From: a virus
Direction: 5' to 3' (one strand)
DNA: 62,157 nucleotides
Virus record (IMG/VR): IMGVR_UViG_3300027833_000049
Span: 1-62,157 of that record
The notes beneath the pieces are model-generated. The model ran no database searches and was not told the origin of the DNA. It saw nothing but the letters and a program-made list of their open reading frames with translations. Shown here piece by piece: positions 1 through 62,157 of this stretch (position 1 is the first letter of the stretch; the number at the start of each line of letters is the position of its first letter). A program made the position numbers and the translations under genes.

Positions 1-33
1 CAGCATCAAGGCGCTGACGGAGCATTAGGATAA
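1..33 (+). CDS. C-terminal end of an upstream gene (partial)
   Basis: An open frame runs from the window edge through about ten codons to a TAA that shares its last base with the ATG of the gp21 gene (TAATG). Only a Gly/Ala/Gln/His-rich tail is visible, too little to identify. In T4 the genes before 21 encode the portal (gp20) and small core proteins (gp67, gp68), so one of these is possible by synteny only. Confidence 0.45.
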   Translation, partial: QHQGADGALG

Positions 34-692
34 TGAGACTAATTAAAGAAGTTACAGAAGAGATCCAATACATTTCTGAGCTTAACGAAGAGACTGGTAA
101 GAAGTCACACTTCATTGAAGGTGTTTTCTTGCAGTCAAACCTCAAGAACCGTAATGGTAGAATGTATCCTAAAGAGGTGATGCAGAAAGAGGTTGCTCGT
201 TACACAGCAGAATCTATCGATAAGAAAAGAGCATACGGCGAGTTAGGACATCCAGATGGCCCTACAGTAAATCTTGACCGTGTATCTCATATGATCGTGG
301 GTCTTAAAGAAGACGGCGATAACTATATCGGCAGAGCAAAGATACTTGATACACCTATGGGTCGTATTGTAAAAGAACTTATTGGCGAGGGTGCAAGCTT
401 AGGCGTTAGCTCTCGTGGATTGGGTTCACTTAAAGAAAGAAACGGCGTCAATGAAGTGCAAGAAGACTTCATGTTAGCAACTGCTGCTGATATTGTTGCC
501 GACCCTTCTGCTCCTGATGCTTATGTACAAGGTATCATGGAAAATAAAGAGTGGACATTTGTGAACGGTATTTGGCAAGAACAAGAACTTGAAGAATCAA
601 AAAAACTGATTCACGCTGCAAGTGCAAGTGAACTTGAGGCAGTTAAGTTAGAAGTCTTTGAAAGTTTCTTAAACAAATTATCTAAAATTTAA
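33..692 (+). CDS. gp21: Prohead core protease, gp21-like
   Basis: Probable T4 gp21-type maturation protease of 219 residues. It acts inside the prohead, degrading the scaffold and trimming capsid and internal proteins after (L/I)-x-E. The conserved GELGHP (about residues 69-74) supplies the candidate catalytic His73, and SLGVSSRG (about 122-129) the candidate catalytic Ser, as in the U9/S78 prohead protease families. The start codon overlaps the upstream stop (TAATG) and follows an AGGA ribosome site. Its position directly before gp22 and gp23 matches the T4 order. Cleavage sites that fit its specificity can be seen in gp22, gp23 and several later gene products. Confidence 0.93.
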   Translation: MRLIKEVTEEIQYISELNEETGKKSHFIEGVFLQSNLKNRNGRMYPKEVMQKEVARYTAESIDKKRAYGELGHPDGPTVNLDRVSHMIVGLKEDGDNYIGRAKILDTPMGRIVKELIGEGASLGVSSRGLGSLKERNGVNEVQEDFMLATAADIVADPSAPDAYVQGIMENKEWTFVNGIWQEQELEESKKLIHAASASELEAVKLEVFESFLNKLSKI

Positions 693-697
693 ATTTT

Positions 698-705
698 TAT
701 AAATA
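698..705 (+). promoter_or_regulatory. Late promoter box for the scaffold gene
   Basis: Exact TATAAATA, the T4 late promoter element read by host RNA polymerase carrying gp55. It lies about 40 bases upstream of the gp22 start; T4 spacing puts transcription start near 711. Confidence 0.85.
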
Positions 706-746
706 TACATTAGAACAAAGAAATACAATCTAATAGGAGAATAAAC

Positions 747-1880
747 ATGGGTGTAGAATCCAAGATCCGAGAGCTTATGGAGGGCGCAGCAAATCGTCCT
801 AAGGATAAGTCACAGGGTGACGCTTCTAGTCCTGCTCAAGGTGGTTCAGACGCTAACCCTGAAATGCAAGACCTTAGTGGTACTGGCAATGCAGAAGGCG
901 GCTTAACCTCAGAAGTAGGCAAAGCGGCATCAGCTAAGAAAGGAAAAGACACTACTTTACCTAAAGGACAAGGCGCTGGTAAAGCTCCTAACTTTGATGA
1001 CAAAGCAGAGAAAGTATCTGGTCTAGCAGCAGAAGAAGTTGAAACTGAAGAAGAAGTTATTTCTGAAGAAGAAGCAGATGTTGTTGAAGACGTTATCGCT
1101 GAGGAAGAAGAAGTAGTTGCAGAAGCAGAAGAGATTACTGAAGAAGAATCTATTGAAGAGGCAACTCTTTTCGAAGCCGATCTTAATGCACTCTTTGCTG
1201 ACGAAGAGCATCTTACAGAAGAATTTAAAGTAAAAGCAGCAGAAGTATTTGAAGCTGTTGTTACTTCAAGAGTTACTGCTGAAATTGCAGAGATAGAAGA
1301 AGAATTGACTGAGGCTGCAAACAAAGAATTTGAATCGCAGCTAGAACAAATGACAGAGAACATTGATAAGTATCTCGGATATGTTACTGAAAACTGGATG
1401 GCAGATAATCAAATTGCTATCGAAAGCGGTGTTCGCACTGAAGTAACTGAGTCGTTTATTAAAGGTCTACAGCAAGTTTTCACTGAGCATTATATAGATG
1501 TCCCAGAAGAAAAGTATGATGTGATGACTGAAATGCAAACACAGATTGATAGCCTTACTGCTAAACTAGACGAAGAAGTTGAGTCTAAGATGTCAGCGGA
1601 ACACGAAGCTATTACTTTGAAGAAGCAAGCAGCGTTTGCTAATATTTCAGAAGACCTAGCGTCAACTGAAAAAGAAAAATTTGCAACATTAGTTGAAGAC
1701 ATTACTTATACTGGTATGGATTCTTATGAGCAAAAACTTCAAGTTGTTAAGGAAAACTATTTTCCAAAAGAAGCAGCACCGGAAGATCAACTTGAAGACA
1801 CTTTTGAGGCTACCAACGAAGTAACTAATACAGTTATGTCTAAGTATGCTCAGGCAATTTCAAAAACAACTAAATTTTAA
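747..1880 (+). CDS. gp22: Prohead scaffold/core protein, gp22-like
   Basis: Predicted major internal scaffold, 377 residues and extremely acidic in its middle (Glu/Asp-rich, about residues 95-210), with long helical stretches typical of phage scaffolds. The role, nucleating gp23 assembly and then being digested by gp21, is inferred from position between 21 and 23 and from composition, since gp22 sequences diverge fast. The N-terminal L-M-E followed by G (about residues 10-13) fits the gp21 cleavage rule, and further such sites lie in the acidic region. The start follows AGGAGA at good spacing. The N-terminal 90 residues are rich in Gly, Ser, Lys and Ala, unlike the helical remainder. Confidence 0.85.
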   Translation: MGVESKIRELMEGAANRPKDKSQGDASSPAQGGSDANPEMQDLSGTGNAEGGLTSEVGKAASAKKGKDTTLPKGQGAGKAPNFDDKAEKVSGLAAEEVETEEEVISEEEADVVEDVIAEEEEVVAEAEEITEEESIEEATLFEADLNALFADEEHLTEEFKVKAAEVFEAVVTSRVTAEIAEIEEELTEAANKEFESQLEQMTENIDKYLGYVTENWMADNQIAIESGVRTEVTESFIKGLQQVFTEHYIDVPEEKYDVMTEMQTQIDSLTAKLDEEVESKMSAEHEAITLKKQAAFANISEDLASTEKEKFATLVEDITYTGMDSYEQKLQVVKENYFPKEAAPEDQLEDTFEATNEVTNTVMSKYAQAISKTTKF

Positions 1881-1901
1881 TTAAACCGAAAGTAAACTTT
1901 T

Positions 1902-1909
1902 TATAAATA
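1902..1909 (+). promoter_or_regulatory. Late promoter box for major capsid gene
   Basis: Exact TATAAATA followed by GTA, in the gap between genes 22 and 23. Predicted transcription start is near 1915, leaving a leader of about 34 bases with AAGGAG before the gp23 ATG. Confidence 0.88.
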
Positions 1910-1948
1910 GTACTATTAATAATAAAACTGAAAACCAAGGAGACTTAA

Positions 1949-3211
1949 ATGTATCTTTCAGAGCAAATTGAGAGCAAGTGGGCACCAGTCCTCGAGCATG
2001 CTGACCTGCAGCCTATTGCAGATCCGTACAAGAAAGCTGTTACCGCTGTAGTTCTCGAAAATCAAGAAAAAGCCCTTTTTGAAGAAAAAGGCATCATGGA
2101 AGCAACTCACGTTAACCAAACAGGTGCCGGCGTAGATAACTACGATCCAATCCTAATTAGCCTCGTCCGTCGTGCGCTTCCCAATCTAATGGCATATGAT
2201 GTTGCTGGCGTTCAGCCGATGACTGGACCTACTGGTCTTATCTTCGCCATGAAGTCACACTACACTAATATGACAGGCACTGAAGCTTTGTTCAACGAAG
2301 CTGATACTGATTTCTCAGGTGGCGGTACTCATGCTGGTTCAAACCCAGTTGATGGTACTTACACTACTGGTGCTGGCGTTGCTACTGCAACTGCTGAAGG
2401 CTTCGGTGACGGAACTACTTTGAACGAGATGGCTTTCTCAATTGAGAAGACTACTGTTACAGCTAAGTCTCGTGCATTGAAAGCTGAGTACACTGTAGAA
2501 CTCGCACAAGATCTCAAAGCAATTCATGGTCTTGACGCTGAGTCAGAGCTTTCTAACATTCTTTCACAAGAAATTCTTGCTGAAATTAACCGTGAAGTTA
2601 TTCGTACAATCTACAAAGTCGCTAAGACTGGTTCTGCATCTACTGCAACACCTGGTACTTTCGATCTTGACGTTGACTCAAACGGTCGTTGGTCAGTTGA
2701 GCGTTTCAAAGGCTTGTTGTTCAACATCGAGCGTGACGCTAACGTAATTGCACAAGATACTCGTAGAGGGAAAGGTAACTTCATTATCTGCTCTTCAGAC
2801 GTAGCATCAGCGCTTGCAATGTCAGGTGTACTTGATTACGCTCCTGCACTACAAACTAACCTCAGCGTTGACGATACTGGCAACACTTTCGCAGGTGTTC
2901 TTAACGGTCGTTACAAAGTTTATATCGATCCATACAGTGCTAACACTGGTTCAGCATCACAGTTCTACGTTGCTGGATACAAAGGTACTAGCCCTTATGA
3001 CGCAGGCATCTTCTATTGCCCATACGTTCCTTTACAAATGGTTCGTGCGATTGACCCTGAAACCTTCCAGCCTAAGATCGGCTTCAAGACTCGTTACGGC
3101 ATGGTTGCTAACCCATACGTTACACAGACTGATGGTACTACTGACGGTGATACATTCACTGCTTCACGTAACCAGTACTACAGGAAAGTCAAAGTACAAA
3201 ACTTGATGTAA
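1949..3211 (+). CDS. gp23: Major capsid protein, gp23-like
   Basis: Major head protein of the T4/cyanophage HK97-fold type, 420 residues (shorter than T4 gp23 at about 520, similar to marine relatives). The N-terminal section up to about residue 51 looks like the delta domain removed at maturation: I-M-E51 followed by Ala52 matches the gp21 cleavage rule. Downstream features shared with marine gp23 proteins include the region MAYDVAGVQPMTGPTGLIFA (about 71-90) and the C-terminal GFKTRYGMVANPY. It has its own late promoter and is followed by a strong terminator, which suits very high expression. Confidence 0.96.
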   Translation: MYLSEQIESKWAPVLEHADLQPIADPYKKAVTAVVLENQEKALFEEKGIMEATHVNQTGAGVDNYDPILISLVRRALPNLMAYDVAGVQPMTGPTGLIFAMKSHYTNMTGTEALFNEADTDFSGGGTHAGSNPVDGTYTTGAGVATATAEGFGDGTTLNEMAFSIEKTTVTAKSRALKAEYTVELAQDLKAIHGLDAESELSNILSQEILAEINREVIRTIYKVAKTGSASTATPGTFDLDVDSNGRWSVERFKGLLFNIERDANVIAQDTRRGKGNFIICSSDVASALAMSGVLDYAPALQTNLSVDDTGNTFAGVLNGRYKVYIDPYSANTGSASQFYVAGYKGTSPYDAGIFYCPYVPLQMVRAIDPETFQPKIGFKTRYGMVANPYVTQTDGTTDGDTFTASRNQYYRKVKVQNLM

Positions 3212-3253
3212 GCATCAAAAATAAAAAGAATTGCTCAAAGCAATCTATTTTGA

Positions 3254-3278
3254 AAGGGCTCTTCGGAGTCCTTTTTTT
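3254..3278 (+). terminator. Rho-independent terminator after gp23
   Basis: An eight-pair stem, AAGGGCTC and GAGTCCTT, is capped by the very stable UUCG tetraloop and followed by a run of T. It separates capsid transcription from the accessory operon downstream. Confidence 0.9.
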
Positions 3279-3333
3279 GGCCTAAAAACTGTGTAACAAT
3301 TTGTGTAAATCTATATTTAAGAATTTTTCGTAT

Positions 3334-3341
3334 TATAAATA
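3334..3341 (+). promoter_or_regulatory. Late promoter box for the cytochrome/monooxygenase operon
   Basis: Exact TATAAATA followed by GTA, the same context as the capsid promoter. It is the only promoter-like signal seen before the accessory operon at 3374-6407, so the operon is predicted to be expressed late with the structural genes. Confidence 0.85.
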
Positions 3342-3373
3342 GTAAACATAAACTAAACTAACGAAGGTGCATT

Positions 3374-4660
3374 ATGAAAAAAATATTATCAATGATTACA
3401 TTCTTTGCGATAGGATTTGTTGCCGGCGGCGTCAACGGACAAACCTATACAGCAGAAGTGGCAGATATCATTAATGAAAACTGTGTAGTGTGTCATCGTC
3501 AAGGCGGCATTGGACCAATGAGCTTTGAAACATACGAGCAAGTAAGACCTTGGGCGCCGCTGATTGCTATGAAAGTAGCAAGTAGAGAAATGCCTCCTTA
3601 CGCCTATGATCATGGAATTGGTATTCAAGACCTTCAAGGCGATTGGAGACTAGCTCAACAAGATATTGATAGTATAGTAGAATGGGTAAACAGCGGATCA
3701 AAGTATGGTAATCCTGATACATTGGTAGCTTCTCCAGATTTAGGTGATACTGAAGCTTGGAGTTTCGAAGGCGACTTCGGTGCACCAGATGCAATTATTC
3801 CTTCTGTAGCAATAGACATTCCTGCAAACGGTAACGATTTATGGCACAAGCATTTAGTTCCAACAGGACTTACTGAAGATCGTTGCATTAAAGCAGTACA
3901 AGTTAAGCCACGGGGCGAAGCTAAAGCAGTCGTACATCACGCCAACTCTAATGTGGTTATTGATGGAGGCCGTGAAGGCATGCTGACCGAGTATGCTATG
4001 GGAAAATGGGGAGAGATTGTTCCAGAAGGAGTATGCAGAATTCTTCCAGGGAACGCAGAAATTAGATGGGATATTCACATGTTCCCCGGCGGACTTGGTG
4101 CGATGGCACCAGGATCAGTCATTAAAGACAACGTGGTAGAGATCGGCCTTTGGTTATACTCTGACGAAGAGAGCAAGGCACTTAAATACAAGCAAGATTT
4201 GTCGCTTTATCGCTTAGGGAATCAGGACGATCTAGTAGTTCCTCCTCATGGTTATGCAATGACTCAAGGCTTTCACAGTTTTGATCATCCAGTAAGACTA
4301 GATAGTTTTCAGCCACATGGTCACTTGCGTATGAATGCAGCAAGCCTTGAAATCTTCTACCCAGAGACTGGTCGTACTGAGCAAGTCAGTCAGATAAGCA
4401 AGTGGAGTGCAACATGGCACCACAGTCATCTATATTCGCCTGAAGCCGCTCCTTTGATTCCAGCAGGTGCAGTTATTATTCTCAAGCAATGGTATGACAA
4501 TACAGCAGAGAATCCAAATAACCCAGATCCTGATATGTATGTAATGGGCGGTTCAAGAACTGGTGATGAAATGACGCACAGCTGGTTAGCCATCACTCAT
4601 TTAGATGACGAAGGATTTTCTGAACTCAAAGCAAAACGAATGATAGCAGGCAATGACTAA
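3374..4660 (+). CDS. Secreted cytochrome c / copper type II monooxygenase fusion (first copy)
   Basis: Predicted periplasmic oxidoreductase of 428 residues. Residues 1-22 form a signal peptide with likely cleavage at VNG-QT. A mono-heme cytochrome c domain follows: CVVCH at 37-41, probable distal Met73 in REMPP. The rest resembles the copper type II ascorbate-dependent monooxygenase fold (peptidylglycine hydroxylase, dopamine hydroxylase). Candidate copper ligands are His188-His189 and His235 (CuH site) and His315-x-His317 with Met400 in GDEM (CuM site), in the same order as the PHM ligands. Hydroxylation of a small substrate, with the heme feeding electrons, is inference. Heme attachment would need the host Ccm system. 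It is first of four overlapping genes and paralogous to 5169-6407. Substrate unknown. Confidence 0.85.
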   Translation: MKKILSMITFFAIGFVAGGVNGQTYTAEVADIINENCVVCHRQGGIGPMSFETYEQVRPWAPLIAMKVASREMPPYAYDHGIGIQDLQGDWRLAQQDIDSIVEWVNSGSKYGNPDTLVASPDLGDTEAWSFEGDFGAPDAIIPSVAIDIPANGNDLWHKHLVPTGLTEDRCIKAVQVKPRGEAKAVVHHANSNVVIDGGREGMLTEYAMGKWGEIVPEGVCRILPGNAEIRWDIHMFPGGLGAMAPGSVIKDNVVEIGLWLYSDEESKALKYKQDLSLYRLGNQDDLVVPPHGYAMTQGFHSFDHPVRLDSFQPHGHLRMNAASLEIFYPETGRTEQVSQISKWSATWHHSHLYSPEAAPLIPAGAVIILKQWYDNTAENPNNPDPDMYVMGGSRTGDEMTHSWLAITHLDDEGFSELKAKRMIAGND

Positions 4661-4826
4661 AATACAATTAATATTAGCAAGTATTATTATAGCAAGTTGT
4701 ACTAGTTCTGGCTACAATGGATCGCATGAGGTCGATTGGATGCCAGATCGAGTAGTTTGGGAACAAAATATTATAGACTGTAGAAGAGCAACTGTTTGTA
4801 GAGCAGAAGATCTTTTTAAGCAGTGA
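4653..4826 (+). CDS. Small lipoprotein in the cytochrome/monooxygenase operon
   Basis: A 57-residue frame whose ATG lies inside the end of the preceding gene (8-base overlap), implying translational coupling. Residues 1-15 are hydrophobic and end in the lipobox I-A-S-C, so Cys16 is a probable lipidation site. The mature part has two further cysteines (about 44 and 50) and several Trp, Asp and Arg residues. It is too short for family assignment. Placement between a secreted monooxygenase and a secreted cytochrome suggests a membrane-anchored partner, possibly for assembly or docking; this is inference. Confidence 0.65.
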   Translation: MTKIQLILASIIIASCTSSGYNGSHEVDWMPDRVVWEQNIIDCRRATVCRAEDLFKQ

Positions 4827-4852
4827 TAAACCAATTAGGATGATAGTAGAAG

Positions 4853-5176
4853 ATGATTAAATTTATTAAAATATTAGCAGTATCAACATTTTGTATTGTT
4901 TGGACTAGCATAGCAGTTCATGCAGATGAGTTTGATTCAGTAAAAATGAAATGGAGAACCTGTGCAGCCTGTCACGGCAATGAAGCACAAGGCAAGCCAG
5001 GATTTCCTAGTCTTAACTGGATGGAAGAAGATTACATCGTAGAAGCATTGACTGACTACAAACAAATGATTACCCGTGGTGACATGAGTGGTATTATGTT
5101 TGGTCAAGCAGCAACGCTATCAGATGAGGAAGTTGTACAGATGGCAAAATATATTAAGGAACTAAAAAATGACTAG
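4853..5176 (+). CDS. Small periplasmic c-type cytochrome
   Basis: A 107-residue mono-heme class I cytochrome c. A signal peptide occupies residues 1-24 (AVHA before DEF), heme attachment is CAACH at 37-41, and a Met (78 or 82) ahead of the LSDEE helix is the probable distal ligand, as in c553-type cytochromes. It lies between the lipoprotein and the second monooxygenase and overlaps the latter by 8 bases. The likely role is shuttling electrons to or from the heme domains of the two neighbours, or into the host respiratory chain; the direction cannot be told from sequence. Confidence 0.88.
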   Translation: MIKFIKILAVSTFCIVWTSIAVHADEFDSVKMKWRTCAACHGNEAQGKPGFPSLNWMEEDYIVEALTDYKQMITRGDMSGIMFGQAATLSDEEVVQMAKYIKELKND

Positions 5177-6407
5177 ACTAAATACAGCAGTAAGTACATT
5201 TGCAATCCTAGTTTTTATGCTAGGAGCAAAAGCAGAAGCAGCAGAGATTGATTATGCAGAAAATGTAGCACCTATCTTTGTAGAGCAGTGTCAGAGCTGT
5301 CACAGAGAAGGCGGCATTGCTCCTTGGGCAATGACTGACTACAGAATGCTTCAAGCATTCGCACCTGCAATCAAAGAAGCAGTTACATCATTAAGAATGC
5401 CACCAGGACAGATTGATCGTAAGTATGCAAAGGATATCATAAATCATCGTACACTAAATGATTTAGAAATGGAAACTATTGTAGAGTGGGTCAATGCAGG
5501 AGCACCTGTAGAAGGTGACAGAGATCCACTAACAGAAACTGTTTACTCTACATCAGAGTGGGTACACGGCGAGCCTGATATGATCATTGAAGTACCTCCT
5601 ATGGAGATTCCTGCAGGTCCTTCAGCAATTCCTTATCGTTATGTCAGTGTACCCACTGGTTTAACAGAAGACAAGTGGTTGCGTGGATCGGAGTATTTGC
5701 CTTCAGAGCCTACTGTGATGCATCACATGCTAAACTCAGTCGTACTTCCTGGTAAAGGCAGTATGAATATTCTAGGCGCACAAGGTGGCGGACAAGCTGA
5801 GATGAACTTTGCGAGTGTCTCTGCTTATGTTCCAGGTGGTGATCCAGATTTTTATGACGAGAATACTGGCGGATTACTTCGTGCAGGTTCAATTGTAAAT
5901 CTACAGTTACACTACACACCAGACGGCACTGCTAGAACAGACAACGCACGAATTGGGTTGTACTTCCATGACGAAGGCGTAGTACCAGAAGAAAGAATGG
6001 CAGGCGATTGTGCTTGTATATTCCCGCAAACTTGGACACCGATTCCGCCGTACGATCCTAACTTTGTACAGACAGCAGAAGTAGTATTAAAGAACGATGT
6101 TAACTTGCACACATTCTTACCACACATGCATTTCCGTGGTAAGAGTATGAAAGCAACTGCATTCTACCCAGACGGCAGCAGTGAAGAGTTGATTGATGTT
6201 CCTGTGTACGACTATGCTTGGCAGCTTTCATATACATGGAAAGAGCCTAAGCCCTTACCCAAAGGAACTCGTTTGTTTGTAGAAGGCGCATTCGATAACT
6301 CAGTAGACAACAAGATGAACCCTGATCCAAGCGCCACTGTGATGTGGGGGCAAATGTCTGAGCAGGAAATGTTCTTCGGAGCGTTCACTTGGAAGAATGC
6401 AGAATAA
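5169..6407 (+). CDS. Secreted cytochrome c / copper type II monooxygenase fusion (second copy)
   Basis: Paralogue of 3374-4660, 412 residues. Signal peptide 1-25, heme motif CQSCH at 41-45 with probable distal Met77 in RMPPG. The copper monooxygenase region has His185-His186 and His248 in LQLHY (CuH-type), then His319-x-His321 in LPHMHFRG and Met401 in EQEM (CuM-type). All six candidate copper ligands are kept, so the enzyme looks active. It resembles bacterial fusions of this architecture more closely than the first copy does, mainly around LQLHYTPDG. The two copies diverge strongly outside the motifs, suggesting different substrates or a heteromeric complex rather than a recent duplication. 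Last gene of the operon. Confidence 0.87.
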   Translation: MTRLNTAVSTFAILVFMLGAKAEAAEIDYAENVAPIFVEQCQSCHREGGIAPWAMTDYRMLQAFAPAIKEAVTSLRMPPGQIDRKYAKDIINHRTLNDLEMETIVEWVNAGAPVEGDRDPLTETVYSTSEWVHGEPDMIIEVPPMEIPAGPSAIPYRYVSVPTGLTEDKWLRGSEYLPSEPTVMHHMLNSVVLPGKGSMNILGAQGGGQAEMNFASVSAYVPGGDPDFYDENTGGLLRAGSIVNLQLHYTPDGTARTDNARIGLYFHDEGVVPEERMAGDCACIFPQTWTPIPPYDPNFVQTAEVVLKNDVNLHTFLPHMHFRGKSMKATAFYPDGSSEELIDVPVYDYAWQLSYTWKEPKPLPKGTRLFVEGAFDNSVDNKMNPDPSATVMWGQMSEQEMFFGAFTWKNAE

Positions 6408-6415
6408 GTTATTTT

Positions 6416-6423
6416 TATAAATA
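6416..6423 (+). promoter_or_regulatory. Late promoter box for homing endonuclease gene
   Basis: Exact TATAAATA followed by GTA, just after the stop of the second monooxygenase. Predicted transcription start near 6429, immediately before a long hairpin. Confidence 0.83.
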
Positions 6424-6431
6424 GTAGAAAC

Positions 6432-6465
6432 GAGATAGAGAGAGGCTGTAACTTCTCTCTATCTC
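6432..6465 (+). promoter_or_regulatory. Perfect 12-bp hairpin in the 5' leader
   Basis: GAGATAGAGAGA (6432-6443) pairs perfectly with TCTCTCTATCTC (6454-6465) around a ten-base loop. It would lie at the extreme 5' end of the late transcript of the homing endonuclease. No T-run follows, so it is probably not a terminator; it may protect the mRNA end. The ribosome site at about 6484-6489 is outside it. Confidence 0.75.
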
Positions 6466-6495
6466 TAAACAAGTGAAACTAATAAGGAGAATCAC

Positions 6496-7119
6496 ATGTC
6501 TACTACTACTTATAACATTGTATATAAGACTACCAACCTTGTCAATAACAAAATATATATTGGCGTCCATTCTACCAATGATCTTGATGACGGCTACTTC
6601 GGATCTGGTACTGCATTAAAATACTCTATAGAAAAACATGGTATAGATAATTTCTCTCGTGAAATATTATATTTCTTTGCCACAGCAGACGAAGCCTACG
6701 CTAAAGAAAAACAGCTAGTCACTGAATCTTTTGTTTCTCGGCAAGATAATTATAATATGAAGCCAGGAGGTTATGGCGGATTCAATTCCCCTACAAAAGA
6801 ACAACGAAGAGCAATTTCAATTCGGGTGTCCGGCGAAAATAATCCAATGTATGGCCAAGGCGAGAAACTTCTTGGTGAAAAGAATGGGATGTTCGGAGCA
6901 GATAGACCTGACGAATGGTGTAAACAGCACTCATCATTTATGAAAGGCAATAAAAATGCCGTGGGAGCAAACTGGTCAGAAGAAGCTAGAAAGAAAAAAT
7001 CTGAGCAGATGAAAAAAGTTGTAAAGAAACGAGCTGCCTGCATCAAGTGTCACAAAGAAATCACAATACAAAATTTAGGTAGGCACTACGCAACTCATAA
7101 TAATTTGACAATAGAGTAA
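6496..7119 (+). CDS. GIY-YIG homing endonuclease
   Basis: A 207-residue free-standing homing endonuclease. The N-terminal GIY-YIG core is visible as IVY (8-10) and YIG (21-23), followed by GSG and a conserved Arg/Glu region. Two NUMOD3-like DNA-binding repeats (NNPMYG and NGMFG, about 110-135) follow. The C terminus carries a CxxC...H...H zinc-finger-like motif (CIKC, then HYATH). Such genes spread by cutting genomes that lack them and drag flanking DNA with them. This one sits exactly between the accessory operon and the tail tube gene. It has its own late promoter. Confidence 0.9.
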   Translation: MSTTTYNIVYKTTNLVNNKIYIGVHSTNDLDDGYFGSGTALKYSIEKHGIDNFSREILYFFATADEAYAKEKQLVTESFVSRQDNYNMKPGGYGGFNSPTKEQRRAISIRVSGENNPMYGQGEKLLGEKNGMFGADRPDEWCKQHSSFMKGNKNAVGANWSEEARKKKSEQMKKVVKKRAACIKCHKEITIQNLGRHYATHNNLTIE

Positions 7120-7171
7120 CATAAAGTAACAACATAATGTCACTTATCTACTCATTTTAGGTTCTAGAAGT

Positions 7172-7179
7172 TATATATA
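7172..7179 (+). promoter_or_regulatory. Degenerate late promoter box
   Basis: TATATATA followed by GTA: one mismatch from TATAAATA with the same downstream bases as the strong late boxes. It would serve the 34-residue membrane peptide at 7249. Confidence 0.4.
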
Positions 7180-7248
7180 GTAATGAGTGTTTTATCAAGG
7201 CGCTCATTTACTTTAACTTTATTTTGCTCACAAGGCAAGGAATTAAAA

Positions 7249-7353
7249 ATGATTATCGGCGCAAAGACAGCCAAACTAGAAACAGTTGTTACTTTTATGT
7301 TAGCGTTAGTAGTAACCTCACCTGTAGTACTCGCAGCAATCGCAGTAATTTAA
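7249..7353 (+). CDS. Short single-span membrane peptide
   Basis: A 34-codon frame starting with ATG eight bases after AAGGA. Residues 1-11 are polar (MIIGAKTAKLE) and residues 12-34 form one continuous hydrophobic segment of Val, Leu, Ala and Ile. No family is recognised. Tiny membrane peptides in phages can be holin-like, toxin-like or inhibitors of membrane proteins, but nothing here chooses among these. Position between a homing endonuclease and the tail tube gene, with a possible late promoter, argues for late expression. Confidence 0.5.
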   Translation: MIIGAKTAKLETVVTFMLALVVTSPVVLAAIAVI

Positions 7354-7357
7354 GCGT

Positions 7358-7365
7358 TATAAATA
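7358..7365 (+). promoter_or_regulatory. Late promoter box for tail tube gene
   Basis: Exact TATAAATA followed by GTA directly after the small membrane peptide gene; predicted start near 7371, leader of about 22 bases containing AAGGA. Confidence 0.87.
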
Positions 7366-7392
7366 GTAATATAGAAAGACAAGGATATTACT

Positions 7393-7974
7393 ATGGTAAA
7401 CGTTTTAGCAAATGTAACAGAATCAACATGGGACGCTAGTAACCCTGGTGAATTAGACTATCTAAAGCCTAATGGTTTTAAGTTTAAGATTCACAATTTA
7501 CCTAGTGTCTCATTCTTTTGTCAGTCTGCAAACATTCCAGATGTTTCAATGGGATCTCCCCAAGTTGCTACACCTCTTGTTGATTATTATCAGCCAGGAG
7601 ATAAGCTTGCCTATGGTGAGCTAAATATTCGTTTTCTTATTCAAGAAAATATGAACAACTATAATGAAATATATGAATGGCTAGTCGGACTAGGCTTCCC
7701 AGAAAGTCATAAACAATATACTGATTTTTCTAATAGTCAGTCATATCGCTTCCCTACCATAAACCCATCAAAGCAAAGATCGCTCGGCAACTTTAGCGAT
7801 GCATCTTTGTTTATTCTTGATTCAAATAATAATACAATAAAAACAATAGTGTTTCAAGATGCGTTTCCGGTTTCTCTTAGTGGTCTTGAGTTTGAGATAA
7901 GTTCCGGTAGCACTGAATATTTTCAAGGAGTTGCTGCGTTTAGATACAGACAGTACAAGATTACAACGCCATAA
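7393..7974 (+). CDS. gp19: Tail tube protein, gp19-like
   Basis: A 193-residue protein matching the T4/cyanophage gp19 tail tube family in length and layout: an N-terminal KPNGFKFKIHNLPSVSFFCQ stretch, the motif SANIPDVSMG, a central NIRFLIQENMNNYNEIYEWL helix region, and a C-terminal beta strand FRYRQYKI. Stacked hexamers form the inner tube through which DNA and ejected proteins pass. It has its own late promoter. The neighbouring sheath gene (18) of T4 is not in this window. Confidence 0.93.
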   Translation: MVNVLANVTESTWDASNPGELDYLKPNGFKFKIHNLPSVSFFCQSANIPDVSMGSPQVATPLVDYYQPGDKLAYGELNIRFLIQENMNNYNEIYEWLVGLGFPESHKQYTDFSNSQSYRFPTINPSKQRSLGNFSDASLFILDSNNNTIKTIVFQDAFPVSLSGLEFEISSGSTEYFQGVAAFRYRQYKITTP

Positions 7975-8001
7975 ATATGATATATATTATGAGGTTTTAT
8001 T

Positions 8002-8445
8002 ATGATTACATTGAACGAACTACAAGACACATGGAAAACAGACTGCAAAATAGACGAACTCAACCTTGGCAGTGAGTCTATAAAAACCGCAGAGCTTCAC
8101 TCTAAGTATCTCAACCATCTAACTAACTTTAAGCTACAGCTAAGAAAGTTTGAATCTCAAATGCTTACTCTTCGTAGAGTGAAGTGGAGATACTTTCGTG
8201 GCGAATTATCCAAACTAGAACTAGACGATTTAGGTTGGGAGCAGTACTTAGGTCCACAGCCTTTGAAAAATGAAATGCAAGAATACCTAGACAGCGACTC
8301 TGAAATTATCAAAATAAATGATAAGCTAGATTATGTAAGAGCTTGTTTGTACCAATGTGAGTCTATTATGAAGTCACTAAATAGTAGAACATGGGATATA
8401 AAAAATGCTGTGGAATTTATGAAGTTTACCAACGGAAGTTTTTAG
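8002..8445 (+). CDS. uvsY: Recombination mediator UvsY
   Basis: A 147-residue protein that aligns by eye with T4 UvsY: N-terminal LNELQDTWKTDCKID, a basic central region (about residues 50-70) and C-terminal CESIMKSLNSRTWDIKNAVE. UvsY loads the UvsX recombinase onto single-stranded DNA coated with gp32, supporting repair and recombination-dependent replication. It overlaps the uvsW start by one base (TAGTG). A one-mismatch late box, CATAAATA at 7970-7977, lies upstream but is weak support. Confidence 0.9.
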   Translation: MITLNELQDTWKTDCKIDELNLGSESIKTAELHSKYLNHLTNFKLQLRKFESQMLTLRRVKWRYFRGELSKLELDDLGWEQYLGPQPLKNEMQEYLDSDSEIIKINDKLDYVRACLYQCESIMKSLNSRTWDIKNAVEFMKFTNGSF

Positions 8446-9929
8446 TGATTAGAGTAATAAAAAAAGACGAAGCATATTTACGAGTAGAAACAGACCCTAG
8501 TACATCTCAAGAAATCTGTGATTTTTTTACATTTGAAGTTCCTGGTGCTAAGTTTATGCCTAGCTATCGGGCTAGAGTGTGGGACGGAAAAGCTAGATTG
8601 TTTAACATGTATCGCCAAGAACTATATGTAGGCTTGTTGCCATATTTACAAGAGTTTGCAGATACATTAGAATATACGGTTGAAGTTGATATTGCTAAAA
8701 TAGGTGACCCGGTATCGTCACAGTATGTTGAAGCGTTTGCTAAAAAACTAAATCTACAAAGCGCAGGCAAAGATATTGAAATACGAGATTACCAAGTAGA
8801 AGCTGTTAAGCATTCTATCAACAAAGGCAGAGCGTTACTTCTATCACCTACTGCTTCAGGCAAATCTCTCATCATATACAATCTTGTTAGATATCACCAA
8901 CATCTTGGAAGAGAGCAGCTCCTCATCGTACCTACTACCTCTCTAGTTGAACAGATGTACGGAGATTTTAAAGACTACTCAACTGCAAATGATTGGGACG
9001 TGGCTGAAAACTGCCATAGAATATATGGCGGCAAAGATAAAACAATAGAACTGCCAGTAACTATTTCTACTTGGCAATCTATTTACAAATATCCTAAATC
9101 TTGGTTTGATAGATTTGATGTTGTCTACGGTGATGAAGCTCACAACTTTAAAGCTAAGTCTCTTACTTCCATATTAGATAAATGTACTGATGCAGCTTAT
9201 CGTATTGGAACAACAGGCACACTTGATGGCGCCAAAACCCACAAGCTAGTGTTAGAAGGTATCTTTGGTTCAGTCAAAAAAGTTATTACTACTAAGAAGT
9301 TAATGGATGATAATGCAGTTGCCAGCCTTGATATAACTTGTTTAGTATTAGAATATTCTGATGTTGAGCGTAAGCTAGTTAAAGGTATGACGTATCAAGA
9401 AGAAATGGATTGGATTGTAAGTCATCCTGTTAGAAATACTTTTCTAAAAAACTTATGTACTACACAAACAGGTAACACCTTAGTATTGTTTCAATATGTT
9501 GAGAAGCATGGGAGAGTGTTATATGACCTTATAAATAATAAGGTAGGCGATACTAGAAGTGTGTTTTTTGTGTATGGTGGAACTGCTACTGAACAACGTG
9601 AAGAAATACGAGCGTTAACAGAAACAAAAGATGATGCAATTATAGTTGCCTCATACGGAACTTTCTCTACTGGTATTAACATTAGGAATCTTCACAATAT
9701 AGTATTTGCGAGTCCTAGTAAATCTAGAATAAGAAATCTACAATCCATTGGTAGAGGACTTAGAAAAGGTGATAACAAAACAAGTTGCAATCTCTTTGAT
9801 GTAGGTGATGATATATCCTGGAAGTCAAAGAAAAACTATACACTCGGTCATATGGTTGAACGAGTAAAAATATATAATGAAGAAGGGTTTAAATATAAAC
9901 TCGTTAAGGTACCCATTAATGTCTCATAA
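8445..9929 (+). CDS. uvsW: UvsW ATP-dependent helicase
   Basis: Superfamily 2 helicase of 494 residues, close to T4 UvsW. It unwinds R-loops and branched DNA, helping switch replication from origins to recombination. Visible motifs are I in SPTASGKS (about 136-143), II as GDEAH, III as GTTGT, the segment VASYGTFSTGINIRNLHN, and VI as QSIGRGLRK. A GTG start overlapping the uvsY stop is preferred because it begins with VIRVIKKDEAYLRVE, equivalent to the T4 N terminus, and has GGAAG six bases upstream; an ATG 54 bases earlier lies inside uvsY. Confidence 0.94.
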   Translation: MIRVIKKDEAYLRVETDPSTSQEICDFFTFEVPGAKFMPSYRARVWDGKARLFNMYRQELYVGLLPYLQEFADTLEYTVEVDIAKIGDPVSSQYVEAFAKKLNLQSAGKDIEIRDYQVEAVKHSINKGRALLLSPTASGKSLIIYNLVRYHQHLGREQLLIVPTTSLVEQMYGDFKDYSTANDWDVAENCHRIYGGKDKTIELPVTISTWQSIYKYPKSWFDRFDVVYGDEAHNFKAKSLTSILDKCTDAAYRIGTTGTLDGAKTHKLVLEGIFGSVKKVITTKKLMDDNAVASLDITCLVLEYSDVERKLVKGMTYQEEMDWIVSHPVRNTFLKNLCTTQTGNTLVLFQYVEKHGRVLYDLINNKVGDTRSVFFVYGGTATEQREEIRALTETKDDAIIVASYGTFSTGINIRNLHNIVFASPSKSRIRNLQSIGRGLRKGDNKTSCNLFDVGDDISWKSKKNYTLGHMVERVKIYNEEGFKYKLVKVPINVS

Positions 9930-10356
9930 CTATAAAATTGTAAACCTAATAAATGGTCTTAATATCGTAGGTGATTTAGAATACACCGCAGAAGAAGTTG
10001 TAGTTAAGTACCCGTTAGAGATTGCTGCTAAACCTATCAATAATGAAGCAGGTGTTTTAATAGGAGAACATATGGTTCTTCGACCTTATCTTGTAATGAC
10101 CGATGATGTTGAAGTTAATATTCATCAAATCTCTGTTGTTGCCATTTCTTCTTTGAGCGAAAAGCTTTGGGGGTCTTATGAGGATATGGTTGAAAACGTC
10201 TATCTAAAAGAGATTTCTTTTGATGGTAATTTTATTAAAGAAGATGCTAACGAATTGCCAGAAGACATTACAAACATGGATGATGAAGAACTTGATTACC
10301 TACAAGAACAACTAGACTTAATTGCTAATGGTAATAAAGATAAAACCTATCATTAA
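9919..10356 (+). CDS. Conserved phage Sm-like protein (first copy)
   Basis: A 145-residue protein overlapping the end of uvsW by 11 bases, with AAGG placed correctly for the ATG at 9919. Its N-terminal 80 residues have the pattern K-I-V-x-L-x-x-G-x-x-I-x-G-D seen in Sm/LSM-like beta-barrel domains of marine T4-like phages, and resemble 33063-33404 in the same window. The C terminus is acidic and helical (about 115-140). Function unknown; RNA binding would be inference from the fold guess. Confidence 0.65.
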   Translation: MSHNYKIVNLINGLNIVGDLEYTAEEVVVKYPLEIAAKPINNEAGVLIGEHMVLRPYLVMTDDVEVNIHQISVVAISSLSEKLWGSYEDMVENVYLKEISFDGNFIKEDANELPEDITNMDDEELDYLQEQLDLIANGNKDKTYH

Positions 10357-10444
10357 GGTATCCCTTTCTTTCTAACAGAATCATTATAACAAGGTGTTCG
10401 GTTAGTGTCAAGCATTACTTAACATTATTATCAATTAATTTAGC

Positions 10445-10473
10445 TTGACAAAGGATGGTTTTTTTAGTATTAT
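10445..10473 (+). promoter_or_regulatory. Sigma-70 promoter for gp55 gene
   Basis: TTGACA at 10445-10450, a 17-bp spacer, TATTAT at 10468-10473. Predicted to be read by unmodified host polymerase early in infection. Confidence 0.8.
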
Positions 10474-10501
10474 TATATTATGATTTCAATTGGAGACTAA
10501 T

Positions 10502-11062
10502 ATGTCAAAAGAAAAGAACGCCCACTATGTAGACAATAAAAAGTTCTATGCAGAAATAACAGTGTGGAAACAACAGTGGGATGAGTCAGTAGCTAAAGGC
10601 GAACCTACACCTCAATGCACACACTATCTCGGTGAATGTTTTGTTAAGATTTCAAATCATCTCGCATATAAATCAAACTTTGTAAACTATACTTTCAGAG
10701 ATGAAATGATTCTAGACGGCATTGAAAACTGTTTGCGCTATGCTGATAGGTTCAACCCAGAGAAATCTAAAAATCCGTTTGCATACTTCACACAGATTAC
10801 TTACTATTCTTTTATTCGCCGAATTAAGAAAGAGGCAAGACAAACCGAAACGGCTATGAATTACTTACAGAGTATTGACTTGCAGCAATTGCTAGACGAA
10901 GTTGAAGGTGATTCCGGTAGCTATGAATATCTCAAGTGGGTTCAAACTCAAGTAGATTTGAATGCCAAAGAAAAACAAAGCCTAAACTCTATTTCGGATA
11001 AAAAAACTGTAAAAAGAAGACCCAAGTATTTTGATAAAAAAGAAGAAGAGCTTGACATATAA
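10502..11062 (+). CDS. gp55: Late sigma factor gp55
   Basis: Phage sigma factor of 186 residues that directs host RNA polymerase to TATAAATA. It matches T4 gp55 in the core helix segment: RDEMILDGIENCLRY, FNPEKSKNPFAYFTQI and FIRRIKKEARQTE. The ATG at 10502 has GGAGA five bases upstream. The T4 protein ends with a hydrophobic sliding-clamp-binding epitope (LDFL-type); this one ends in the highly charged KKEEELDI, so clamp contact may be made differently. The gene is under a sigma-70 promoter, consistent with being made before late transcription begins. Its cognate boxes are found throughout the window. Confidence 0.93.
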   Translation: MSKEKNAHYVDNKKFYAEITVWKQQWDESVAKGEPTPQCTHYLGECFVKISNHLAYKSNFVNYTFRDEMILDGIENCLRYADRFNPEKSKNPFAYFTQITYYSFIRRIKKEARQTETAMNYLQSIDLQQLLDEVEGDSGSYEYLKWVQTQVDLNAKEKQSLNSISDKKTVKRRPKYFDKKEEELDI

Positions 11063-11080
11063 TAATAGTTGTAGTATACT
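11052..11080 (+). promoter_or_regulatory. Sigma-70 promoter for queE
   Basis: TTGACA at 11052-11057, 17-bp spacer, TATACT at 11075-11080. The -35 box lies within the last codons of gene 55, so the deazaguanine locus can be transcribed independently of gp55. Confidence 0.85.
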
Positions 11081-11109
11081 GTATTTAAAACTAACAGGAC
11101 TATTATATA

Positions 11110-11997
11110 ATGAAAGTACGTTACTCCGAGATATTTTATAGTTTTCAAGGCGAAGCTGAACTTGCCGGAACACCGACAACTTGGCTTCGATTCTTCGGCT
11201 GTAATTTAGAATGTAATGGATTTGGTCAAGACAACCCTGCCGATACAACGACACACGAACTTCCGTATAAAGACTTTGACACTAGCAATATAATTGCCGT
11301 TGAACAATTGCCAGTGTGGGAATTCGGATGTGATTCCTCATACTCTTGGTCTATGAAGTACAAACACTTAGCTCAAGATGCTACCCCCGAAGTTGCTGCT
11401 GATAAGCTAGAAGCATTGCTTCCTCATGGAAAGTTTACTCATCCTGAGACTGGTCAAGAAAACATGCTTGCTTTTACAGGCGGCGAGCCAATGTTACAAC
11501 AAAAGCAAATGAAAGCTATTGTAAATGAGTTCTTAATCAGAGGCAACCCTCCGAAGATTATCACTGTTGAAACTAATGGCACTAAAAAACTCAGTGCAGA
11601 CTTAAAAAACTTTATCAATGATTATCTATCTGAGATGGGCATTCGTTGGCATTGGGCTATTAGTCCCAAAATACTACACACTTCAGGTGAAACTGGTGCG
11701 GTTGATGTAGACATGTTTATGTCGTACATTGACGGCGTGTACGGTACCGGGTGTCTCAAGTTTGTATGCAATGGTTCTGATGCTTCATGGGCAGAAATAG
11801 AACGATATGTCAAAGAAGTTATTGTTTATTGCAACGGAGCAGAGATAACTGTTCCTGATATATGGATCATGCCCGTAGGGGCAACAAAAGAAGAACAGGA
11901 AACTGTTGCTGACATTGTAAACGAATCTATGAGACGAGGATATAAAGTAGCAACTCGTAATCACGCATATGTGTATGGCAATCAGATAGGAACTTAA
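11110..11997 (+). CDS. queE: 7-carboxy-7-deazaguanine synthase QueE (radical SAM)
   Basis: Radical SAM enzyme of 295 residues converting 6-carboxy-tetrahydropterin to 7-carboxy-7-deazaguanine (CDG). The N terminus SEIFYSFQGEAELAG and FTGGEPML (about 122-129) are QueE hallmarks. Candidate 4Fe-4S ligands are Cys31, Cys35 and Cys74: the third is displaced by an insertion of about 40 residues, so the usual CxxxCxxC spacing is lost, then restored as a GCDSSY segment. Similar split motifs occur in some phage QueE proteins, so this need not be inactivating. It begins an early-promoter locus that also carries folE, a DpdA-like gene and queD. Confidence 0.88.
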   Translation: MKVRYSEIFYSFQGEAELAGTPTTWLRFFGCNLECNGFGQDNPADTTTHELPYKDFDTSNIIAVEQLPVWEFGCDSSYSWSMKYKHLAQDATPEVAADKLEALLPHGKFTHPETGQENMLAFTGGEPMLQQKQMKAIVNEFLIRGNPPKIITVETNGTKKLSADLKNFINDYLSEMGIRWHWAISPKILHTSGETGAVDVDMFMSYIDGVYGTGCLKFVCNGSDASWAEIERYVKEVIVYCNGAEITVPDIWIMPVGATKEEQETVADIVNESMRRGYKVATRNHAYVYGNQIGT

Positions 11998-11999
11998 TT

Positions 12000-12422
12000 A
12001 TGCAGTTTAAAGATGACAAACTATTTGTAGATTGGACTGACATTGATGCCTTCTGTTTAGAGATGGCACACGAAGGAAGTCGGTTGGGCATTGATAAAGT
12101 TGTCGGTGTTTCTCGTGGCGGGCTAATACCTGGTGTTATTATTTCACATTTGATGGGAGTGCCTTTTGATTCAATCACTTGGCAAACTCGTGACGGCGAT
12201 AATCGAGATACTAAAAAAGTTCTAAATTTTAATAATCCTAAATATATGATAGTAGATGACATGGTTGACAGTGGCAAGACTATGATAGACTTGATGTGTC
12301 TTGCTCCTGACGCAGTTAAAGCGGTTATCTTTAATAAAAAAGAAGATGTATTACTTGACATTGTAGGTCAAGAGTTATATAATGTAAGCGAATGGGTAGT
12401 CTTTCCTTGGGAAAATAATTAA
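12000..12422 (+). CDS. Purine-type phosphoribosyltransferase
   Basis: A 140-residue type I phosphoribosyltransferase. The PRPP-binding loop is clear: YMIVDDMVDSGKT, with the two acidic residues before the Ser-Gly-Lys-Thr loop, and VSRGGLIPG near residue 38 forms the PP loop. Length and motifs resemble xanthine-guanine phosphoribosyltransferases. Within the deazaguanine locus it could recycle guanine released when a transglycosylase replaces G in DNA, or charge a deazaguanine base; both are inference. Starts two bases after the queE stop. Confidence 0.82.
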   Translation: MQFKDDKLFVDWTDIDAFCLEMAHEGSRLGIDKVVGVSRGGLIPGVIISHLMGVPFDSITWQTRDGDNRDTKKVLNFNNPKYMIVDDMVDSGKTMIDLMCLAPDAVKAVIFNKKEDVLLDIVGQELYNVSEWVVFPWENN

Positions 12423-12431
12423 CAGGATAAT

Positions 12432-12626
12432 ATGATGAGAACTAGCACTGTAAGACAAATTCCGTATGTTGGTTCTGGATCTTCAGGCCCAGATACGATT
12501 TATGTGGTAGACTTCTATGAAAATAGCATTAAGGTTGAAACCAGAGAATTCGTGAACAAAAGTGTACATTATGCAGAATCTGCTGCAAGAAATTGGGACG
12601 CAGGGATAATTAAAAATGATAAGTAA
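12432..12626 (+). CDS. Small protein of unknown function
   Basis: A 64-residue protein between the phosphoribosyltransferase and folE, preceded by ACAGGA and overlapping the folE start by 11 bases. It has a Gly/Ser-rich turn (GSGSSGP, 15-21) and then alternating beta-like residues. No family recognised. Its place in a tightly packed locus suggests it is a real gene translated with its neighbours. Confidence 0.65.
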   Translation: MMRTSTVRQIPYVGSGSSGPDTIYVVDFYENSIKVETREFVNKSVHYAESAARNWDAGIIKNDK

Positions 12627-13290
12627 ACAGATTAAAACTAGATTACAACGAGCAGGTAAGCGTTTTCATGCCGCAGATAATATTTCTGAGTTTATGCATG
12701 AGGGAGACCATGAAGAATTAATTGAAGAGCTTACTGACAAATTTCAAGGTGTGTTAGAGAGCCTAGTTATAGATGTTGATAACGATCCGAATAGCATAGA
12801 CACTAGCCGAAGGTTAGCTAAAATGTATATAAACGAGATAATGTCTGGTCGTTATAACGATATGCCTAAAGTAACTTCATTTCCTAATGAAGGCCAATAT
12901 GATCAGTTGATAATAGTTCGGTCAGATATCAAGTCAATGTGTTCACATCATCATCAGCCAGTTACTGGTATCTGTTACATAGCTTGTTTGCCCGGAGATA
13001 ACGTTATTGGTCTTTCTAAGTACACTAGGATAGCACAACATTTAGCTCAACGAGGACAGCTTCAGGAAGAGTTGACTGAAATGATTGCAACCGAAATAGA
13101 GATGCTTACACAGGCTCCGGCTGTTGGTGTTTATATTCGTGCCCGTCACGGTTGTTGTGAGAATAGAGGAATTCGTTCTTCAAATAGTTCAACACAAACT
13201 ACTGTACTGAAGGGTGCTTTGAAAACAGACGCTGCGTTACGAAATGAATTTATGCACAATATTCAAATTCAGGAACATCTATGCGGATAA
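12616..13290 (+). CDS. folE: GTP cyclohydrolase I FolE
   Basis: FolE-type enzyme of 224 residues converting GTP to dihydroneopterin triphosphate, the first step of both folate and deazaguanine synthesis. The zinc site is present: Cys109 and His112 in MCSHHHQP, and Cys180 (or 181) in RHGCCENRG. The GLSKYTRIA segment (about 132-140) and the family's usual length agree. The usual CEHH is CSHH here. With QueD and QueE in the same locus its role is most likely deazaguanine precursor supply. Confidence 0.92.
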   Translation: MISKQIKTRLQRAGKRFHAADNISEFMHEGDHEELIEELTDKFQGVLESLVIDVDNDPNSIDTSRRLAKMYINEIMSGRYNDMPKVTSFPNEGQYDQLIIVRSDIKSMCSHHHQPVTGICYIACLPGDNVIGLSKYTRIAQHLAQRGQLQEELTEMIATEIEMLTQAPAVGVYIRARHGCCENRGIRSSNSSTQTTVLKGALKTDAALRNEFMHNIQIQEHLCG

Positions 13291-13823
13291 AACAAACTGA
13301 TAGACAGGTCGTTGTAGATCTAGAGACACTAAGTACTCGCCCAAATGCTTGCATTGTTTCTATAGGTGCGGTTGCATTTAATCTACAAGACGGTATACTA
13401 GATGAGTTCTTTATAAATGTTGACGCAAGCAATTCCCGTAAACATGGTTTGCATATAGACCTAAATACAATTGAATGGTGGAAACAACAATCTAAAGAAG
13501 CACAAGAAGCATGGCAGCAAGACCCTCAGCCTCTTGATTATGCACTGGAGAAGTTTGCTGAGTTTTATCAAACAGGAAATCCCATATGGGGAAATGGTTC
13601 TAGCTTTGATATTACAATTCTAGAATCTGCATACTATGCTGTCGGTTGGGACAAGGACAAAGTGTATGGAAAACACTTACCTTGGAAGTTCTGGGATATA
13701 TATGACATGCGTACATTGACTAGCATATTAGGCAAGAAACTTGAAAAAACAGGTGTAGACCACAATGCACTTGACGATGCGATGGCAGAAGCAAAATTAT
13801 TAATTGAGATGTTAAAATCGTGA
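13281..13823 (+). CDS. DEDDh 3'-5' exonuclease, DexA/Rv2179c-like
   Basis: A 180-residue DnaQ-fold exonuclease. The acidic motifs are in order: VVDLETLST (ExoI, about 11-19), GNGSSFDITIL (ExoII, about 105) and VDHNALDDAMAEA (ExoIII, with His and Asp). It resembles the short Rv2179c-like exoribonucleases and T4 DexA, but is shorter than DexA (227 residues). It may degrade host nucleic acid or act on RNA. It overlaps folE by 10 bases and the next gene by 4. Confidence 0.8.
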   Translation: MRIKQTDRQVVVDLETLSTRPNACIVSIGAVAFNLQDGILDEFFINVDASNSRKHGLHIDLNTIEWWKQQSKEAQEAWQQDPQPLDYALEKFAEFYQTGNPIWGNGSSFDITILESAYYAVGWDKDKVYGKHLPWKFWDIYDMRTLTSILGKKLEKTGVDHNALDDAMAEAKLLIEMLKS

Positions 13824-15178
13824 AATTAGAATACGTTGCATCAGGCACATCATTTATGCAGCTTGCCAAACTTAAAGAACATCCAGAAGCGGCTGCTGTA
13901 GTTAACAACATGTTCGCTGACATCTTTGGTGATCAACCAGGACACACATTTTCAATATTGTATAATGCTTGGGCAGAAAGTTCTTATGGTGAAAAGCTGA
14001 GTGTACTGAAGCCATCTATTCATAACTTACACGCAGACTCAGGTGGGTTACAGATGGTCACACTCGCCCACAAATTGCCTAAAGGCACTAATATGAATAC
14101 CCTCAGAGAAGAGGTATATCATAATCAAGCCGAGTGGGCTGACGTTGGCATGTGCTTTGATGAGATTCCTGTAGTCACTACCGGGGCATCAGATAGAAAC
14201 GATACTAGCAACAGGTACTTTGACAGGGAGAATCGTCACAAGTATGCACAACAAACTGCTGACAACGTAGCTCGTCAAATTGAAGTCTTCAAAGAAAATA
14301 ATAGTTCGTGTAAGCCTTTTATGATTTGTCAAGGCGGCGACTTAGAAACATATCTCGAATGGATTGATACTATCTTAAAAACTGTGCCTGAGGGAGATCA
14401 TCATCGCATAGGCGGAGTAGCAATGGGGGGCGCTGCATTAGGCACAGGCCCTCTAGAAGATATCCAAAAAGCTTTCTTTGCTAGTCAAGTTCCTGTTAGA
14501 GATGAGAATGGCAAACTACATCTTCATGTATTAGGCGTAGGATCTATTACCCGAATGATACCTTATCTTATCTTTTTACAGAATGGATCATATGGAAATG
14601 TTCACATGTCGTATGACTCTACTACACACTCTAGAGGGGTAGAAACAGGTATGTATTATATCAGAGGAGAGATTAGAAACGGAGAACACATTCCAGGTCC
14701 TGGTAGAACAATGAATTTCACTAGAGCCAAGAGTGCAGACTCTGTAGTGGTAGGAGAACCGGGTGAATCTTGTCCTGACTTACAATATGATATTTTAATG
14801 GATGACATAAATCGTGTATACAATCTTGGCATGACAAAAGAAAGGTTTCACGAGTGTCTAAACGTTCCTACAGTTCCTTATATGGAAAAATATGGAGAAC
14901 TCAGTACTTGGTATACTGCAAGAAACGCATTGTGCTGTGTATCTATTAAAAACTTTATGGATGAACTTGAAGAACTTATAAACGATAAAGATAAGTTATT
15001 ACAATTAGCCAACAAAAGATACCCTGGAATTTCAGGTCAACAATTATTTGACGTTAAAGATATAGATTCTTTTAATGCTTGGATGGATCGTTGGGGTGGT
15101 ATCTTTAAGGAAAAGAAAAAATCTAAAAGTATTTCACACACTAAGCCAGTAGAAGAAATACAACTAGATTTTACATGA
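13820..15178 (+). CDS. dpdA: DpdA-like DNA 7-deazaguanine transglycosylase
   Basis: A 452-residue tRNA-guanine transglycosylase superfamily protein, most like phage DpdA enzymes that swap guanine in DNA for a deazaguanine base. HADSGG places Asp73 as the general acid/base equivalent; SYDSTTHSRG places Asp266 as the likely nucleophile, matching the FDxxxPTR motif of TGTs. GGVAMGGAALG and LGVGSITRM fit the base-recognition loops. The Cys/His zinc cluster of tRNA enzymes is not evident, which favours DpdA over a tRNA role. The GTG start overlaps the exonuclease stop. The neighbours queE, folE and queD supply the base. Which base is inserted depends on whether a QueC exists outside the window. 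Confidence 0.8.
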   Translation: MKLEYVASGTSFMQLAKLKEHPEAAAVVNNMFADIFGDQPGHTFSILYNAWAESSYGEKLSVLKPSIHNLHADSGGLQMVTLAHKLPKGTNMNTLREEVYHNQAEWADVGMCFDEIPVVTTGASDRNDTSNRYFDRENRHKYAQQTADNVARQIEVFKENNSSCKPFMICQGGDLETYLEWIDTILKTVPEGDHHRIGGVAMGGAALGTGPLEDIQKAFFASQVPVRDENGKLHLHVLGVGSITRMIPYLIFLQNGSYGNVHMSYDSTTHSRGVETGMYYIRGEIRNGEHIPGPGRTMNFTRAKSADSVVVGEPGESCPDLQYDILMDDINRVYNLGMTKERFHECLNVPTVPYMEKYGELSTWYTARNALCCVSIKNFMDELEELINDKDKLLQLANKRYPGISGQQLFDVKDIDSFNAWMDRWGGIFKEKKKSKSISHTKPVEEIQLDFT

Positions 15179-15209
15179 GCAGTTATTATTTAACTTAGGA
15201 GTATATATT

Positions 15210-15440
15210 ATGGATCAACAGAAAGTACGCAATGCAATTGAAGAGATGTCAAACTCAATGACTCGAATGGACGCAGAGCGTGATCTAATTAAAGAGATTG
15301 TAGAAAAAATCCACGAGGAAGAATTCTTAGACAAGCGAGTGATCCGGAAAATGGCTCGGGTATATCACAAGCAAAACTTTGCGGAAGAGTCTACCATCAA
15401 CGAAGAGTTCGAGACTCATTTCAAAAATATTATGAGTTAG
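15210..15440 (+). CDS. dsbA: DsbA-like double-stranded DNA-binding protein
   Basis: A 76-residue helical protein resembling T4 DsbA, a dsDNA-binding protein reported to bind near late promoters. Shared features are the RDLIKEIV segment, a charged middle and RKMARVYHKQN (about 45-55, T4 has LLALYHKDN), followed by an acidic tail. Preceded by AGGAG at good spacing. A link to gp55-dependent transcription is inferred from the T4 homologue. Confidence 0.7.
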   Translation: MDQQKVRNAIEEMSNSMTRMDAERDLIKEIVEKIHEEEFLDKRVIRKMARVYHKQNFAEESTINEEFETHFKNIMS

Positions 15441-15443
15441 ATA

Positions 15444-15472
15444 TTGACAAAGCAAAAATATTCTGTTATTAT
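15444..15472 (+). promoter_or_regulatory. Sigma-70 promoter upstream of 15497
   Basis: TTGACA at 15444-15449, 17-bp spacer, TATTAT at 15467-15472, directly after the dsbA-like stop. Serves the run of genes through glycosyltransferase, galE and queD. Confidence 0.8.
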
Positions 15473-15496
15473 ATACAGACACTAGAGGAATATCTT

Positions 15497-16042
15497 ATGA
15501 ATGTTTTTGCTTTGCACACAGACCCAGTAATCGCTGCTCAAATGCATGCCGATAAACATGTGGTAAAAATGATTATAGAGTATGCACAACTAATGTCCAC
15601 AGCACATCGTGTGCTAGACGGCTCGCTGTATCAAGACAAAACCTCTAACGGAAGAAGCATCAAGCGTTGGTCATTACCGAATGGGGTGTTAGAGAGCGTG
15701 GTGTATAAAGCATCGCATGTCAATCACCCTTCTGGTATTTGGTGCCGAAAAACATCTGAAAATTACCAGTACCTATATACTATGTGGAAAGAATTATGTG
15801 CAGAGTATACACATCGGTATGGTAAAATTCACTTGACACAGCAGAAGCTAGAGAGTATACTATCTGTTACTCCTGTTAATATTCCACACGGAGAATTGAC
15901 AGAATTACCACAAGCAATGCCAGACGATGCAAAACTTCCTAATGTTGTAGAGGCTTATCGTAATTACTACAGAGTCTACAAGCGAGGTTTCGCTAGGTGG
16001 ACTAAACGACAAACACCGGAGTGGTTCAATGCCAGTGACTAA
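15497..16042 (+). CDS. Conserved phage protein, DKHVVKM family
   Basis: A 181-residue protein with an N terminus conserved in many tailed phages: a Met-Asn-Val-Phe start, then TDPVIAAQMHADKHVVKMI and AQLMSTAHRVLDG. It contains many His, Trp and Tyr residues, including HPSGIWCRKTSENYQYL, suggesting an enzyme with a metal or aromatic pocket. I do not know its biochemical role. The gene overlaps the next by 14 bases. Confidence 0.7.
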   Translation: MNVFALHTDPVIAAQMHADKHVVKMIIEYAQLMSTAHRVLDGSLYQDKTSNGRSIKRWSLPNGVLESVVYKASHVNHPSGIWCRKTSENYQYLYTMWKELCAEYTHRYGKIHLTQQKLESILSVTPVNIPHGELTELPQAMPDDAKLPNVVEAYRNYYRVYKRGFARWTKRQTPEWFNASD

Positions 16043-16382
16043 TAGAAATATTCGTGTTAGCTTTCAGAAAGAAGGCATACACAAATATCCAGCAGCTAAA
16101 GATTTGAAGGGGGTAGAGTTTTTACAATACCCTCATCGCCACATCTTTCATTTCTATGTAACATTAGAAGTTAATCATAACGACCGAGATGTGGAATTCA
16201 TTTTGTTCAAGCGTGAGCTAGAGTCTCTGTTTGAATCAGGTGCAATGCAAGCTGACTACATGTCATGCGAAATGATGGCAGAAGAACTTTTAGGATACAT
16301 TGAAGAAACATATCCTAATAGAACAGTGCAAGTTGAAGTTTATGAAGATGACGAAAACGGAGCAATATTAAATAATGCGTAA
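16029..16382 (+). CDS. Conserved phage protein of unknown function
   Basis: A 117-residue protein conserved in phage genomes, with the signature SFQKEGIHKYPAA, FLQYPHRHIFHFYV and HNDRDVEFI. The His-rich core hints at metal binding but no known family is recognised. Overlaps both neighbours, so it is co-translated with the DKHVVKM gene and the glycosyltransferase. Confidence 0.7.
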   Translation: MPVTNRNIRVSFQKEGIHKYPAAKDLKGVEFLQYPHRHIFHFYVTLEVNHNDRDVEFILFKRELESLFESGAMQADYMSCEMMAEELLGYIEETYPNRTVQVEVYEDDENGAILNNA

Positions 16383-17568
16383 ATTATTTTACATGGGATT
16401 AGAAAGTTACGAAGCACGATACACTCTTCAACTGCAAGAATGGAACGAGCGTGTATTTAAACTTCGTGGTGTTGATTATGAAGTTATCCGAGGGCAAGAG
16501 CTAGACAATAGCCAAGCTATTGTAACTGGTAGTGTACTTGATGCTCATGGTAGAACATACTATAGCATGTCACAGCACATGTCGTTAATTCAGAAAATGA
16601 AAAATGGTGAAGTAACTAGTGATGATGTAATCTTTTATGAAGATATGTTTACTCCTGGGTTAGAATGTTTACCTTATATCATGCAACAAAGTCCTGCAGA
16701 ATATCGTCCTAAAGTATTTCTTCGTTTCTTAGCACAGTCTGTAGATCCAGATGATTTTATAGTTCGTGAAGGTATGTTTGACTGGATGCGTAAGTACGAA
16801 GAAATGGTAGATCAATTTGTTGATGGTATCATGGTAGCATCAGAAGAATTCGTAGCACATCTTCGTATTGCAGGTATCAAATGTCCGATCTATGTCACAG
16901 GTCTGCCTTTTGGCAAATCAGAAGTCCAAGAACGAGTTTCTAATCAGATACCCATAGTTGATAGGACGAATCGTGTAGCATACTCTTCTAGGTGGGATGA
17001 TGAAAAACAGCCTCACTTCTATATGGATCTAGCAGAAGAATACTACAAGGTTGATCCTACAATGGAGTTTTCTATATTTTGTGGGCACCCTGAACTAAAA
17101 AGTAATAAACAGGAATATGTAGATAGAGCAATGTTTTTGCAAGATAGCAACACTGCTAATTTTAAAGTATACACTGGACTAAAGAAAAACGATTACTATA
17201 GTTTGCTTGCTGATAGTAAAATACTATTCAATTGTGCGTTACAGGATTGGGTTAGTAATACAGTGAGCGAAGCTGATACTATGGGCTGCTTGACACTATT
17301 TCCAGCATACAGAAGTTTTCCAGAAGTATTTGCTAACAATGGCAATCACATGTATATTCCTTGGTCTATCGAGGATGCGTTAGAAAAGTTAGGAAGAATG
17401 GTATTAAGCATTGACAACTTAGACACATCTATGTATAATATAGGCAAGATTAGTGATTATCAGAATGGAACTATTGACAGGACATTAGATAGTATACTGA
17501 CTGAAGATGCAAACCTTAGAGATCGTACATCATTTCGTAAATATGTAGCAAAGGCAAAGTATGAATAA
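16375..17568 (+). CDS. GT-B fold glycosyltransferase
   Basis: A 397-residue probable glycosyltransferase. The second half looks like a GT4-type nucleotide-sugar-binding domain: YSSRWDDEKQPHF (about 204-216), FSIFCGHPE, KKNDYYSLLADSKILFNC and SNTVSEADTMGCLTLFP, where the Glu of the SEAD segment matches the conserved acidic ligand. The acceptor is unknown. Together with galE it sits between the DpdA-like gene and queD, so glycosylation of the modified base is possible; a host surface glycan or virion protein are alternatives. Confidence 0.78.
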   Translation: MRKLFYMGLESYEARYTLQLQEWNERVFKLRGVDYEVIRGQELDNSQAIVTGSVLDAHGRTYYSMSQHMSLIQKMKNGEVTSDDVIFYEDMFTPGLECLPYIMQQSPAEYRPKVFLRFLAQSVDPDDFIVREGMFDWMRKYEEMVDQFVDGIMVASEEFVAHLRIAGIKCPIYVTGLPFGKSEVQERVSNQIPIVDRTNRVAYSSRWDDEKQPHFYMDLAEEYYKVDPTMEFSIFCGHPELKSNKQEYVDRAMFLQDSNTANFKVYTGLKKNDYYSLLADSKILFNCALQDWVSNTVSEADTMGCLTLFPAYRSFPEVFANNGNHMYIPWSIEDALEKLGRMVLSIDNLDTSMYNIGKISDYQNGTIDRTLDSILTEDANLRDRTSFRKYVAKAKYE

Positions 17569-18505
17569 AAATGTATTAGTAACTGGCGGCAATGGTTATA
17601 TAGGTCACCAAACTGTTATTCAATTAAAAGAAAATGGCTTCAATCCAATTGTAGTTGATTGGGTAGCAGATGCTGCAAAGACTTCTTATACATATTCATT
17701 CGATGACAATCATGTCCTAGAAATAATGAAAGTACATGAAGTTGAAACCGTTATACATTTTGCGGCTGACCACGAAGTTGGTAGGAGTGTAGAAGAGCCT
17801 TCTGTATTCTACAACAATAATATACTTGCAAGTGTTAAACTCTTAGATAGATGTATACAAGCAGGAGTTAAAAACTTTATTTTTAGTAGCTCTAGTAGTG
17901 TATACGGAGACAACGTAGACTTCCCAACTACTGAAGCAACTATTAAAAATCCTATGTCTCCTTACGGTAGAACTAAGGATATGTTTGAGGAAATACTCAA
18001 AGATTATGAGGCAGCGTATGGCATTAACACACTAGCGTTAAGATATTTCAATGCAGCAGGTGCAGACGTATTAAATAGACATGGGTATGTACAAGAACCA
18101 CAGTCACATCTTTTCCCTATACTTGCTAGATGTTTTGGACGAGAGTTACCTTTTACTGTGTTCGGTAACGACTATGACACTCCTGATGGAACTTGCATTC
18201 GAGACTACACGCATGTATCAGACATCGCCAACGCACACATCTCAGCTATAGACTATTTGAACAGAGAAGGAACTCATAAAGTATTTAATATAGGCAAAGG
18301 CAGTGGCGAGAGCGTTTTAGATGTTATAAATGCTTTCAGTGAATATACAGGAAAAGAAATTCAAGTGAATTACGGTGATAGAAGAGCAGGTGATCCACCT
18401 AAAACTTTTGCTGACATCACTCTGGCTATAAATGAATTGATGTGGGTTCCTAAATATACTCTATCTGATATTGTAGAGCATGCATATAAGTGGGAGAATA
18501 AATAA
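17561..18505 (+). CDS. galE: UDP-glucose 4-epimerase-like NAD-dependent epimerase
   Basis: Extended short-chain dehydrogenase of 314 residues. NAD-binding GGNGYIG at 9-15, the SSS catalytic triad region (SSSSSVYGD), the YGRTK active-site Tyr-x-x-x-Lys, and GTCIRDYTHVSD typical of GalE proteins are all visible. It interconverts UDP-glucose and UDP-galactose or related sugars, and most likely supplies the glycosyltransferase it overlaps by 8 bases. It shares one base with the queD start (TAATG). Confidence 0.9.
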   Translation: MNKNVLVTGGNGYIGHQTVIQLKENGFNPIVVDWVADAAKTSYTYSFDDNHVLEIMKVHEVETVIHFAADHEVGRSVEEPSVFYNNNILASVKLLDRCIQAGVKNFIFSSSSSVYGDNVDFPTTEATIKNPMSPYGRTKDMFEEILKDYEAAYGINTLALRYFNAAGADVLNRHGYVQEPQSHLFPILARCFGRELPFTVFGNDYDTPDGTCIRDYTHVSDIANAHISAIDYLNREGTHKVFNIGKGSGESVLDVINAFSEYTGKEIQVNYGDRRAGDPPKTFADITLAINELMWVPKYTLSDIVEHAYKWENK

Positions 18506-18948
18506 TGTATTATAGTACTAAGCATTACGATCATAGCATAGGGTTATCAGCCGTATTTCGTCAACCTAACGCAGATCATTCGCATTGCAATTTGTTGCAC
18601 GGGTACAGTCTAGCATTCACGTTTACGTTTGGTTGTAAAGACTTAGACAATAAAAACTGGGCAGTAGATTTCGGCGGGCTGAAGCCATTAAAATCTTGGC
18701 TTGAAGATAACTTTGACCATAAGTTAGTAGTTGACCGAGCTGATCCTCATCTAGCAGATTTATTAGAATTGCAAAAGAAAGGATTGGCTGAGATCAGAGT
18801 AATGACTGGTGTTGGTGCCGAGAAGTTTGCAGAACACTCATTCAACTTTGCGGATAGATTAGTTCGTGAAATGACTGATGATCGCTGCTTCTGTGTAAAA
18901 TCTGAAGTCGCTGAACATGGTTCTAATTCAGCAATCTATGAGGCTTAA
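18505..18948 (+). CDS. queD: 6-carboxy-tetrahydropterin synthase QueD
   Basis: A 147-residue QueD-type enzyme making 6-carboxy-tetrahydropterin from the FolE product. HSHCNLLHGYS (25-35) supplies the catalytic Cys28 and a zinc-ligand His32. The third histidine of the standard HGH motif is Tyr34, as in a QueD subgroup with SAVFRQ and WAVDFGGLK signatures, so zinc binding is probably arranged differently rather than lost. FDHKLVVDRADPHL supplies the catalytic Asp/His. It completes a FolE-QueD-QueE set in this locus. Confidence 0.88.
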   Translation: MYYSTKHYDHSIGLSAVFRQPNADHSHCNLLHGYSLAFTFTFGCKDLDNKNWAVDFGGLKPLKSWLEDNFDHKLVVDRADPHLADLLELQKKGLAEIRVMTGVGAEKFAEHSFNFADRLVREMTDDRCFCVKSEVAEHGSNSAIYEA

Positions 18949-18950
18949 TC

Positions 18951-20012
18951 TTGAAATTTGCAATGGTAACAGACTTGCATTTCGGTGCAAGAAGTGATTC
19001 AGTAGCATTTGATGCACACTTTAGAAAGTTCTATGAAGAGGTATTTTTCCCAGAGCTTATAGAGCAAGGAATAAAAACTGTATTTGATCTAGGTGATACC
19101 TTTGATCGTAGAAAGTATATCAACTATAATACTTTAAAAAGTTGTAAAGAGTATTTCTTTGACCGCTTGCAAGAACTAGATATTGACTTGCATATGATTC
19201 CTGGCAACCATGATACATATTTTAAAAACACAAATGATGTAAACTCCCCTGATCTTTTGTTGCGGGACTATACTAATATTGCCCTTTATCAGAAAGTCAC
19301 TGAAATTAAGATGGGTGAAAGCACAGTAATGTTTGTGCCTTGGATATGTAATGAAAACTATGAAGAGTCATTTGAAATTATATCTAAATCAAAAGCTGAC
19401 ATATGCCTGGGACACTTTGAGTTCTCTGGTTATGACATGTATCGTGGATCCCCTAATCCTCACGGTATGGATCCTGGCATGTTTAAGCATCTGCCTATGG
19501 TGGTCAGCGGTCACTTTCATCACCGTCATACTAAGGGTAATATTACTTACATGGGCAACCCTTACGAGATAACTTGGTCAGACTATGATGACCCTAGAGG
19601 ATTCGCAATATATGATACACAAAAGAAAGAGCTTAATTACGTTAATAACCCAAATAGAATATTCCACAAAATCTATTATGATGACACCGATACCGGATCT
19701 TTTTCTGGTGATTTTGTTTACGATTTTAACTCAGTCAGAGATGGTTGTGTAAAAGTAATAGTATCTAAGAAAACTGATTTTGCTAAGTTTGATGCCTTTA
19801 TAGATAACTTGTATCAGTGTAATTTAATTGAACTTAAAATCATTGAAGATTTATCTGAATTTGAAGATGAAGCAATCGGTGAGGACGTAGACTTAGAAGA
19901 TACTATGTCATTGCTTAAAGAATATGTTGACGGTATTGAAGTAAGTGTTGATAAAGAAAAACTCAAGACACTACTCCAAACGCTGTATGTTGAAGCACAG
20001 GATGATGCATGA
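18951..20012 (+). CDS. gp47: Recombination endonuclease subunit gp47 (SbcD/Mre11-like)
   Basis: A 353-residue metallophosphoesterase. The TTG start gives MKFAMVTDLHFGA, equivalent to the T4 gp47 N terminus; the next ATG would cut into the first metal motif. Motifs are D-x-H (TDLHFG), GDTFD, GNHD (MIPGNHDTYF), LGHFEFSG and SGHFHHR. With gp46 it resects double-strand breaks and host DNA ends for recombination-dependent replication. It overlaps gp46 by 4 bases. Confidence 0.93.
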   Translation: MKFAMVTDLHFGARSDSVAFDAHFRKFYEEVFFPELIEQGIKTVFDLGDTFDRRKYINYNTLKSCKEYFFDRLQELDIDLHMIPGNHDTYFKNTNDVNSPDLLLRDYTNIALYQKVTEIKMGESTVMFVPWICNENYEESFEIISKSKADICLGHFEFSGYDMYRGSPNPHGMDPGMFKHLPMVVSGHFHHRHTKGNITYMGNPYEITWSDYDDPRGFAIYDTQKKELNYVNNPNRIFHKIYYDDTDTGSFSGDFVYDFNSVRDGCVKVIVSKKTDFAKFDAFIDNLYQCNLIELKIIEDLSEFEDEAIGEDVDLEDTMSLLKEYVDGIEVSVDKEKLKTLLQTLYVEAQDDA

Positions 20013-21679
20013 TAATCTTTAAAACTATCCGATGGAAGAACTTCCTATCAACTGGAAATGCTTTCACAGAAATGCAGTTAGATAGAAATACTAGCACTCT
20101 TATTATAGGCGACAATGGATCAGGTAAATCTACCTTGCTTGATGCCATAACTTTTGCTTTGTTCAATAAGCCTTTTAGAAATATATCAAAGCCTCAGCTT
20201 ATAAACACCATCAATCGTAAAAAGATGGTAGTTGAAGTCGAGTTCAATATAGGATCTAAAAAATACATTATTAGACGAGGCAGTCAGCCTAGTATATTTG
20301 ACATAGAGATTGATGGTGTCCTAGTAGATCAAAATGCTAATATACGAGACTATCAACGTCACTTAGAAGAAAACATTCTAAAACTAAACTACAAGTCATT
20401 CACACAGATTGTTATTCTAGGTAGTGCATCCTTCACACCTTTTATGCAGTTGACTCCTAATATTCGCCGTGAAATTATTGAAGATATTTTAGACATCCGA
20501 ATCTTTACTACAATGAAAGATGCACTAAAAGTTAAAATGAACGAATTGAAAGACAAGTTACGGACACTTGAAGGTGAGTTGACAGTAACCAAAGAAAAGG
20601 CAAATTTGCAAAAGAAATATATTGATACCCTTGAAAATGATAAGCAAGAGCGTGTCGATAAAATAGTGAATGAGATTTCTGATATAGAAGCTACTATTAC
20701 CTCTCTTCTTGGTCAAGTTGCTATTGATATTGAAGTTAAAAATGAATACGGTGATATAGAGGCAAATCGTAAAAAGTTAGAAAACTTTAAGATGGAGTTT
20801 ACTCGCAAGATTAAAGAACAAAAAGCAGCCCTTTCTTTTTATGCTGACCACGATGACTGTCCTACTTGCAAACAGGGAATACCTCACGAGTTTAAAGAAA
20901 CGATTACTACTGAAAAAGAAACGAAGATATCTGAATTGGAAGTCGCTAATACAGAACTAGTGGTTCAGTGGGAATCTCTTGATAAAAATTACGAAGAGTA
21001 TTTAAATCTACAACAAAAAATAGTAGACACTAATAATACTATCATGTCCACACAAACTCTTCTACAAAGATTGGTTGTAGAGAAGTCAGAGGTAGAAAAT
21101 AAAGTAGGGGACATTGAGAAAGAAACTCTAGCACTCAAAGAAGTTGCTAAAGATTTAATATCTAAAACCAATGAAAGGACTGATATTAAAGAAGAACAAG
21201 AGTATCATACTATAGCAGAATCTCTGTTAAAAGATTCAGGTATTAAAACAAAGATTATTAGACAATATTTGCCTGTGATAAATAAATTAGTAAACAAGTA
21301 TTTAAAGTCGATGGATTTCTTTGTACAGTTTGATCTTGATGAAACGTTCAAAGAGACTATTAAGTCCAGGCATCGAGATAAGTTTACATATGCTTCATTC
21401 AGTGAAGGAGAAAAGCAGCGTATTGATTTAGCACTAGTATTCACTTGGCGAACCATTGCTAAGATGAAGAATAGCGCCAGTACGAACTTACTTCTTTTAG
21501 ATGAAGTGTTTGACAGTTCTCTAGATGTAAATGGAACTGACTATGTAATGCAGCTTCTAAATACTATAGGTGATGATGCAAATGTATTTGTGATCTCACA
21601 TAAATCAGATCAGCTATTTGATAAGTTTAGAAGTGTGGTTAAATTTGAAAAGAAAAATAACTATTCGGTGATGACATAA
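20009..21679 (+). CDS. gp46: Recombination endonuclease subunit gp46 (SbcC/Rad50-like)
   Basis: A 556-residue SMC-family ATPase. Walker A IGDNGSGKST (33-42), a long coiled coil interrupted by the zinc hook CPTC (Cys284, Cys287), ABC signature FSEGEKQRIDLAL and Walker B LLLLDEVFD are in the expected order. It forms the ATP-driven clamp of the gp46/gp47 nuclease. Length matches T4 gp46 (560). Confidence 0.95.
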   Translation: MIIFKTIRWKNFLSTGNAFTEMQLDRNTSTLIIGDNGSGKSTLLDAITFALFNKPFRNISKPQLINTINRKKMVVEVEFNIGSKKYIIRRGSQPSIFDIEIDGVLVDQNANIRDYQRHLEENILKLNYKSFTQIVILGSASFTPFMQLTPNIRREIIEDILDIRIFTTMKDALKVKMNELKDKLRTLEGELTVTKEKANLQKKYIDTLENDKQERVDKIVNEISDIEATITSLLGQVAIDIEVKNEYGDIEANRKKLENFKMEFTRKIKEQKAALSFYADHDDCPTCKQGIPHEFKETITTEKETKISELEVANTELVVQWESLDKNYEEYLNLQQKIVDTNNTIMSTQTLLQRLVVEKSEVENKVGDIEKETLALKEVAKDLISKTNERTDIKEEQEYHTIAESLLKDSGIKTKIIRQYLPVINKLVNKYLKSMDFFVQFDLDETFKETIKSRHRDKFTYASFSEGEKQRIDLALVFTWRTIAKMKNSASTNLLLLDEVFDSSLDVNGTDYVMQLLNTIGDDANVFVISHKSDQLFDKFRSVVKFEKKNNYSVMT

Positions 21680-22194
21680 TGGAAGATTTAGAATTAATAC
21701 CCTTTGCTGATCCTTTACTAAAAAAGGCTCCTGAACTTTTTGATTTTGAAAAAGAAGATGCCAAAGAAATTAGTGAAAGATTATTTATTGCAATGAAAAA
21801 ATGTGGTGGTATTGGTATATCAGCTAATCAAGTAGGCTTGGACATGAGAGTGTTCGTAGTCGGCAACGTTGAGGGTATGCAAGAAAAAGCAGTTTTCAAC
21901 CCAGAGCTGCTTTCAGTAGGAGCTCAAACAATTCCTATGCGAGAAGGATGTTTGTCTTATCCTGGTCTATGGTTGATGATTAGAAGACCTGTATCTTGTG
22001 TGCTAAAATATATGAATGAGGAAGGTGAAGAACTAGTAGAAGAGTTTGGTGGAGTACCAGCTCGTGTAATTCTGCATGAGTTCGATCATATGGTAGGACA
22101 AAACTTTACTATGAGAGCATCGTCTTTAAAAATAAATCGAGCTTTGAAAAGCTTAGATAAGAAAGTAAAAGCATACAGAAGGGGAACTGCATAA
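21679..22194 (+). CDS. def: Peptide deformylase
   Basis: A 171-residue deformylase with all three family motifs: GGIGISANQ (43-51), EGCLSYPG with metal ligand Cys91, and HEFDH with His133 and His137 as metal ligands and Glu134 catalytic. It removes the N-formyl group from new proteins; marine phages carry it probably to keep pace with heavy late translation. The start overlaps the gp46 stop (TAATG). Confidence 0.94.
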   Translation: MEDLELIPFADPLLKKAPELFDFEKEDAKEISERLFIAMKKCGGIGISANQVGLDMRVFVVGNVEGMQEKAVFNPELLSVGAQTIPMREGCLSYPGLWLMIRRPVSCVLKYMNEEGEELVEEFGGVPARVILHEFDHMVGQNFTMRASSLKINRALKSLDKKVKAYRRGTA

Positions 22195-22562
22195 TGTCAG
22201 ATGATTGGGATTTTGGATTCACTGCCGTCGATGATATGCCGCAGACTAATTTAGAACCGGCAGAGCCTGTTGTAGCACATGTTGATGACGCACAGATACA
22301 AACCCTAGTCGATAAGATGGACAGATTAGAAGCTCTCATCATCACTTCGGATTCATCCTCTATGGTCAATGAGCATAGAGAGTTAGTACAGCAAGACGTT
22401 GTTGCAAAACTGAAGCAAGTAGAGGATCTTATCTTACCTTTGCTATTCAATCTTCAAAAGAACGCAGACAAAGATTATATACATTGGCCTGGAAGAGTGG
22501 CTATTATTGACAAGCAGATTGAGAAAATCAAAGCGGTCACACGGTATTACGATAACATATAA
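22194..22562 (+). CDS. Conserved T4-like phage protein of unknown function
   Basis: A 122-residue protein starting in the TAATG overlap with def. The N terminus is acidic with DWDFGF; the C terminus carries YIHWPGR, IIDKQIEKI and TRYYDN, a signature repeated in T4-like phages. Mostly helical. Role unknown. Confidence 0.7.
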   Translation: MSDDWDFGFTAVDDMPQTNLEPAEPVVAHVDDAQIQTLVDKMDRLEALIITSDSSSMVNEHRELVQQDVVAKLKQVEDLILPLLFNLQKNADKDYIHWPGRVAIIDKQIEKIKAVTRYYDNI

Positions 22563-22600
22563 TAAGGTTTTTGAACGATAATATAATAATGGAGTATAGT

Positions 22601-23236
22601 ATGGCTAAAGCATCTAAAGATCGGGAGTTTGATGTCTCCCCCGTAGTAAGAGGTGTATTCAATCGTCCTACAGGACAGATACTAGACTTTTATTTAAATA
22701 GTGCAATTGGTAATCCAGAAGAATATTCTGAATGGACTCAGATATTGAGGTCCTCTACTGAGCAAGATGTGGTGTATTTGCATATTAACTGTTACGGTGG
22801 TCAAGCACTAACAGCAGTTCAGTTGATGAGAGCAATGTCTGAATCTAGAGCCACCATTGTTGCGTCAGTAGAAGGAGCCTGCATGTCAGCAGCTACTTTC
22901 ATCTTCTTGATGGCAGACGTATGTGAGATTTCAGACCATAGTATCTTTATGTTCCACAATTTCTCAGGCGGCACCATAGGCAAGGGCAATGAGATGTTAG
23001 CTCAGGTTCATCACAATGACAAGTGGGCTAGAGGGCTAATGGATAGTGTGTATAAAGACTTCTTTACAGATGATGAAATAGAGAGTATACTAGAGGGTAA
23101 AGACTATTGGTTATCACCAGAAGAAGTTACCGAGAGACTTAAAAAGCGTAATAATAAGTTGGAAAAACAAGCAAAAACTGCCCAAAATGCAGCGGAAAAG
23201 GCAGAAAAAGCTGTTAAAAAATCAAAAAAATCGTAA
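22601..23236 (+). CDS. clpP: ClpP-like serine protease
   Basis: A 211-residue ClpP/crotonase-fold protease. The catalytic Ser is Ser96 in EGACMSAAT and the His is His119 in FMFHNFSGG; NCYGGQALTA forms the oxyanion loop. The ATG at 22601 is preferred because GGAG lies six bases upstream; earlier TTG and ATG codons in frame have no ribosome site. The C-terminal 35 residues are Lys/Ala-rich and not part of the fold. It could be a head-maturation-type or host-regulatory protease. No Clp ATPase is adjacent, though an AAA+ gene lies 2.4 kb downstream. Confidence 0.86.
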   Translation: MAKASKDREFDVSPVVRGVFNRPTGQILDFYLNSAIGNPEEYSEWTQILRSSTEQDVVYLHINCYGGQALTAVQLMRAMSESRATIVASVEGACMSAATFIFLMADVCEISDHSIFMFHNFSGGTIGKGNEMLAQVHHNDKWARGLMDSVYKDFFTDDEIESILEGKDYWLSPEEVTERLKKRNNKLEKQAKTAQNAAEKAEKAVKKSKKS

Positions 23237-23275
23237 GTCATTGATTACTATAGCATTATTAGCGTAACTTAATGC

Positions 23276-23304
23276 TTGACATCCTCACAACCTATTGCTA
23301 TAAT
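23276..23304 (+). promoter_or_regulatory. Sigma-70 promoter for the CobT-like gene
   Basis: TTGACA at 23276-23281, 17-bp spacer, TATAAT at 23299-23304: a perfect consensus promoter. Confidence 0.88.
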
Positions 23305-23340
23305 AGTTGTAAGAATTGAGAAAAGGTTGTGAGGACCGTC

Positions 23341-25548
23341 ATGAAAATAGAATCTAAGTCAATACTAGCCAAGTTGCTTGCTACTGAAAATATTTCAGTT
23401 CAGCAGCAAAATATCCCTACGGCTGCATTCGATCCAACGAATCGTGTTTTATATATCCCTAACTGGAAAGATATGTCTATCTCTCTCCAGGATCTTCTTA
23501 TCGGCCATGAAGTTGGTCATGCATTTGAGACACCTGCTGAAGGTTGGCACGATGCAATATGTGAAGATAAGACACTCAAGCCTTTCCTGAACATTGTCGA
23601 AGATGCCCGCATCGAACGCAAAATCAAATCACGATACCCAGGGCTTGTTCGTTCATTCTACTCGGCTTATCGTGAATTGTTTGAGCGTGATTTCTTCGGT
23701 GTCAAGGATATAGATACAAATGCTCTTCCTCTTATTGACCGTATCAACCTACACTTTAAAGTAGGCACTCATCTCAATTTACAGTTTAGCGACAGTGAAC
23801 AATCTTTTGTTGACCGTTGTGCTAATACTGAAACTTGGGAAGATGTTGAGGCTTTAGCCCGTGAACTTCATGGCAAAGCGTCGGAAGAAGTTCAGACCGA
23901 TATTGACAATCTTATGGAGCAATTCGGTTCAGATGATGATGACGATTCAGATGTAGATATGTCCTCTGATATGGATATGGATGGAGAGGAGGCTGATGAT
24001 GCTGACGCAGAAGGTGAAGGTACTGCTCCTGGTCAGGGTCTTGACTCGGATGAAGAGGAACAAGATGCGTTTGATGAACTCTTCGGAGATGACGAGGAAG
24101 ATCAACTTCCAACGCCTATCCGAGAATTTGTTGATACTAATGAGCCAGGCTCCATCACAGATAAAGTTTTCCGTGAAATGGAATCAAGTCTAGTAGATAC
24201 CGCTGAACAAAAGAAAAAGTTATATGTAAACATTCCTAAAGTGGATTTGAATAGAGTTATCACACCTGCAAAGGACGTTTACAAGTTATCTGACATCACA
24301 TTGCGTTTTGCTCGCAATGGTGAAACAGTAGAAGACATGGCAAAAACTTTATACAAAGAGTTTTTGGCCAAGAACACTAAGACTGTCAATCAGATGGCTG
24401 CTAATTTTGAGATGAAACGCAAAGCCTCGTTATACATCAAGGCAAAGACTGCTAAAACCGGCGAGCTAAATGACAAAAAGCTGTGGTCATACAAGACTTC
24501 AGACGATTTGTTCAAGCAAATCACTTCAGTTCCAGACGGCAAAAATCACGGCATGATTATGTATCTTGATATGTCTGGATCTATGTTCCGTAACATGTCA
24601 GGTACTATTGATCAACTAATTAACCTTAGCATGTTTTGTCGTAAAGTAAACATTCCTTTTGAAGTTTACGGATTTACTTCTACCGATACATACTATGGGC
24701 AACGACCTGTATGCACTCAAGAAAAAGTTTTGGGTGATCTTTCAATTCAAGATGCTAAGGTTGTTCATTTGCTTTCATCGTCATTCAACAAGCGACAAAA
24801 CGAAGAAGCCTACAAGTATCTGCTAGTTTGGAAACAGTCGTTTTACAATCGTTTGAACCGTGAAGGTTGTTCAATCGAAATGAACAACCCTGCTATGGAT
24901 ATGATTGCTACTCCTCTCAATGCTACTATTGCTATTGGTATAGAGATTGCAAAGAAATTCCGTGAGGCGCACAAGGTTGAAATTCTCAATACAATCTATC
25001 TGACAGATGGTGGTGCAACCGATTATGTTGAATCTTTTCAAGAAGCCAAGTGGCGTGATGAAGATGATCTGTATCCAGGCAAGCCTGGACATCAAGAGGC
25101 ACCTGTTTTCACATATGGATCAGCGTCATATCCTTTGGTCGGTGGTTATGTTTTCAAAAACGTTGCAGCCACCGTCACTTTATTAGAGATTTATAAAGAG
25201 ATCACAGGATCTAAGGTTATTAACTTTCATCTGTTGGATCGCTGGACACCTGCAGAGTTGTCAAACTGTGATGACTACGCTAAGGCAGGTAATCATAATT
25301 TTTGTTATGACGGATGGGACAAGCTAATAAAGTCACAGAAGTCTTCTGGTGTCATCGAAGTAAAAGATTTTAAAGGCTTTGATGTTCGTTACCTTGTTAA
25401 GGGAGGTAAGTCATTAAACTTACAAGACAGCGACCTCGAGGTCAAGTCTAACACTAGGGGTGATCTGCTCAAAGGATTCCGGAAATTTGCTTCAAATAAG
25501 TCTCAAAGTCGAGTATTTGTGCAAAAATTCATTCCTCAGGTAGCGTAA
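23341..25548 (+). CDS. HExxH-VWA domain protein, CobT-like
   Basis: A 735-residue protein. The N terminus has a zinc-metalloprotease motif HEVGH (56-60) with a downstream E-D-A-R-I-E helix that may give the third ligand. An Asp/Glu-rich linker follows (about 195-255). The C-terminal half is a von Willebrand factor A domain with MIDAS motif DMSGSM starting at Asp410. It resembles the CobT-like proteins of marine T4-like phages, paired with the CobS-like AAA+ protein downstream as in MoxR-VWA chaperone systems. Cobalt chelation is unlikely given no other cobalamin genes; a remodelling or proteolytic role is inference. The ATG at 23341 follows GTGAGG. Confidence 0.82.
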   Translation: MKIESKSILAKLLATENISVQQQNIPTAAFDPTNRVLYIPNWKDMSISLQDLLIGHEVGHAFETPAEGWHDAICEDKTLKPFLNIVEDARIERKIKSRYPGLVRSFYSAYRELFERDFFGVKDIDTNALPLIDRINLHFKVGTHLNLQFSDSEQSFVDRCANTETWEDVEALARELHGKASEEVQTDIDNLMEQFGSDDDDDSDVDMSSDMDMDGEEADDADAEGEGTAPGQGLDSDEEEQDAFDELFGDDEEDQLPTPIREFVDTNEPGSITDKVFREMESSLVDTAEQKKKLYVNIPKVDLNRVITPAKDVYKLSDITLRFARNGETVEDMAKTLYKEFLAKNTKTVNQMAANFEMKRKASLYIKAKTAKTGELNDKKLWSYKTSDDLFKQITSVPDGKNHGMIMYLDMSGSMFRNMSGTIDQLINLSMFCRKVNIPFEVYGFTSTDTYYGQRPVCTQEKVLGDLSIQDAKVVHLLSSSFNKRQNEEAYKYLLVWKQSFYNRLNREGCSIEMNNPAMDMIATPLNATIAIGIEIAKKFREAHKVEILNTIYLTDGGATDYVESFQEAKWRDEDDLYPGKPGHQEAPVFTYGSASYPLVGGYVFKNVAATVTLLEIYKEITGSKVINFHLLDRWTPAELSNCDDYAKAGNHNFCYDGWDKLIKSQKSSGVIEVKDFKGFDVRYLVKGGKSLNLQDSDLEVKSNTRGDLLKGFRKFASNKSQSRVFVQKFIPQVA

Positions 25549-25587
25549 GTGATTGATTTCTATTCGGAAAATAAGTTAAATAAAGGC

Positions 25588-25616
25588 TTGACAATATACG
25601 TTATTATCGTTATAAT
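25588..25616 (+). promoter_or_regulatory. Sigma-70 promoter for the CobS-like gene
   Basis: TTGACA at 25588-25593, 17-bp spacer, TATAAT at 25611-25616; perfect consensus. The downstream leader is shared with the promoter at 39893. Confidence 0.88.
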
Positions 25617-25622
25617 GTATAC

Positions 25623-25673
25623 ATAAACTGAAAAAACAAACTATTTTTAACTATGACTGTGAGGGTCTATATT
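25623..25673 (+). promoter_or_regulatory. Conserved 5' leader with GTGAGGG ribosome site
   Basis: ATAAACTGAAAAAACAA (25623-25639) and the GTGAGGG...TATATTATGA start region recur at 39928-39965 before an unrelated gene. The two leaders differ by an insertion of about 15 bases in this copy. A shared translational operator or mRNA-stability element is inferred. Confidence 0.6.
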
Positions 25674-26828
25674 ATGAATAACACTAAAGAAACGCTAATC
25701 AACAATCTCCGTTCGTTCGCAGACGATAATTCATATGTGAGCCGCAAGTGCATTATCCGTGAAGCTAAGGCTCTCGGTATCAATCATCCGAGCTTCCTTC
25801 TTAAAGATAACTTTAAGGTTGAGTCAGGTGTATATAATCTGACCGAGATGTTCAGCGGTGTACAATCAATCTCTGCTCCAAAAGCACCTAGGGTCGTAGT
25901 CGATAATACTACACCGGTAGCTAAAAAAGTTACACAGGCTAAACTTGATATGGAAATACAAAACTTGATTCCTGCAAAGGATTCAACCTTTGTTCCCTTT
26001 GGCTTCTACACGGATCTAAAAAAGATTCTAACAGCCAAAATCTTTTACCCTGTATTCATTAGTGGTCTGTCAGGTAACGGCAAGACTACAATGGTAGAAC
26101 AAATTTGTGCGAATCTCAAGCGTGAGGCAATTCGTGTTAATATTAGTGTTGAAACCGACGAGGATGATTTAATCGGTGGCAACACACTAGTTGATGGTAA
26201 CGTAGTCTATCGAGAAGGGCCCGTCCTCACCGCTATGAAGCGGGGCGCAGTTCTCATTTTAGATGAAGTAGATCGTGGATCGAATAAGCTGATGTGTCTC
26301 CAAGCTGTCCTCGAGGGTAAGTCCTACTTCAATAAAAAGACTGGCGAAACCATAACTCCTGCTAGCGGATTTACAATCATGGCAACGGCTAATACAAAAG
26401 GTCGTGGCTCTGATGATGGTAAATTTATTAGCGCCCAGTTACTTGACGAGGCTTTCTTGGAGAGATTTGCCATCACCGTTGAGCAGGAGTACCCTACAAT
26501 GTCAGTTGAGAAGAAGATTGTTCTCAACAAGATGGAACGTGCAGGGTGTGTCGATGAGGAATTTGCTACACACCTCGTCACATGGTCTGATGTTATCCGT
26601 AAGACCTTTAATGAAGGTGCTATTGATGAACTCGTCAGCACTCGAAGGCTGGAACATATTGTGAATGCTTATGCTGTTTTTAAGAACAAGCTCAAAGCAA
26701 TCACACTGTGTACAAATCGCTTTGATGAGGACACTAAGCAAGCCTTCATCGATTTGTACACTAAGGTGGATCCTTCTAACGAGCAGGATGATGTCTCGGA
26801 AGAAACTACAAATGATGTCAGCTTTTAG
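25674..26828 (+). CDS. MoxR/CobS-like AAA+ ATPase
   Basis: A 384-residue AAA+ ATPase. Walker A GLSGNGKTT (131-139), Walker B VLILDEVD, sensor region TIMATANTKG and an arginine-finger segment near LDEAFLERF are visible. The first 95 residues form a small N-terminal domain of unknown function. It matches phage CobS-like proteins and is the probable partner of the HExxH-VWA protein. The ATG at 25674 is chosen because GAGGG lies eight bases upstream; the in-frame ATG at 25653 precedes that site. Confidence 0.88.
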   Translation: MNNTKETLINNLRSFADDNSYVSRKCIIREAKALGINHPSFLLKDNFKVESGVYNLTEMFSGVQSISAPKAPRVVVDNTTPVAKKVTQAKLDMEIQNLIPAKDSTFVPFGFYTDLKKILTAKIFYPVFISGLSGNGKTTMVEQICANLKREAIRVNISVETDEDDLIGGNTLVDGNVVYREGPVLTAMKRGAVLILDEVDRGSNKLMCLQAVLEGKSYFNKKTGETITPASGFTIMATANTKGRGSDDGKFISAQLLDEAFLERFAITVEQEYPTMSVEKKIVLNKMERAGCVDEEFATHLVTWSDVIRKTFNEGAIDELVSTRRLEHIVNAYAVFKNKLKAITLCTNRFDEDTKQAFIDLYTKVDPSNEQDDVSEETTNDVSF

Positions 26829-26831
26829 GGA

Positions 26832-26860
26832 TTGACATCATCACAAAACTTTGTTATACT
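26832..26860 (+). promoter_or_regulatory. Sigma-70 promoter for nuclease/methyltransferase pair
   Basis: TTGACA at 26832-26837, 17-bp spacer, TATACT at 26855-26860, overlapping the tail end of the AAA+ gene's stop region. GTGAGG follows as the ribosome site. Confidence 0.85.
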
Positions 26861-26889
26861 ATATTTTTATTAGTGAGGACTATTAAAAA

Positions 26890-27468
26890 ATGAAATATAA
26901 AATAAATTCTACAACTGCACAAAAAGAAATTAGTTCTTTTATTAACAAAAATTTAAATGATCCATGGGAAGGCACCGTGCTTGCAAACTACAAGTTTGTC
27001 AACAACAAGCAAAAAGGTGCTATGGGCGAGATGATTGTGGAAGTATTGACGAAAGAACTTGGTTCCATAGTGAAATCTGCTGAGAACGGAACTGCTCCAT
27101 ATGATCGCATTATTGATGGTTATAAGACTGAAATAAAATTTAGTGCTGCTCACAGCGACAACAGTAAAACAGATCCTGCACTCAAACGAGATAAAGAAGG
27201 TCGCTGTTATTGGGCTATTAATCATGTTGGAATAAACAAAGGCTGGGATCGTCTTATATTTTGTGGTGCGGATTTAGTTGATGGTGATGTAGCCTTTACT
27301 ATGATGTGGTGCACAAAACAAGATTTTAAAGAGTGTGTAGATGACGGAGAATTTTTCAGGCGGCAGCAAGGCGGAAAAGATGGTGGTAATGATGATTATA
27401 TTTGTGCTGGAACTAAGCCTGTAGACTGGACAAAATCAAAGTTTGTGAGGAGTATAGCAGAATGGTAG
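26890..27468 (+). CDS. Putative PD-(D/E)XK nuclease, restriction endonuclease-like
   Basis: A 192-residue protein with the layout of a small type II restriction enzyme: GAMGEMIVEVL (Glu47 in a helix), then APYD (Asp72) and TEIKFS (Glu81, Lys83), matching the E...D...ExK catalytic pattern. WAINHVGINKGWDRLIFCG forms following beta strands. It overlaps the start of an adenine/cytosine-N methyltransferase by 7 bases, the arrangement of many restriction-modification systems. Nuclease activity and specificity are inferred from motifs only. Host DNA degradation or attack on competing phages are alternatives to classical restriction. Confidence 0.65.
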   Translation: MKYKINSTTAQKEISSFINKNLNDPWEGTVLANYKFVNNKQKGAMGEMIVEVLTKELGSIVKSAENGTAPYDRIIDGYKTEIKFSAAHSDNSKTDPALKRDKEGRCYWAINHVGINKGWDRLIFCGADLVDGDVAFTMMWCTKQDFKECVDDGEFFRRQQGGKDGGNDDYICAGTKPVDWTKSKFVRSIAEW

Positions 27469-28460
27469 AGCAATTTTTAGGTATAAAGAACTCAACTAGA
27501 GAGCTTTCAGATATAGATTTTGAAAAAATAATATCACGCCTTGCAACAGAGCTTACCTCTGTTGATTATAAAACTACATACTCGGATAAAGTTTTGTATA
27601 AAGAGTGGGATAATTTGTTAGAATTTTCAAACCGAACTAACATTTCTTCATCATCTGTGCGTACCGGAATTAAATTATGTGAACATTTTTTCCCAAACTT
27701 TTACGATATTGAGAATAAGAATGGAATTTCTTTTTCTTCTCTTTGGTCACAACCAAGCGTTCTTGAAAAAGTGCTGAGATGGAATCGCAAATCACATAGC
27801 ACTCCATATTTGTCTGAGCTTAAAAGAGGCATTTATTTTACGCAAGGTCTTACAAAGAATACTATGTTCCGTCCGCATCTTGCAAAGATGGTTTGTGATA
27901 TGTCTGACACAGAAACAGTGCTTGATCCCTGTTGTGGTTGGGGCGGCCGACTTCTAGGAGCAGTCGCAAGTGGCAAACACTATGTAGGATTTGATCCTAA
28001 TCCTATTACTTATGATAATTTAAAAAGACTTGTAAAATCTTTAGGAATTGAAAACAAAGTTACATTGATTAATGATGGCGCTGAAAACATGGACAAATAT
28101 GACTTTCCTGAGGTAGGATTAGTCCTTACCAGCCCCCCTTATTTCAACTTAGAGATATATCATAATGGAAATCAGCAAAGTGAAAATCAGCACGACAGTT
28201 ATGAACAATGGAAAACTCTGTGGTTGAGAAAAGTTATTTCTCTTTCCTTAGATAGATTGAATGGATACTCATGCTGGAATGTACATAATGTTGGTAAGAT
28301 GAAAATGATTGATGATGTTAAACAAATCCACGAAGAGCTGGGATATGAAGAGCATACACGATATTCGTTACAATCTTCGCCGAGACAATCAAATAAAACT
28401 AAAGAAACTGCCAAAAAGAAAAACAGCGATCTAACTATTTGTTATAGGATCAAAAAATGA
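27462..28460 (+). CDS. DNA N6-adenine or N4-cytosine methyltransferase
   Basis: A 332-residue amino-methyltransferase. Motif X-like FRPHLA (136-141), the SAM-binding motif I DPCCGWGGR (155-163) and catalytic motif IV SPPY (224-227) occur in the order X, I, IV. The C-terminal 100 residues probably carry target recognition. The 130-residue N-terminal part is not recognised. Overlaps the nuclease-like gene before it and the DUF3310-like gene after it. SPPY is compatible with either N4-cytosine or N6-adenine methylation, so the modified base is not decided. Confidence 0.87.
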   Translation: MVEQFLGIKNSTRELSDIDFEKIISRLATELTSVDYKTTYSDKVLYKEWDNLLEFSNRTNISSSSVRTGIKLCEHFFPNFYDIENKNGISFSSLWSQPSVLEKVLRWNRKSHSTPYLSELKRGIYFTQGLTKNTMFRPHLAKMVCDMSDTETVLDPCCGWGGRLLGAVASGKHYVGFDPNPITYDNLKRLVKSLGIENKVTLINDGAENMDKYDFPEVGLVLTSPPYFNLEIYHNGNQQSENQHDSYEQWKTLWLRKVISLSLDRLNGYSCWNVHNVGKMKMIDDVKQIHEELGYEEHTRYSLQSSPRQSNKTKETAKKKNSDLTICYRIKK

Positions 28461-28738
28461 AAAATAAAATCTACAAGTTTAACGAAGACGCTCTTGTAAA
28501 AGAGTTTATGGATTACATAGACTCTACTTACGGTGGACACTACGGACAAGGCGGACTACAGTCCGCTGAGGTCATCGTAGACAGAGGACACGGTCTAGGA
28601 TTCTTTCTAGGTAATGTCGATAAGTACAATGCTCGGTACGGTAAGAAAGGTGAACCGGCTGATCATCGTAAGGACATCTTGAAAGTGATTCATTATGCAT
28701 TCCTAGCATTGAATGAACACGATAGAATAAACTCTTGA
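28457..28738 (+). CDS. DUF3310-like small protein
   Basis: A 93-residue protein with the DUF3310 signature: GHGLGFFLGNVDKYNARYGKKG followed by an Asp/Lys helix (KDILKVIHYAFLAL), split here as seen at about residues 43-86. The family is widespread in phages and its function is not settled. Overlaps the methyltransferase stop by 4 bases. Confidence 0.72.
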   Translation: MKNKIYKFNEDALVKEFMDYIDSTYGGHYGQGGLQSAEVIVDRGHGLGFFLGNVDKYNARYGKKGEPADHRKDILKVIHYAFLALNEHDRINS

Positions 28739-28763
28739 CTTTGAACTACAAGTTATGTATACT
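28735..28763 (+). promoter_or_regulatory. Sigma-70 promoter for sliding clamp gene
   Basis: TTGACT at 28735-28740 (one mismatch), 17-bp spacer, TATACT at 28758-28763. The -35 box overlaps the preceding stop codon. Confidence 0.82.
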
Positions 28764-28792
28764 GTAGGTACAATAAATTTTAAGGATATATT

Positions 28793-29452
28793 ATGAAAAT
28801 AAGTAACGATACACTCTCGGTTCTAAAAAACTTCGCAGGTGTTAACACTAACATTCTGATCCGTGAAGGTAATGTGTTGTCTACTATCAGTGCTGGCAAG
28901 AATATCTTTGCTCGTGCTACTGTAGCCGAACGCTTTGATCGTGAGTTTGCAATATACGATCTTAACAGTCTGTTAGGTTTGTTGACTCTGATGGAAGATA
29001 CTGATGTAGCTTTTGGTGATGAGTCAATCACGGTATCAAAGGATCGCAGTCTGTTTGAATATTACTACGCTGACCCTGAGATCATTGTGTCAGCTCCTGA
29101 CAAGCAAATTGAAGTAGATGATTATTTCAGTTTTGATCTTTCTGCTACTGACTTAAATATGGTGATGAAGGCAGTTGGTATTACAGCAGCACCGATGATG
29201 AGTATTATAGGTGATGGTTCTGAGGTTGTTCTTACTGTAGGTGACCCGGCAACTGCTAAGAGCAATAGCTTCAAGCAAGTTATTGGTGCTAGTGAAAAGA
29301 AGTTTGCAGCACATCTTCAGATTGAAAACTTAAAAGTCATCTCAGGCGATTATCGTATTATTATTTCCGAGAAAAGGTTCATGCATCTTATAAATACTAA
29401 TACTGATGTAAAATATTGGTTAGCTCTTGATAAGACTTCGGAGATCTCATAA
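28793..29452 (+). CDS. gp45: Sliding clamp gp45
   Basis: DNA polymerase processivity clamp of 219 residues (T4 gp45 is 228), forming a trimeric ring. Conserved features include the N-terminal LSVLKNFAGVNTNILIREGN, the central LLGLLTLMEDTDVAFGD and the C-terminal VKYWLALDKTSE. Besides tethering gp43 it activates late transcription with gp55. It heads the 45-44-62-regA-43 order of T4, interrupted here by extra small genes. Confidence 0.93.
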   Translation: MKISNDTLSVLKNFAGVNTNILIREGNVLSTISAGKNIFARATVAERFDREFAIYDLNSLLGLLTLMEDTDVAFGDESITVSKDRSLFEYYYADPEIIVSAPDKQIEVDDYFSFDLSATDLNMVMKAVGITAAPMMSIIGDGSEVVLTVGDPATAKSNSFKQVIGASEKKFAAHLQIENLKVISGDYRIIISEKRFMHLINTNTDVKYWLALDKTSEIS

Positions 29453-29634
29453 TGAATGAAGATCGCCTTGAAATTCAAATAAGAGAAGCTACTAACGGTT
29501 GGGTAGTAGAATTTAATAAATTTGGCGAGACTATAGAGTACATATACTCTCGCCCTGGTCCTGCTATTAGTTTTGCTAAAAAAGTAATGACAGGTGATGC
29601 AGATGTTTTTAACGGAGCAGCAGATGAATCCTAG
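29452..29634 (+). CDS. Small protein downstream of gp45
   Basis: A 60-residue protein whose ATG overlaps the gp45 stop (TAATG). It has alternating hydrophobic and charged residues (EIQIREATNGWVVEFNKFGE) suggesting a small beta sheet. Not recognised; translational coupling to the clamp is clear from the overlap. Confidence 0.6.
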   Translation: MNEDRLEIQIREATNGWVVEFNKFGETIEYIYSRPGPAISFAKKVMTGDADVFNGAADES

Positions 29635-29758
29635 TAAAGAAAATCTCGAATCAGAAGTAACTATCGAAGATGATAATTCTTCAGAAGATGAGACTGAAGG
29701 TAGGCACATTGAGTTAGTCATCAACGATGATACTTCTATTAAAGAGAAGTTTGGTTAG
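29624..29758 (+). CDS. Very acidic 44-residue protein
   Basis: A 44-codon frame overlapping the previous gene by 11 bases. Nearly a third of its residues are Asp or Glu, concentrated at 9-25. No clear family; possibly a DNA-mimic or clamp-loader accessory peptide, but this is a guess from charge. GGAGCAGCAG upstream gives an acceptable ribosome site. Confidence 0.5.
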   Translation: MNPSKENLESEVTIEDDNSSEDETEGRHIELVINDDTSIKEKFG

Positions 29759-29806
29759 TGAATTTGTTCTTTTTCTTATTAAAATATATTATGACTGGTG
29801 TAAACG

Positions 29807-30742
29807 ATGAAAGAACATTTCCTCTGGGTCGAGAAATACAGACCCCAAACAATCGATGATTGTATCCTACCTGAAGATACAAAGGCGACTTTTAAAGAGT
29901 TTCTAAAGAAAGGAGAGGTTCCTAATCTTCTCCTTTGTGGTACAGCAGGCACAGGTAAGACTACAGTTGCTAGAGCCTTATGTGAAGAACTCGGCTGTGA
30001 TTATATTGTTATCAATGGTTCAGATGAAGGTCGTCAAATCGATACTCTCCGAACTAAGATCAAAAGTTTCGCTAGTGCTATCAGTTTCGAAGGTAAAACT
30101 AAGGTCGTAATCATCGATGAGGCTGACTATCTTAACAAGGATAGTGTACAGCCTGCTCTTCGTGCATTCATAGAAAACTTCTCAGAAAATTGTAGATTTA
30201 TATTTACTTGCAATTATAAGCAGCGTATCATAGCTCCTTTACATAGCCGAACAACTGTAATTGAGTTTAAGTCGGACAAGAAAGATAAAGCAGTACTTGC
30301 AACTAAGTTTATGAAGCGTATGCAAGGCATCCTTAATAGTGAAGGAGTTACATACAAAGATCCGGTATTAGCAGAACTGCTAATGAAATATTTCCCTGAT
30401 TATCGTAGAGTCATAAACGAACTTCAACGATATAGCTCTGCTGGTACTATTGATGAAGGAATCCTTAACAATATAGCAGAGATAAATACGAAGGAACTTG
30501 TCAATTCTTTGAGAGAAAAGGATTGGAAGAAGATGAGGCAGTGGGTTGCTAACAATGTTGATAGTGATCCTCAATGTATATTCAGATTTATTTTTGATAG
30601 TTTGGTTCCTGAAATTTCTACTGTTCCTCAGATGGTTCTTCTTATTGCAGACTATCAGTATAAATCGGCATTCGTGGCCGATCAAGAGATAAATCTTATA
30701 GCCTGTTTGACTGAAATAATGGCAAGCGTGAAATTCAAATGA
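29807..30742 (+). CDS. gp44: Clamp loader large subunit gp44
   Basis: AAA+ ATPase of 311 residues. The N terminus WVEKYRPQTIDDCILP is diagnostic of clamp loaders. Walker A CGTAGTGKT (44-52), Walker B VVIIDEAD and the arginine-finger region HSRTTVIEF follow. With gp62 it opens gp45 and places it on primer-template junctions. Length matches T4 gp44 (319). Confidence 0.94.
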   Translation: MKEHFLWVEKYRPQTIDDCILPEDTKATFKEFLKKGEVPNLLLCGTAGTGKTTVARALCEELGCDYIVINGSDEGRQIDTLRTKIKSFASAISFEGKTKVVIIDEADYLNKDSVQPALRAFIENFSENCRFIFTCNYKQRIIAPLHSRTTVIEFKSDKKDKAVLATKFMKRMQGILNSEGVTYKDPVLAELLMKYFPDYRRVINELQRYSSAGTIDEGILNNIAEINTKELVNSLREKDWKKMRQWVANNVDSDPQCIFRFIFDSLVPEISTVPQMVLLIADYQYKSAFVADQEINLIACLTEIMASVKFK

Positions 30743-30963
30743 TAAAATATATACACGTTAATCAACATAAAATTCGTTCTAACAAAAAGCATGGGACTAA
30801 TGAACCTGTAATTACTATCAAAGAAGGCAGGAAAAATACTTACTGCCATGAAGTAGAGATACACGGTCCTAGTAAAATGTTTTATGGTGGTAACGACAAA
30901 CCAATTCTACCTTGCGGGGCAAGAGTAGTAATAGAGACAGAAGCGTCGGTGACATACAAATGA
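30739..30963 (+). CDS. Conserved phage protein, YIHVNQH family
   Basis: A 74-residue protein with a signature seen widely in phages: KYIHVNQHKIRSNKKHG at the N terminus, EVEIHGPSKM in the middle and CGARVVIET near the C terminus. Probably a small beta-barrel; function unknown. It overlaps gp44 by 4 bases and the next gene by 4. Confidence 0.7.
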   Translation: MIKYIHVNQHKIRSNKKHGTNEPVITIKEGRKNTYCHEVEIHGPSKMFYGGNDKPILPCGARVVIETEASVTYK

Positions 30964-31568
30964 AAACAAATTTTACAACAGTAGATTATCACTCTAAGGT
31001 CAAAATAGTTTTTAAAAATGGATTTTCACATGAAGTTTGGGTGAAAGGTATTATATTTGATGATGATGGTCAAATTGGATGGGAACACATACACGACCAT
31101 AATGAATTCCTCGAGTTCTTACCAGATGAAATTCTATGCATACTTAGAGTAAAGTATAAAAAAGTCAGACAATGGCACATTCTTCGAGGTCTGATTGGCT
31201 TATTTTCTAGCACTTCTACTAGTGTCAAGACTGCTTCATCAACTGCTTCTAGCGGCATAACCGGACTATTCTCATCTATCGGGTTTGCTATAAAGAAAGT
31301 GGTATCAGGAATCTTTAACGGTATTAGAAGAATAGTATTAGGAATCCTTAATGGTATTAAGCGAATAGTTTTAGGAATACTTATTGGTATTAAAACAATA
31401 GTATTAGGAATTCTTAATGGCATCAAACGAATAGTTTTAGGAATTCTCAATGGTATTAAAGCCATACTTTCTGCTATTTGGGCTAACATAAAGAAATTGT
31501 ATATCATAGTGCAAAAGATACGACAAATGATAACTAAAACTAGAAGACGGCTTTTTGGAATAAAATAA
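30960..31568 (+). CDS. 11-residue hydrophobic repeat protein between clamp loader genes
   Basis: A 202-residue protein with no recognised family. Residues 1-75 look globular with an acidic loop (FDDDGQ). Residues 76-115 are rich in Ser, Thr and Ala. Five repeats of 11 residues follow (about 117-171, consensus GILNGIKRIVL), hydrophobic with one or two Lys/Arg per repeat, then a strongly basic tail (TKTRRRLFGIK). As a helix, 11 residues make three turns, giving a constant face: Gly and Ile/Leu on one side, Lys/Arg on another. This would suit a membrane-lying amphipathic helix or a helical bundle. The ATG at 30960 overlaps the previous stop. Confidence 0.72.
   Translation: MKTNFTTVDYHSKVKIVFKNGFSHEVWVKGIIFDDDGQIGWEHIHDHNEFLEFLPDEILCILRVKYKKVRQWHILRGLIGLFSSTSTSVKTASSTASSGITGLFSSIGFAIKKVVSGIFNGIRRIVLGILNGIKRIVLGILIGIKTIVLGILNGIKRIVLGILNGIKAILSAIWANIKKLYIIVQKIRQMITKTRRRLFGIK
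31308..31472 (+). repeat. Five tandem 33-bp in-frame repeats
   Basis: Units at 31308, 31341, 31374, 31407 and 31440, each 33 bases starting GGAAT and mostly ending AATAGT(A/T)TTA. They encode the 11-residue repeats of the protein at 30960-31568. Units differ at several third positions while keeping the amino acids, which suggests selection on the protein rather than very recent slippage. Confidence 0.92.
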
Positions 31569-31569
31569 T

Positions 31570-32025
31570 ATGAGTTTTCTTGAAGAATTGGGTCCGCCTG
31601 TTGAAGTAGTGAACGAAAAAGATTACGAAGAAAAGATATCAAAGATTAGTCCTTTTCAGTTTGCCGACAGCATTAGTAATACTAAAGTAGATTTAATGGA
31701 TACTGAACATGCTGAATCTCAGTATAATCCTTTTATAGTAAACCGTGCATTGAGCTTCGGGCATGACACTGTAATTGCTGCTAATGAGATGAATAGTAGA
31801 CCTCACATAGATGCAAGAATGCAGTATGATTTTTTGAGAGCAGTAATCAGGAAAGGTAAACGATACAATAAATGGTTAAAACCTGAAGAGTCTGATTTAG
31901 AAGCGATACAAGAATATTTTGGGTACAGTTTTAACAAAGCTAAAGAAGCATTGCGAATTCTTTCCAACGATGATATAGAAAGTATAAAAATAAAATTGAG
32001 AACCTCTAAAGGTGGTAAAGTATAA
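31570..32025 (+). CDS. gp62: Clamp loader small subunit gp62
   Basis: A 151-residue protein corresponding to T4 gp62 (187). The best match is the conserved segment YDFLRAVIRKGKRYNKWLK (about 91-109), equivalent to T4 YLMAAVPRGKRYGKWAK. The C-terminal FGYSFNKAKEALRILSNDD is also comparable. It completes the gp44/gp62 loader. Its gene is separated from gp44 here by two inserted genes. Confidence 0.86.
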   Translation: MSFLEELGPPVEVVNEKDYEEKISKISPFQFADSISNTKVDLMDTEHAESQYNPFIVNRALSFGHDTVIAANEMNSRPHIDARMQYDFLRAVIRKGKRYNKWLKPEESDLEAIQEYFGYSFNKAKEALRILSNDDIESIKIKLRTSKGGKV

Positions 32026-32028
32026 ATA
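32021..32028 (+). promoter_or_regulatory. Late promoter box upstream of regA
   Basis: Exact TATAAATA overlapping the gp62 stop codon; predicted start near 32034 gives a leader of about 36 bases with AGGTGA before the regA ATG. Confidence 0.65.
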
Positions 32029-32069
32029 CCTATGTTAAATTGAACAGCATTAATATAGGTGAAATAAAA

Positions 32070-32489
32070 ATGGATGACCGTAGTAATTTTTTTGACATTG
32101 ATTATCCTGGATATTCTCCCTTGGAGATAAGATTAGACAATCCAGAAAATTTTCTTAAAATAAAAGAAACACTCTCTAGGATTGGAGTAGCTTCCCGCAA
32201 AGATCAAATTCTTTATCAGTCTTGCCACATTCTTCATAAGCAAGGCAGATACTTTATAACTCATTTCAAAGAGCTGTTTGCTTTAGATGGCAAGATTGCT
32301 GACTTCACTGAAAATGATATACAACGAAGAAACACTATTGCCAAATTATTGCAGGAATGGGGTTTAATTGCTATATTAAATACAGAAGAATTGTCAGGTT
32401 GTCCAATGAGCCAAGTTAAAATTGTTTCGTTCAAAGAAAAAGTTGAATGGGAATTAGTGCCTAAATACAATATAGGCAAAAAAAGATAA
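32070..32489 (+). CDS. regA: RegA translational repressor
   Basis: RNA-binding repressor of early phage mRNAs, 139 residues. It aligns closely with T4 RegA (122 residues): NPENFLKIKETLSRIGVAS, KDQILYQSCHILHKQGRYF, RRNTIAKLLQEWGLI and the C-terminal FKEKVEWELVPKYNIG. An 18-residue N-terminal extension (MDDRSNFF start) is extra relative to T4. The ATG at 32070 has AGGTGA eight bases upstream. Target mRNAs probably include the replication genes of this window. Confidence 0.94.
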   Translation: MDDRSNFFDIDYPGYSPLEIRLDNPENFLKIKETLSRIGVASRKDQILYQSCHILHKQGRYFITHFKELFALDGKIADFTENDIQRRNTIAKLLQEWGLIAILNTEELSGCPMSQVKIVSFKEKVEWELVPKYNIGKKR

Positions 32490-32495
32490 AAAAAG

Positions 32496-32526
32496 TTGAC
32501 GTTAGCATATAAATGATGTATAAATA
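32496..32526 (+). promoter_or_regulatory. Hybrid sigma-70/late promoter for hsp20
   Basis: TTGACG at 32496-32501 lies exactly 17 bp before TATAAATA at 32519-32526. The same -10 region can thus serve as a host sigma-70 box (TATAAA) and as a gp55 late box, allowing expression throughout infection. Confidence 0.75.
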
Positions 32527-32553
32527 TTAGTGTCAGATGAACTGACACTAATA
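32525..32553 (+). promoter_or_regulatory. 12-bp perfect inverted repeat over the hsp20 transcription start
   Basis: TATTAGTGTCAG (32525-32536) and CTGACACTAATA (32542-32553) are perfectly complementary around five bases. The left arm covers the end of the late box and the predicted start (about 32532). A second short hairpin (GGGAT 32557-32561 with ATCCC 32571-32575) follows. No T-run is present; an operator, RNA processing site or read-through hairpin is possible. Confidence 0.75.
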
Positions 32554-32605
32554 CCCGGGATGCCGTAAGGATCCCATTACATACTCGCTGAAAAGGAGAC
32601 GCAAG

Positions 32606-33049
32606 ATGGTAACTCGTAAGTTCAATGTAGCCGACATGGCTGAAATTTTAGATAATGTAAGACCATTCACAGTGGGCTTTGATCGTATATTTGACAATCT
32701 CAACAATGTATCAGAGATTGCAAGCAACTATCCCCCCTACAATATCATTAAACAAGATGATGAACACTTTGTAATAGAACTTGCCGCCGCAGGTTTTTCT
32801 AAAGAAGAGTTCAACATACATCTTGTACCAGAAGGCAATAAACTTGTTGTCCAAGGGGTACAAGATAGAGGTGAAGACACAAAAGAATACTATCATAAAG
32901 GCATTGCTGCTAGAAACTTTACACGAACTTTTGCTTTGACAGAAGATGTAGAAGTAGAAGGTGCAGAGTTTACAGATGGTATGCTTAACATTTCTCTCGT
33001 TAGGATTATTCCTGAGGAGAAAAAACCGAAAGAAATTACAGTGAAATAA
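32606..33049 (+). CDS. Small heat shock protein Hsp20
   Basis: Alpha-crystallin-type chaperone of 147 residues, IbpA-like. The alpha-crystallin domain spans about 46-135 with YNIIKQDDEHFVIELAAAG, the RNFTRTFALTEDVEVEGAEF region and DGMLNISLVR, and the C-terminal IxI-like tail is modified (EITVK). Marine T4-like phages often carry Hsp20, probably to keep virion proteins soluble. Preceded by AAGGAG. Confidence 0.93.
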   Translation: MVTRKFNVADMAEILDNVRPFTVGFDRIFDNLNNVSEIASNYPPYNIIKQDDEHFVIELAAAGFSKEEFNIHLVPEGNKLVVQGVQDRGEDTKEYYHKGIAARNFTRTFALTEDVEVEGAEFTDGMLNISLVRIIPEEKKPKEITVK

Positions 33050-33062
33050 ATAGGATATTATT

Positions 33063-33404
33063 ATGGCCAACGTACAAATTATAAAGCTTTCTTCAGGCGA
33101 GGATATCATCGGTGATGTTACTGAGATAAATCTTGAAGGCGGTAAGATGATTCAAATTTCTAAACCGTGTTATATTATGATGAGACCTAAGCCCGAGAAT
33201 GAGTATGAATATGTACTTGGCCTTACCCCATACTGTCCGTATGCGAAAGATCAAATCATCCCAATCATGCCTACGCATGTCATTTCAGTATATAATCCCA
33301 CTACTGCGTTGTTGAATGAATACAATAACAGATATGGTAGCGGTATTGTTGTTCCTGATGATAAAGTAGCTGCCCCTGCACCTAAACAAATCATCACAGG
33401 ATAA
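33063..33404 (+). CDS. Conserved phage Sm-like protein (second copy)
   Basis: A 113-residue protein with QIIKLSSGEDIIGDVTEIN at the N terminus, the pattern of Sm/LSM-like barrels, and IMPTHVISVYNPTTALLNEYNNRYG near residue 95. It is related to 9919-10356. The C terminus is Ala/Pro/Val-rich. Function unknown; RNA binding is possible. Confidence 0.7.
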   Translation: MANVQIIKLSSGEDIIGDVTEINLEGGKMIQISKPCYIMMRPKPENEYEYVLGLTPYCPYAKDQIIPIMPTHVISVYNPTTALLNEYNNRYGSGIVVPDDKVAAPAPKQIITG

Positions 33405-33407
33405 ATT

Positions 33408-33851
33408 ATGTACGAATATAGAGCAACAATAAGAAGGGTCGTGGACGGTGACACCGTAGATGTTGACATCGACTTAGGTTTTGGTGTATGGTTGAAAGAT
33501 GAACGGGTTCGTATCATGGGCATCGACACACCTGAGTCTCGCACCAGAGATAAGGTTGAAAAGAAGTTTGGAAAAGCTGCCGGTGCTAGATTGAAAAGTT
33601 TATTAGGAAAAACTGCTGTACTGAAAACTCGTGTAGCAAAAGGCGGCGAGGATATGAAAGGGAAGTTCGGACGAATTCTAGGAGACTTTCAGGTTTACTA
33701 TGAAGCTGAAGACAGGTACTGCCTTGCAGGTGAGATTCTAGTGAAAGAAGGATATGCTGTACTGTATGAGGGTCAATCTAAGGACGATGTAGAAGACGCT
33801 CATCTGAAAAATCGCCAGAGGCTCATATCAGAAGGAAAAGTATCTGTATAA
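33408..33851 (+). CDS. Staphylococcal nuclease-like (SNase) protein
   Basis: A 147-residue thermonuclease-family protein. VVDGDTVDVDIDLGFG (about 11-26) gives the Ca-binding Asp residues, RIMGIDTPE carries the catalytic Arg and Asp/Glu, and GKFGRILGDF the second Arg. No signal peptide, so it acts in the cytoplasm, perhaps on host nucleic acid. Starts three bases after the Sm-like stop. Confidence 0.88.
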   Translation: MYEYRATIRRVVDGDTVDVDIDLGFGVWLKDERVRIMGIDTPESRTRDKVEKKFGKAAGARLKSLLGKTAVLKTRVAKGGEDMKGKFGRILGDFQVYYEAEDRYCLAGEILVKEGYAVLYEGQSKDDVEDAHLKNRQRLISEGKVSV

Positions 33852-33855
33852 GTGC

Positions 33856-33884
33856 TTGACATATACTCTCTATCGTTGTATAAT
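33856..33884 (+). promoter_or_regulatory. Sigma-70 promoter for DNA polymerase gene
   Basis: TTGACA at 33856-33861, 17-bp spacer, TATAAT at 33879-33884: a perfect consensus promoter directly after the nuclease stop. Confidence 0.9.
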
Positions 33885-33907
33885 AGTTAAAATGATAGGG
33901 AGTTTAT

Positions 33908-36394
33908 ATGTTTTACACATACGCTAGACACTACGGCAACAAAATTCTTTACAGAGGTATAAGCACCTCAGGTAAACGACAAACAGCTAGACACGATTTT
34001 CAACCTACTCTTTTTGTCCCCTCCGACAAGCCAAGCATATACAAGTCTATGTTTGGAGAATCTGTTTCTCCTATTAAGTTTGAATCTAATACTGAAGCAA
34101 AAGAATTCATTCAAAGCTACTCAGATGTTTCTAATTATCCTATCTATGGTCAATCTGATTGGAACTATCAATATCTAACTGAAAAGTTTCCTGACGAAGT
34201 TGATTGGGATCAGAGTAAAATTAAACTCATATCAATAGATATTGAAACGACAGTTGATAACGGGTTCCCTGATGTCAACAATCCGCTAGAGCAAGTCACA
34301 CTTATTACTATTCAAGATGCGGTTACTAAGAAGATTATTACTTGGGGCTGCGGTGAGTACACTCCTACTGAACATACCGCTCACTTGAATGTAGACTATC
34401 GATGGTGTGAAAACGAGAAGGCATTGTTTACTAGCTTTTTAAACTGGTGGGCTATGGATCCTCCTGATGTAGTGACTGGGTGGAATATTCAGTTATTTGA
34501 TATTCCGTATTTAGTTTCTCGTACCGACAAGTTGTTCGGTGACGATATGAAAAAAGCCTTTAGTCCTTTCAATCTTGTTAAGAAGCATGTCGTAAAACTA
34601 GGCGCTCGTGAATTCTTACGCTATGAACTATGGGGAGTCGCTCAGTTAGACTATCTTGACTTGTACAAGAAGTTTACTTATGTCACTCGTGAATCTTATA
34701 AATTGGATCACATTACTGAAGTTGAATTGGGTCACAAAAAGTTAGAAAATCCGCATGACTCGTTCAGAGAGTTTTACGAAAAAGATTGGAATCTGTTTGT
34801 AGAATATAATATTATTGATACTGTGCTTGTTGACGAATTAGAAGACAAGCTCAAATTGATTGAACTTTGTTTTACTATGGCATATGATGGTAAGATGAAT
34901 TATTCCGATGTATCTTCTCCTGTAAAAACGTGGGACTGTTTGCTGTACAATCATCTTTGGCAACAGAACGTTGTCTTTGGACAGAAGGAAAGTAAGCAAA
35001 GTCGTAGCATTGCAGGTGCATATGTGCAAGAGCCTGTTCCAGGTCAATACGAATGGGTCGAGAGTTTTGATGCAACCTCACTCTATCCTTCTATCATCAT
35101 GCAATACAACATGTCACCTGAGACGCTAGTGCCAGGCGAAGTGTACGATGTGACTGTTGATGGCATGTTAGAGAAAAAGTATTCCTTTGATGGTAAGTAT
35201 GCGGTTGCGTCTAACGGTCAATGCTTCTCTCGTGATAAGCTAGGATATATGCCAGAGATTGTACAGAAGTTTTTTGATGATAGACAGCGATATAAGAAGT
35301 TGATGAAGGAGTCTGAACAGTTACTTGAGGACACGAAAGATCCTAAGTATAAGAACGAGATTGCTAAATACAATAACTTTCAGATGGCTCGTAAGATTCA
35401 ACTTAACTCACTTTATGGTGCGATGGCGAATGAGTACTTCAGATTTTTTGATACTCGAATAGCAGAAGGCATCACACTATCAGGGCAAGTTATCATTCGT
35501 GAAACTGCAATTGCTTTGGATGCTTATGTTAATGAAGTGTGCGGGACAAAGGGAGAAACCTACAGTTTCTATTCTGACACTGACTCCTGTTACATCACAC
35601 TCAAAGCAGTTGTTGACAAATTCTTTGCAGACAAAGATACTAATAAACTAGTTGACATACTCGATAAGATTGGCACAGATCAAATTGAACCTTGCATATC
35701 AAGAGCAATGGACAAACTAGTAGACTATACACACGCCTATGAGAAAAAGATATTCTTCAAGCGAGAAGCGATAGCAGACAAGGCTATTTGGATCGCCAAG
35801 AAGCGATACGCTATGAATGTGTATGACAATGAAGGAACTCGTTATCAAGTTCCTCAATTGAAGGTAATGGGATTAGAGATTGTTAGATCATCTACTCCTG
35901 CACCTGTTCGGGCTAGTTTGAAGGAAGCTGTTAGGCTTACTCTTACTACAGATGAGAACACTCTTCAAAAGTTTATAGAGAAAACGCAAAAAGAATTTAA
36001 GTCAATGTCTCCTGAGGAGATCGCATTTCCTCGAGGTTGTAATAATATAGGAAAATACACTTGCGATACTGAAATATACAAAAAAGGTTGTCCCATACAC
36101 GTTCGTGGAAGTTTGTTGTATAATCATTACTTAGATGTAAATAATATATCGCAAAAGTATGAGAAAATACAAGAAGGGGATAAGGTAAAGTTCTTGTATT
36201 TAAAAGAGCCTAATACTATGCGTGAGAATTGCATATCATTCAACTCAAAAATACCTGCTGAGTTTAATGTACATCGCTATGTAGATTATGATGTAATGTT
36301 TCAAAAAGCCTTTCTTGATCCTATGGACACTATCGTTAAATCTCTAGGGTGGGAAACCGAAGAGACACATACACTAGAAGATTTGTTTTCTTAA
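33908..36394 (+). CDS. gp43: Family B DNA polymerase gp43
   Basis: Replicative polymerase of 828 residues (T4 gp43 is 898). Exonuclease motif I ISIDIETT (about 112-119), ExoII around VTGWNIQLFDIPYL, polymerase motif A DATSLYPSII, motif B KIQLNSLYGAMANEY and motif C YSDTDSC are present and intact. The C-terminal LEDLFS tail resembles the clamp-binding end of T4 gp43. Continuous, with no intron or split. Confidence 0.96.
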   Translation: MFYTYARHYGNKILYRGISTSGKRQTARHDFQPTLFVPSDKPSIYKSMFGESVSPIKFESNTEAKEFIQSYSDVSNYPIYGQSDWNYQYLTEKFPDEVDWDQSKIKLISIDIETTVDNGFPDVNNPLEQVTLITIQDAVTKKIITWGCGEYTPTEHTAHLNVDYRWCENEKALFTSFLNWWAMDPPDVVTGWNIQLFDIPYLVSRTDKLFGDDMKKAFSPFNLVKKHVVKLGAREFLRYELWGVAQLDYLDLYKKFTYVTRESYKLDHITEVELGHKKLENPHDSFREFYEKDWNLFVEYNIIDTVLVDELEDKLKLIELCFTMAYDGKMNYSDVSSPVKTWDCLLYNHLWQQNVVFGQKESKQSRSIAGAYVQEPVPGQYEWVESFDATSLYPSIIMQYNMSPETLVPGEVYDVTVDGMLEKKYSFDGKYAVASNGQCFSRDKLGYMPEIVQKFFDDRQRYKKLMKESEQLLEDTKDPKYKNEIAKYNNFQMARKIQLNSLYGAMANEYFRFFDTRIAEGITLSGQVIIRETAIALDAYVNEVCGTKGETYSFYSDTDSCYITLKAVVDKFFADKDTNKLVDILDKIGTDQIEPCISRAMDKLVDYTHAYEKKIFFKREAIADKAIWIAKKRYAMNVYDNEGTRYQVPQLKVMGLEIVRSSTPAPVRASLKEAVRLTLTTDENTLQKFIEKTQKEFKSMSPEEIAFPRGCNNIGKYTCDTEIYKKGCPIHVRGSLLYNHYLDVNNISQKYEKIQEGDKVKFLYLKEPNTMRENCISFNSKIPAEFNVHRYVDYDVMFQKAFLDPMDTIVKSLGWETEETHTLEDLFS

Positions 36395-36399
36395 AGTGC

Positions 36400-36428
36400 T
36401 TGACTTATGGTATTATATTATGTACAAT
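36400..36428 (+). promoter_or_regulatory. Sigma-70 promoter before 36458
   Basis: TTGACT at 36400-36405, 17-bp spacer, TACAAT at 36423-36428, just after the gp43 stop. Serves the small gene at 36458 and uvsX. Confidence 0.75.
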
Positions 36429-36457
36429 GTATTTAATAATATGAAAGGGGGATACCC

Positions 36458-36706
36458 ATGAAAAGAATAAAGCTTTGGTGGACAAGTTTGTGGTTTGAAC
36501 AACACGAATTAATAATTACCGTTCCAGTGGATATCATATATCACGAAGACGGCTCTAGGACTGAAACAACACGAATGGATACATATCAAGTATCTAAATT
36601 GATAAAGACTACACCTAAAATTTTCATATTCGAAGATATAGATGGACGAAGGCATGAAATTAGATTTTTGAAGCCTGTAGTTTTTCACATTATAAAAGTA
36701 TGGTAG
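36458..36706 (+). CDS. Small protein upstream of uvsX
   Basis: An 82-residue protein preceded by AAAGGGGG at good spacing. Trp- and Tyr-rich N terminus (KLWWTSLWFEQHE) followed by a beta-rich region with TYQVSKLIKTTPKIFIFEDIDG. No family recognised. It is nine bases from uvsX and probably expressed with it. Confidence 0.62.
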   Translation: MKRIKLWWTSLWFEQHELIITVPVDIIYHEDGSRTETTRMDTYQVSKLIKTTPKIFIFEDIDGRRHEIRFLKPVVFHIIKVW

Positions 36707-36715
36707 GAGAAATAA

Positions 36716-37795
36716 ATGAGTTTATTAGAAAAATTGAAGAAGAATAGTACGATTAAAGATACGTCTATTCTCACTGATTCAAAGTTCTTTGGTGCAAAGG
36801 ACTTAATACAAACTGCTGTCCCTGCTCTGAATGTTGCGTTGAGCGGCAAGCTAGACGGTGGGTTAACTCCTGGGCTGACAGTATTTGCTGGTCCTTCTAA
36901 GCATTTCAAAACTGCTTTCTCATTGTTGCTTGCTAAATCATACTTAGACAAGTATGATGACGGTGTAGTTTTGTTTTACGATTCAGAGTTTGGTACACCG
37001 CAGGCATACTTCGATACTTTTGGTATTGATACTAGCCGAGTGATTCATACGCCTATCACAGACATCGAACAGTTGAAGCATGATGCAATGTCACAGATGA
37101 ATGGCTTTGAGCGAGGCGATCATGTTATTGTGATTGTAGACTCTGTTGGCAACTTAGCATCTAAGAAAGAAGTTGATGATGCACTTGATGGTAAGTCTGT
37201 TGCTGATATGACACGAGCAAAGCAGATGAAGTCATTGTTCAGAATGATTACGCCTCACTTAACAATCAAAGACATTCCTATGGTGGTTGTGAATCACACT
37301 TATCAGACTATGGAAATGTTTAGTAAGGCAGTTGTGTCAGGCGGGACAGGTATCTACTACTCAGCAGATAATATCTACATCATTGGTCGGCAACAAGAGA
37401 AGACAGGTACAGACCTAACAGGCTATAACTTCATTATCAATGTTGAGAAGTCTCGTTTCGTTCGTGAGAAATCTAAGATTCCTGTTGAAGTATCGTTCAC
37501 AGGCGGCATTGCAAAGTGGTCAGGGCTGCTTGATATGGCAATGGAATCAGGTCATGTTATCAAGCCTAGCAACGGTTGGTATCAGAGAGTAGACACTGAT
37601 TCAGGAGAAGCAGTAGAACCTAAAGTAAGAAACAAAGATACTTACACTAAGGATTTCTGGTTGCCTATTCTTCAAGATCAGACATTCATCGATTGGATTG
37701 AAAAACGATATACAATCTCAAGTTCAGACGGCATAATGAAAGAAGAAATCACTGAGGAAGACATCGCAGATGTTTACGAAGCAATTGAAGTCTAA
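36716..37795 (+). CDS. uvsX: UvsX recombinase (RecA-like)
   Basis: Strand-exchange protein of 359 residues. The Walker A GPSKHFKT (59-66) is the diagnostic T4-UvsX variant (T4 GPSKSFKS). LFYDSEFGTPQ gives the catalytic Glu region and HVIVIVDSVGNL the Walker B. It works with UvsY and UvsW, both encoded upstream, in recombination-dependent replication. Confidence 0.95.
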   Translation: MSLLEKLKKNSTIKDTSILTDSKFFGAKDLIQTAVPALNVALSGKLDGGLTPGLTVFAGPSKHFKTAFSLLLAKSYLDKYDDGVVLFYDSEFGTPQAYFDTFGIDTSRVIHTPITDIEQLKHDAMSQMNGFERGDHVIVIVDSVGNLASKKEVDDALDGKSVADMTRAKQMKSLFRMITPHLTIKDIPMVVVNHTYQTMEMFSKAVVSGGTGIYYSADNIYIIGRQQEKTGTDLTGYNFIINVEKSRFVREKSKIPVEVSFTGGIAKWSGLLDMAMESGHVIKPSNGWYQRVDTDSGEAVEPKVRNKDTYTKDFWLPILQDQTFIDWIEKRYTISSSDGIMKEEITEEDIADVYEAIEV

Positions 37796-37937
37796 GGGTG
37801 CATGTGATCGTTGTCAAATGACGATTTATGAAAGTGACGAAGCAATATGTTTCCACACAGATGCAGAAGAATTGTATCTGTGTGGAGAGTGTGTTGAAAT
37901 AATCCGTGAAGAATTTATGCGTGAGGAAAACATTTAG
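37770..37937 (+). CDS. 55-residue zinc-ribbon-like protein
   Basis: A short frame overlapping the uvsX end by 26 bases and the gp41 start by one base. Two Cys pairs, CDRC (12-15) and CGEC (38-41), plus a Cys and His between them (CFH, 27-29), look like a small zinc ribbon. The terminal segment is a charged helix. It probably binds nucleic acid or a replisome partner; the overlaps indicate co-translation with the recombinase and helicase. Confidence 0.68.
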   Translation: MFTKQLKSKGACDRCQMTIYESDEAICFHTDAEELYLCGECVEIIREEFMREENI

Positions 37938-39322
37938 TGCAACAAAACATTGAAAGAATTATCCTATCTAATCTATGTTATAATGAAGACTTCCTCAGAA
38001 AAGTTATTCCTTTTCTAAAGCCTGAGTATTTTTCGAATGGTTCAGAGCGAGTTATATTTAATAAAATATCAGAGTATACTGTTAATTATAATGCGCCTCC
38101 GTCGAAGCAAGCTATTATCATCTCTGTTACAGATGACAAATCGGTTTCAGAAACTCAATACAATGAGATTCAAGAAATTGTAAATGATATTGAGAACGAA
38201 GACAGTAACTCAGAATGGCTATTAACTGAAACCGAAAAGTTTTGTAAAGACAAAGCTCTATATAATGCAATCATGGAAGGTATTCAGATAATAGATGGTC
38301 GTAATAAGGATATGGGTAAAGACGCTTTGCCTAGTATATTGTCTGATGCGCTTGCGGTAGGATTTGATAACAATGTAGGGCATGACTATATTGATAACGC
38401 ACCTGAGCGATATGATTTCTATCATAGATTAGAAGAAAAACTACCTTTTGACCTAGAAATGTTTAATAAGATTACTGATGGCGGACTTGCAAACAAAACA
38501 CTGAATGTGGCGTTAGCAGGTACAGGTGTTGGTAAATCATTGTTCATGTGTCACATGTCTGCGGGTCATATAGCTCAAGGCAGAAATGTTTTATATATTA
38601 CTATGGAGATGGCAGAAGAAAGAATCGCAGAGCGTATTGATGCAAATCTAATGAATGTTCCTATTCAGCAATTGAAAGATTTATCAAGAGAAATGTTTGA
38701 TGATAGGATTGATAAGATAAACAATAAGATTCAAGGTAGGCTTATTATCAAAGAATATCCTACTGCATCTGCACATGCAGGACATTTTAAGGCACTGCTG
38801 AATGAGTTGAAGTTGAAAAGAAATTTCATGCCTGATATAATCTTCATAGATTATTTGAATATTTGTGCGAGTAGTAGATTCAAAGCAGGGTCAGCAGCAA
38901 ACTCATATACAATCATTAAGAGTATTGCAGAAGAGCTTAGAGGTCTTGCAGGCGAGTTTAATGTTCCTGTTGTTACTGCTACACAAACAACTCGTAGTGG
39001 CTATGGTAACAGTGATGTAGAATTGACAGACACATCAGAATCTTTCGGTCTTCCTGCTACAGCAGACATCATGGTTGCTCTTATAAGTACTGAAGAGCTA
39101 GAGAAACAAGGTGTGATAATGGTGAAGCAATTGAAGAATCGTTATGCTGATCCTACTTCAAACAAAAGATTTATGATAGGTGTTGACAGGTCAAGAATGA
39201 AATTATTTGACTTAGAAGATTCTCAGGCTGGATTAACTGATTCAGGTGCGTCTCAGCAAGATTCAACACCTGTATTCGATAGAGGAACTTCTTCGGATAA
39301 ATTTGAAGGTATTAAGTTTTAA
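37937..39322 (+). CDS. gp41: Replicative DNA helicase gp41 (DnaB-like)
   Basis: Hexameric helicase of 461 residues, close to T4 gp41 (475). Walker A AGTGVGKS (194-201), Walker B in PDIIFIDYLNIC and the VVTATQTTRSG motif are in the expected positions. The GTG start shares a base with the upstream TAG and gives MQQNIERIILSNL, the family N terminus. It works with primase gp61, located 14 kb downstream here. Confidence 0.94.
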   Translation: MQQNIERIILSNLCYNEDFLRKVIPFLKPEYFSNGSERVIFNKISEYTVNYNAPPSKQAIIISVTDDKSVSETQYNEIQEIVNDIENEDSNSEWLLTETEKFCKDKALYNAIMEGIQIIDGRNKDMGKDALPSILSDALAVGFDNNVGHDYIDNAPERYDFYHRLEEKLPFDLEMFNKITDGGLANKTLNVALAGTGVGKSLFMCHMSAGHIAQGRNVLYITMEMAEERIAERIDANLMNVPIQQLKDLSREMFDDRIDKINNKIQGRLIIKEYPTASAHAGHFKALLNELKLKRNFMPDIIFIDYLNICASSRFKAGSAANSYTIIKSIAEELRGLAGEFNVPVVTATQTTRSGYGNSDVELTDTSESFGLPATADIMVALISTEELEKQGVIMVKQLKNRYADPTSNKRFMIGVDRSRMKLFDLEDSQAGLTDSGASQQDSTPVFDRGTSSDKFEGIKF

Positions 39323-39326
39323 GATT

Positions 39327-39334
39327 TATAAATA
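39327..39334 (+). promoter_or_regulatory. Late promoter box for EF-hand membrane protein
   Basis: Exact TATAAATA followed by GTA, five bases after the gp41 stop; predicted start near 39340 with CCAAGAGGA before the ATG at 39359. Confidence 0.84.
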
Positions 39335-39358
39335 GTAGAACCCCAAGAGGACACTACT

Positions 39359-39697
39359 ATGTCAGAACAAAAACTTACGCTTGATTCATCTGAAGAGTTA
39401 AAGCAGGCCGATTTAAACAGTGACGGCCACCTTTCTACACAAGAAATGGAGTTGATGTTGGACGCTAAGAAAAAGCGATTAGAAGATGAAGATGCCATGC
39501 GAGACGCACAGCGTAAAATGGCATGGTTTGCTCTCGGCGGCATGCTATTATATCCTTTCGCTGTCGTTATTGCTGAAATGGCTGGATTGCAAAATGCTTC
39601 TAGTACATTAGGCGATATGGCACCTACTTACTTCGTTTCAGTTGCTGCTATAGTAGCTGCATTTTACGGCAAATCTGCTCTAGAAAGCAAGAAGTAG
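39359..39697 (+). CDS. EF-hand membrane protein with two spans
   Basis: A 112-residue protein. Residues 18-29 form a canonical EF-hand loop, DLNSDGHLSTQE, with Ca ligands at positions 1, 3, 5, 7, 9 and 12. A charged helix follows and then two membrane spans (about 53-72 and 88-104). Late promoter upstream. A calcium-sensing membrane protein is predicted. A holin or lysis regulator is possible from its topology and timing, but not shown. Confidence 0.72.
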   Translation: MSEQKLTLDSSEELKQADLNSDGHLSTQEMELMLDAKKKRLEDEDAMRDAQRKMAWFALGGMLLYPFAVVIAEMAGLQNASSTLGDMAPTYFVSVAAIVAAFYGKSALESKK

Positions 39698-39736
39698 CAC
39701 TCCAAGTAACACGTTATAGTCTAGAAATAACGTTCA

Positions 39737-39783
39737 GCACAGGCGCTCACAGAGCGTCTGATGCGATTTATAAGTCATTGATT
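39737..39783 (+). other. Stem-loop structures in the long intergenic gap
   Basis: CAGGCGCTC-ACA-GAGCGTCTG forms a nine-pair stem at about 39739-39759, and a weaker ACGTTAT/ATAACGT stem lies just upstream (about 39711-39733). There is no T-run directly after, so termination is uncertain; they may mark the 3' end of the late transcript of the EF-hand gene. No gene is seen between 39698 and 39962. Confidence 0.45.
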
Positions 39784-39801
39784 CTATTATATTTTTAACG
39801 C

Positions 39802-39830
39802 TTGACAATAGCCCTTTATATTGCTATACT
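39802..39830 (+). promoter_or_regulatory. First of two tandem sigma-70 promoters
   Basis: TTGACA at 39802-39807, 17-bp spacer, TATACT at 39825-39830. It lies 91 bp upstream of a second promoter; the intervening transcript (from about 39837) has no start codon with a ribosome site. Confidence 0.8.
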
Positions 39831-39892
39831 GTATAGACAATATAGGTTTATAGGTTATTGATTTGAGTGTGGAAAAAAAGTGAAAATAAAGC

Positions 39893-39921
39893 TTGACATT
39901 TCGGTAGTTAGTCTGTATAAT
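39893..39921 (+). promoter_or_regulatory. Second tandem sigma-70 promoter
   Basis: TTGACA at 39893-39898, 17-bp spacer, TATAAT at 39916-39921; perfect consensus. From the -10 box onward the sequence matches the CobS promoter and leader at 25611-25639. Confidence 0.88.
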
Positions 39922-39927
39922 GTACTT

Positions 39928-39962
39928 ATAAACTGAAAAAACAAGCTGTGAGGGCTTATATT
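39928..39962 (+). promoter_or_regulatory. Conserved 5' leader shared with the CobS-like gene
   Basis: ATAAACTGAAAAAACAA (39928-39944), then GTGAGGG and TATATTATGA, the same elements in the same order as at 25623-25676. Here they are continuous, without the 15-base insertion. Confidence 0.6.
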
Positions 39963-40223
39963 ATGATAAACACTAGTGAGCGTGAACAATTAGCTAACTA
40001 CATTTCAGATGCTTTCAAGGACTTACACGGTCATCGTCCCAGATTTTTCCAGTGGGAAAGTGCAAGTCTGGTTTTTTTACGGTCTGAAGCAAAAGCTCTC
40101 AGCGAACAGATTGAGTACGAAATCCATCGTGACCGTCTTGAGATGGAAGCGGCAGCCGGCGCAATGTTGCAGTATGCCCCAGACTTAGAAACAGCCCAAC
40201 GATGGGCACAGGAGGTGGCGTAA
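39963..40223 (+). CDS. Conserved phage protein, DAFKDLHGHRPR family
   Basis: An 86-residue protein with a signature scattered across diverse phages: an N-terminal helix, then ISDAFKDLHGHRPRFFQW (equivalent to the KDxYGxRPR motif elsewhere). Function unknown. The ATG at 39963 is chosen because GAGGG is placed correctly for it. The stop overlaps the next start (TAATG). Confidence 0.7.
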   Translation: MINTSEREQLANYISDAFKDLHGHRPRFFQWESASLVFLRSEAKALSEQIEYEIHRDRLEMEAAAGAMLQYAPDLETAQRWAQEVA

Positions 40224-40432
40224 TGAATTACTCTAAGTATCCTTGTCAGGTTGAGATGGTTAAATATCATCTAGATGGCATGAAAGCAGGTATGCACACC
40301 AAAGAGAACATGGGCTTTATGTCTTGGAACGATGCTTGCACATGGGCAGGGTCAGTTACCGAAAGCAAAAAAGTTGGGTATGTTGTTTTGGAGATGCGTA
40401 ATCTCGAAACAAATGAGTTAGAAAAGTTTTAA
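40223..40432 (+). CDS. Small protein of unknown function
   Basis: A 69-residue protein whose ATG is six bases after a strong AGGAGG. It begins MNYSKYPCQVEM and has an ENMGFMSWNDACTWAGSVT segment. Not recognised; co-transcribed with the preceding conserved gene. Confidence 0.62.
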   Translation: MNYSKYPCQVEMVKYHLDGMKAGMHTKENMGFMSWNDACTWAGSVTESKKVGYVVLEMRNLETNELEKF

Positions 40433-40439
40433 TTAATGC

Positions 40440-40468
40440 TTGACATTGTACCTCTGATTCTGTATAAT
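40440..40468 (+). promoter_or_regulatory. Sigma-70 promoter for HTH protein gene
   Basis: TTGACA at 40440-40445, 17-bp spacer, TATAAT at 40463-40468; perfect consensus. A leader of about 85 bases follows, with short hairpins (GAGAGTGATCTC and GCGAC/GTCG) before AAGGTGA. Confidence 0.88.
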
Positions 40469-40559
40469 GTTTAGTATAGTAAAGAATTTGAGAGTGATCT
40501 CAGATAGCGACCGTAAAGTCGTTTAATTTTAAATGAAAGTAACTTAAGGTGATTTAATT

Positions 40560-40838
40560 ATGGCTACAACTACAACTACAACCACGGCAGCAACTAAGAC
40601 ACAAAACGCTAAGATTCTTAATTTTCTTCGTTCTGGTCAGTCTTTGACAGCCGCACAAGCAGTTTCTATGTTTGGTGTTAAAACTGTCAGCGCTCGTGTT
40701 GCAGAACTCCGTGCAGCAGGACAGCCTATTTACACTAATGTAAGCAAGGCTGGCAAAACTTCATATCGTCTAGGTCGTCCTAGCAGCGCTATGATTGCAG
40801 CAGCATATGCCGCTGTTGGTTCTTCAGTCTTCGGCTAA
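40560..40838 (+). CDS. Winged helix-turn-helix DNA-binding protein
   Basis: A 92-residue protein. A Thr-rich start (MATTTTTTTAATKTQN) precedes a helix-turn-helix: NAKILNFLRSGQSLTAAQAV, FGVKTVSARVAELRAAG, and a wing YTNVSKAGKTSYRLG. This HTH type recurs in marine phages and may regulate early genes. It has the strongest promoter and longest leader of the small genes, so it is probably made in quantity. Confidence 0.78.
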   Translation: MATTTTTTTAATKTQNAKILNFLRSGQSLTAAQAVSMFGVKTVSARVAELRAAGQPIYTNVSKAGKTSYRLGRPSSAMIAAAYAAVGSSVFG

Positions 40839-40921
40839 GAACTATTTGGTAAATCCAAATCGTCCTGGGATATGACATAAAACTGTCCTACCACTTTTTT
40901 TGTATTCGGTCGGAGATACTA

Positions 40922-41470
40922 ATGGCTAACCATGTAGATAATGTATTAAGTATTACCACCGAAATACCAGAAGCAGCAAAATTATTCAATGAAGTATTCT
41001 CTAGCATACAAAATCTTGATGAATCCGGGCTTCAATACTCAAACTTCCTCCCGCAATGGGATGGAGATTGGCCTTCAAGAGATTACATGGAAGAAATCAT
41101 CGGTGCTAAATGGGCAAATATTGAATCTGTTGCTGCTCGGCGTGTTGTGATAACTTCTGCATGGTCCTCTATATATGCTTATGTTAAGAACATGGGTCAT
41201 TATCTTTCTGAAATAGATCCTAATGTTATTATCTCATGTAGGTATGAAGATGAATTTTATAATTTTGCAGGCGCAATGGTTTATTTTGATGGCGGTCTTG
41301 ATTGGCAAGAAGAAAGTCTAGATTGGTTTATTGCAGACCGTTGTGAAGATTTAGGAATGATTAAAACAGACTGGGATTCATCTGAAGACTATGGGTGGTA
41401 CAAATCAGTTGATCACAAACTGATTGAATGGGAAAATGACTTAATTGAAAAATCAAGGAATAATATATAA
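40922..41470 (+). CDS. DUF1281-like protein
   Basis: A 182-residue protein beginning MANHVDNVLSIT, with IIGAKWANIESV and VITSAWSSIYAYVKNMG in the middle, the pattern of the DUF1281/Api92-like ferredoxin-fold proteins (WGxKW and TAWSP motifs). Function unknown. Preceded by CGGAGA and overlapping the next gene by one base. Confidence 0.65.
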   Translation: MANHVDNVLSITTEIPEAAKLFNEVFSSIQNLDESGLQYSNFLPQWDGDWPSRDYMEEIIGAKWANIESVAARRVVITSAWSSIYAYVKNMGHYLSEIDPNVIISCRYEDEFYNFAGAMVYFDGGLDWQEESLDWFIADRCEDLGMIKTDWDSSEDYGWYKSVDHKLIEWENDLIEKSRNNI

Positions 41471-41661
41471 TGGATACTAACACTGCAAAAAGAAAGATCG
41501 CTAACTGTATAGCTGCTAGTAAACGTTCTCTCAACCCAAGCTTTCAATCTTATTGGAAAGATACTGCTAATAAATTGGGTGTTAAATACAATGTAGATGT
41601 GAAGGAAATTGAAAAGTCTCCGGAATTTTATCAGTCAGCTAACTCTGCTAGTATGCACTAA
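41470..41661 (+). CDS. Small basic protein
   Basis: A 63-residue protein in TAATG overlap with the preceding gene. Basic N-terminal helix (TAKRKIANCIAASKRSL) and a polar C terminus. Not recognised. A terminator follows 40 bases downstream, so it ends the transcription unit. Confidence 0.6.
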   Translation: MDTNTAKRKIANCIAASKRSLNPSFQSYWKDTANKLGVKYNVDVKEIEKSPEFYQSANSASMH

Positions 41662-41701
41662 CAGGTAGTGTATTATAAACTACTTGATAGAATGTAAATA
41701 T

Positions 41702-41740
41702 ATCCCGGGGCTTCTATATGATAGTCCTGGGATTTTTTAT
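41702..41740 (+). terminator. Rho-independent terminator
   Basis: An 11-pair stem, ATCCCGGGGCT with AGTCCTGGGAT (two G-U pairs), ten-base loop, followed by TTTTTATTT. It separates the early small-gene unit from the late unit at 41792. Confidence 0.9.
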
Positions 41741-41778
41741 TTGTAATAAAGAAAAACATTTCTCCTATAATTAATTGT

Positions 41779-41786
41779 TATAAATA
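41779..41786 (+). promoter_or_regulatory. Late promoter box predicting a leaderless mRNA
   Basis: Exact TATAAATA ends five bases before the ATG at 41792. With T4 late spacing (box at -13 to -6) transcription would start on the A of the ATG. Confidence 0.82.
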
Positions 41787-41791
41787 CTAAT

Positions 41792-42955
41792 ATGATTAAA
41801 TTTAGCAAGTTTATAACCGAATCAGCGTCAAATGACGATAAGTTGACACATCTTGAACATGTGGAAGATCATGTTGTTCACGGTGGTTCAGACGGATTTG
41901 CCCACGCTTTTCATACGCTCAACGGTGTACATGAACAATTGCGAGGCGCTAAAAATAATACTAAGATTACTATGAAGTATGATGGTAGTCCTTCTGTTGT
42001 ATTCGGTACACACCCAGAAACTGGCAAATTCTTTGTCGGTTCTAAGTCAGTGTTCAACAAAACGCCCAAGCTAAATTACACACCAGAAGACATTCAACAG
42101 AATCACGGACACGCACCTGGTCTAGTATCAAAACTGCAAGCAGCATTGACACATCTTCCGAAAGTACATGACGGTAAGGGTATCTATCAAGCTGACATTA
42201 TGCATGCCGGAGATGTTAAGCACGAAGGTCACCGAGTGTCATACAAGACAAACACACTTACATACCATCATCCTGCTGATTCAGAACATGCACAGAAAGC
42301 AGTAAATTCTCACATAGGTGTAGCGGTGCATACAGCGTATGAGGGTAATAAGTTTGAAGACATGAAAGTTAAACAAGGACATGTACCAGAGCTTAAAGAA
42401 CACGCCGATGTACATCAATTGCCTATTCACCATGATGTTTCAAAGGCAGTATACACTCCTTCTCATCAAGCAGAATACAAGAAGCATTTGGATGCAGCAG
42501 TATCAGAGTTTAAGAAAGCACCTAAGGAGTCTCACGCAGCGGTAGCTAAACATATTATACCTATAAAAACTTATATGAATGCTACCGTGAGAGATGGTAC
42601 AACTCCTACACATGAAGGATTTTCAAAGCATTACTCTACTGCAATGAAAAAGAAAGTTGCTGGTGTTAAGACTGAAGCTGCTAAGAACAGGCATACTAAG
42701 ACGCATGACGATACCATGCAACATGTTAAACAGAATAAAGCACACATTGAAAGCGCCATTGCAATGCAGCAACACTTACAAAAAGCTAAGACTGTGTTGA
42801 CAGATGCGCTTAACTCACATAATACAATAGGACACGAAATAGCAGGAGCTCCTGCAAATCCTGAAGGGTATGTTGTCCATCATAATAATAAACCATCTAA
42901 GTTTGTGCATAGACACGAGTTTAGTGCTGCAAACTTTGCAAGGGCAGGTGATTAA
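41792..42955 (+). CDS. Ligase-like (KxDG) protein with capsid-targeting-like N terminus
   Basis: A 387-residue protein. The N terminus MIKFSKFITES resembles the capsid-targeting sequence of T4 internal proteins (MKTYQEFIAEA type), and I-T-E10 before Ser fits gp21 cleavage. Nucleotidyl-transferase (DNA/RNA ligase superfamily) motifs are visible: KYDG (Lys62-Gly65, the nucleotide-accepting Lys), VGSKSVF (motif III-like), and EGYVVH (Glu358) with a following Lys370 (motifs IV and V). The middle is rich in His and Lys. It may be packaged and ejected; that is inference. No ribosome site is possible if its mRNA is leaderless. Overlaps the nucleotidyltransferase gene by one base. Confidence 0.72.
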   Translation: MIKFSKFITESASNDDKLTHLEHVEDHVVHGGSDGFAHAFHTLNGVHEQLRGAKNNTKITMKYDGSPSVVFGTHPETGKFFVGSKSVFNKTPKLNYTPEDIQQNHGHAPGLVSKLQAALTHLPKVHDGKGIYQADIMHAGDVKHEGHRVSYKTNTLTYHHPADSEHAQKAVNSHIGVAVHTAYEGNKFEDMKVKQGHVPELKEHADVHQLPIHHDVSKAVYTPSHQAEYKKHLDAAVSEFKKAPKESHAAVAKHIIPIKTYMNATVRDGTTPTHEGFSKHYSTAMKKKVAGVKTEAAKNRHTKTHDDTMQHVKQNKAHIESAIAMQQHLQKAKTVLTDALNSHNTIGHEIAGAPANPEGYVVHHNNKPSKFVHRHEFSAANFARAGD

Positions 42956-43590
42956 TGGCTGACAAGCATATGGTATTCTCATTCGGCAGGATGTCTCCTC
43001 CGACGGCAGGACACAGTAAAGTTGTGGATCATGTTACTAATACTGCCTCTAAACTAGGTGCGGATCATCGGGTTATTGTAAGTCATTCACAAGACAAGAA
43101 TAAGAACCCGCTACACCCACAGCATAAAGTAGATTATTTGAAGCATGTTCACCCGACTGCAAACGTTGAATCCTCTTCTAAAGAGCATCCTCATTTTATG
43201 GCACATCTAGCTAAGATGCACAAGGAGGGCTACTCCCATGTTACAATGGTAGCAGGATCTGATAGAGTAGGAGAGTTTCAAAAATTAGCTGATAAATACA
43301 ATGGTCCGAACGGCAGTTATAACTTTAAACATTTGAAAGTAGTATCAGCAGGACATAGAGATCCTGATGCAGAAGGTACTGCTGGAATCAGTGGTACTAA
43401 GATGCGTTCACACGCTGGTAATAACGATTATAAATCATTTAAGTCAGGGTTGCATCCTAATGCATCTGACGAACATGCGAAGAAATTATTTACTGCAACT
43501 CGCACTGGTATGGGTTTACATAAAGAACAAACAAGATTATCTTTTGGAGCATTTTTGAATGAACATAGAAGAAGTATACACTCAACTTAA
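42955..43590 (+). CDS. Cytidylyltransferase-fold nucleotidyltransferase
   Basis: A 211-residue protein of the HxGH nucleotidyltransferase superfamily. FSFGRMSPPTAGHSKVV (about 8-24) holds the T-x-G-H motif, and ISGTKMRS (about 145-152) is the equivalent of the ISSTxxR motif. NMN adenylyltransferase-like chemistry is likely, substrate unknown. The C terminus ends LSFGAFLNE, a FxxFLxE motif like the N termini of the neighbouring candidate head proteins. It is co-translated with the ligase-like protein and overlaps lysozyme by 32 bases. Confidence 0.8.
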   Translation: MADKHMVFSFGRMSPPTAGHSKVVDHVTNTASKLGADHRVIVSHSQDKNKNPLHPQHKVDYLKHVHPTANVESSSKEHPHFMAHLAKMHKEGYSHVTMVAGSDRVGEFQKLADKYNGPNGSYNFKHLKVVSAGHRDPDAEGTAGISGTKMRSHAGNNDYKSFKSGLHPNASDEHAKKLFTATRTGMGLHKEQTRLSFGAFLNEHRRSIHST

Positions 43591-44017
43591 AATTGACGAA
43601 GGTGTTAGATATAAAATTTATGCAGACCATTTAGGTCTAGCCACTTTCGGCATTGGGCATCTAGTAATAGCAAGTGACCCTGAATATGGTCAACCTTTGG
43701 GTACAGAGGTATCCGAAGATAGAGTGCGTGAATGTTTTGAGAGAGATTTAGACACATCTATATCAGAGTGCGGTGTACTATACGGCAAAGAAGAATTTGG
43801 TGCATTTCCAGAAGAAGTACAGCAAGTCCTAGTTAACATGATGTTTAACATGGGGCGTCCTCGTCTTACTCAATTTAAGAAATTCAATGCTCATATTCTT
43901 GCTCGAAACTGGTTAAGAGCCGCACATGAAGGCAGAGACTCTAAGTGGCATAGGCAAGTTAATAATAGAGCAGAAAGATTAATGATGAGATTAGATGTAT
44001 TGAAGGGAGTAGAATAA
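43559..44017 (+). CDS. T4-type lysozyme (GH24 muramidase)
   Basis: A 152-residue peptidoglycan hydrolase. The catalytic triad Glu14, Asp23 and Thr29 has exactly the T4 lysozyme spacing (Glu11, Asp20, Thr26), in IDEGVRYKIYADHLGLATFGIGH. QQVLVNMMFNMG is the conserved substrate-cleft helix. No signal peptide, so release to the periplasm needs a holin. Starts inside the end of the nucleotidyltransferase gene and shares a base with the lipase start. Confidence 0.94.
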   Translation: MNIEEVYTQLKIDEGVRYKIYADHLGLATFGIGHLVIASDPEYGQPLGTEVSEDRVRECFERDLDTSISECGVLYGKEEFGAFPEEVQQVLVNMMFNMGRPRLTQFKKFNAHILARNWLRAAHEGRDSKWHRQVNNRAERLMMRLDVLKGVE

Positions 44018-44733
44018 TGTTATCAACTGAGTTTTATGCACATGCTTGTATTGCAGAGCTTGCATACAAAGACATAGATAAAGATGTCAGAAAAGAATTT
44101 AAAGCCCTAGGATTTACTTCGATAAAGTTTATAGATATTGATGGCGCTCAAGCATATGTTCTAAGCAACAAAGAAAGAATCACTGTCGCATTTCGTGGAA
44201 CTGAAGCGACTGAAAAAAGTGATATATACGCAGACTTAGAAATCACGCACGAAAAAGGATTTCACGAAGGATTCTACGAAGAGTACGAGAAACTAGAATT
44301 AGCAGTGCATGGTGAAGTTTCTAAACTCAGAGGACGAAAGAAGCGTCCAGTATATGTAACTGGTCATAGTTTAGGAGCAGCTATTGCTTCTATTTTCTGC
44401 TTTAATTATCACGAAGCAGTAGCATTATATACATTTGGTTGTCCTAGAAACGCATCTTGGTCAAAGTCTAAAGAACTTAAAGTACCACATTATAGATGTG
44501 TAAACAACAATGATATAGTACCTAAGATGCCACCTGCTATCTTGAACTATAGACATCACGGTGAATTGCATTACATCAATTTTTATGGTAATGTCCGTGT
44601 ATTGACTTGGTGGCAAAGGTTTAAAGATTCTTGGCGTGGCCGAAGGGCGGCGTGGAGAAATAAAGATAAGTTTGACGGTATCAGTGATCACGGTATGACT
44701 GAATATTGCAGATGTTTAGAAGACAATAAATAA
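44017..44733 (+). CDS. Class 3 lipase
   Basis: A 238-residue alpha/beta hydrolase. Catalytic Ser118 is in VTGHSLGAA, Asp166 in VNNNDIVPK and His225 in SDHGMTEY. VAFRGTE (57-63) supplies the oxyanion region characteristic of class 3 lipases. No signal peptide. Its overlap with lysozyme (TAATG) points to a role in host lysis, perhaps attacking membrane lipids after the holin step. Confidence 0.9.
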   Translation: MLSTEFYAHACIAELAYKDIDKDVRKEFKALGFTSIKFIDIDGAQAYVLSNKERITVAFRGTEATEKSDIYADLEITHEKGFHEGFYEEYEKLELAVHGEVSKLRGRKKRPVYVTGHSLGAAIASIFCFNYHEAVALYTFGCPRNASWSKSKELKVPHYRCVNNNDIVPKMPPAILNYRHHGELHYINFYGNVRVLTWWQRFKDSWRGRRAAWRNKDKFDGISDHGMTEYCRCLEDNK

Positions 44734-44750
44734 AAAAAGGAGATTGCTAA

Positions 44751-45032
44751 ATGTGGTTCTTGTTACTTAAAGCAGCTTTTACTGGTATATTTGGATCAGC
44801 ATTTGGCAAATGGTTTTTAACAACTCGTATGGGCAGATGGTTTCAAGATAAACTTAATGCCTATATGCAATACTTAGCAGTTAAATATGATATAAAAGTA
44901 GCTAAAAGAGAAGCTAAGTGGAAATCAGAATATCCTGGATTGGTAAAACGATTAGATGATATGGAAAAGGAAATAAAAACAATAAAAAAAGCCTCATCGG
45001 GAGTAAAGAGAGTCCCTAGGAAGAAAGCATGA
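44751..45032 (+). CDS. Membrane-anchored basic protein
   Basis: A 93-residue protein with one N-terminal membrane span (about 2-24), then a basic region and a coiled-coil-like helix ending in KKASSGVKRVPRKKA. Conserved in marine T4-like phages as far as its MWFLLLKAAFTGIFG start suggests. Position in the lysis block makes a holin or antiholin role possible. Preceded by AAGGAGA. Confidence 0.68.
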   Translation: MWFLLLKAAFTGIFGSAFGKWFLTTRMGRWFQDKLNAYMQYLAVKYDIKVAKREAKWKSEYPGLVKRLDDMEKEIKTIKKASSGVKRVPRKKA

Positions 45033-45331
45033 AGACATTTAGCGAATGGTTAGAAGAAGAAAGAGGGTCAGATTCAGATGGTCATAAACGATCTACTGAG
45101 TCAGGCGCTGGATTGACAAAGAAAGGAGTCGCTGCACATCGCAGGGCTAATCCTGGTTCTAAACTACAAACTGCTGTGACTACGCCTCCTAGTAAACTAA
45201 AAAAGGGCAGTAAAGCAGCTAAACGCCGCAAATCTTTTTGCGCTAGAATGTCTGGTATGAAAGGTCCTATGAAAGATGAGAAGGGTCGCCCAACTCGTAA
45301 GGCTATGTCATTGAGACGGTGGAACTGCTGA
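45029..45331 (+). CDS. Basic head-protein candidate with capsid-targeting-like N terminus
   Basis: A 100-residue, Lys/Arg-rich protein that starts MKTFSEWLEEE, resembling T4 internal protein targeting sequences. The rest (LTKKGVAAHRRANPGSKLQT, SFCARMSGMKGPMKDEKGRP) is a strongly conserved cyanophage-type family (DUF6321-like) of unknown function. Basic charge is suited to packing with DNA. Overlaps the preceding gene by 4 bases. Confidence 0.75.
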   Translation: MKTFSEWLEEERGSDSDGHKRSTESGAGLTKKGVAAHRRANPGSKLQTAVTTPPSKLKKGSKAAKRRKSFCARMSGMKGPMKDEKGRPTRKAMSLRRWNC

Positions 45332-45720
45332 TGAAAATTGCATTATTCTTCTTTCTAATTATGTGTGGTATGGGCGCTGTCGGATACTTTTACTACAACG
45401 ACACGCAAGATAGATTGGCGCAACTCAGAGAGAATAATACTAGACTTGAAATTGCTGCACAGACTAGCCAAGAAACAATTGGCCGAATGCAAGCAGATGC
45501 TACACAGTTTGCAGAAGCTAATACAAAACTGCGAGAAGAACTTGATGAGGCAGAAGAATACTCAGACGACCTCGCAAGTAAATTGAGAAGACATAATCTA
45601 ACTGTCCTGACTTTACAAAAACCAGGCCTTATTGAAACGAGAGTGAACAATGCAACAGCAAAGTTATTTGATGAAATGGAAAACATTACGGGTAAGTCTG
45701 CTCCTGCTACTGCTGAGTAG
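45331..45720 (+). CDS. Inner-membrane spanin (Rz-like)
   Basis: A 129-residue protein with an N-terminal span (about 2-20), a long periplasmic coiled coil rich in Gln, Glu and Leu (about 25-90) and a polar tail. An outer-membrane spanin gene starts inside it in another frame, the classic Rz/Rz1 nesting. The ATG at 45331 overlaps the upstream TGA. Confidence 0.78.
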   Translation: MKIALFFFLIMCGMGAVGYFYYNDTQDRLAQLRENNTRLEIAAQTSQETIGRMQADATQFAEANTKLREELDEAEEYSDDLASKLRRHNLTVLTLQKPGLIETRVNNATAKLFDEMENITGKSAPATAE

Positions 45721-46069
45721 TACGACCGCCTGTTCTCTATTTCCTTCACGCAAACCTGAAGAAGTTGTAATAACTCAGGTAGAATATGTAGAAAGGACTA
45801 TTCCTACACAACCTCGTCCTAAGCCTGTATCTCTATATGACATAGAGTTTTATGCTGTCACAGAAGAAAACCTAGATGAGTTTTTGGACAGATTTGAAAA
45901 AGAAAACGGCGACATAGTATTCTTTGCTATCAGTGTTCCTGATTACGAAAACATATCACTAAATATGGGTGAGTTAAGACGATTTATAGAACAACAAAAA
46001 TCTATCATTCTATACTACGAAGAGAATGTGAAACCGAGAGAAGCGGAAGGGACTGATGAAAACATTTAA
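45650..46069 (+). CDS. Outer-membrane spanin-like lipoprotein (Rz1-like)
   Basis: A 139-residue lipoprotein candidate. A hydrophobic leader (17-22 all Leu) ends at S-S-T-T-A-Cys28, a slightly unusual lipobox. The mature part is Pro-rich near its start (TIPTQPRPKP). The gene overlaps the inner spanin by 71 bases in a different frame. Together they are predicted to fuse the two membranes in the last lysis step. The ATG at 45671 is a less likely alternative start. Confidence 0.75.
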   Translation: MQQQSYLMKWKTLRVSLLLLLLSSTTACSLFPSRKPEEVVITQVEYVERTIPTQPRPKPVSLYDIEFYAVTEENLDEFLDRFEKENGDIVFFAISVPDYENISLNMGELRRFIEQQKSIILYYEENVKPREAEGTDENI

Positions 46070-47723
46070 GACCTATCTACTAGACGAAGACTTGCGAAAG
46101 TGGTTCGGCAAAGGAAAAGAAGGCGATTGGGTTCGTGTAGGGACTGACGGTGAAATTAAAGGCGATTGTGCTAGAGAAGAAGGCGAAGGTAAGCCCAAGT
46201 GTATGCCTAGAAGCCGAGCGCATGGCATGGACAAAGATGATAGAGCAAAGTCTGCTCGAAGAAAGCGCAGAGAAGATCCTGTAGCAGATAGAAAAGGCAA
46301 AGGCGGCAAGCCTGTTATGGTAGCGACAGAAGAAACTATCACCGAAAAAAATGTCCCCACTAAACCTGCTTTATGGTCTAAGTACAAGTCACAAGCAAAG
46401 GCTAAGTTTGATGTGTATCCTTCCGCATATGCTAATGGTTGGGCATCAAAGATGTACAAGAAAGCAGGCGGTGGTTGGAAGTCTGTGTCTGAGGGTGTAC
46501 AAGCAGGCGTTGCTGAAGCGTGTTGGTCTGGATACAAACAGAAAGGCATGAAGAAGAAAGGTAATAAGGTTGTTCCTAACTGTGTACCAGAAGAAATGGT
46601 TAGCGAAATGCCTATGAGCGGTCCTACTGGCTCTATGTTTGCTATGAAGAAAGAAGGCAAAGAGCATTCTTGGAAGTCAGAAGGTCATTACACTAAAGAC
46701 GGCAAAGAGTGGACAGGGCCTCAACACGCACACGATGGCCAAGTAATGACAGGTGAGAAGCACACCGCTGATAGTCAAGACTTGTATCACTACAAAGCAC
46801 TTCCTGCTGATGTTAGGAAGAAAGTCGCAAAGACGATTGAAGAGAAGCTTCTTGCTAGAAAGAATAGCATCGGCGACTATATTAAAGATTTCAAGAAATC
46901 TGACGCCCCCCAGTTCAAAGGACGTGGTGAATCAAAGCGTAAACAGATGGCAGTGGCAGCTTACTTAAAGTCCAAGAGAAGAGACGGCGAGAGAGCATTG
47001 GGCGAAGATATCAAATACGACTCAAACATGGGTGCTATGGATTGGGGAACACCCGAAGGCACTGAGTACATGAAAGATGTTACTCCTGGCGAAAAGAAAA
47101 AGAAGTCAAAAGCAATCAAAGAGTCAGGTGCTGCACACGAAACTAAAGCAGAATACAGAAAAGATAATGCTGAAGATGCACCTGAGTTAGGAGATTATGC
47201 TTTTAGTAAACAAGATATTAAAGAGCTAGAATATGAAGCAGATAATTTGTCATATGAAGATGCACTTAGTTTAGGTGTGTTTGATGACGAAATAGATGAC
47301 ACGGAAGTAAATATTACTGAGGTGTTATCAGTACAAGGTCGTCTCAAAAGACGATTCGCAGCAAGAAAGAATAGACAGAAACTTAAAGTAGCCCGTGGCA
47401 TAGCTTTAAGGCGTGGTTCATCACCTGATCGGTTGAAGAAAAGAGCAACTCGTGGTGCAAGGGGTATGGTATATAAACGTCTCCTAAAAGGCAGAGATAA
47501 GTCAGCTCTCCCACCAGCAGAGAAAGGCCGTTTAGAGAAATTGATAGGAATGTATGCACCTCTAGTGTCTAGGCTGGCAGTTAGAATGTTGCCAGGTATG
47601 CGTAAGATGGAAATAAATCGCATGAAGAGCAGGAAAGCAGGAACTAAGTCTTCTAAGAAGTATAAAGCAGCAAGACCTACAGCTAAGAAGCAAACATCGA
47701 AGAAATTCAAAATTAAGAAATAA
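46056..47723 (+). CDS. Internal head-protein candidate (DUF5872-like repeats)
   Basis: A 555-residue, very basic protein. It begins MKTFKTYLLDE, like T4 capsid-targeting sequences. The N-terminal half carries two cyanophage-type domains: DLRKWFGKGKEGDWVRVG with CMPRSRAHGM, and SKYKSQAKAKFDVYPSAYAN with GYKQKGMKKKGNKVVPNCVP (DUF5872-like). The C-terminal 140 residues are Arg/Lys-rich helices and end in a poly-basic tail. Several sites fit gp21 cleavage (VSE before G, IKE before S). A DNA-associated protein inside the head is predicted. No known enzymatic motif. Confidence 0.7.
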   Translation: MKTFKTYLLDEDLRKWFGKGKEGDWVRVGTDGEIKGDCAREEGEGKPKCMPRSRAHGMDKDDRAKSARRKRREDPVADRKGKGGKPVMVATEETITEKNVPTKPALWSKYKSQAKAKFDVYPSAYANGWASKMYKKAGGGWKSVSEGVQAGVAEACWSGYKQKGMKKKGNKVVPNCVPEEMVSEMPMSGPTGSMFAMKKEGKEHSWKSEGHYTKDGKEWTGPQHAHDGQVMTGEKHTADSQDLYHYKALPADVRKKVAKTIEEKLLARKNSIGDYIKDFKKSDAPQFKGRGESKRKQMAVAAYLKSKRRDGERALGEDIKYDSNMGAMDWGTPEGTEYMKDVTPGEKKKKSKAIKESGAAHETKAEYRKDNAEDAPELGDYAFSKQDIKELEYEADNLSYEDALSLGVFDDEIDDTEVNITEVLSVQGRLKRRFAARKNRQKLKVARGIALRRGSSPDRLKKRATRGARGMVYKRLLKGRDKSALPPAEKGRLEKLIGMYAPLVSRLAVRMLPGMRKMEINRMKSRKAGTKSSKKYKAARPTAKKQTSKKFKIKK

Positions 47724-47746
47724 TTTAATATATAAGATTATTTTAT

Positions 47747-47754
47747 TATAAATA
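47747..47754 (+). promoter_or_regulatory. Late promoter box for 47813
   Basis: Exact TATAAATA in an AT-rich gap; predicted start near 47760, leader of about 53 bases with TAGGAAACA before the ATG. Confidence 0.8.
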
Positions 47755-47812
47755 AAGTGTAAATAATTTTATTATTTTAAAATTAACTTTAAAGTAAAAC
47801 TAGGAAACAAGT

Positions 47813-48085
47813 ATGAAAACTATTGTAGACAGCACAACAAATGTATCAAAGTATCTTCTTGCAGATGATAAAGCTGTTGCCATGGGCGCAGACGTTATCA
47901 CTGTTGGTGATCCAGCAGAGTTCATTATCGGTGATATGAACAGCGGCAACGCTACTTTAATCGAAGGCGTATCAACTCCTGAGGATTATATGGGTTGTAA
48001 GTACACCTGCGCTGCTGACGGTACTTTTACCGCAGTTGAAGGCTGGGTTGATCCTCGTATAGAAGAAGAAGAAGGCGGCGAGTAA
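47813..48085 (+). CDS. Small conserved protein of marine T4-like phages
   Basis: A 90-residue protein beginning MKTIVDSTTNVSKYLLADD, with EFIIGDMNSGNATLIEG, EDYMGCKYTC and GWVDPRI: a pattern recurring in cyanophage genomes. It is acidic at the C terminus (EEEEGGE). Function unknown, probably structural or virion-associated given its own late promoter and terminator. Confidence 0.7.
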   Translation: MKTIVDSTTNVSKYLLADDKAVAMGADVITVGDPAEFIIGDMNSGNATLIEGVSTPEDYMGCKYTCAADGTFTAVEGWVDPRIEEEEGGE

Positions 48086-48120
48086 ACTTTAACTCGGTAT
48101 AAATCTTTGCAAAGATTAAA

Positions 48121-48152
48121 AGCTCCTGTATCTACGGTACGGGAGTTTTTTT
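48121..48152 (+). terminator. Rho-independent terminator
   Basis: CTCCTGTA pairs with TACGGGAG around a seven-base loop, followed by seven T. Ends the single-gene unit at 47813. Confidence 0.88.
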
Positions 48153-48182
48153 ATGTCTCCATATTATGCAATATTAATTTTG

Positions 48183-48190
48183 TATAAATA
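48183..48190 (+). promoter_or_regulatory. Late promoter box predicting a second leaderless mRNA
   Basis: Exact TATAAATA ending five bases before the ATG at 48196, so transcription should start on the A of the ATG, as at 41779. Confidence 0.82.
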
Positions 48191-48195
48191 CAAGT

Positions 48196-49440
48196 ATGGA
48201 CAAGAAAAAAAAACAACGATTAGAACAGTTAGTGCGTCAAGGAATTGTTCCTAGCAGCAAGCTTCCTATACTGATGCAAGCCATGAGCAATCTTCACATG
48301 GGCAAACAACTTATGCCAAAAGAAAGAGATGTTTTGGCGAAGTATATGTTCAATATGACTGACATAATGTTGAAAGATACAACCGTATTTAATCGTGCTA
48401 AATTACATACACAAAAAACAAGATACCAAACAGAGGAGACTGAAGTGGACTCTATAGATGAAAAAATGATTGGCGGCGTTGATGTTGTTGACGGCCCAGA
48501 AGATGAAGAGCGTATGAGACACGCCGCTCAAACTAAAGCTAAAAGGCTTTCCATTAAGAAGCGTGATAAATTCAGGCTACTATCACCAGAAGTAAAAAAA
48601 GAAAAAATGAAAGCTGGTGTAGAAGAGCAAGTACTCAAAATGAATGAGGACTATAAAGCTAAGTTTGAAGCCGCACTCAAGAAGTTCGGTGTTTCTAACA
48701 TTCGTGATTTGCCTGCTGATAAGAAGAAAGAATTCTTTAATCATGTTGATGCTTCACATGTAGCGCAGAACGAAGAAGTAGAAATTGAAGAAGAATATAC
48801 AAACTCTCACTTCCTGGGTGGAAATAAAGTTGTCAAAGTTAAAAGCAACGGTGCAACAGGAGAAGTTGTAGGAAGACATCGACAGGATAATGGAGATATT
48901 CATTTTACTGTAAAACACGGTGACACAACATCCAAGCATCCTGGGTCAAATCTTCGAGTACATAAAGAAGAAGTAGAAATCGAAGAAGATATGCAAGTCA
49001 AGCAAGCTATCGGCATTGCTTCTGATAAGCGTTACAAAGGCGGCGACATGACTGGCGCTGTTAGTGCAATCGAAAAGATGCGTAAAGGTTTGTCAGATCA
49101 TCCTCAAGTTAAGGCAGTTCTCAAGCGACAAAACGAAGAGACAGAACAGCTAGACGAGTATGGCAACCCTGCTGCTACACCTGACAGACTTTCTATGATT
49201 AGAAAAGCGGCTGACAGAGTACAAAGTGGACAATCTGGTAAAGATGCTCAAAAACGAGCTAAAGCAGACATGAAGCAGAAAGGCGCTCAAAGGGGCATGG
49301 CTCCTACGAAGAAAGAAGTTGAAGAGCAAATAAATATAATGAGAAAAACTATTAAAGAAGGAACCGTTAGAGAAAAGGTTGAAGCTTACACTGAGTTGAA
49401 TAGATTAATAGAACAATTTAAAATAACTGGAGAATTATAA
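48196..49440 (+). CDS. Virion or prohead protein of cyanophage type
   Basis: A 414-residue, charged and mostly helical protein. The N terminus (KLPILMQAMSNLHMGKQLMP, KERDVLAKYMFNMTDIMLKD) is a segment conserved in cyanophage-like genomes. Motifs EEVEIEEEY and EEVEIEEDM occur twice (about 195 and 259) as an internal repeat. A short beta-rich domain lies between (SNGATGEVVGRHRQDNGD). Several I-x-E sites could be gp21 targets. Likely a virion or assembly protein; no enzyme motif. Confidence 0.65.
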   Translation: MDKKKKQRLEQLVRQGIVPSSKLPILMQAMSNLHMGKQLMPKERDVLAKYMFNMTDIMLKDTTVFNRAKLHTQKTRYQTEETEVDSIDEKMIGGVDVVDGPEDEERMRHAAQTKAKRLSIKKRDKFRLLSPEVKKEKMKAGVEEQVLKMNEDYKAKFEAALKKFGVSNIRDLPADKKKEFFNHVDASHVAQNEEVEIEEEYTNSHFLGGNKVVKVKSNGATGEVVGRHRQDNGDIHFTVKHGDTTSKHPGSNLRVHKEEVEIEEDMQVKQAIGIASDKRYKGGDMTGAVSAIEKMRKGLSDHPQVKAVLKRQNEETEQLDEYGNPAATPDRLSMIRKAADRVQSGQSGKDAQKRAKADMKQKGAQRGMAPTKKEVEEQINIMRKTIKEGTVREKVEAYTELNRLIEQFKITGEL

Positions 49441-51263
49441 TGTCAGGATGGGGTAAGGCAGACGATAAAACAAGCACGGGTACGGTAGCTCTAGCAGCTC
49501 CTACTTCTACTTTTAACGGCGCATCTAATGTGGATAGTAGTATTATTACAGTTGCTGCTCATCCATTTCGCAATGGCGATAAAGTCAATTACATTGATGG
49601 CGGCGGTACACAAGTTGTTGGTCTTGTAGATACTACAAACTATTTTATTACTAATGCTACCACAAACACAGTTCAATTAGCGTCTTCACAAGAAGATGCA
49701 CTTCGAAATGTTCCAGCAGTCATTACACTTGCTGATGGTGCTGGTGCAGCACACAAACTTACTCTCGCCTTTGCACCTGGCACTCGTGGACTTATTACTG
49801 GTGCTTCATCAGCAGACTTTGAAGGCGCCGGTCAAGAAGCATTTGTTGGTGATATTATCACCGTTCTAACACAACAAATGCTTATCCTTTCAATTGAAAG
49901 CGCAACTAAATGTACTGTAATGAATCTTGACCGTTCAGTAGCTCTTGCAGCCTTTAGTGCAGCCCAATATACATTGAATGAAAAGCCACTCTCAATTGGT
50001 TCTGATGCTAATGTTAGTTCTTCTGATGTTTATGGTATTGATTCTGCTGAGATGGTTGGCGGTGCTGACAATGTTGTTGCGTCATCAATTTCAAACGCTG
50101 GTACATCATACCTTGAAGCTCCTGCTGTAACTGTAACTGCTCCGGCAGGTCTTGTAGTTGCTACGTCAGCAGTAAGTATTGCCGCAGACACCATCACTAT
50201 AACAGGTCACAATCTTAATACTGGTGACAAGCTTACTTACACCCATCAAGGTGGTACTGCTCTTGCTGGTCTTGCTAATGCTACAGCTTACTTTGTAATT
50301 AAAGTAGACGCAAACACAATTCAAGTTGCATCTAGCTTGAGCAATGCAAACGCTGGAACTAAAATTACATTGACTGGTACTGGTAACAACGCACAAAAAT
50401 TCACTGGTGATACTGCGGCAGTTACTGCTTCTGTTGCTGGCGGTGTTGTTTCTGCTCTTACTATTACAGACGTAGGTTCAGGTTATACTGCTGCACTTCC
50501 TACAATGTCTATGCCGATAGCTCGCCGTACTATTCCACTCGCATCTGTTGCGGATGGTGTCACTGATACTATTACATATACTGCTCACAGTTTAGATACT
50601 GCCGCTGAAGTTAAATACCAAGACGGCGGCGGCACTGCCCTTGCTGGTTTAGTTGATAACACTTCATACTTTGTTTCTGCCCTCGGAGCCGGTGCTGATA
50701 AGTTCCGTCTTGCTACTTCTGCTGTTATAGCTGCCGGTTCTAACTTAGGAACTGTTGTTATTGGCGGAACAGGCGGTCAGTTTACTTGTGCGGCTGCTAC
50801 ATTGGCAGCAGGCGACCGTATCCAGATATCTGGGACATTAGGTGGCACTGGTGCGATTGCTGGTTATGCTACAGGCACTGTGTATAAAGTTTCTGCTGTA
50901 ACTGGTTCTTCACCAAACGTAACTGGATTCACCTTAGAAACTGAAGCAGACCAAGCTATTGTAACGACTGCTGGTACACCAACTGGTCTAACATATCTAG
51001 CTGCTACTGTTATTAACTTTACTGGCCAAGGCAATAACGCTCAATTCTTCGAGCTTATTGGTGAAACAACTGCAACTGGCGTATTTAGTCGTGGTATTGG
51101 CGGCGCTGAAGACGGTGCAGGTGGTGTTGCTCACTCAGGTTGGGTAAAACGTACAGTTGGTACTGGCGCTCGTGCAGGTCGTATACAGTATGAAGTTCTT
51201 GTTGCACTATCTAAGAACGGAATTACTAGTGATGCGGCTGACGATATTCAGATTCCAGACTAA
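49440..51263 (+). CDS. Virion structural protein with beta repeats
   Basis: A 607-residue protein rich in Thr, Ala, Gly and Ser, with no charged helices. A domain of about 45 residues occurs three times (about 35-80, 238-290 and 372-425), each with H-x-(L/F)-x-x-G or A, Y-x-x-GGGT or QGGT, GL, YF(I/V) and (Q/R)LA(S/T)S or QVASS. The N terminus SGWGKADDKTSTG and C terminus GWVKRTVGTGARAGRIQYEVL are conserved in phage structural proteins. A tail fibre, baseplate or head-decoration role is possible. Confidence 0.72.
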   Translation: MSGWGKADDKTSTGTVALAAPTSTFNGASNVDSSIITVAAHPFRNGDKVNYIDGGGTQVVGLVDTTNYFITNATTNTVQLASSQEDALRNVPAVITLADGAGAAHKLTLAFAPGTRGLITGASSADFEGAGQEAFVGDIITVLTQQMLILSIESATKCTVMNLDRSVALAAFSAAQYTLNEKPLSIGSDANVSSSDVYGIDSAEMVGGADNVVASSISNAGTSYLEAPAVTVTAPAGLVVATSAVSIAADTITITGHNLNTGDKLTYTHQGGTALAGLANATAYFVIKVDANTIQVASSLSNANAGTKITLTGTGNNAQKFTGDTAAVTASVAGGVVSALTITDVGSGYTAALPTMSMPIARRTIPLASVADGVTDTITYTAHSLDTAAEVKYQDGGGTALAGLVDNTSYFVSALGAGADKFRLATSAVIAAGSNLGTVVIGGTGGQFTCAAATLAAGDRIQISGTLGGTGAIAGYATGTVYKVSAVTGSSPNVTGFTLETEADQAIVTTAGTPTGLTYLAATVINFTGQGNNAQFFELIGETTATGVFSRGIGGAEDGAGGVAHSGWVKRTVGTGARAGRIQYEVLVALSKNGITSDAADDIQIPD

Positions 51264-51275
51264 GGATTATTTCAT

Positions 51276-51716
51276 ATGGCAGATGCGAAACTATCAGAAC
51301 TAACAGCGGCCACTACGGCCGCTGGAACTGATTCACTATATTTGGTGCAATCAAGTAGCAGTAAAAAAATTACTATTGCTAACTTGTTTGCTGATGTAGC
51401 CACACCGGTTAAATTTAGCGATACTATCGCTATCACTGATACTAACACACAAACTACTGCAGGCGCAATTCTGACTACTACTAATATTACTCATATTAGC
51501 AATGTAGATGCAGCAGGAGTTTGCACATTAGCAGCAGGAGTTGATGGTCAAATTAAAATCATTGTTATGGTTTCTAATACAGGCTCTCATACTGTAACAT
51601 TGCAAGACACAACGGTTGCTAACGATATAACATTTACTGCTGCAGGTCACTCTGCAACCTTACTATATACTAATAGCAAATGGTATTTCATCGGGGGTAC
51701 CGCTACAGTATCATAG
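51276..51716 (+). CDS. Small virion structural protein
   Basis: A 146-residue beta-rich protein, Thr/Ala-rich, beginning MADAKLSELTAATTAAGTD with LYLVQSSSSKKITIANLF, a start common to tail fibre or appendage proteins of marine phages. Likely a virion surface component. Transcribed with the preceding structural gene. Confidence 0.68.
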   Translation: MADAKLSELTAATTAAGTDSLYLVQSSSSKKITIANLFADVATPVKFSDTIAITDTNTQTTAGAILTTTNITHISNVDAAGVCTLAAGVDGQIKIIVMVSNTGSHTVTLQDTTVANDITFTAAGHSATLLYTNSKWYFIGGTATVS

Positions 51717-51725
51717 GACTTTATA

Positions 51726-52103
51726 ATGTTTCAATTGAATGAAGATAATTTTTTGCTTTTCGCTGTAAAAAATTATCACAACCCAGGGTCAATGGGTATG
51801 TCTGACCTTGAGAATGATTTAAAAAAAATTAAGTATGTAAAACGGCTTCTTAACCGGTATCAAAAGACTGGTGAAATAAGTGAAAGGCTTGTACTGAATC
51901 ATTTAGTAATTCTGTACAATGTCTTTGGTGACGCTACTACGGATATGTTATTTTACAAATTGGAAAAAGAATTTTGGACTGATTTAAAAACATATTTAGT
52001 TTATTTACAACGAATGCCATTGGAGACAGTAGTTTCTCCGGGCATTAAAGAAACAGACATATCGTTAAATGTTGAGTTAATAGAAGTGTTAAGGGCGCTG
52101 TAA
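51726..52103 (+). CDS. Conserved cyanophage-type protein
   Basis: A 125-residue helical protein. NYHNPGSMGMSDLENDLKKIK, YVKRLLNRYQKTGEI and ERLVLNHLVILYNVFG form a pattern found in many cyanophage genomes. Function unknown. Overlaps the next gene by one base (TAATG). Confidence 0.7.
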   Translation: MFQLNEDNFLLFAVKNYHNPGSMGMSDLENDLKKIKYVKRLLNRYQKTGEISERLVLNHLVILYNVFGDATTDMLFYKLEKEFWTDLKTYLVYLQRMPLETVVSPGIKETDISLNVELIEVLRAL

Positions 52104-52627
52104 TGGGAAGATTAGCAGACGGATATATAACATTAAGAATTCTTAAAATGTTATCCACTCCTATAGAAAAAACCAAAGCATACGAATTAGGACTCGTTGA
52201 CTCTGATGGAAAACAACTAAAAAAAGCTGTTTCTACCTCAGAAAAAGATTCCTATTCCATGCTTCAAAGATTCGTTTTCAAAGTTCAACGGTCTTTGATG
52301 AAATCTCCTGACAGAAATTCTAAAAGATTATTGACATTAGCAGCAGCTCTTAGTATACTAAAAGAGAATGATGACTTAGACGATTTAGACGTTGATACGT
52401 TATTGGAAATGTATTCTTCATTTGAGGACGTAGAACAAAACGCAAGACTACTAGAATACAACTTACTTTCCTTCAATACCTTTTTAGATGAAGAAGTAGC
52501 TGCTAATTCTGCTGGTAGTGGTAGTGTTGATGGTATAGGAGTAGGGGACGAAGGCGAACCCGGAAAAGACGCTCTTATTATGCCAATGATAAGACGCAAA
52601 AAGAAGAAGAAATATGGCAACAGTTAA
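52103..52627 (+). CDS. Conserved cyanophage-type protein
   Basis: A 174-residue protein. The N-terminal two thirds are helical (LRILKMLSTPIEKTKAYELG, SMLQRFVFKVQRSLMKSP); the last 40 residues are Gly/Ser-rich and end in a basic run RRKKKKKYG. The family recurs beside the previous one in cyanophages. Function unknown, probably virion-related. Confidence 0.68.
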   Translation: MGRLADGYITLRILKMLSTPIEKTKAYELGLVDSDGKQLKKAVSTSEKDSYSMLQRFVFKVQRSLMKSPDRNSKRLLTLAAALSILKENDDLDDLDVDTLLEMYSSFEDVEQNARLLEYNLLSFNTFLDEEVAANSAGSGSVDGIGVGDEGEPGKDALIMPMIRRKKKKKYGNS

Positions 52628-53084
52628 AAGTATAGATACAGAACTTGCAGTAGTGAAAAACGAAGTAGGTCAAATGGGCCAACTCTTTGCTAAGTTAGAA
52701 ATTGCACTTGATAAGATCACAGATGTTTCTAATAATATTGGGCAAATTTTAGCTGTACACGAAAGAAGACTTGAAGATGGAGAACAACACTTCGAAGACT
52801 TGAAACGTGAAATGGAACATGCTGAAGAAAAGTTTGACGATGAAATCAAAGATTTGCATTCTCGCCTTACCACCAATAGTAGAGAGATAGAAACTAAAAT
52901 GACAAACGAGATAGATAAAGTCTTGGATGCCATAAAAGACCTAAAGTCGCATATGGTAGATAAGCATAATCAACTAGAAGTACGCTTGGCCGCATTAGAA
53001 AGATGGAGATGGATATTATTGGGTGCGTTTGCTGTGGGTGGTGCATTGTTGGGTAACGGGGTAGATTTTTCTAGTTTGTTTTAA
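52614..53084 (+). CDS. Coiled-coil protein with C-terminal membrane span
   Basis: A 156-residue protein: a long heptad-rich coiled coil (about 5-125) then one span (about 133-150, WILLGAFAVGGALLG). Tail-anchored topology. A role in lysis control or assembly on the membrane is possible. Overlaps the preceding gene by 14 bases. Confidence 0.7.
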   Translation: MATVKSIDTELAVVKNEVGQMGQLFAKLEIALDKITDVSNNIGQILAVHERRLEDGEQHFEDLKREMEHAEEKFDDEIKDLHSRLTTNSREIETKMTNEIDKVLDAIKDLKSHMVDKHNQLEVRLAALERWRWILLGAFAVGGALLGNGVDFSSLF

Positions 53085-53093
53085 AAAAACAGC

Positions 53094-53122
53094 TTGACAA
53101 ACACCTAAGTTTATACTATAAT
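53094..53122 (+). promoter_or_regulatory. Sigma-70 promoter for primase
   Basis: TTGACA at 53094-53099, 17-bp spacer, TATAAT at 53117-53122; perfect consensus. Predicted start near 53129, inside the hairpin at 53123-53152. Confidence 0.88.
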
Positions 53123-53152
53123 AAACCTATACTCATGCTATAGGTTTTTTTT
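53123..53152 (+). terminator. Terminator overlapping the primase transcription start
   Basis: AAACCTAT (53123-53130) and ATAGGTTT (53140-53147) form an eight-pair stem followed directly by further T, ending at the ATG. Transcripts from upstream would carry the full stem and stop, while those from the promoter at 53094 would begin within its left arm and could escape it. Confidence 0.72.
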
Positions 53153-54184
53153 ATGTCGCTGTTTGTAGATTTGAAATATATAAATATGATTTCTCATCGT
53201 TTGGAACGATTCAAGCGTAAGGATGATTACCTGTTTAATTGCAGATGTCCAATTTGCGGTGACTCTTCCGGCAGTAAAATAAAAGCTCGTGGATACATTT
53301 ATAAAAAAGAAGATGGATTATTCTATCGATGTCATAACTGTGACTTCGGAACCACTCTCGGCAAATTTGTAGAACAACTTGATCCTACTTTGTACAAAGA
53401 GTATGTGTTAGAAAAATTCATTGAACCTAAGAAAAAAATAGTAACGATAAAGAAAAAAGAACCTAACCCAGAATACGCTTTCGATTTTAAACCTGCATTT
53501 GATAAGCCATCATCTCTTATTGGCAGCTTAATGGATCGCCTAGACACCTTGTCAGATAACCATGAAGTTGTTAGATATGTCAAAGCTAGAAAGATACCTG
53601 AATCAACCTACAACAGATTGTACTATGTTGACGATATTAGGGAGCTTTCACAATTAAACTCCAAATACGCAAAAGCACTAAATATAAAGCAGCCTCGCCT
53701 GGCCATGCCGTTTATCCGCATGGATGGTCAACTGTCGGGTGTAGCTCTTCGGGATATCCGAGGCGGAAAATTAAGATACATCAATCTAAAAGTGAAAGAA
53801 GAAGATCCTACTGTCTTCGGTATGGATGTAGTTGATCTCAAGCGTGAAATCTTCGTAGTCGAAGGCCCTATAGATAGTTTGTTCATCGACAACTCAATAG
53901 CAGCCGCCGGTTCAGCATTCAACAAAATTGACTTGTTGGGCTTGACGCACTTTACTGTGATTTTTGATAATCAACCTAGAAACAAGGAGATATGTAGTTT
54001 AATACATAAACAAATAAAATCCGGTAATCGGGTTTGTTTATTTCCAGAGGACATAGTAGAGAAAGATATTAATGATATGGTGTTAGCAGGCTTGACAACA
54101 GACAATATTAGTAGTATAATAAACAATAATACATACGAAGGTCTTGAGGCCGAACTACGATTTACAGAATGGAGAAAATGCTAA
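53153..54184 (+). CDS. gp61: DNA primase gp61
   Basis: A 343-residue primase of the T4 gp61 type. The zinc-binding domain has Cys32 and Cys35 in CPICG and Cys60 and Cys63 in CHNC. The TOPRIM domain shows FVVEGPIDSLF, then the acidic AVIFDNQ and DINDM regions. It makes RNA primers with helicase gp41. The AGG of the terminator stem is the only ribosome site seen. Confidence 0.92.
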   Translation: MSLFVDLKYINMISHRLERFKRKDDYLFNCRCPICGDSSGSKIKARGYIYKKEDGLFYRCHNCDFGTTLGKFVEQLDPTLYKEYVLEKFIEPKKKIVTIKKKEPNPEYAFDFKPAFDKPSSLIGSLMDRLDTLSDNHEVVRYVKARKIPESTYNRLYYVDDIRELSQLNSKYAKALNIKQPRLAMPFIRMDGQLSGVALRDIRGGKLRYINLKVKEEDPTVFGMDVVDLKREIFVVEGPIDSLFIDNSIAAAGSAFNKIDLLGLTHFTVIFDNQPRNKEICSLIHKQIKSGNRVCLFPEDIVEKDINDMVLAGLTTDNISSIINNNTYEGLEAELRFTEWRKC

Positions 54185-54185
54185 G

Positions 54186-54839
54186 ATGTCTGTTTGCCTA
54201 ATAGGAATGACTACACCATCCGCTGTAACTGGATGTAATACTGCTAATGAACTCATTGCATATGCTGCACGAGTAAGTAACCCAGAGAACCAAAACAACA
54301 CAGAAACAGCATCAAAACTGTTAAAATACCTCATAAAACACGAACATTGGAGCCCTTTTGAGATGGTTTCTGTCACTATGGCGATTACTACTACCCGTGA
54401 CATCTCTAGGCAGATTTTAAGGCATCGTAGTTTTAGTTTCCAGGAATTTAGTCAAAGATATGCAGTTTCTACAAATTTTCAGACTAGAGATTGTAGGTTA
54501 CAAGATAGAAAGAATAGGCAAAATAGTATAGAAGCAGATGACGCTGATCTATCTAAATGGTGGAAGATGGCACAAGAAGAATTGATACGAAAGTCTAAGT
54601 TGGTATATCAATCAGCATTAGACCACGGAATTGCAAAAGAACAAGCAAGGGCTGTACTACCAGAAGGTAATACAGAAACAACACTATACATGTCAGGCAC
54701 ACTTCGTTCGTGGGTACACTACTGCAAACTTAGAACTGGCCCGGAAACACAACAAGAACATATCGATGTTGCAGCTAAATGTTGGGACGTTCTCAGACAA
54801 CATTTTCCAGATGTAGCAAAAGCGGTAGAGGAGCTGTAA
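54186..54839 (+). CDS. thyX: Flavin-dependent thymidylate synthase ThyX
   Basis: A 217-residue ThyX. The signature RHRSFSFQEFSQRY is at 79-92, and the FAD- and dUMP-binding Arg/Ser residues near the C terminus (LRSWVHYCKLRTGPETQQEH) are present. It makes dTMP from dUMP using tetrahydrofolate and flavin and replaces the ThyA (td) of T4. The ATG at 54186 follows GGAG; an in-frame ATG at 54144 lies inside gp61. Confidence 0.95.
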   Translation: MSVCLIGMTTPSAVTGCNTANELIAYAARVSNPENQNNTETASKLLKYLIKHEHWSPFEMVSVTMAITTTRDISRQILRHRSFSFQEFSQRYAVSTNFQTRDCRLQDRKNRQNSIEADDADLSKWWKMAQEELIRKSKLVYQSALDHGIAKEQARAVLPEGNTETTLYMSGTLRSWVHYCKLRTGPETQQEHIDVAAKCWDVLRQHFPDVAKAVEEL

Positions 54840-56641
54840 TGGCAAAGAAAGAATATTTAGGAATACAAATAGATTATGCAAGAGACTCCTTGTTTGATAA
54901 ACTCGGCGTAGCTCGTTTACAAGAAAGTTATATGCGTGAAGATGAAACTTCACCGCAAGAAAGATTTGCACATGTGAGCAATAAATTCAGTAGCAATCCT
55001 GAACACGCTCAACGACTCTATGATTATAGCAGTAAACATTGGTTATCGTATTCTACTCCTATTCTTTCATTCGGGCGATCTACTAAAGGAATGCCCATCT
55101 CATGTTTTTTAAATTACATAAATGATACAGCAGAGGGTCTCGTTGAAAATCTTTCTGAAACAAATTGGTTATCTATGCTTGGCGGGGGCGTTGGGATTGG
55201 TTTTGGTATCCGTAGCTCCGATGATAAGTCTGTGGGTGTTATGCCTCATCTCAAGACTTACGATGCATCGTGCCTCGCATATCGCCAAGGACGCACTCGC
55301 CGCGGCTCTTACGCTACTTACTTGGATATTTCTCACCCAGACGTTTTAATGTATCTGGAGATGAGAAAGCCTACTGGTGATCCAAATGTTCGCTGTCTGA
55401 ATCTACATCACGGTATCAACATCTCAGATAGGTTCATGGAACTAATTGAACGAGCAATGACCGATCCTAACGCAGATGATGGGTGGAATCTTATTGACCC
55501 TCACTCAGGTGTAATCAGAGAAACAGTATCAGCTAAATCACTTTGGCAAAAGATTCTTGAACTACGAATGGAAACAGGTGAACCTTACGTTCACTTTATT
55601 GATACTAGTAACCGACACTTACCTGAGTGGCAGAAAGAATTGGGACTCAAAGTACATCAATCAAACCTGTGTTCAGAAATAATTTTACCAACTAATAAAG
55701 ATAGAACAGCCGTTTGCTGTCTTTCTTCTGTAAATCTAGAGTACTATGATGCTTGGAGCAAGAACGGCTTATTCTTAAAAGATATGGCTGAAATGCTAGA
55801 CAATGTATTACAGTATTTTATTGACAATGCCCCTGATCAGGTAGCACGAGCTAAATTCTCAGCAACTCGTGAAAGAAGTATTGGTGTCGGTGCATTAGGC
55901 TTTCACGCTTATCTACAAAGCAAGAATATTCCTTGGGAAAGTGCAATAGCCAAGGGTACTAATCTGAGAATGTTTAAACACATACGAGGAAAACTTGATG
56001 TCGCAAATACAGAACTCGCAGAAGAAAGAGGAGAAGCTCCAGACGCTAAAGGAAGAGGCAAGCGATTTAGCCACGTCATGGCGATTGCTCCCAATGCGTC
56101 TAGTAGTATTATTATGGGGAACACTTCGCCTAGCATTGAACCTTTTAGGGCTAATGCTTACCGCCAAGATACATTATCTGGAGCTTTTCTTAATAAAAAT
56201 AAGTATCTTGTGGAGCTTATTAAAAATAAGATTGAAACTGGGGCGACTAAACAGGCAGAAGACGAAATCTGGTCCTCAGTAATATCAAACGACGGATCAG
56301 TACAACACTTAAACTTCCTCGATGCTTGGGAGAAAGATGTTTTCAAAACATCAATGGAAATAGATCAGAGATGGGTGATAGAACACGCTGCAACTAGACA
56401 AGAGTTTATTGACCAAGCACAATCACTCAATCTGTTCTTCCGACCAGACTCTAATATTAAGTATTTACATGCTATTCACTACATGGCATGGAAGCAGGGA
56501 TTGAAAACACTTTACTATTGCCGATCAGAAAAGCTAGGTAAAGCAGATAAAGTATCTAACAAAATAGAAAGGCAGATTATCAAAGAAATTGATATGACTT
56601 CTCTTGTGAACGATGACACTTGTTTGGCATGTGAAGGCTAA
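54839..56641 (+). CDS. nrdA: Ribonucleotide reductase class I large subunit NrdA
   Basis: A 600-residue catalytic subunit. CFLNYINDTAEGLVEN, the glycine-rich LGGGVGIGFG, NLCSEI (substrate-binding and radical-site Cys) and SSVNLEYYD are recognisable, and the C terminus ends in the redox pair CLACEG. It reduces ribonucleotides with NrdB. Its start overlaps the thyX stop (TAATG). No intron or inserted endonuclease is seen, unlike several T4-like nrd genes. Confidence 0.94.
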   Translation: MAKKEYLGIQIDYARDSLFDKLGVARLQESYMREDETSPQERFAHVSNKFSSNPEHAQRLYDYSSKHWLSYSTPILSFGRSTKGMPISCFLNYINDTAEGLVENLSETNWLSMLGGGVGIGFGIRSSDDKSVGVMPHLKTYDASCLAYRQGRTRRGSYATYLDISHPDVLMYLEMRKPTGDPNVRCLNLHHGINISDRFMELIERAMTDPNADDGWNLIDPHSGVIRETVSAKSLWQKILELRMETGEPYVHFIDTSNRHLPEWQKELGLKVHQSNLCSEIILPTNKDRTAVCCLSSVNLEYYDAWSKNGLFLKDMAEMLDNVLQYFIDNAPDQVARAKFSATRERSIGVGALGFHAYLQSKNIPWESAIAKGTNLRMFKHIRGKLDVANTELAEERGEAPDAKGRGKRFSHVMAIAPNASSSIIMGNTSPSIEPFRANAYRQDTLSGAFLNKNKYLVELIKNKIETGATKQAEDEIWSSVISNDGSVQHLNFLDAWEKDVFKTSMEIDQRWVIEHAATRQEFIDQAQSLNLFFRPDSNIKYLHAIHYMAWKQGLKTLYYCRSEKLGKADKVSNKIERQIIKEIDMTSLVNDDTCLACEG

Positions 56642-56669
56642 CTAAGAACAAAAATAAGGTAAAGATTTA

Positions 56670-57650
56670 ATGGCAAAAGAAAAATTAAAACTCCAAGACG
56701 AACGAGCTACGTTCAAACCTTTCAACTATCCTTGGGCATACGATGCTTGGATAAAACATGAGCAGTCTCATTGGCTTCATACAGAAGTACCGATGAATGA
56801 AGATGTTAATGATTGGAAAAGTAAACTAAATGAAGCTGAGAAGGGGTTTCTTACTAACATTTTTAGATTCTTTACTCAGGGTGACATTGATGTTGCGGGT
56901 GGGTATGTAAATAATTACTTGCCACACTTTCCGCAACCTGAAGTCCGTATGATGTTAATGGGATTTGCAGCAAGAGAAGCACTACATGTTGCAGCATACT
57001 CTCACCTAATCGAAACTCTAGGTATGCCTGAGTCAACGTATAATGAGTTTCTTGAATATGAAGCGATGGCTAATAAGCATGAATACTTTTTAGATTTGTC
57101 TAATGATACACAAGACAAAACAACCATAGCAACTAACATTGCAGCCTTCTCAGCATTCACTGAAGGTATGCAGTTGTTCTCTTCATTCATTATGTTGTTG
57201 AATTTCCCACGACATGGTAAGATGAAAGGCATGGGGCAAATTATTACTTGGTCTATTGTTGATGAAACTATGCATGCCGAGTCCATGATTAAATTGTTCC
57301 GTGAGTACATTGAAGAGAACCTTAATATCTGGAACGATGATCTAAAAGGCAAGATATATGCTATTGCTGAAAGAATGGTAGAGCTTGAAGACAAGTTTAT
57401 TGACTTAGCATTTACACTAGGTGACATGGAAAACTTATCAGCAGATGATGTTAAAAAGTATATCCGATACATATGTGACCGAAGACTGATTAGCTTAGGT
57501 CTCAAAGGCATCTTTAAAGTGAAGAAGAATCCTCTCCTGTGGGTCGAGGAAATGATTAATGCTCCTACTCACACAAACTTTTTTGAAAATAAGGTGACTG
57601 ATTACAGTAAAGGTGCTATAAGCGGCGATTGGGGTGATGTTTGGGCATGA
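56670..57650 (+). CDS. nrdB: Ribonucleotide reductase class I small subunit NrdB
   Basis: A 326-residue radical-generating subunit. Diiron ligands are in REALHVAAYSH and VDETMHAES, with a Glu upstream in the NEAEKGFLTNIFRFF helix. The YAD(S)-type tyrosine and the C-terminal NrdA-binding tail end in GDWGDVWA. AAGGTAAAGA precedes the ATG. Confidence 0.93.
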   Translation: MAKEKLKLQDERATFKPFNYPWAYDAWIKHEQSHWLHTEVPMNEDVNDWKSKLNEAEKGFLTNIFRFFTQGDIDVAGGYVNNYLPHFPQPEVRMMLMGFAAREALHVAAYSHLIETLGMPESTYNEFLEYEAMANKHEYFLDLSNDTQDKTTIATNIAAFSAFTEGMQLFSSFIMLLNFPRHGKMKGMGQIITWSIVDETMHAESMIKLFREYIEENLNIWNDDLKGKIYAIAERMVELEDKFIDLAFTLGDMENLSADDVKKYIRYICDRRLISLGLKGIFKVKKNPLLWVEEMINAPTHTNFFENKVTDYSKGAISGDWGDVWA

Positions 57651-58087
57651 AGCCAAAATTTATAAAATACTTTGCTAAGATAGCAGAAGAGACTGCAAAA
57701 TTATCTACTGCTAAAAAGCTGCAAGTGGGGTGTGTCATTGTAAAAGATAATAGAATTCTTTCTATTGGTTACAATGGCACACCTGCAGGATGGGACAACG
57801 CATGTGAAGAAATTGTTCCACCGAACGAGTGGGTTGATTATGAGCAACTGAAAACCAAGCCAGAGGTAATACATGCAGAGAGAAATGCTCTTGATAAAGT
57901 AGCCAAGAGTACAGAATCAACGGATGGTGCAGTACTTTTTGTCACTCATACTCCTTGCATCGAGTGTGCGAAAAGTATTTACAATACTGGCATTACAAAA
58001 GTTTACTATATAAATGACTATGATGCCACTCAGGGATGTGGCAAAAACTTTTTAGAGAAAGCCGGAGTATTAGTATGTCCAGTATAA
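57647..58087 (+). CDS. cd: Deoxycytidylate deaminase
   Basis: A 146-residue dCMP deaminase. Zinc site: His77 and catalytic Glu79 in IHAERN, Cys104 and Cys107 in TPCIECAK. QVGCVIVKDNRILSIGYNGTP is the substrate region. It converts dCMP to dUMP, feeding ThyX. The ATG at 57647 overlaps the nrdB stop (ATGA). Confidence 0.94.
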   Translation: MKPKFIKYFAKIAEETAKLSTAKKLQVGCVIVKDNRILSIGYNGTPAGWDNACEEIVPPNEWVDYEQLKTKPEVIHAERNALDKVAKSTESTDGAVLFVTHTPCIECAKSIYNTGITKVYYINDYDATQGCGKNFLEKAGVLVCPV

Positions 58088-58260
58088 TAATAAAAAAAAC
58101 AGTGGAATGCGAAGAGTGTGAAGCAGAATACAAAGTCCGTCACGATATGTCTGACAGGCATTATGTCGTGACTTTTTGTTCTTTTTGTGGTACAGAGTTA
58201 GAGATTGAAACGACACTTGATGACTTTATAGATGAAGATGAAATAGAGGAAGATTGGTAA
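58075..58260 (+). CDS. Zinc-ribbon small protein
   Basis: A 61-residue protein with Cys pairs CEEC (about 11-14) and CSFCG (about 35-39), a probable zinc ribbon, and an acidic tail (DEDEIEEDW). Overlaps the deaminase by 13 bases and the next start by one. Function unknown; resembles small phage transcription- or nucleic-acid-associated zinc ribbons. Confidence 0.7.
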   Translation: MSSIIIKKTVECEECEAEYKVRHDMSDRHYVVTFCSFCGTELEIETTLDDFIDEDEIEEDW

Positions 58261-58469
58261 TGGCACAAGGACAATGGGCTGGCGGTAAAGGAAGTGCCCA
58301 ACGCAAAGTAGACAAGAAAAAGTACAGCGATAACTGGGATGCAATCTTCAGTAAAAAGTCTGATACGGATCTAAAATTTACGACTGCTGAAGACTTTATA
58401 AATAGTACACTTGATAATGAAGGTGTACTTGATGGCAGTTGTAAAGAAGAAGACGAAGAAGAAACCTAA
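58260..58469 (+). CDS. Conserved phage protein, GGKGSAQR family
   Basis: A 69-residue protein with the phage signature MAQGQWAGGKGSAQRKVDKK and YSDNWDAIF at about 25-33. Function unknown. The start overlaps the upstream stop (TAATG), and a late promoter box lies inside it for the next gene. Confidence 0.7.
   Translation: MAQGQWAGGKGSAQRKVDKKKYSDNWDAIFSKKSDTDLKFTTAEDFINSTLDNEGVLDGSCKEEDEEET
58397..58404 (+). promoter_or_regulatory. Internal late promoter box
   Basis: Exact TATAAATA followed by GTA within the preceding gene; predicted start near 58410, 22 bases before the ATG at 58432. The same GTA context as the strong late boxes supports it. Confidence 0.65.
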
Positions 58470-58788
58470 GGAAAAACAAATTCACCGAGTGTATGTTACA
58501 TACTTTCCAAATGGTGATTATTACATAGGGTATTCTGGAAAAACTCAGAAGCTCTATGAAAAATACTATGGTAGCTCAAAGTATGTCCTAGAATATGAAG
58601 GACAACTTGACAAAGAAACTATAGCGGAATATGAAAAAAAATCTCATGCAAAAATGTGTGAGTTTTTATTACAATGGCAGCAGAGAAAAGATCCTAAATG
58701 TTTGAACTCGATGTTAAACATCAGGTTGAACAAGGAGCCTCTGGCCACTTTTGAACCTATAGAATGGAGTCCGAGATGTTCTTTATAG
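58432..58788 (+). CDS. GIY-YIG-like protein
   Basis: A 118-residue protein. After a Lys-rich start, RVYVTYFPNGDYYIGYSGKT is a GIY-YIG-type core (VYV and YIG), followed by KYYGSSK. It lacks the long DNA-binding part of the homing endonuclease at 6496, so target choice would differ. Short conserved phage relatives exist. The ATG at 58432 has AAGG eight bases upstream; earlier in-frame ATG and TTG codons are less likely. Confidence 0.7.
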   Translation: MAVVKKKTKKKPKEKQIHRVYVTYFPNGDYYIGYSGKTQKLYEKYYGSSKYVLEYEGQLDKETIAEYEKKSHAKMCEFLLQWQQRKDPKCLNSMLNIRLNKEPLATFEPIEWSPRCSL

Positions 58789-59879
58789 TACTATTAATAA
58801 CTTCTGCCCTTGCAGTATCTGCGGTAGCTGGATATTTTTCTATTGTAGGACTTGTAGCAATATTCCCCTCGGCCGAAACTCCTATCCTTGCAATGGGTAT
58901 TGTCTTAGAAGTGGCTAAACTAGTCACCGCCTCTTGGATATATCGTAATTGGACAACAACCAACGCCCTCTTGCGTACATACTTCACCTCAGCAGTTATC
59001 ATACTTAGCGTTATTACCTCACTAGGAATCTTTGGGTTCTTGTCCAAAGCACACCTTGAACACAGCGTCCTCACGGGTGATAATACTTTGTTAGTCGAAA
59101 GACTTGATAGAAGAATATCGTCCGAGCAGCGAGCAATTGATGACGCTGAGTCTGTTATAAGTCAGCTAGATCAATCAGTACAGACTCTAATGAATTATGA
59201 TAGGATACGAGGCGCTGACGGCGCCATTGCTGTTCGTCAGGGACAGGCAGCTGAACGGCAGCAACTTAACACAGTAATAACTCAATCTGTAAATAATATT
59301 GATTCTTTCTCGGAAGAAAAGTTGATACTAGAAAAAGACCAACTTGCAATTGAAGTTGAAGTGGGTCCAATAAAATATATCGCTGAAATGATTTACGGTA
59401 GTTCGGACAAAGAAACTATTGATAAAGCAGTACAGATTGTAATAATATTGTTAATATTAGTTTTTGACCCATTGGCTATTCTTTTAGTTATTGCAGCTAA
59501 CATGAGCTTGAAACAGCGGCGTGGTGAAAGTATAGCATTTATTTCGGAAAAAGATTTGGAGAAGTCTGAAGATTTTAATCTTGAAACCGAAAGTGAAGAT
59601 GAAGTAGAGACAGAGATGGCAGAGATGCCAGAGATGACAGAAATTTCTGAGATAGTTGAATTGTTAAAACCCGAACTCGAAGAAGAACCAGAAGTAATAC
59701 CAGAGCCTAAGCCAGTAGTTCGCCGCCGAAAGCGGGCAGAAGCAGTACCTGAGTTAGAGCCTGAGCCAGAGCCGGAAAATCCTAATATGGTTATCACTGA
59801 TGACGATATGCAACATGTTCAACGGCTTGATAGAAGGGTTCGGAGAAAGTTAGAATGGCTCATTGATAAGAAAAGTTAA
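58776..59879 (+). CDS. Multi-pass membrane protein conserved in phages
   Basis: A 367-residue protein. The N terminus has three or four spans; AIFPSAETPILAMGIVLEVAK and LVTASWIYRNW match a membrane protein conserved in many tailed phages. A periplasmic or cytoplasmic coiled coil (about 100-190) and a further span pair (about 215-245) follow. The C-terminal 110 residues are acidic and Pro/Glu-rich, with PEPEPEP-like runs, ending near a TDDDMQHVQR segment. Function unknown. The ATG at 58776 follows GGAG. Part of its tail is duplicated downstream. Confidence 0.78.
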   Translation: MFFIVLLITSALAVSAVAGYFSIVGLVAIFPSAETPILAMGIVLEVAKLVTASWIYRNWTTTNALLRTYFTSAVIILSVITSLGIFGFLSKAHLEHSVLTGDNTLLVERLDRRISSEQRAIDDAESVISQLDQSVQTLMNYDRIRGADGAIAVRQGQAAERQQLNTVITQSVNNIDSFSEEKLILEKDQLAIEVEVGPIKYIAEMIYGSSDKETIDKAVQIVIILLILVFDPLAILLVIAANMSLKQRRGESIAFISEKDLEKSEDFNLETESEDEVETEMAEMPEMTEISEIVELLKPELEEEPEVIPEPKPVVRRRKRAEAVPELEPEPEPENPNMVITDDDMQHVQRLDRRVRRKLEWLIDKKS

Positions 59880-59907
59880 GTACCACGCAATATAGTTTTG
59901 GAATTGA

Positions 59908-60075
59908 AGTAAAGGAGTAATACCAGAACCGGAAGTAACCGAAGTAACCGAAGAGGGAATAATCCCAGAATCAGATTATGAAGTAATACCGGGGATAAAA
60001 ATAGAAGTAGTACCGGATAAAAATCTTGAAGATATGATTATGACTGATGACGATATGCAACATGTTCAACGTTAA
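59908..60075 (+). pseudogene. Decayed duplicate of the membrane protein's C terminus
   Basis: An open stretch with no usable start codon encodes an acidic Pro/Glu-rich segment and ends in TDDDMQHVQR then stop. A 29-base run at 60043-60071 is identical to 59796-59824 in the gene upstream, 247 bases away. The remainder is only loosely similar in amino-acid content. It is best read as a remnant of a tandem duplication, in which the rest has drifted; a real short gene from a non-standard start is less likely. Confidence 0.7.
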
Positions 60076-60076
60076 G

Positions 60077-60096
60077 TAGACTGCTGTTGCAGTCTA
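60077..60096 (+). other. Eight-pair hairpin after the duplicate
   Basis: TAGACTGC pairs perfectly with GCAGTCTA around TGTT. No T-run follows. It may block exonucleases at the 3' end of the membrane protein mRNA. Confidence 0.55.
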
Positions 60097-60119
60097 GATA
60101 GACAGAAGAGTACGGCTTA

Positions 60120-60149
60120 AATTAGAATTTCTCTAATTTTTTATTTTTT
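60120..60149 (+). terminator. Rho-independent terminator
   Basis: AATTAGA (60120-60126) pairs with TCTAATT (60132-60138), then TTTTATTTTTT. A weak AT-rich stem but a long T-run, just upstream of the next promoter. Confidence 0.65.
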
Positions 60150-60151
60150 GC

Positions 60152-60181
60152 TTGACAAGGAGATACATTGTATGCTATTAT
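60152..60181 (+). promoter_or_regulatory. Sigma-70 promoter for 60207
   Basis: TTGACA at 60152-60157, 18-bp spacer, TATTAT at 60176-60181. The only one of the set with a spacer other than 17. Confidence 0.72.
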
Positions 60182-60206
60182 TATTACATGTTTTTAGTGA
60201 AAGTAA

Positions 60207-60758
60207 GTGAAGGTAACTGTCATAGGTAACGGAATTTCTAGAACACCAATTCCTTTACATAAAATACCGGGCGTGACAGTCGGATGTAACGAAGTTTACA
60301 AAGAAATGACTCCAAATTATCTTTGTGCAGTAGACTATGTAATGTTATACGAATTGCACGAAAGCAATTACAAAGGACCAGTTTGTTTCAGATTTAAAAG
60401 TTTGAACTTACAGGGACTTAAACCGAAGAGAGATTGGTTTTGTCCTAACTTTATGGATCATAATAGCAGCGGTCATGCTGCCATAGAGTTAGCGGCAGGA
60501 CTAGATGCCACTGAAATTGATATTTTAGGATTTGATTGCCAAGTAGGAAGAGTGTACGGAGAACACACTCCTCCTTCTAGCTTTCAGAGATGGGTCGATA
60601 CTTTGATACATCAGGCAGACAAGTATCCGGTCAGAAGAATAGTAGGTGAAAACAGTTTAGACATACCTGAAATAAAAAACACGATTAGTGTGCAAGATTA
60701 TATTAATGAACTAGAAAGGAAATTACATTATGGCGATATATCATCCAGAAAGAAATGA
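60207..60758 (+). CDS. Rossmann-like protein conserved in phages
   Basis: A 183-residue protein with a GTG start. VTVIGNGISRT (about 3-13) looks like a nucleotide-binding glycine loop, followed by GCNEVYKEMTPNYLCAVD, SSGHAAIELAAGL and EIDILGFD: features of DUF115/MptE-like Rossmann proteins and some glycosyltransferase-associated phage proteins. Role unknown. The ribosome site is weak. Overlaps the next gene by 29 bases. Confidence 0.65.
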   Translation: MKVTVIGNGISRTPIPLHKIPGVTVGCNEVYKEMTPNYLCAVDYVMLYELHESNYKGPVCFRFKSLNLQGLKPKRDWFCPNFMDHNSSGHAAIELAAGLDATEIDILGFDCQVGRVYGEHTPPSSFQRWVDTLIHQADKYPVRRIVGENSLDIPEIKNTISVQDYINELERKLHYGDISSRKK

Positions 60759-61020
60759 ATTGAATTGGCAAGGTACTGTAGTTGACTACCTAACACGTTA
60801 CGAGTGCGAAGTACAGTTTGAAAAGGCTGACGGAACAATTCGTGACATGCAGTGTACTCTACAAGATTCTATAGTACCAGCCACAAAAGGCACTGGGTCG
60901 GATCATAAAGCAGGTATTATTACTGTCTTTGATACTAAAGTCCAAGGCTGGAGAACAATAAAGTTCGATAAAATCATTGAGTTTAAAGTACAAAATGAAT
61001 ATATTCGGTCTCCGAATTAA
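60730..61020 (+). CDS. DUF2693-like small protein
   Basis: A 96-residue beta-rich protein. VQFEKADGTIRDMQCTLQ and VQGWRTIKFDKIIEF match a pattern common in phages (F-x-K-x-DGT-x-R and WRxxxxD), resembling DUF2693. Probably a small SH3/Sm-like barrel. Preceded by AAAGGAAA within the upstream gene. Confidence 0.68.
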   Translation: MAIYHPERNELNWQGTVVDYLTRYECEVQFEKADGTIRDMQCTLQDSIVPATKGTGSDHKAGIITVFDTKVQGWRTIKFDKIIEFKVQNEYIRSPN

Positions 61021-61023
61021 TGC

Positions 61024-61052
61024 TTGACAAGTCATGTTGCTCCTGTTATAAT
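61024..61052 (+). promoter_or_regulatory. Sigma-70 promoter for 61085
   Basis: TTGACA at 61024-61029, 17-bp spacer, TATAAT at 61047-61052; perfect consensus. Confidence 0.88.
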
Positions 61053-61084
61053 TAGTACTATAATATAAATGAAGGAGTCCTCCA

Positions 61085-62157
61085 ATGGCAAAACGTTCAC
61101 GTAGTACACATGTTCTTCCGGAACCTAATTGGAAAGAATATAAACAATATACTGACGAGAGCAAACGTGAGGTAGCGTTTAGCTCTTGTGAGTATTTCGT
61201 ACATTATGAAGTTCCAGATAAGTCTGGTGTTCCTCATCTAAAGAAATGGATGAAGGAAAACTATCCTGCCGATGATGTTAAAGTTATCGCTAAGTTGCCT
61301 GACTCAGCATTGCACTCATTTGCAAAGTACGCTTATGTGTGGTCTAAATTGGGCTACATGACAGAAAAGCACACAGAGTTCCTAATGAACCTGCGACCTA
61401 TTCTAGTCGATAAAGGTAACGCTTTTGTTGCTGATAAGGAAGAGGCACCCGCAGTAAAGTTGTCAGTTGTTCGCAACAATCTTCCAGACTTTATTGATTC
61501 AGTAGAGGACGCATTTCATCATGTGATTTCTGGGCAGAATGTAAAGGTAGAGTCTCTGATAGATGCAAGTAAACTATCAGCACCCGAATTGTCAAAAGCA
61601 TACACAGAGATTGATGTTCTTGCATCAGAGTTCCGTGAGGTATTGGCACTACGCAATAAGGCTGAATTAGGTGATTGGGATCAACAATTGGTAGATGGTT
61701 ACTCTCATGTTAAACTACCTATGCTAAAAAAGTTAGTAGACTTTGCAGCACAGTTACAAACTGGCTTGCTTGAAACAAAACAGTCTAAGAAGATTGTACG
61801 CATTCGCCGTAAGAAGCCTACTGATAAAACTAAACTAGTACGCAAGTTAAAGTTCATGGCAGAGTATAAAGAACTTAATCTTAAAAGTGCTAATCCTGTT
61901 GACATCATAGGTGCATCTGAAGTATGGGTGTATGATGTCAAGCGCAAGAAGATAGGCGTATATGCATCTGACTACGAAGGTACTCTAGGTGTGAAAGGTA
62001 CCAGTATAGATAATTATTCTGATGCTAAATCTTATGAGAAAACATTACGCAAGCCTGAACTACAACTGCCAGAGTTTATGGCAGCTAGGAAGAATGGCTT
62101 GCATAAATTTGTTGACAGTGTACGAGGCAAGAAGCTCTCTGCACGAAAGCGTCTACT
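61085..62157 (+). CDS. Large conserved phage protein (partial, runs off the window)
   Basis: An open frame of 357 codons to the window edge, beginning MAKRSRSTHVLPEPNWKEYK, with AAGGAG placed seven bases before the ATG. It is lysine-rich and mostly helical. Recognisable segments are FVHYEVPDKSGVPHLKKWMK, AKYAYVWSKLGYMTEKH and a basic IRRKKPTDKTKLVRKLKFMAEYKEL; the last third (SEVWVYDVKRKKIGVYASDY) looks beta-rich. Its type recurs in T4-like marine phages as an unnamed protein. Nucleic acid binding is possible from charge. It has its own perfect sigma-70 promoter, so it is early. Confidence 0.75.
   Translation, partial: MAKRSRSTHVLPEPNWKEYKQYTDESKREVAFSSCEYFVHYEVPDKSGVPHLKKWMKENYPADDVKVIAKLPDSALHSFAKYAYVWSKLGYMTEKHTEFLMNLRPILVDKGNAFVADKEEAPAVKLSVVRNNLPDFIDSVEDAFHHVISGQNVKVESLIDASKLSAPELSKAYTEIDVLASEFREVLALRNKAELGDWDQQLVDGYSHVKLPMLKKLVDFAAQLQTGLLETKQSKKIVRIRRKKPTDKTKLVRKLKFMAEYKELNLKSANPVDIIGASEVWVYDVKRKKIGVYASDYEGTLGVKGTSIDNYSDAKSYEKTLRKPELQLPEFMAARKNGLHKFVDSVRGKKLSARKRL

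Follow-up and report, generated by a model that had tools for sequence, protein, structure and literature searches.

Among the closest described systems to the locus reported here are the pmoC-phages, which are proposed to boost host oxidation with a copper monooxygenase gene of the host (Chen et al. 2020, PMC7674155). Since phage copper monooxygenase subunits have thus been described, this kind of system is already known. Our locus is like these phages and the amoC viruses in that large phages carry a host copper monooxygenase gene, but PmoC is one membrane subunit of unrelated fold, whereas the cassette encodes complete enzymes of soluble type that carry heme themselves, and in addition a cytochrome, arranged as a T4-like late operon. 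With the PHM/DBH class (PF01082/PF03712; PDB 1opm, 4zel) the two large proteins of the cassette, CopA and CopB, share a predicted two-domain fold and the ligand order HH, H, HxH, M at similar spacing, yet they are only 9-17% identical to these enzymes and add an N-terminal c-type heme domain, all of it phage-encoded. Heme-copper monooxygenases of Pseudohongiella's family have the matching architecture, being 66-84% identical to CopA and 45-54% identical to CopB over the heme-copper part; they differ in that the bacterial CopB relatives mostly have an AhpC/redoxin domain and that relatives of the phage cytochrome and lipoprotein were not found there. Methylophilales phage Melnitz and Pelagibacter phage HTVC008M share the order gp21-gp22-gp23-gp19-like-UvsY-UvsW and have a gp23 about 67-68% identical, but their gp23/gp19-like site is without the cassette. 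An earlier note on this DNA knew of no described phage system of the kind, and in the open-access literature searched we found no description of phage-borne PHM-like or PF03712 genes; no phage in that literature is described as encoding a full pair of PHM/DBH-like enzymes that bear heme domains, plus a cytochrome.

A four-gene insertion behind gp23

The window, that is, the whole stretch of DNA analysed, is a 62,157-base IMG/VR virus record with a T4-type head run (protease gp21, scaffold gp22, capsid gp23). Together with UvsY, UvsW, gp55 and late promoters, this run places the phage among T4-like/Kyanoviridae-type phages. The features of the locus are as follows; CopA and CopB are working names coined for this analysis.

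1949..3211, + strand: gp23 major capsid protein (PF07068, 1.4e-141), upstream anchor of the insertion site
3252..3275, + strand: hairpin resembling a terminator, followed by a T-run and separating gp23 from the cassette (fold -13.4 kcal/mol, z -2.99)
3334..3341, + strand: T4-type late promoter motif TATAAATA, conserved 5' of CopA in other contigs
3374..4660, + strand: CopA, 428 aa; signal-like segment, c-type heme domain, PHM/DBH-like copper monooxygenase
4653..4826, + strand: small lipoprotein, 57 aa, of an independent phage family; lipobox Cys, invariant N, CR, C and LF
4853..5176, + strand: mono-heme c-type cytochrome, 107 aa, probable electron carrier (Pfam Cytochrom_C, 2.7e-8)
5169..6407, + strand: CopB, 412 aa; signal-like segment, c-type heme domain, PHM/DBH-like copper monooxygenase, without the redoxin domain of bacterial relatives
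6416..6423, + strand: late promoter motif of the following endonuclease gene
6496..7119, + strand: GIY-YIG/NUMOD3 homing endonuclease, a variable neighbour outside the cassette
7393..7974, + strand: gp19-like tail protein (phrog_45, 1.5e-33), downstream anchor of the insertion site

All four consecutive genes of the earlier note are present as ORFs, and its description of them as mostly overlapping fits two of the three junctions (8 bases each), while a 26-base gap separates lipoprotein from cytochrome. Of the flanks it named, gp23 lies directly upstream, but the endonuclease precedes the gp19-like gene; this endonuclease is missing from the corresponding place in L082 and other contigs. In Melnitz and HTVC008M, both cultured relatives, gp23 is followed by the gp19-like gene and the cassette is missing, which indicates that the cassette is an insertion at a defined site.

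The late promoter motif occurs 15 times in the window against 6.05 expected, a number that no shuffle reached. It lies 40 bases 5' of CopA and recurs about 33-48 bases upstream of CopA in many other contigs, in agreement with the late promoter proposed ahead of the four genes. At the place of the terminator proposed to separate them from gp23, a hairpin folds and is followed by T, although a simple terminator scan did not list it.

Heme and copper domains

On profile comparison CopA and CopB are paralogues (probability 100, E 2e-53; 29% identity). The heme motifs were located at CopA 37-41 (CVVCH), CopB 41-45 (CQSCH) and cytochrome 37-41 (CAACH), and, in line with the signal peptides of the earlier note, the N-terminal segments before them are signal-like as judged by eye rather than by a predictor. 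After the heme c motif, CopA and CopB have an invariant Met in an MPP motif (M73 and M77), which is a likely sixth heme ligand. The candidate copper ligands are HH188/189, H235, H315xH317 and M400 in CopA and HH185/186, H248, H319xH321 and M401 in CopB, the CuH site of three His and the CuM site of two His and a Met being assigned by alignment order and spacing and not from a metal-bound structure. In the alignment this is the ligand order of the PHM/DBH class, whose motif is HH, H, HxH and M, the Met standing in 'EM', at similar spacing. All heme and copper ligands are kept in 45/45 aligned viral CopA, and each ligand in 72-74 of the 74 sequences in the set of CopB and its bacterial relatives, which argues that the motif set is not due to chance and bears out the complete CuH/CuM sets claimed for both large proteins. 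Median dN/dS values of 0.09 and 0.11 (about 0.1) indicate that the cassette enzymes are kept functional.

The predicted structures point the same way. The AlphaFold model of CopB has a pLDDT of 83 and that of CopA a mean of 65 overall, poor in the heme region; Foldseek against the PDB placed PHM/DBH first for both (E 5e-10 for CopB and 8.5e-10 for CopA, probability 1.00), with TM (target) for the PHM matches of 0.51-0.63 and 0.38-0.47, respectively. The models thus have the paired jelly-roll copper-domain fold of the class, and these first matches, along with the ligand alignment, agree with the heme plus copper oxygenase architecture that had been proposed. Comparison with copper monooxygenase HMMs divided. 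Both window proteins fall short of the curated Pfam cut-off, CopB matching PF03712 at 13.7 bits (cut-off 23) and CopA matching neither PF01082 nor PF03712, but 65/74 CopB relatives match PF03712 at E<=1 (best 2.4e-8). We consider that these relatives and the fold comparison outweigh the weak direct match, and on their predicted folds CopA and CopB are PHM-like, without being filed as Pfam members. Sequence searches of the PDB returned nothing for CopA or CopB singly and only heme-domain matches for the CopB profile, and NCBIfam and PHROGs gave nothing useful for either.

The cytochrome, with its CxxCH motif and 35.5 bits to Pfam Cytochrom_C (cut-off 21.3), is of class I c-type and adjoins CopA and/or CopB in 13/13 viral loci found; it is probably an electron carrier. 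The lipoprotein, which the earlier note had counted with the redox proteins, is different: a redox motif is absent, and in the 61-62 loci where it was found it lies beside CopA/CopB in 33/61 and occurs in 28/61 without them in the stretch read, some of these at the same gp23-gp19 site. These 28 loci weaken its standing as a conserved partner of CopA. As it is so often apart from CopA/CopB, it is not to be counted as a redox component; it is a separate phage family. That family, with invariant N, CR, C and LF near the C-terminus, extends across large marine phages (L301, L316, L318, L283, L333), and none was found in the cultured phages searched.

Spread among phages and bacterial kinship

Stretches matching in IMG/VR numbered 266 for CopA and 101 for CopB, in searches built on patterns of the window proteins and thereby biased to close relatives. 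IMG/VR records of 20-340 kb, scanned whole, had the family in 50/50, CopB being present in 37 and CopA alone in 13; since the contigs overlap in origin (L032, L033, L035 and L036, for instance, seem to belong to a single virus), these are not counted as 50 independent viruses. Several of the larger cassette records have a gp23 homologue. The cassette occurs in about 13 genomic settings by comparison of neighbours, among them 3' of gp23, near a lysozyme-lipase-holin-like group, by heat-shock-like genes and, in a 340-kb phage, by curli genes. The gene order next to gp23 was found in other viral contigs: with duplicates and the window's own loci excluded, the gp23-CopA junction recurs in 19, the CopB-gp19 junction in 20 and the two together in 8. 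These junctions and the G+C of the cassette (0.44, against 0.45 for gp23 and 0.47-0.58 for bacterial loci) show that it is neither confined to one assembly nor chimeric, which the earlier note had named as a concern. The chance of an assembly chimera or bacterial contamination is therefore negligible in our view, for although the genes are host-like and one bacterial MAG contig (L153) has phage-type CopA/CopB, identical junctions recur in many independent contigs, the G+C is phage-like and L153 is nested inside a CopB clade that is phage-only.

Neither CopA nor CopB was found in the cultured phages of the collection, and plasmids searched with host CopA gave none. Scans with exact peptide patterns, which are insensitive, gave no match in phages for a host paralogue of 50% identity and found the redoxin-fused form in one phage contig only. 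A sister strain of the window phage, L353:312-2487 (IMGVR_UViG_3300009505_002046), whose downstream genes are nearly identical, has at the corresponding site a redoxin-heme-copper fusion in CopB's place and a separate redoxin. This is a recent natural cassette swap in which the redox theme is retained.

The surroundings of the cassette hold several further genes. A 340-kb T4-like jumbo phage has a secretion set of the curli type directly 5' of CopA (L032:3498-7355), made up of CsgG (1.4e-45), a protein with a FecR domain and one with curlin repeats; by Pfam match, the same record has a fusion of a CHASE2 sensor with an adenylate/guanylate cyclase beside the cassette (L032:11141-13213), and a CHASE2-cyclase fusion, judged by eye, is upstream of CopA in L075. 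In a 230-kb phage contig (L045:9262-12328), NifU-like, TauD/TfdA-like dioxygenase and Vut_1 transporter genes follow 3' of CopA. The lysis group of the window itself (43559-46069) comprises a phage lysozyme, a class 3 lipase (1.5e-18), a small holin-like protein and an overlapping i-spanin/o-spanin-like pair, and relatives of these lysis genes adjoin CopA-CopB in other phages.

Kinship with bacterial heme-copper fusions, which the earlier note had suggested, is close. CopA was found at E<=1e-60 in 106/137 genomes of one gammaproteobacterial family, often in multiple copies; bacterial CopA is 66-84% identical to phage CopA, the host orthologues 79-84%. The family's name is drawn from one Pseudohongiella sp. 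MAG placed in it. CopB relatives occur in genomes of gammaproteobacteria, Saprospiraceae, Verrucomicrobia and acidobacteria. In a CopA tree made by a quick method, phage sequences are nested among bacterial ones with at least 3 label changes on starred branches, which indicates more than one host-to-phage transfer and repeated recruitment of one subgroup. In the CopB tree every phage sequence falls into one clade on a long stem, and the bacterial relatives mostly begin with an AhpC/redoxin domain, which phage CopB lacks. By these trees, phage CopB forms a single phage-specific clade from which the host redoxin domain has been lost, and the two proteins differ in history, CopA having been recruited repeatedly and CopB being a single phage lineage. 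As expected of a phage auxiliary metabolic gene, the genes are akin to a host metabolic gene and lie in a genuine phage genome. Close relatives of the two small proteins were not found in the candidate donor family, the search for the cytochrome giving an empty answer over 15 genomes with no positive control and that for the lipoprotein only marginal matches.

Bacterial CopA orthologues, often in tandem, lie beside an MFS transporter, a divergently placed redoxin-heme-copper protein and a periplasmic protein that is conserved but unknown, so that the locus looks like one for substrate use; CopA and phage-type CopB were non-adjacent in the bacterial loci read. In the family of L219, L258, L260 and G147 the heme-copper monooxygenases have expanded hugely, a first look giving as many as about 40 candidate places in one genome, and no paper found names the substrate of this expansion. 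In a study of North Sea Gammaproteobacteria, HTCC2089 and Pseudohongiellaceae are treated as sister families that have been little studied, and HTCC2089 is described as rich in oxygenase genes; copper is unmentioned in the text of that study (PMC8371827). From gene kinship, the hosts are probably marine gammaproteobacteria of Pseudohongiella's family; a CRISPR or prophage link between phage and host family was looked for and none found. Phage contigs in MAGs were rejected as such a link: contigs C22 and C57 of G270, a MAG of the candidate host family, are T4-like phages (L358, L359) that have gp23 and no cassette, and they are probably mis-binned. The MAG contig L153, in which bacterial genes occupy one end while a partial phage-clade CopA and CopB occupy the other, is a chimera or a phage-derived insertion, its nesting among phage CopB ruling it out as a bacterial copy.

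Proposed role in infection

We favour, with moderate confidence, a role as an auxiliary metabolic cassette that hydroxylates a host substrate in the periplasm late in infection. The phage would make the cassette proteins late, from the T4 late promoter, and the Sec and Ccm systems of the host would export and mature CopA, CopB and the small cytochrome c, which probably takes electrons of the host respiratory chain to CopA/CopB; alternatively, the host chain may reduce the fused hemes. The N-terminal c-type heme domains, replacing ascorbate, would then probably feed electrons to the two-copper PHM/DBH-like domain, which would hydroxylate a C-H bond in a small periplasmic substrate by means of O2. 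By adding copies of one orthologous host subgroup, the phage may let host oxidation, as a supply of nutrients, carbon or energy, continue while the host is dismantled and particles are assembled. The genes would derive from, and probably act in, gammaproteobacteria of Pseudohongiella's family, which have many paralogues.

A related possibility, which we regard as unlikely, is that the repeatedly recruited CopA, the phage-evolved CopB without redoxin and the phage-specific cytochrome c form a dedicated donor/oxygenase complex, confined to phages, for a reaction foreign to the host. Late timing suits envelope modification as well as metabolism, and the oxygenases may instead hydroxylate a surface or periplasmic host molecule (a receptor, lipid or peptide), barring further or rival phages. 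The late promoter, the signal-like N-termini, the presence of the cassette in many different large phages and the small lipoprotein beside CopA/CopB in 33/61 of its loci are consistent with such superinfection exclusion; nevertheless, CopA is nearly a copy of a multicopy host gene whose loci, with their MFS transporter, look metabolic, and the lipoprotein is also found without CopA, so that we hold this explanation to be rather improbable. Slightly less probable again is an electron and oxygen sink, in which the cytochrome and heme-copper proteins would drain respiratory-chain electrons to O2, so that the redox state or the membrane potential shifts before the cell lyses, with hydroxylation only secondary; both this and envelope modification are live competitors of the metabolic reading. 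An extra cytochrome c, up to three heme proteins, the redoxin-heme-copper protein and second redoxin of L353 at the corresponding site, and the nearness of CopA-CopB to lysis genes (lysozyme, lipase) in some contigs could be read in this way, but the complete PHM-like ligand set under strong purifying selection implies substrate-coupled catalysis, and the remaining settings are away from lysis genes. The virion location that the earlier note had allowed, with proteins on or in the particle acting at entry, is very unlikely: although the genes lie between capsid and tail genes that have late promoters, the signal-like N-termini and host-type periplasmic nature of the proteins argue against packaging, c-type heme requires periplasmic maturation, and the pair is away from gp23 and gp19 in other phages.

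CopA and CopB would be the first PHM/DBH-type copper monooxygenases described in phages, as far as the open-access literature searched goes, and they occur in a widespread marine virus group as part of an unusual heme-copper redox cassette of several genes. The kinship points to little-studied marine gammaproteobacteria as hosts of many orphan T4-like contigs, and it makes testable which periplasmic oxidation merits upkeep during infection. For the study of auxiliary genes the pair is of interest as a phylogenetic contrast between a partner repeatedly derived from hosts and one that is a single phage lineage, and the cassette suggests that phages run an O2-using reaction in the periplasm of the dying host.
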